From positions 1 through 10,704 of the forward strand of contig CAJOQO010000302.1 of the NCBI GenBank assembly GCA_905236545.1: a DNA stretch of 10,704 bases. Reading direction: 5' to 3'. The first letter of the stretch is position 1, and every line of letters begins with the position of its first letter. The notes under the pieces were generated by a model. It worked only from the letters and a program-made list of their open reading frames with translations. It ran no database searches and had not been told where the DNA came from. Both the position numbers and the translations under genes were made by a program. This stretch comes from an uncultured Lachnospiraceae bacterium (lineage in GTDB: Bacteria; Bacillota; Clostridia; Lachnospirales; Lachnospiraceae). This document shows positions 1-10,704 of this stretch, one piece after another.

Positions 1-145
1 ACCGCACAAAAAAGGCGGCAGACATACGGACCGGTTCCTGGTGGCGCTTACTGAAGATCAGCACGCTGAACAGCGGAACCAGAAAATAGTTCACAATGTG
101 ACACATCAACTCTGCTCCCGTGATCTCCGCAAGGTTTGTGTTCAT
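1..145 (-). CDS. N-terminus of an unidentified membrane protein (partial)
   Basis: Only the first 48 codons are visible and the gene runs off the left edge. The ATG at 145-143 is preceded by a long purine-rich ribosome-binding region (GGAGGAGGAGGAAG, about 7 bases upstream), which makes this start convincing. The visible protein begins MNTNLAEITGAELMCHIVNY and continues into a hydrophobic stretch (about residues 15-32, HIVNYFLVPLFSVLIF) followed by a basic loop (SKRHQEP). This pattern fits the first membrane span of a polytopic protein. I do not recognise the family from this fragment. It follows the GDPD-like gene on the same strand after 227 bases, and its start overlaps the stop of a possible 26-residue ORF by ATGA. 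By context it may belong to the surface-polymer locus, for example as a polymerase, flippase or glycosyltransferase, but that is only inference. Confidence 0.7.
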   Translation of the reverse strand, partial: MNTNLAEITGAELMCHIVNYFLVPLFSVLIFSKRHQEPVRMSAAFFVR

Positions 146-222
146 TTTCCCTGCTTCCTCCTCCTCCCTGCAGCCACTTTTGCTGCAGATGCCCGACTTT
201 CTGACGCTCTGCAGAGCGTCAT
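142..222 (-). CDS. possible 26-residue leader ORF, basic
   Basis: An ATG at 222-220 has a good Shine-Dalgarno sequence (AGGAGA, about 6-7 bases upstream) and opens a 26-codon frame. Its TGA (144-142) overlaps the ATG of the next gene as ATGA. The peptide starts MTLCRASESRASAAKV and ends in a cluster of arginine and lysine (GRRRKQGK). The basic tail is encoded by the purine-rich ribosome-binding region of the downstream gene, so it may be a by-product of that signal. No known family is recognised. If translated, it could couple ribosomes onto the downstream membrane protein. The 20-bp palindrome at 202-221 begins within its start codon. The good SD and stop/start overlap favour it; its short length and odd composition count against it. 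Confidence 0.3.
   Translation of the reverse strand: MTLCRASESRASAAKVAAGRRRKQGK
202..221. repeat. 20-bp perfect palindrome
   Basis: TGACGCTCTG is followed directly by its reverse complement. As RNA it could form a stem of about 8 bp with a 4-base loop; as DNA it is a perfect dyad suitable for a dimeric regulator. It lies in the gap between the GDPD-like gene and the partial membrane gene. No T-run follows on either strand, so it is not an intrinsic terminator. A second, smaller inverted repeat (CTGCAGC/GCTGCAG, 168-188, 7-base loop) lies between it and the start at 145. Confidence 0.55.
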
Positions 223-266
223 ACTTTGTCTCCTATCGTAGTTTATATACCGGCCCTCAGCACATC

Positions 267-329
267 CTCATCCCCCGGTTCTGCCCCGGTTTCTCAGGCT
301 TCTGTCTCATCCATCCGGTTCTGCCCCGG
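267..329. repeat. two copies of a ~23-bp direct repeat, 39-40 bp apart
   Basis: The 15-mer CCGGTTCTGCCCCGG occurs at 275-289 and 315-329. Each copy is preceded by CTCATCC, so the repeated block is about 23 bases with a small insertion or deletion. It fills most of the 227-base gap between the GDPD-like gene and the partial membrane gene. On the minus strand the interval holds only micro-ORFs, one of 18 codons with a reasonable SD. I see no terminator. Confidence 0.6.
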
Positions 330-372
330 ATGATCCGGCACCGGACTCATATCCGGCTTCTCCTGTTCCGGC

Positions 373-1533
373 TCATTTCCCGCCAGTCAGATTCGTATAC
401 ACCGCGGTTACGCCCATCCCGTACGCCTCCTGCTGGTCGTCCGGATCATCGATCGTGTGGACATATACAGGATTGCGGGAGGACAGCACACGCTGAAGGA
501 GATCGTCGGGAACCTGTTCTCCTTCCCTTCCTCCATGCAGATACCGCTGCCGGAACGTTACGCCGAGAAGAAGCTTCCGCTTGATGATCCCGTCAAGCGC
601 GGAATAACTGTATTCCCATACGCCGCTCCGATACAGGGAAAAGATCATTGTCCGGTATCCGCAGCCGTACAGATATTCATACTGCGACGCATGATAAAAC
701 TGCGGAATCATCCGGGGCAGCATGTCCGGGTATTTCCCGGACAGGAACTTCGCCATATACCGGTAGCCCCTGAGCATCTCGGCCGCCTTCACATCCATCA
801 CGATATACACATCCGGATGATCCTGCAGAATCTGCACAAGATCCTCCAATGTCATCGTCGAAAAGAATCCAAGGATCGATCCCTTCGTGAATTCTTCCCA
901 AGTGGCCGCGCTCTCCACCATCGTGCCGTCCGCTTTCACGAAATCCTTCTTCCAGTTGTGAATGCAGACCAGCTTCTTATCCGACGTGAATGCAAAGTCA
1001 ATCTCGACGAAATGAGCTCCTTTGCTCAGTGTCTGCTCCAGGGCTTCCCGGCTGTTTGTATAATCATAGACTTCTCCGTCCGGTCCCGTGATCTCACCGC
1101 AGGCATGGATAATCTTTTTCTCCGACGCAAGCATCCTTCGAAGCTTCAGGGTATGATCCCTTTCCGCCTGATATCTGCTGTTCTCGCGGTATGCGCCCGC
1201 AGCAACAACAGCGGTGACTGCGATCACCAGCACAAGCACCAGCGGCGCCGCACCGATGGAGACCGTCTTCCTGCGAAGCCGGATCGTCCACCATACCCGG
1301 ACGCGGAGAAAGAGCAGATACAGCGCCCCGGCAAGAATCAATCCCAGCGCAAGACCGATACAGACCATGCCTGTGTCCTTCGACAACGCAAACCGCAACG
1401 CACTCCACGCAGAAGCATTTTCATCCACAAAAGACCAGATATAGGAGGTACGCCAGCCAAGCTCCAGCATCGCCGAAAATGCGATCGCATACAGAACAAC
1501 GCCGGCGGCACACAGGGCATTTCTTTTCTTCAT
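373..1533 (-). CDS. membrane-anchored glycerophosphodiester phosphodiesterase-family protein
   Basis: The 386-residue protein has three predicted membrane spans (about residues 5-25, 53-77 and 91-114) and then a GDPD/PI-PLC-like TIM-barrel domain (about 140-384). The basic loop RVRVWWTIRLRRK (78-90) should be cytoplasmic, which places the catalytic domain outside the cell. Family motifs are readable: H143 in HACG, YTNSREAL (158-165), FVEIDF (175-180, metal-ligand positions E178 and D180), LVCIHNW (188-194), VYIVMDVKA (242-250) and a C-terminal YVHTIDD and VYTN. The usual HD is HN here (H192-N193). GDPD enzymes hydrolyse glycerophosphodiesters to glycerol-3-phosphate and an alcohol. Next to an LtaS-like enzyme, the target could be lipid or polymer glycerol-phosphate. 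The ATG at 1533 is the only sensible start, but AAAAGGA abuts it directly, so the SD spacing is poor and translation may depend on coupling from upstream. Confidence 0.88.
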   Translation of the reverse strand: MKKRNALCAAGVVLYAIAFSAMLELGWRTSYIWSFVDENASAWSALRFALSKDTGMVCIGLALGLILAGALYLLFLRVRVWWTIRLRRKTVSIGAAPLVLVLVIAVTAVVAAGAYRENSRYQAERDHTLKLRRMLASEKKIIHACGEITGPDGEVYDYTNSREALEQTLSKGAHFVEIDFAFTSDKKLVCIHNWKKDFVKADGTMVESAATWEEFTKGSILGFFSTMTLEDLVQILQDHPDVYIVMDVKAAEMLRGYRYMAKFLSGKYPDMLPRMIPQFYHASQYEYLYGCGYRTMIFSLYRSGVWEYSYSALDGIIKRKLLLGVTFRQRYLHGGREGEQVPDDLLQRVLSSRNPVYVHTIDDPDDQQEAYGMGVTAVYTNLTGGK

Positions 1534-1539
1534 TCCTTT

Positions 1540-1701
1540 TCACCGGGCAATGCTGCCCATTATCATCCTCTCTGCATCCACAACCAGTGTTGCTGTGCAC
1601 TCCCCGGCACTATGTACATCGGACGTTTTATCCGGCCTGACCGGCGTTTCAACCATACGTTCCACAGACCTGATCAGCAGCGTTTCAGCTAAACTTCTCA
1701 C
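1540..1701 (-). CDS. possible 53-residue small ORF bridging two genes
   Basis: A GTG at 1701-1699 overlaps the TGA of the LtaS-like gene as GTGA. The frame stays open for 53 codons and ends at 1540, six bases before the GDPD-like ATG. It therefore fills the whole gap between the two genes. The peptide runs VRSLAETLLIRSVERM, then VETPVRPDKTS, and ends MIMGSIAR. It has no obvious membrane span, metal motif or recognised family. There is no strong SD before the GTG; an internal ATG near the end has a good SD (AGAGAGG), which would give only a six-residue peptide. It may be a coupling ORF feeding ribosomes to the GDPD-like gene, whose own SD is badly placed, or an open frame by chance. Confidence 0.27.
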   Translation of the reverse strand: MRSLAETLLIRSVERMVETPVRPDKTSDVHSAGECTATLVVDAERMIMGSIAR

Positions 1702-1716
1702 CCGGCCTGACCGGCG
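1632..1716. repeat. 15-bp direct repeat, 70 bp apart
   Basis: CCGGCCTGACCGGCG occurs at 1632-1646 and again at 1702-1716. The right copy encodes the C-terminal tail of the LtaS-like protein and the left copy lies in the gap before the GDPD-like gene. The gap may have grown by duplication of the gene's 3' end. Confidence 0.6.
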
Positions 1717-3908
1717 GCATTGTCCGCGGGCGCTTCGCCCGGATCCGGGACATTGCCTCCGAAGAAATCATCCGTCCGGTTCTCCTTGTCAAACAGATGG
1801 TTGTAGACCAGCAGATTGTATTCCTGCAAACGGTCATACCAGGGAGACTTCTCATTGTCCGGACTCCCGTAATAGACACCGTCCCGGTCCCAGTATCCGT
1901 TCAGCGAGACGATGGGAAGGTCCTCATGAAGATCCAGCAGGAAACGATCGTAGCCCGTCAGCTCCATCCCCGCCGCCTGCTTCATGACAGGCGCCAGATA
2001 ATTCGAGCTGAGATCCATCTCCTTCTCTTCGATATCATAGTTCGCCCAGATCAGATAATTCGAGTGATAGAACTGCATCAGCTCCTCATCCTTCATCTCA
2101 GCCATCGTCTTTCCATAGACCATCTTATAGAACGGATCCTCGAGAAGCGGCTGATGGTCGCCGAAGAATACGATCACCGTCGGATCATCCGTCTGCTCAA
2201 AATAATGCACCAGTTTTTCGAGTGCCTTGTCGGACAGATGGATCTCGGAAAGATAGACATCCGCGTCCGCATACTTCCCGGAGCCGCTTGTCACATGCAC
2301 CGGTTCCTCGAGTTCGTTAACGTCCCAGGTATAAGGACTGTGATTCTGCATCGTGACATTGAAGACAAAGAACGGCGCGTCGCTCTCCCTTTTCGCCTCC
2401 TCATACTCCGCGATCACGCGGTCGATGTCCGCCAGATCCGAAACCCGTCCGTAAACCTCCTCCGCACCGGCAAACTCGTCCTCAAACAGCAGCCTGTCAA
2501 ATCCGAAGAGCTCGTAGACAGTCCGGCGGTTGTATCCGGATGGCTTGTAAGGATGCATGCCGACCGTATGACGGTAGCCCTGGTTCTCCAGCGTCGCGTC
2601 CAGATTCGGCATCGGCTCCTTGATGTAGAGCTGGTACGGCGTGGAACTGACCGGAAGGAATCCCATCGAATCGCCGGTCAGAACCTCATACTCCGTATTG
2701 GCCGTCCGGCCGCCGTAGGACGAAACATAGAGCTTGCCGCGAATCGTATTCTCCTTCAGTCCGGAGAAGAACGGACAAACCTCCCTGTCCGTCTCGAAGT
2801 CCATCCATGACTGCATATCGGAAAATGCTTCATCCATCACATAGATGACGTTGGGCTGAACCGCAGCGCCGGCTTTTTCAGCTCCGGTATCCGCACCGGT
2901 TTTTTCAGCTCCGGAAGACGCACCTGCCTCCCCGGTTCCGGAAGACGCTCCGGCTTTTTCAGTCTCTGAAGACGCTCCGGTTCCCTCCGGTTCCAGATAC
3001 CGCGCCTCAATCTCCTTCACCTTCTCCAGGCTGTAGCCATCCGGCTCCTCCACCACCATGATCTGAATACTGCGGATAAAGGTAAGGATCGAGCCGTTGA
3101 CGCCATAGCTTTTAATCGGGCGGAAGGTATTCATCGTGACGCCGCGGTTGAGAAGAAACTGGCTGTGGATATAGACGCGTTCCGTCAGAATGCTCAGCGC
3201 GAAAACGACGATCAGGGTAACCACTCTCGGCTTCCAGGACGAAAAGATCTTATGCTCCCCGCTCCACAGGATGAGATCGCACCAGGCTGTGGTCATCAAG
3301 ATCATGACCGTCGTGTGGGAATCCAGCCTGTAGGAATAACCGGCTGCAACATTCGCGGCTGTCCCCAGCGTTGTGAGATCTGAAGCAAGAAACGGGGTGC
3401 CGCGCAGCGCATAGACGAAATAGCAGGTCACGCCGAACGAGCAGACCACGATCGCGGTAATCATCGCCGACGTCTGCCAGCGGTTCGTCAGAACCGCAAA
3501 CCACCCTGCAAAAAGGATCACAACGACCCAGGTCAGAAACAGCTTCTTCACGCCGATGTAATACACAACCCACCAGAAGTAACGGTGAGCCCGGATGTTC
3601 GCGTATTCCACCACAAAGATCATGACCACGCTCGTCAGCCAGAAGCCCAGAACCGCATGGATCTTCTTCTGCTTCTCATTCAAAAAGCAGGGAACCCAGA
3701 GGGCAGCAGCCCCCAGAGCCGTGAAGAGGATGACCAGCACGATCTGCAAGAAGTCTGTCCCGGTCTGAATCTCTTCGCCATCTGTTCTTAAATTGACGTT
3801 CAAATAAAAATCCGGATGGGCAAAATAGTACACAGCCACTGCAAGTAAAAACACAGTGCCCAGCAAAGTGCCGATCCGGACTCTCCCCTTTGTATTACTG
3901 TCTTTCAT
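1698..3908 (-). CDS. LTA synthase-family (LtaS/GacH-like) glycerol-phosphate transferase
   Basis: The protein has about seven membrane spans and an extracellular sulfatase-fold domain (about residues 350-680). From the ATG at 3908 it is 736 residues. Active-site features align by eye with LtaS: VMDEAFSD with metal ligand E360, GRTANTEYE with candidate nucleophile T402, NHSPYT with H523, and FFGDHQP with D584 and H585. LtaS-family enzymes transfer glycerol-phosphate from phosphatidylglycerol to a teichoic acid chain or, in GacH-type members, to a cell-wall glycan. LtaS itself has five spans, so this longer form need not make classical lipoteichoic acid. A low-complexity linker (about 309-348) separates membrane and catalytic parts. 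An in-frame TTG at 3947 would add 13 residues; I prefer the ATG, though neither has a strong SD. It leads the second gene block, after a 380-base gap. Confidence 0.9.
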   Translation of the reverse strand: MKDSNTKGRVRIGTLLGTVFLLAVAVYYFAHPDFYLNVNLRTDGEEIQTGTDFLQIVLVILFTALGAAALWVPCFLNEKQKKIHAVLGFWLTSVVMIFVVEYANIRAHRYFWWVVYYIGVKKLFLTWVVVILFAGWFAVLTNRWQTSAMITAIVVCSFGVTCYFVYALRGTPFLASDLTTLGTAANVAAGYSYRLDSHTTVMILMTTAWCDLILWSGEHKIFSSWKPRVVTLIVVFALSILTERVYIHSQFLLNRGVTMNTFRPIKSYGVNGSILTFIRSIQIMVVEEPDGYSLEKVKEIEARYLEPEGTGASSETEKAGASSGTGEAGASSGAEKTGADTGAEKAGAAVQPNVIYVMDEAFSDMQSWMDFETDREVCPFFSGLKENTIRGKLYVSSYGGRTANTEYEVLTGDSMGFLPVSSTPYQLYIKEPMPNLDATLENQGYRHTVGMHPYKPSGYNRRTVYELFGFDRLLFEDEFAGAEEVYGRVSDLADIDRVIAEYEEAKRESDAPFFVFNVTMQNHSPYTWDVNELEEPVHVTSGSGKYADADVYLSEIHLSDKALEKLVHYFEQTDDPTVIVFFGDHQPLLEDPFYKMVYGKTMAEMKDEELMQFYHSNYLIWANYDIEEKEMDLSSNYLAPVMKQAAGMELTGYDRFLLDLHEDLPIVSLNGYWDRDGVYYGSPDNEKSPWYDRLQEYNLLVYNHLFDKENRTDDFFGGNVPDPGEAPADNAAGQAG
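2865..2984 (-). repeat. 27-bp tandem repeat coding for a flexible linker
   Basis: Inside the LtaS-like gene, four imperfect 9-codon units encode GASSETEKA, GASSGTGEA, GASSGAEKT and GADTGAEKA. The segment lies between the last membrane span and the catalytic domain, so it should act as a flexible spacer in or near the cell wall. The unit is a multiple of three, so copy-number change would alter linker length without breaking the frame. Confidence 0.75.
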
Positions 3909-3948
3909 GAAGCTCTTTATACCCTTTATGCCAGTCGTTTCTGCCAAT

Positions 3949-4065
3949 CCTGTCTGCCGATCTTATGGAACGATCCCCTGTATCGACCCTTTGTATTGGT
4001 TCTATGGATCGATCTTTTGGATCGATTCCTTCTATTGATCCTGTGGATCGATCTGTTGGATCGAC
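3949..4065 (-). repeat. 39-bp tandem repeat array, three diverged copies, GATC-rich
   Basis: On the minus strand the copies are 4065-4027, 4026-3988 and 3987-3949. The shared core is TCGATCCA followed by GATCGATCC; copies 1 and 2 match at about 31 of 39 positions and copy 3 is more diverged. Shorter 12-14 bp sub-repeats are visible inside each copy. GATC occurs about nine times in roughly 110 bases. The array ends just upstream of the LtaS-like start, so it would lie in the promoter or 5' untranslated region. It also keeps a reading frame open with a 13-residue period, but most differences between copies would change the amino acid, so I treat it as a DNA-level repeat. Confidence 0.7.
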
Positions 4066-4156
4066 CCTTTGTTCCGACATGGCCTGGCAGCAGACCATGC
4101 CGCACGCCCCCTTATTATGCCTCTGATTTATTATGCTTTCTTGTTATCCTATCTTA

Positions 4157-4190
4157 TTCTTTTCTTAATCTTGTTCTTTTCTTAATCTTG
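4157..4190. repeat. 17-bp perfect tandem duplication
   Basis: TTCTTTTCTTAATCTTG occurs twice back to back (4157-4173 and 4174-4190). On the transcribed minus strand it is an A-rich tract upstream of the two CATAAT boxes, where an UP element or regulator site could lie. Confidence 0.75.
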
Positions 4191-4221
4191 GTTCCGGCGA
4201 CGAAAGATATTCCACCTGTGC

Positions 4222-4247
4222 GGTTGGATCACTATCGTGATCCAACC
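4222..4247. terminator. 11-bp-stem hairpin after the glycerophosphotransferase gene
   Basis: GGTTGGATCAC and GTGATCCAACC form a perfect inverted repeat around a 4-base loop, about 40 bases past the stop of the gene ending at 4289. Position and stem favour a transcript-end structure. No T-run follows on either strand, so it is not a canonical intrinsic terminator. It could instead be an operator or an mRNA-protecting hairpin. Its arm shares TTGGATC with the 39-bp repeats downstream. Confidence 0.45.
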
Positions 4248-4288
4248 CCTCTACCCTCATTCGCAAAACCCGCGCTTCGTGCGCTTCC

Positions 4289-5602
4289 TTATCTCAGACT
4301 CTTTCCAAACACCAGCTTCTCGATCCGCTCCGTCGAATGTCCGTCACAGCCGGACATGAATTTCTCGCGGAATTCCTTCATGCGCTCCGGATCATATCCG
4401 AAATCGGGAAGGGTCAGCGCATGGAGCAGCTCCTCCATGTTCCTGCAGACCTGACCTGGAGACAGCTCATCAAAGTTATAATAGAAGCCGCGCCAGTCAA
4501 AGTATTTGTCCAGGTCATAGACATAGGAGATCAGCGGCTTGTTCAGCAGCGAATACTCAAAGATCAGCGAGGAATAGTCCGTGATGCAGACGTCCGCGGT
4601 GATCATCAGATCCTCCACCGACAGCGGCATGCGGGTTACGTCCACCGCAAATGTGCCGTTGTATTCCTCCGGCATCTCCGGAATGTGATAGTCCTTGATG
4701 ATCGGATGATGCTTGATCAGGATGATCACGTCATCCCCAAGCTTCTCCTTCAGCAGCTCCAGGTTGAAGCGCCTGTAGTTCGGCGTCTTGGCAGTCGCCA
4801 CTTTTCCGCGGAAGGTCGGAGCGAAGAAGATCACCTTCTTTCCCCTCGCCTGCGGCACCACCTCATAGACACGCTCCGCGGCGTGATCCAGATGCTTCTG
4901 ATCGAAAAACACATCCGTCCGGCTCACGCCGACCGGCAGGACGATCCCGTGCTTCTCCTTCAGCCCCATCGCCTCCTCATAGGCCCAGACAACCTCCGGG
5001 CTGGAGACCGTAACGAAATCATAATGCTCATACTGCGGATATTTTTCGATCTGCGCGCGGCTCTGCCCGAACATCAGGTCAGCGGTGCTTCTTCCGAATT
5101 TTTTAAATGCGCCGCATCCATGCCACAGCTGACAGACGATGGTTTCCTCACGAAGCGGCAGGCAGCTGAGCACATCGCAGGCCTCGCTCAGGAAGACATA
5201 CTTCGCGTCCCCGAGGTCATTGGCCAGACGGGCGCCGTTGATGTCATGCTGCTTTGCGCGGGTCAGGTTCTTTCCAAGATGATGCACATGGATCCGGTAA
5301 TCTCCGGATGCCTTAAGATCCTTATAGATCAGCTGAAAAGAATTGCTCAGGCCGGACAGCGCATTTTCGATCATGACAACCTTGTGCTCATCGATCGGAT
5401 CCGATGAGTGACGGTTGTAGATCGCCGGAAACCACTCCAGATACAGCTTCTCCTTATGGATCCCTCCGAGATACTTCCGGACCTGCTTGAACGGAGTCTT
5501 CTTCTTGTTCTTCCACCACCATTCTCTCAGGGGAGTCTTCTTCAGAACATCGATCACTCCATCCACTGCCTTATCGACCTTCTTCATCGCCTTTGAACTC
5601 AT
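4289..5602 (-). CDS. CDP-glycerol glycerophosphotransferase family protein (TagB/TagF-like)
   Basis: The 437-residue protein is a single-domain member of the family that transfers glycerol-phosphate (or ribitol-phosphate) from a CDP donor to a teichoic acid or glycan acceptor at the inner face of the membrane. Visible motifs are QLWHGCGAFKKFG (158-170, with H161 at the position of the family's catalytic histidine), FAPTFRG (260-266), IKHHP (296-300) and ITDYSSLIFEY (340-350). The basic N-terminus (KKNKKKTPFKQ and neighbours) could sit against the membrane, as is usual in the family. It is much shorter than the polymerase TagF and nearer in size to TagB-type enzymes, so a single or limited transfer is as likely as polymerisation. 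AGGAG lies 7 bases before the ATG at 5602. It follows the ATPase-Glf gene by 51 bases, so co-transcription is likely. Donor and acceptor cannot be read from sequence. Confidence 0.92.
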   Translation of the reverse strand: MSSKAMKKVDKAVDGVIDVLKKTPLREWWWKNKKKTPFKQVRKYLGGIHKEKLYLEWFPAIYNRHSSDPIDEHKVVMIENALSGLSNSFQLIYKDLKASGDYRIHVHHLGKNLTRAKQHDINGARLANDLGDAKYVFLSEACDVLSCLPLREETIVCQLWHGCGAFKKFGRSTADLMFGQSRAQIEKYPQYEHYDFVTVSSPEVVWAYEEAMGLKEKHGIVLPVGVSRTDVFFDQKHLDHAAERVYEVVPQARGKKVIFFAPTFRGKVATAKTPNYRRFNLELLKEKLGDDVIILIKHHPIIKDYHIPEMPEEYNGTFAVDVTRMPLSVEDLMITADVCITDYSSLIFEYSLLNKPLISYVYDLDKYFDWRGFYYNFDELSPGQVCRNMEELLHALTLPDFGYDPERMKEFREKFMSGCDGHSTERIEKLVFGKSLR

Positions 5603-5653
5603 TCGTCTTCTCCTCGCTCTTCCTGCATCTGGTCCTGCCTCTTCTGCTTCCTC

Positions 5654-7582
5654 TTACTTCTTCGCACGGAACTTGCGGCCAAGCTCCTTCGTGCACAGCT
5701 TCATCGCAGCGTCGACCACCTGATCCATATTATAATAACGGTAGGTTCCGAGCCTGCCGCCGAAGATCACATTCTTCTCCTGCTTCGCCAGCTCCACATA
5801 CTTCTGATACAGCTCCGTATTCGCCTCGTCATTGACCGGATAATACGGCTCCATCCCATCCTTCCATTCCTCGGAAAACTCCTTCGAGATCACCGTCCCC
5901 GGAATCTCATTGCCGGAAGCATCCTTTCCGAACTGGAACCACTTATGCTCAATGATCCGCGTCCAGGGAACCTCATGCCCGGTATAATTCACAACCGCAT
6001 TGCCCTGATAATTGTCCGTCTCCAGAACCTGCGTCTCAAACCGGACGGTGCGGTACTGCAGCTTTCCAAGCCGATAGTCAAAATACTCATCGATCGGACC
6101 CGTGAAGATCACCTTGCCGTAGCTGTCCGGATATCTCTTCTTATACTCCTGCCAGGGCATATTCAGCAGAACCGGAACGCCCGACAGAAGCTTCTGCATG
6201 ATCGCCGTATAGCCGGCCGTCGGGATCCCCTGGTAAGTGTCGGTGAAATAATTGTTGTCATAGGTGAAGCGCAGCGGCAGCCTCCGGATAATGAACGCCG
6301 GAAGCTCCCTGCAGTCTCTGCCCCACTGCTTCTCGGTGTAGTCCTTCACCAGCTTCTCATAGACATCGCGTCCCACCAGGGAGAGCGCCTGCTCCTCGAG
6401 ATTCTGCGGCTCCCCGATCCCCAGCTCATCGATCTGAGACTGAATCTTCGCCTTCGCCTCGTCCGGCGTCGTCACCCCCCACATCTTCGAAAAGGTATTC
6501 ATATTGAAGGGCAGGTTATACAGCTCGTCTTTGTATCTGGCAACCGGCGAATTCACATACTGATTGAACGGGGACAGGCGGTTCATGTATTTCCATACCC
6601 GCGTATTCGAGGTGTGGAAAATGTGCGCGCCGTATTTGTGTACGTTGATGCCGTTGATCTTCTCCGTATAGACATTTCCGCCGATATGATCTCTCTGGTC
6701 GATCACCGCGACGCTCTTGCCCGCCAGCCTCGCCTCCCTGGCGAAGATCGAGCCGAACAGTCCCGCGCCGACCACGAGATAGTCCACCCGCTTTCCCTGC
6801 TCGAGCAGTGCGCGGTCCTCCTCCAGCTTGCGGCTGTAGGAATACACACGGTCCGGCCGGTGCATATAGGCGTCGCACACCGTATCCGGATCGCCCTCCA
6901 TCAGCACCTCGCCGTGCTCCAGCCACAGAACATGGTCGCACAGATTCTTGACAGACTCGATATCGTGCGACACATACAGAAGCGTCGTACCGCCCGACAG
7001 CATATGGCGCATTCTCTCATTGCAGCGTTTGCGGAAATTCGCGTCGCCAACCGCCAGCACCTCGTCGCAGATCAGGATATCCGGATCCACCATGGTCGCC
7101 ACGGAAAAGCCAAGCCGCGCCTTCATACCGGAAGAATAATTCTTGATCGGAGAATTCAGGAAGTTTTCCAGCTCCGCGAACTCCACGATCTCGTCAAAAT
7201 GCTCTTCCATGAATTTTCTTGAGTGTCCGAGTACGGAACCATTCAGAAAGATGTTCTCCCGCGCTGTCATTTCCTGGTCGAAGCCCGCACCGAGCTCGAT
7301 CATCGGCGCGATCTGGCCGCGCACCTTCACCGTGCCCTTATACGGCTGCAGGATCCCGGTGATCGCCTTCAGCAGCGTACTCTTGCCCGAGCCGTTGGTT
7401 CCGATCAGGCCCCAGGATTCCCCCTTCTGCACATGGAGGTCGACATCCTTCAGCGCCAGGAACTCCTGAAACGTCAGCTCATGCTTCAGCCGCTTGATCG
7501 TATACTCCTTCAGGTTATCCACCTTGATGTTGCCAAGGTTGAACCGGATGGAAAGATGATCCACATCGATAATATTCGCCAT
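5654..7582 (-). CDS. glf: polysaccharide-export ABC ATPase fused to UDP-galactopyranose mutase
   Basis: One 642-residue frame encodes two complete cytosolic enzymes. Residues 1-245 form a Wzt/TagH-type ATPase: Walker A GTNGSGKST (61-69), signature YSSGMKAR (149-156), Walker B DILICDE (168-174) and H-loop YVSHD (203-207). After a charged helical linker (about 246-264), residues 265-642 form a full-length Glf that interconverts UDP-galactopyranose and UDP-galactofuranose. It has the FAD-binding GAGLFG (272-277), YTEKQWG (415-421) and GGRLGTYRYYNMD (608-620); R434, Y445 and R542 align by eye with known active-site residues. Glf takes the place where some Wzt proteins carry a glycan-binding domain. 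The ATG at 7582 has a good SD (AAAGGGAG). A GTG at 7654, overlapping the permease stop as GTGA, would add 24 residues but has weaker support. The gene lies directly after the permease gene, its likely membrane partner. Confidence 0.93.
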   Translation of the reverse strand: MANIIDVDHLSIRFNLGNIKVDNLKEYTIKRLKHELTFQEFLALKDVDLHVQKGESWGLIGTNGSGKSTLLKAITGILQPYKGTVKVRGQIAPMIELGAGFDQEMTARENIFLNGSVLGHSRKFMEEHFDEIVEFAELENFLNSPIKNYSSGMKARLGFSVATMVDPDILICDEVLAVGDANFRKRCNERMRHMLSGGTTLLYVSHDIESVKNLCDHVLWLEHGEVLMEGDPDTVCDAYMHRPDRVYSYSRKLEEDRALLEQGKRVDYLVVGAGLFGSIFAREARLAGKSVAVIDQRDHIGGNVYTEKINGINVHKYGAHIFHTSNTRVWKYMNRLSPFNQYVNSPVARYKDELYNLPFNMNTFSKMWGVTTPDEAKAKIQSQIDELGIGEPQNLEEQALSLVGRDVYEKLVKDYTEKQWGRDCRELPAFIIRRLPLRFTYDNNYFTDTYQGIPTAGYTAIMQKLLSGVPVLLNMPWQEYKKRYPDSYGKVIFTGPIDEYFDYRLGKLQYRTVRFETQVLETDNYQGNAVVNYTGHEVPWTRIIEHKWFQFGKDASGNEIPGTVISKEFSEEWKDGMEPYYPVNDEANTELYQKYVELAKQEKNVIFGGRLGTYRYYNMDQVVDAAMKLCTKELGRKFRAKK

Positions 7583-7588
7583 AAAGAC

Positions 7589-7649
7589 TCCCTTTGATCC
7601 GCCAGAAAGAAAACCTGGGATCCGTCCTGCAGATTCCCTTTGATCCGCC
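7589..7649. repeat. 15-bp direct repeat containing the ribosome-binding site
   Basis: TCCCTTTGATCCGCC occurs at 7589-7603 and 7635-7649, 46 bp apart. On the minus strand each copy reads GGCGGATCAAAGGGA. The left copy supplies the SD of the ATPase-Glf gene; the right copy gives a second SD-like sequence just inside the possible GTG-started extension. It occupies most of the 68-base gap between permease and ATPase-Glf. Confidence 0.7.
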
Positions 7650-7650
7650 G

Positions 7651-8439
7651 TCACAGGAACAGGACGAACCGGTTCTTATTCTTCTGGAACATGAACAGGC
7701 CGATCGCCAGCAGCAGAAATGCCCAGATCCATCCGCCGATCATCAGTCTTGGTCCCGGCATCCTGCCATGCAGCGCGATATCGCGGAACTGGAAAATGTA
7801 ATAGTACATCGGATTAAATACCTTCACGAATACCTGCAGCGCGACCGGCAGCCGCTCGATCGGATAGAACAGGGCGGACAGATACATCCACGCCGTGCAG
7901 ATCGCGTGATAGATATACTCAATATCGCGGAAGAACACATTCATCTCCGCGAGCCAGAAGCTGACTCCCAGCGTGAAGATATACAGCTGAACCAGAATCA
8001 CCGGCAGATAGAGCAGCTGCCAGTGGAAGGGCGTCCGGGTAGCGATCATGACGATGAAAAATGCGCCGAAGGAGAAGATCGTGTCGACGAAGATGCTCGA
8101 CACCTTCGCGACTGTGAAGATGTACTTCGGAATATAGGTCTTCTTCATGAGCGCCGCATTGGCGGTCACACTCTTCAGGCCGTTCATCGTACCGGTCTTC
8201 ATGAACTCAAACAGCGTCCGGCCGCAGAGCAGGTAGATCGGGTAATTCTCGATGTTCTTCTTAAACATCGAGGAGAACACGACTGTCAGAACGATCATGA
8301 TCAGCAGAGGATTCAGCACGCTCCACACATACCCCAGAAAGCTTCTGCGGTACTTCAGCTTGATGTCGCGCTTGATCAGCTCGAGCAGAAGGTCTTTATA
8401 TTTTACAAATGTCCGCAGCCGGAATTCCAAATTATTCAT
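7651..8439 (-). CDS. polysaccharide / teichoic acid ABC transporter permease (Wzm/TagG family)
   Basis: The 262-residue ABC-2-type permease has the family's N-terminal amphipathic segment (LLLELIKRDIKLKYRRSFLGYVWS, about 17-40, given here as a range with its key basic residues) and about six membrane spans (roughly 40-58, 66-82, 108-133, 141-163, 177-193 and 232-251). It would form the membrane channel for a lipid-linked glycan, driven by the ATPase half of the next gene. I chose the ATG at 8439 because MNNLEFRLRTFVKYKDLLLE matches the usual beginning of this family; its GGAGAG lies about 11 bases upstream. An upstream ATG at 8508 has GGAG at 4 bases but would add 23 atypical residues and overlap the preceding gene by 35 bases. 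The stop overlaps a GTG of the downstream frame. Confidence 0.92.
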   Translation of the reverse strand: MNNLEFRLRTFVKYKDLLLELIKRDIKLKYRRSFLGYVWSVLNPLLIMIVLTVVFSSMFKKNIENYPIYLLCGRTLFEFMKTGTMNGLKSVTANAALMKKTYIPKYIFTVAKVSSIFVDTIFSFGAFFIVMIATRTPFHWQLLYLPVILVQLYIFTLGVSFWLAEMNVFFRDIEYIYHAICTAWMYLSALFYPIERLPVALQVFVKVFNPMYYYIFQFRDIALHGRMPGPRLMIGGWIWAFLLLAIGLFMFQKNKNRFVLFL

Positions 8440-8473
8440 CAGCTCATCATCTCTCCAATGATACAGGGCACAG

Positions 8474-10162
8474 TCAATTCGAGGTCTCCGGGACAGTCTC
8501 CGGGACATAATTCTCCAGCTTCGAATAGTCCAGAACGATCACCGGGCAGACCGACAGATTCGCATCCGTCACATCATCCCCATAAAGAACCAGATTGCCC
8601 TTCGCAGTCATGTAAACAGCGCTCTCCAGATCCCGGCCCGGCGTACGCATCCACATATCCACGCCCGGAGCCTTCAGGATGTCCCCGTCGATGTACGACT
8701 GCATCTCCTCCACACTCAGAATCGTAATGATGTCCTTCGTCTTATCCTTCAGCGCAGTTCCGTATTTCGGGTTCAGGGACGAACCGGACTCCTGCTCCAC
8801 AAGCGCTTTCCGCTCCGCCTCCGTAAACTCCGCATTCAGCGCAGTATCGTTCAGGTATGCGCGAAGAGAAGAAGATTTCCACGAAGCATCCGCCTCTTCT
8901 GATTCTGATTCCTTCACAGAATCGCTTTCCGCCGCAGGCTCAGCTTCCTCGGACTTTCCCTTGTCGGACTTTGCTTCATCGGACTGAGTTTCGCCCGTCT
9001 TTACTTCACTGTCCGGCCCGTTCTGCTCCGACTCGCGGGCATTCAGCTCCTCCATCGTCAGCTGCACGCCGTCATAGGACACATTGGAAAACGCCGTCTT
9101 CTCATCCGGTCCAAGGCAAACCAGCCGCAGCTTTGTACCATCCTTCTCCAGAACCTTCCATTTCAGATCAGAGAACGTCACAGAATTACCCGGCTGAGCA
9201 TTTTCAAAGAAATGCGCCTCATCCTGCTCCTTCTCAAGGCGAAACTGCTCCCGATAGTATTCATACTGCTTCCGGCTGTCCAGATAGTCCCCCAGTTTAT
9301 AGAACCGGCTGTAGGCGGACTGATAGAATCCCGCCTTCCCCTCGAGGCTCGCAACCAGATACGAAAAAAGGCCGCTCGAAACGACATACACGATCGCGCC
9401 CACAATCACAGCGAACACCACCAGCACCGTCCACCTGTGGCCGGATGTCTTCCTCGAGAACCTGACAACCTTCGCGTCAGCCTGCGCCTTGAACGCCTCC
9501 GTCTCCCGAAGCATCTCATCGTAGCGGCTCAGAGAAGCCTGAAGATCCTCAACTGTCTTCTTCTTCTCACCCTTCTCTGTCTCCTCGCTATCCTCTGTCT
9601 TCTCGCTATCCTCTGCCTTCCTGCTATCCTCTGTCTTCTCGCTACCCTCTGTTTTCTTGCTATCTTCTCTATTATCTTGATTATCTTTGTTTTCAGAAGC
9701 CGTCTCTCCATCCGCGGAGGGCTTGTCCGCCTCAGCGCCAGAATGTTTTTCGGCTGCCTGACTTGCTTCTTTCAATTGCTCTCTGACCGTATCCTGCCGG
9801 TCACGGATCTCCTCGAGAAGCTGATCCAGCTCATCCGCAGCCTTGCTGTATTCATACTCATCCACAGCCGTCTTCAGATGCTGCTTCGCCCTCTCATAGT
9901 CTGTCCGGACCAGCTGGTCTTCCGCTTCATCGATTCCATCCAGACACACCTTCATCATCTCAGCGGCATCGGGATGTCCCGGAATCTGCTCAAGAAGCTC
10001 TATCGCCCTCGCAAAGTTCTCCAGGCGATACCTCGGATTCACGGCGCACTCATCCGACTCGATCAGCGTCACAACCCGCTTAGCGATCGACTCATCCGAC
10101 TCATACAGCGCACGCTTATTCTTTTTTGATTTCAGATAATCACCAAATCTTATCTTAGCCAT
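8474..10162 (-). CDS. single-pass membrane protein with TPR-like repeats and a DUF6273-like domain
   Basis: The 562-residue protein has a helical N-terminal half with repeat-like segments (about 47-135), a low-complexity Glu/Lys/Ser/Thr region (about 140-202), one membrane span (about 243-268) and an extracellular half. The outer part starts with a TPR-like SRFYKLGDYLDSRKQYEYY (285-303). It then has a domain resembling DUF6273: SDLKWKVLEKDG (331-342), SWKSSSLRAYLND (427-439), IITILSVEEM (478-487), and VCPVIVLD (538-545). An acidic insertion (about 376-426) splits this domain. I assign the domain from memory of Firmicute proteins and know no enzymatic role for it. Position ahead of the export genes suggests a scaffold or sensor for the polymer machinery, but that is inference. 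The ATG at 10162 has no clear SD. The C-terminus ends VPETVPETSN, from a 12-bp duplication. Confidence 0.8.
   Translation of the reverse strand: MAKIRFGDYLKSKKNKRALYESDESIAKRVVTLIESDECAVNPRYRLENFARAIELLEQIPGHPDAAEMMKVCLDGIDEAEDQLVRTDYERAKQHLKTAVDEYEYSKAADELDQLLEEIRDRQDTVREQLKEASQAAEKHSGAEADKPSADGETASENKDNQDNREDSKKTEGSEKTEDSRKAEDSEKTEDSEETEKGEKKKTVEDLQASLSRYDEMLRETEAFKAQADAKVVRFSRKTSGHRWTVLVVFAVIVGAIVYVVSSGLFSYLVASLEGKAGFYQSAYSRFYKLGDYLDSRKQYEYYREQFRLEKEQDEAHFFENAQPGNSVTFSDLKWKVLEKDGTKLRLVCLGPDEKTAFSNVSYDGVQLTMEELNARESEQNGPDSEVKTGETQSDEAKSDKGKSEEAEPAAESDSVKESESEEADASWKSSSLRAYLNDTALNAEFTEAERKALVEQESGSSLNPKYGTALKDKTKDIITILSVEEMQSYIDGDILKAPGVDMWMRTPGRDLESAVYMTAKGNLVLYGDDVTDANLSVCPVIVLDYSKLENYVPETVPETSN
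8484..8507. repeat. 12-bp perfect tandem duplication
   Basis: GTCTCCGGGACA occurs twice back to back (8484-8495 and 8496-8507). It encodes VPET-VPET near the C-terminus of the upstream protein and overlaps the possible upstream start of the permease. Both copies stay in frame. Confidence 0.85.
9566..9658 (-). repeat. 18-bp degenerate tandem repeat encoding an acidic/basic low-complexity segment
   Basis: Inside the DUF6273-like gene, units resembling CTCGCTATCCTCTGTCTT on the plus strand encode SEKTED-type hexapeptides (GSEKTED, SRKAED, SEKTED, SEETEK) at residues 169-199. The segment is cytoplasmic by the predicted topology and probably unstructured or extended. Confidence 0.7.
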
Positions 10163-10296
10163 ATTGAAACCAGGTATTCTAAGGATGTTCCCTTCATGGT
10201 TACTTCATCTGGTTTTATGCATATCATTCTACGCACAGGATCCTATGTGTATGATGCCACATGTATGATTCTCTCATCTGCTTCTATAACCAAGGT

Positions 10297-10325
10297 ATTC
10301 TACATGAGATACGGCCATTATGCAA
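10297..10325 (-). promoter_or_regulatory. candidate promoter for the export operon
   Basis: On the minus strand TTGCAT (10325-10320) and TAGAAT (10302-10297) are 17 bases apart. The -10 matches the vegetative consensus at five of six positions but the -35 at only three. Transcription would start near 10290, giving a leader of about 130 bases before the ATG at 10162. The TAGAATACC motif recurs at about 10173-10181 without a matching -35. Confidence 0.3.
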
Positions 10326-10330
10326 CTTTC

Positions 10331-10351
10331 CCGCCTTTTTTTGGCGGTTTT
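10331..10351 (+). terminator. weak intrinsic-terminator-like hairpin on the plus strand
   Basis: CCGCC, a 7-T loop and GGCGG are followed by TTTT, a terminator shape if read on the plus strand. The stem is only 5 bp. No supported plus-strand gene leads into it, so it may end antisense transcription. On the minus strand it lies just upstream of the candidate promoter and lacks a T-run. Confidence 0.3.
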
Positions 10352-10475
10352 ATCGCATGTTCGCGGGGACTTCCGGGCTTCTTTTTGTGCTTTTTATCAT
10401 CCCCGTTTCCCGGTCACGTATCTCTCCAGCCGTTTCTGTCAGATGATGGACGGATGTGGGATCAGACTTGCTTTG

Positions 10476-10502
10476 GGAAACGCTGATAGAATCAGTGTTT
10501 CC
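10476..10502 (+). repeat. 12-bp-stem hairpin with a G-U pair
   Basis: GGAAACGCTGAT (10476-10487) and ATCAGTGTTTCC (10491-10502) pair around an AGA loop. Plus-strand RNA has one G-U wobble and is otherwise fully paired; minus-strand RNA has an A-C mismatch at the same place. The stem therefore fits plus-strand RNA better, although all supported genes lie on the minus strand. CTTTG follows, which is not a strong terminator. Confidence 0.5.
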
Positions 10503-10517
10503 TTTGTGCATAATGCT

Positions 10518-10630
10518 TGAGATGTCTTACGGACGAATGTGGTAAACTGACTCGTCCTGTCCGTAAGGCCTGAGATTTCTTACACTCTGATAGGACGATC
10601 ATTCCAGAAGAATGATTCGCATTATCATTC
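10518..10630. repeat. cluster of overlapping, mutually exclusive inverted repeats
   Basis: CTTACGGAC (10526-10534) pairs with GTCCGTAAG (10559-10567). TCGTCCT (10552-10558) can pair with AGGACGA at 10592-10598, or its first six bases with GGACGA at 10531-10536. GAATGAT (10610-10616) can pair with ATCATTC on either side (10598-10604 or 10624-10630). A near-identical 13-mer, TGAGAT(G/T)TCTTAC, occurs at 10518-10530 and 10571-10583. Competing pairings of this kind are seen in attenuators and riboswitches, but I recognise no known RNA class. Confidence 0.45.
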
Positions 10631-10704
10631 ATGCGAGGTCATCCATGCTGCGATTCGCTTTGTCATTTATGCGAGGTCATCCACGCTGCGATTCGCTTTG
10701 TCAT
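10625..10704. repeat. 38-bp tandem repeat running off the window
   Basis: Two full units (10625-10662 and 10663-10700) and the first 4 bases of a third are visible. They differ at two positions (10630/10668 and 10646/10684). The core is ATGCGAGGTCATCCA followed by GCTGCGATTCGC. The units are directly adjacent with no spacers, so this is not a CRISPR array. Copy number cannot be judged because the array continues past the edge. Confidence 0.85.

Follow-up and report, generated by a model that had tools for sequence, protein, structure and literature searches.

Can the motor of a polysaccharide exporter and an enzyme that makes a precursor for its cargo be one and the same protein? This question is raised by a gene in a stretch of 10,704 nucleotides from an uncultured Lachnospiraceae bacterium (hereafter the window), which is contig C302 of a 349-contig assembly with a completeness of 72%. 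The gene is a single open frame of 642 codons on the minus strand, beginning with the ATG at 7582 and ending with the stop codon at 5654-5656, and in a mechanical list of open reading frames an upstream GTG would give a 666-aa form. From the letters alone, an earlier sequence-only reading had taken it for an in-frame fusion of a Wzt-type export ATPase (NBD) with a UDP-galactopyranose mutase (Glf), and this fusion is confirmed here. Both domain assignments agree with Pfam and NCBIfam. Pfam matches ABC_tran at residues 44-175 (85.5 bits), NAD_binding_8 at 270-336 and GLF at 410-616 (263.8 bits), while the Glf half exceeds the NCBIfam equivalog cut-off of TIGR00031 (UDP-galactopyranose mutase), with 380.3 bits against 303.75. 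As had been proposed, both halves are full length with their catalytic motifs, judging from the domain matches and the conserved motifs, and neither a stop codon nor a frameshift separates them, since the frame is unbroken and relatives are also fused. The charged helical linker between them is upheld because the AlphaFold2 model (mean pLDDT 84.9) has a helix at residues 249-261, after a weak spot at 243-246, with a folded domain on either side; the pTM of the model is 0.65, and consequently the relative orientation of the two domains is not to be trusted. The domain border had to be moved, from near residue 250 to near residue 266. The features of the locus are listed in Table 1.

Table 1. 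Features of the window around the fused gene (positions in the window; residue numbers refer to the fusion protein)
Feature	Position	Strand	Basis
wzt-glf fusion gene, 642 codons plus stop	5654..7582	-	one open frame; both domains by Pfam and NCBIfam
Wzt/TarH-type ATPase (NBD), residues 1-239	6866..7582	-	Pfam, structure and sequence matches
Walker A motif, residues 61-69	7376..7402	-	alignment of 21 fusions
Linker, 27 residues (240-266), predicted helix 249-261	6785..6865	-	length comparison and model
UDP-galactopyranose mutase (Glf), residues 267-642	5657..6784	-	Pfam, NCBIfam, structure matches
Arg434, E. coli Glf position 170 by alignment	6281..6283	-	48/49 fused, 119/119 unfused Glf
Asn618, E. 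coli Glf position 348; Asp in nearly all unfused Glf	5729..5731	-	Asn in 37/49 fused, 2/119 unfused Glf
Wzm/TarG-type permease gene, directly upstream of the fusion	7651..8508	-	PF01061
TagF/TarL-like CDP-polyol phosphotransferase gene, directly downstream	4289..5602	-	PF04464, 222 bits
Protein with DUF6273 region	8474-10162	-	Pfam/NCBIfam scan
Sulfatase-domain protein, weak LtaS similarity	1698-3947	-	Pfam/NCBIfam scan
GDPD-domain protein	373-1533	-	Pfam/NCBIfam scan

Then, is the fusion peculiar to one assembly, and how far has it spread? A search for proteins spanning both domains, which the sequence-only reading had suggested, scored 7,999 candidates, and both domains are present in all of the best 120, which were listed; apart from the window's own protein (100%), these show 69-83% identity. 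That reading had also considered that close relatives might all have separate genes, which is not what was found, since 15 of the genus's 19 genomes, among them that of the window, keep the fusion (it is cut by a contig end in G398 and carries an insert in Glf in G400). The four genus genomes without the fusion are also without Glf, and three of them are just 68-75% complete. Outside the genus the fusion is rare. The whole junction occurs in six of the 397 genomes of an even sample of the family. Three of the six are not from the genus, and in G226, one of these three, the fusion is cut by a contig end; some Glf is present in 358 of the 397. The samples of the class (1/291) and the phylum (1/398), which overlap, each have the fusion only in the window's own genome. 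Junction matches in the family sample that start at query positions 22-43 were not counted as near-fusions, because no NBD lies upstream in the fetched loci. In a genome collection at least 13 fusions were found (13 among the 80 loci kept of 584), among them that of a named Porcincola intestinalis strain (Lachnospiraceae). The Glf places in the genome of P. intestinalis (G413) are the same as in G397, and therefore the window's genus probably includes this species. With the fusion in the genus, in the best 120 homologues and in the collection alike, a sequencing artefact or frameshift was rejected.

What kind of exporter does the ATPase half belong to? It has the ABC motifs, its closest similarity is to the Wzt/TarH NBDs, and the nearest solved structures are the NBDs of Wzt and TarH/TagH. 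Across 21 aligned fusions the Walker A motif (in which only T62 varies), SSGMKAR at 150-156, D173-E174 and H206 are invariant, and an ABC-2-type permease gene lies immediately upstream of the fusion in all 12 loci examined. The half is not filed as an equivalog of NF050108 (galactan Wzt/RfbE), since it reaches 203.1 bits against a cut-off of 400, and the cut-off of the TagH model NF010066 was not reached either (174 bits vs. 320). In NBD fold and motifs, as well as in the adjacent permease gene, the fusion is similar to the Wzm-Wzt O-antigen exporters (A. aeolicus 6m96, 8dku); however, the A. aeolicus Wzt is separate from Glf and ends in a lectin domain. The TarGH/TagGH wall teichoic acid exporters have a similar NBD (7dd0, 9cfl, 6jbh) and, as here, genes for polyol-phosphate enzymes nearby, but no mutase is attached to TarH or TagH. 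In Haemophilus parainfluenzae strain 13, wzm, wzt and glf lie in one locus, as in the window, although Wzt and Glf are separate proteins and Wzt is described as having no C-terminal extension (PMC3989065).

In those Wzt proteins that have a carbohydrate-binding domain, a second domain follows the NBD in tandem at its C-terminus, as in the fusion; there, it is a jelly-roll lectin reported to read the chain end (PMC9445017), whereas here it is a nucleotide-sugar flavoenzyme. The idea that Glf replaces this glycan-binding region had to be given up. The eight nearest unfused NBDs in the NBD tree belong to proteins of 245-298 aa without such a domain, compared with 404 aa for the A. aeolicus Wzt that carries one, and a jelly-roll lectin (carbohydrate-binding) domain is absent from the fusion in the Pfam and Foldseek results, its C-terminus being Glf. 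Therefore, the more likely course is that a Wzt with no lectin domain acquired Glf, and the role of Glf as a stand-in for a lost carbohydrate-binding domain is unsupported.

Could the attached mutase be active? Its FAD-binding N-terminus is present (the NAD_binding_8 match), and it has the fold and active-site residues of the bacterial mutases, or UGMs (E. coli 1i8t, K. pneumoniae 2bi7, C. jejuni 4mo2), with a TM-score, normalised by target, of 0.96 for the whole Glf domain against both 4mo2 and 1i8t. Those enzymes, however, stand alone, whereas here the mutase is joined to an exporter motor and most fusions have Asn in place of Asp at residue 618. The best structural match is a UDP-GalNAc mutase of the C. 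jejuni type, but this specificity is less likely, because residue 323, a His invariant in the 21 aligned fusions, stands in the alignment where the C. jejuni enzyme has Arg59, which we take to be a residue with a role in that enzyme. Among 113 Glf columns conserved to at least 98% in 119 unfused Glf, the window deviates at two, Y569F and D618N; it retains His320, Tyr415, Trp420, Arg434, Tyr445, Arg542, Tyr581 and Tyr616, with Asn618 as the exception. Residue 618 is Asn in 37, Asp in 11 and Gly in one of the 49 fused Glf, while it is Asp in 117 of the 119 unfused ones. In the Aspergillus fumigatus enzyme, Asn457 is given as a galactose contact (PMC3624792), and this residue appears to occupy the place equivalent to 618, so that Asn618 need not imply lost activity. 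Of the 15 genus genomes with the fusion, 12 have no other PF03275 match (G397, G400 and G374 have a second Glf); for most of them, consequently, UDP-Galf has no known source besides the fused Glf. The fused Glf is most likely an active mutase tethered to the exporter. Two observations count against this view, namely that D618N alters a conserved position of the active site in 37 of the 49 fusions and that 3 of the 15 genomes have a second Glf.

Some variants of Glf should also be noted. In P0040, P0043 and L156:1492-3642, a single loop of the fused Glf (near residue 388 of the window's protein) carries long alanine-rich inserts. Genome G420 has two Glf matches (contigs C109 and C110), and the open frames of both, at 661 and 660 aa, are as long as a fusion. 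P0122, the second-best match in one search, is a protein of 629 aa with two tandem Glf units and no NBD; it was set aside and may represent a fused pair or have arisen in assembly.

What would be the cargo? The comparison with the galactan cluster of Klebsiella O2, drawn from the letters alone, stands only as a loose likeness, since CDP-polyol-type phosphotransferases, IspD-like cytidylyltransferases and LicD abound in the fusion loci, and a Klebsiella-type galactan cluster is unsupported by these neighbours. In the window, a Glyphos_transf gene adjoins the fusion. A pooled scan of neighbours in 12 fusion loci, which covered 97 of 105 picked ORFs (some on the minus strand possibly spurious), gave, among the 25 of 56 families listed, 17 matches to Glyphos_transf, 12 to ABC2_membrane, 8 to epimerase and 6 each to IspD, LicD and GT2; the 12 ABC2_membrane matches agree with the 12 permease genes beside the fusions. 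By their domain content, the neighbours appear to be the toolkit of a teichoic-acid-like polymer. The content differs from locus to locus: in L035, no polyol-phosphate genes were found in the downstream ORFs scanned, which are part of an uptake system. A link to galactofuranose comes from an unfused wzm-wzt-glf locus of a Lachnospiraceae relative (L025), where the gene directly after glf (L173:8711-10567) encodes a GlfT2 N-terminal domain at 35.6 bits (cut-off 26.1), which connects exporters of this type with galactofuranan. The domain is present only in the unfused G250 and absent from the 33 other genomes searched, fusion-bearing and not.

Further genes of the locus are as follows. The genes for the GDPD-domain and the weakly LtaS-like sulfatase-domain proteins share the strand of the fusion, as would fit a region of teichoic-acid type. 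A gene of the DUF6273 type directly precedes that of the permease in six of the 13 loci compared (the window and twelve others), that is, in the window, L032:7815-9014, L033:227-1411, L034:7934-9166, L035:7795-8958 and L044:8045-9184, but not in L036 and L038-L043. These proteins are mutually similar, and the DUF6273-type protein is a possible third part of the exporter.

How, and how often, did the two genes join? A branch of the NBD tree with an SH-aLRT of 78 has the fused NBDs on one of its sides (46 fused, 16 unfused), and in the Glf tree 48 of 49 fused Glf form one clade (SH-aLRT 93), with L044, on a long branch, as the exception. Two Glf trees needed two changes, owing to the long branches of L044 (and P0123). 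When all 29 fusions were constrained together in a Glf tree of 26 of the 48 other fusions, L044, P0123, P0136 and every third unfused Glf (40/119), the log-likelihood was 51.7 above that of the free quick search, with a p-AU of 0.951. Therefore, repeated independent fusion is not needed, though conceivable; one event is the simplest reading, with which the trees appear compatible. It should be noted that the duplicate loci L001, L112, L142, L113, L114 and L116 were excluded from the trees and the linker count, and proteins of set A1 shorter than 625 aa from the trees. The gap between unfused wzt and glf is 20 nt in L025 and 16 nt in L093, and such an adjacent pair is likely the starting state, so that the fusion probably arose from neighbouring genes. 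In six more related unfused loci the distance from wzt to the downstream glf is 1.8-6.7 kb. Tight pairs are uncommon: among the short Glf loci fetched, only L025 and, with a distant NBD, L007 have such a neighbour. The fusion is an old inherited feature of one lineage. The linker varies in sequence, but hardly in length, with 27 residues in 19 of 29 fusions, 26 in 8, 28 in one and 30 in one (L044, the longest), and such a near-constant length speaks for a set spacing between the halves rather than a loose tether.

The main result against a join that exists only to place an active mutase is the side branch of L044 and P0123. In both, five of the nine substrate contacts examined are replaced, Arg434 included, while the FAD contacts His320 and Arg610 are kept; these nine are among the ten KpUGM substrate residues of a review table (F152 omitted), placed by numbering offsets rather than by a Klebsiella alignment. 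Replaced contacts are modestly enriched over other conserved columns (Fisher p 0.047 and 0.017). L044 and P0123 are both full-length proteins, with 81% identity between their NBDs, 61% between their Glf halves and eight derived residues in common. A further Glf in the L044 genome, truncated by a contig end, shows the usual motifs; next to it lies a second exporter pair, which is dissimilar and has an ATPase of 430 aa (L174:3007-6378). The Glf of this branch may either have decayed after replacement or have changed its role, and the fusion being kept with a remodelled pocket hints at another role for it there.

We propose, with a probability of about 0.6, that the fusion is a bifunctional protein, that is, the ATPase subunit of a Wzm-Wzt/TarGH-like exporter with an active C-terminal mutase, and that it goes back to a single joining of neighbouring wzt and glf genes. 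The cargo would most likely be a teichoic-acid-like polymer of the polyol-phosphate type, lipid-linked and containing galactofuranose. With two ATPase subunits in each exporter, as expected from the family, there would be two mutases, which could pair in a 2:2 arrangement, since bacterial UGMs are said to tend to be dimers (PMC3624792). UDP-Galf would then arise below the exporter, close to the transferases that assemble the cargo and may benefit from this supply, and the fusion could couple precursor supply to export, as the sequence-only reading had supposed. In Mycobacterium smegmatis, Glf is reported to be mainly cytosolic, so Galf polymers need no tethering, and an interaction of GlfT2 with Wzm-Wzt has been proposed (PMC10951656). 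The proposal is also weakened by the remodelled pocket of L044 and P0123, by the downstream genes at L035 and by the absence of the GlfT2 N-terminal domain from the fusion-bearing genomes searched. An unlikely extension would make Glf both gate and enzyme, with the ATPase sensing the ligand state of Glf so that export follows supply, and with the L044/P0123 branch keeping only the gate or scaffold.

Could the join be without such a function? It is conceivable, though doubtful, that the stop codon separating adjacent wzt and glf disappeared in one event and that the fusion is neutral or merely fixes a 1:1 ratio, persisting since both halves continue to function, with no local supply or crosstalk. 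The adjacent pairs of L025 and L093 and the soluble nature of UDP-Galf agree with this, and the trees, which fit a single event, give no sign of repeated selection for the join. However, no unfused derivative has been seen among the fusions, the linker is kept at 26-27 residues in 27 of 29 fusions though its sequence varies, and the fusion outlasted the remodelling of Glf in L044 and P0123. The same two proteins, with their replaced contacts in full-length chains and the second Glf in the L044 genome, could point to Glf as a mainly non-catalytic part of the exporter, such as a dimer clamp, a UDP-Galp/UDP-Galf sensor or a glycan reader, at the place where some Wzt have a lectin. The C-terminal domain of the A. 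aeolicus Wzt, which binds the cap, offers a parallel, since cap recognition seems to reduce ATPase activity (PMC9445017). We consider this role improbable: the other 48 fused Glf almost always keep the catalytic Arg, Tyr, Trp and His positions checked, 12 of the 15 genomes have no Glf besides the fusion, and L044 may equally reflect decay after replacement.

That the fusion is an artefact of assembly or annotation, or that one gene yields two proteins by an internal start or cleavage, is hardly credible. The fragmented and incomplete source assembly would allow the former, and the window has a GTG at residue 266, preceded by a weak purine-rich stretch. Nevertheless, the same junction occurs in many genomes, that of the named P. 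intestinalis strain included, and start codons at the border are not conserved: 14 of 28 fusions have none within the 26 codons examined, and an internal start for a separate Glf was rejected.

One of the fusion proteins (P0072) is already named UDP-galactopyranose mutase in the public record; the sequences are public, and the architecture seems to have gone unremarked. A Wzt-Glf fusion is not described in the literature searched, the coverage of which leaves out most subscription journals, and the accessible part of a paper on module organisation in Klebsiella mentions no wzt-glf fusion (PMC11231755). In this lineage, a precursor enzyme and an export motor have been joined throughout, and their coupling can be tested in one purified protein. 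If Glf does act as a gate, the L044/P0123 branch would present a metabolic enzyme turned into a transporter domain. The fusion is a natural test of the link between sugar supply and export.
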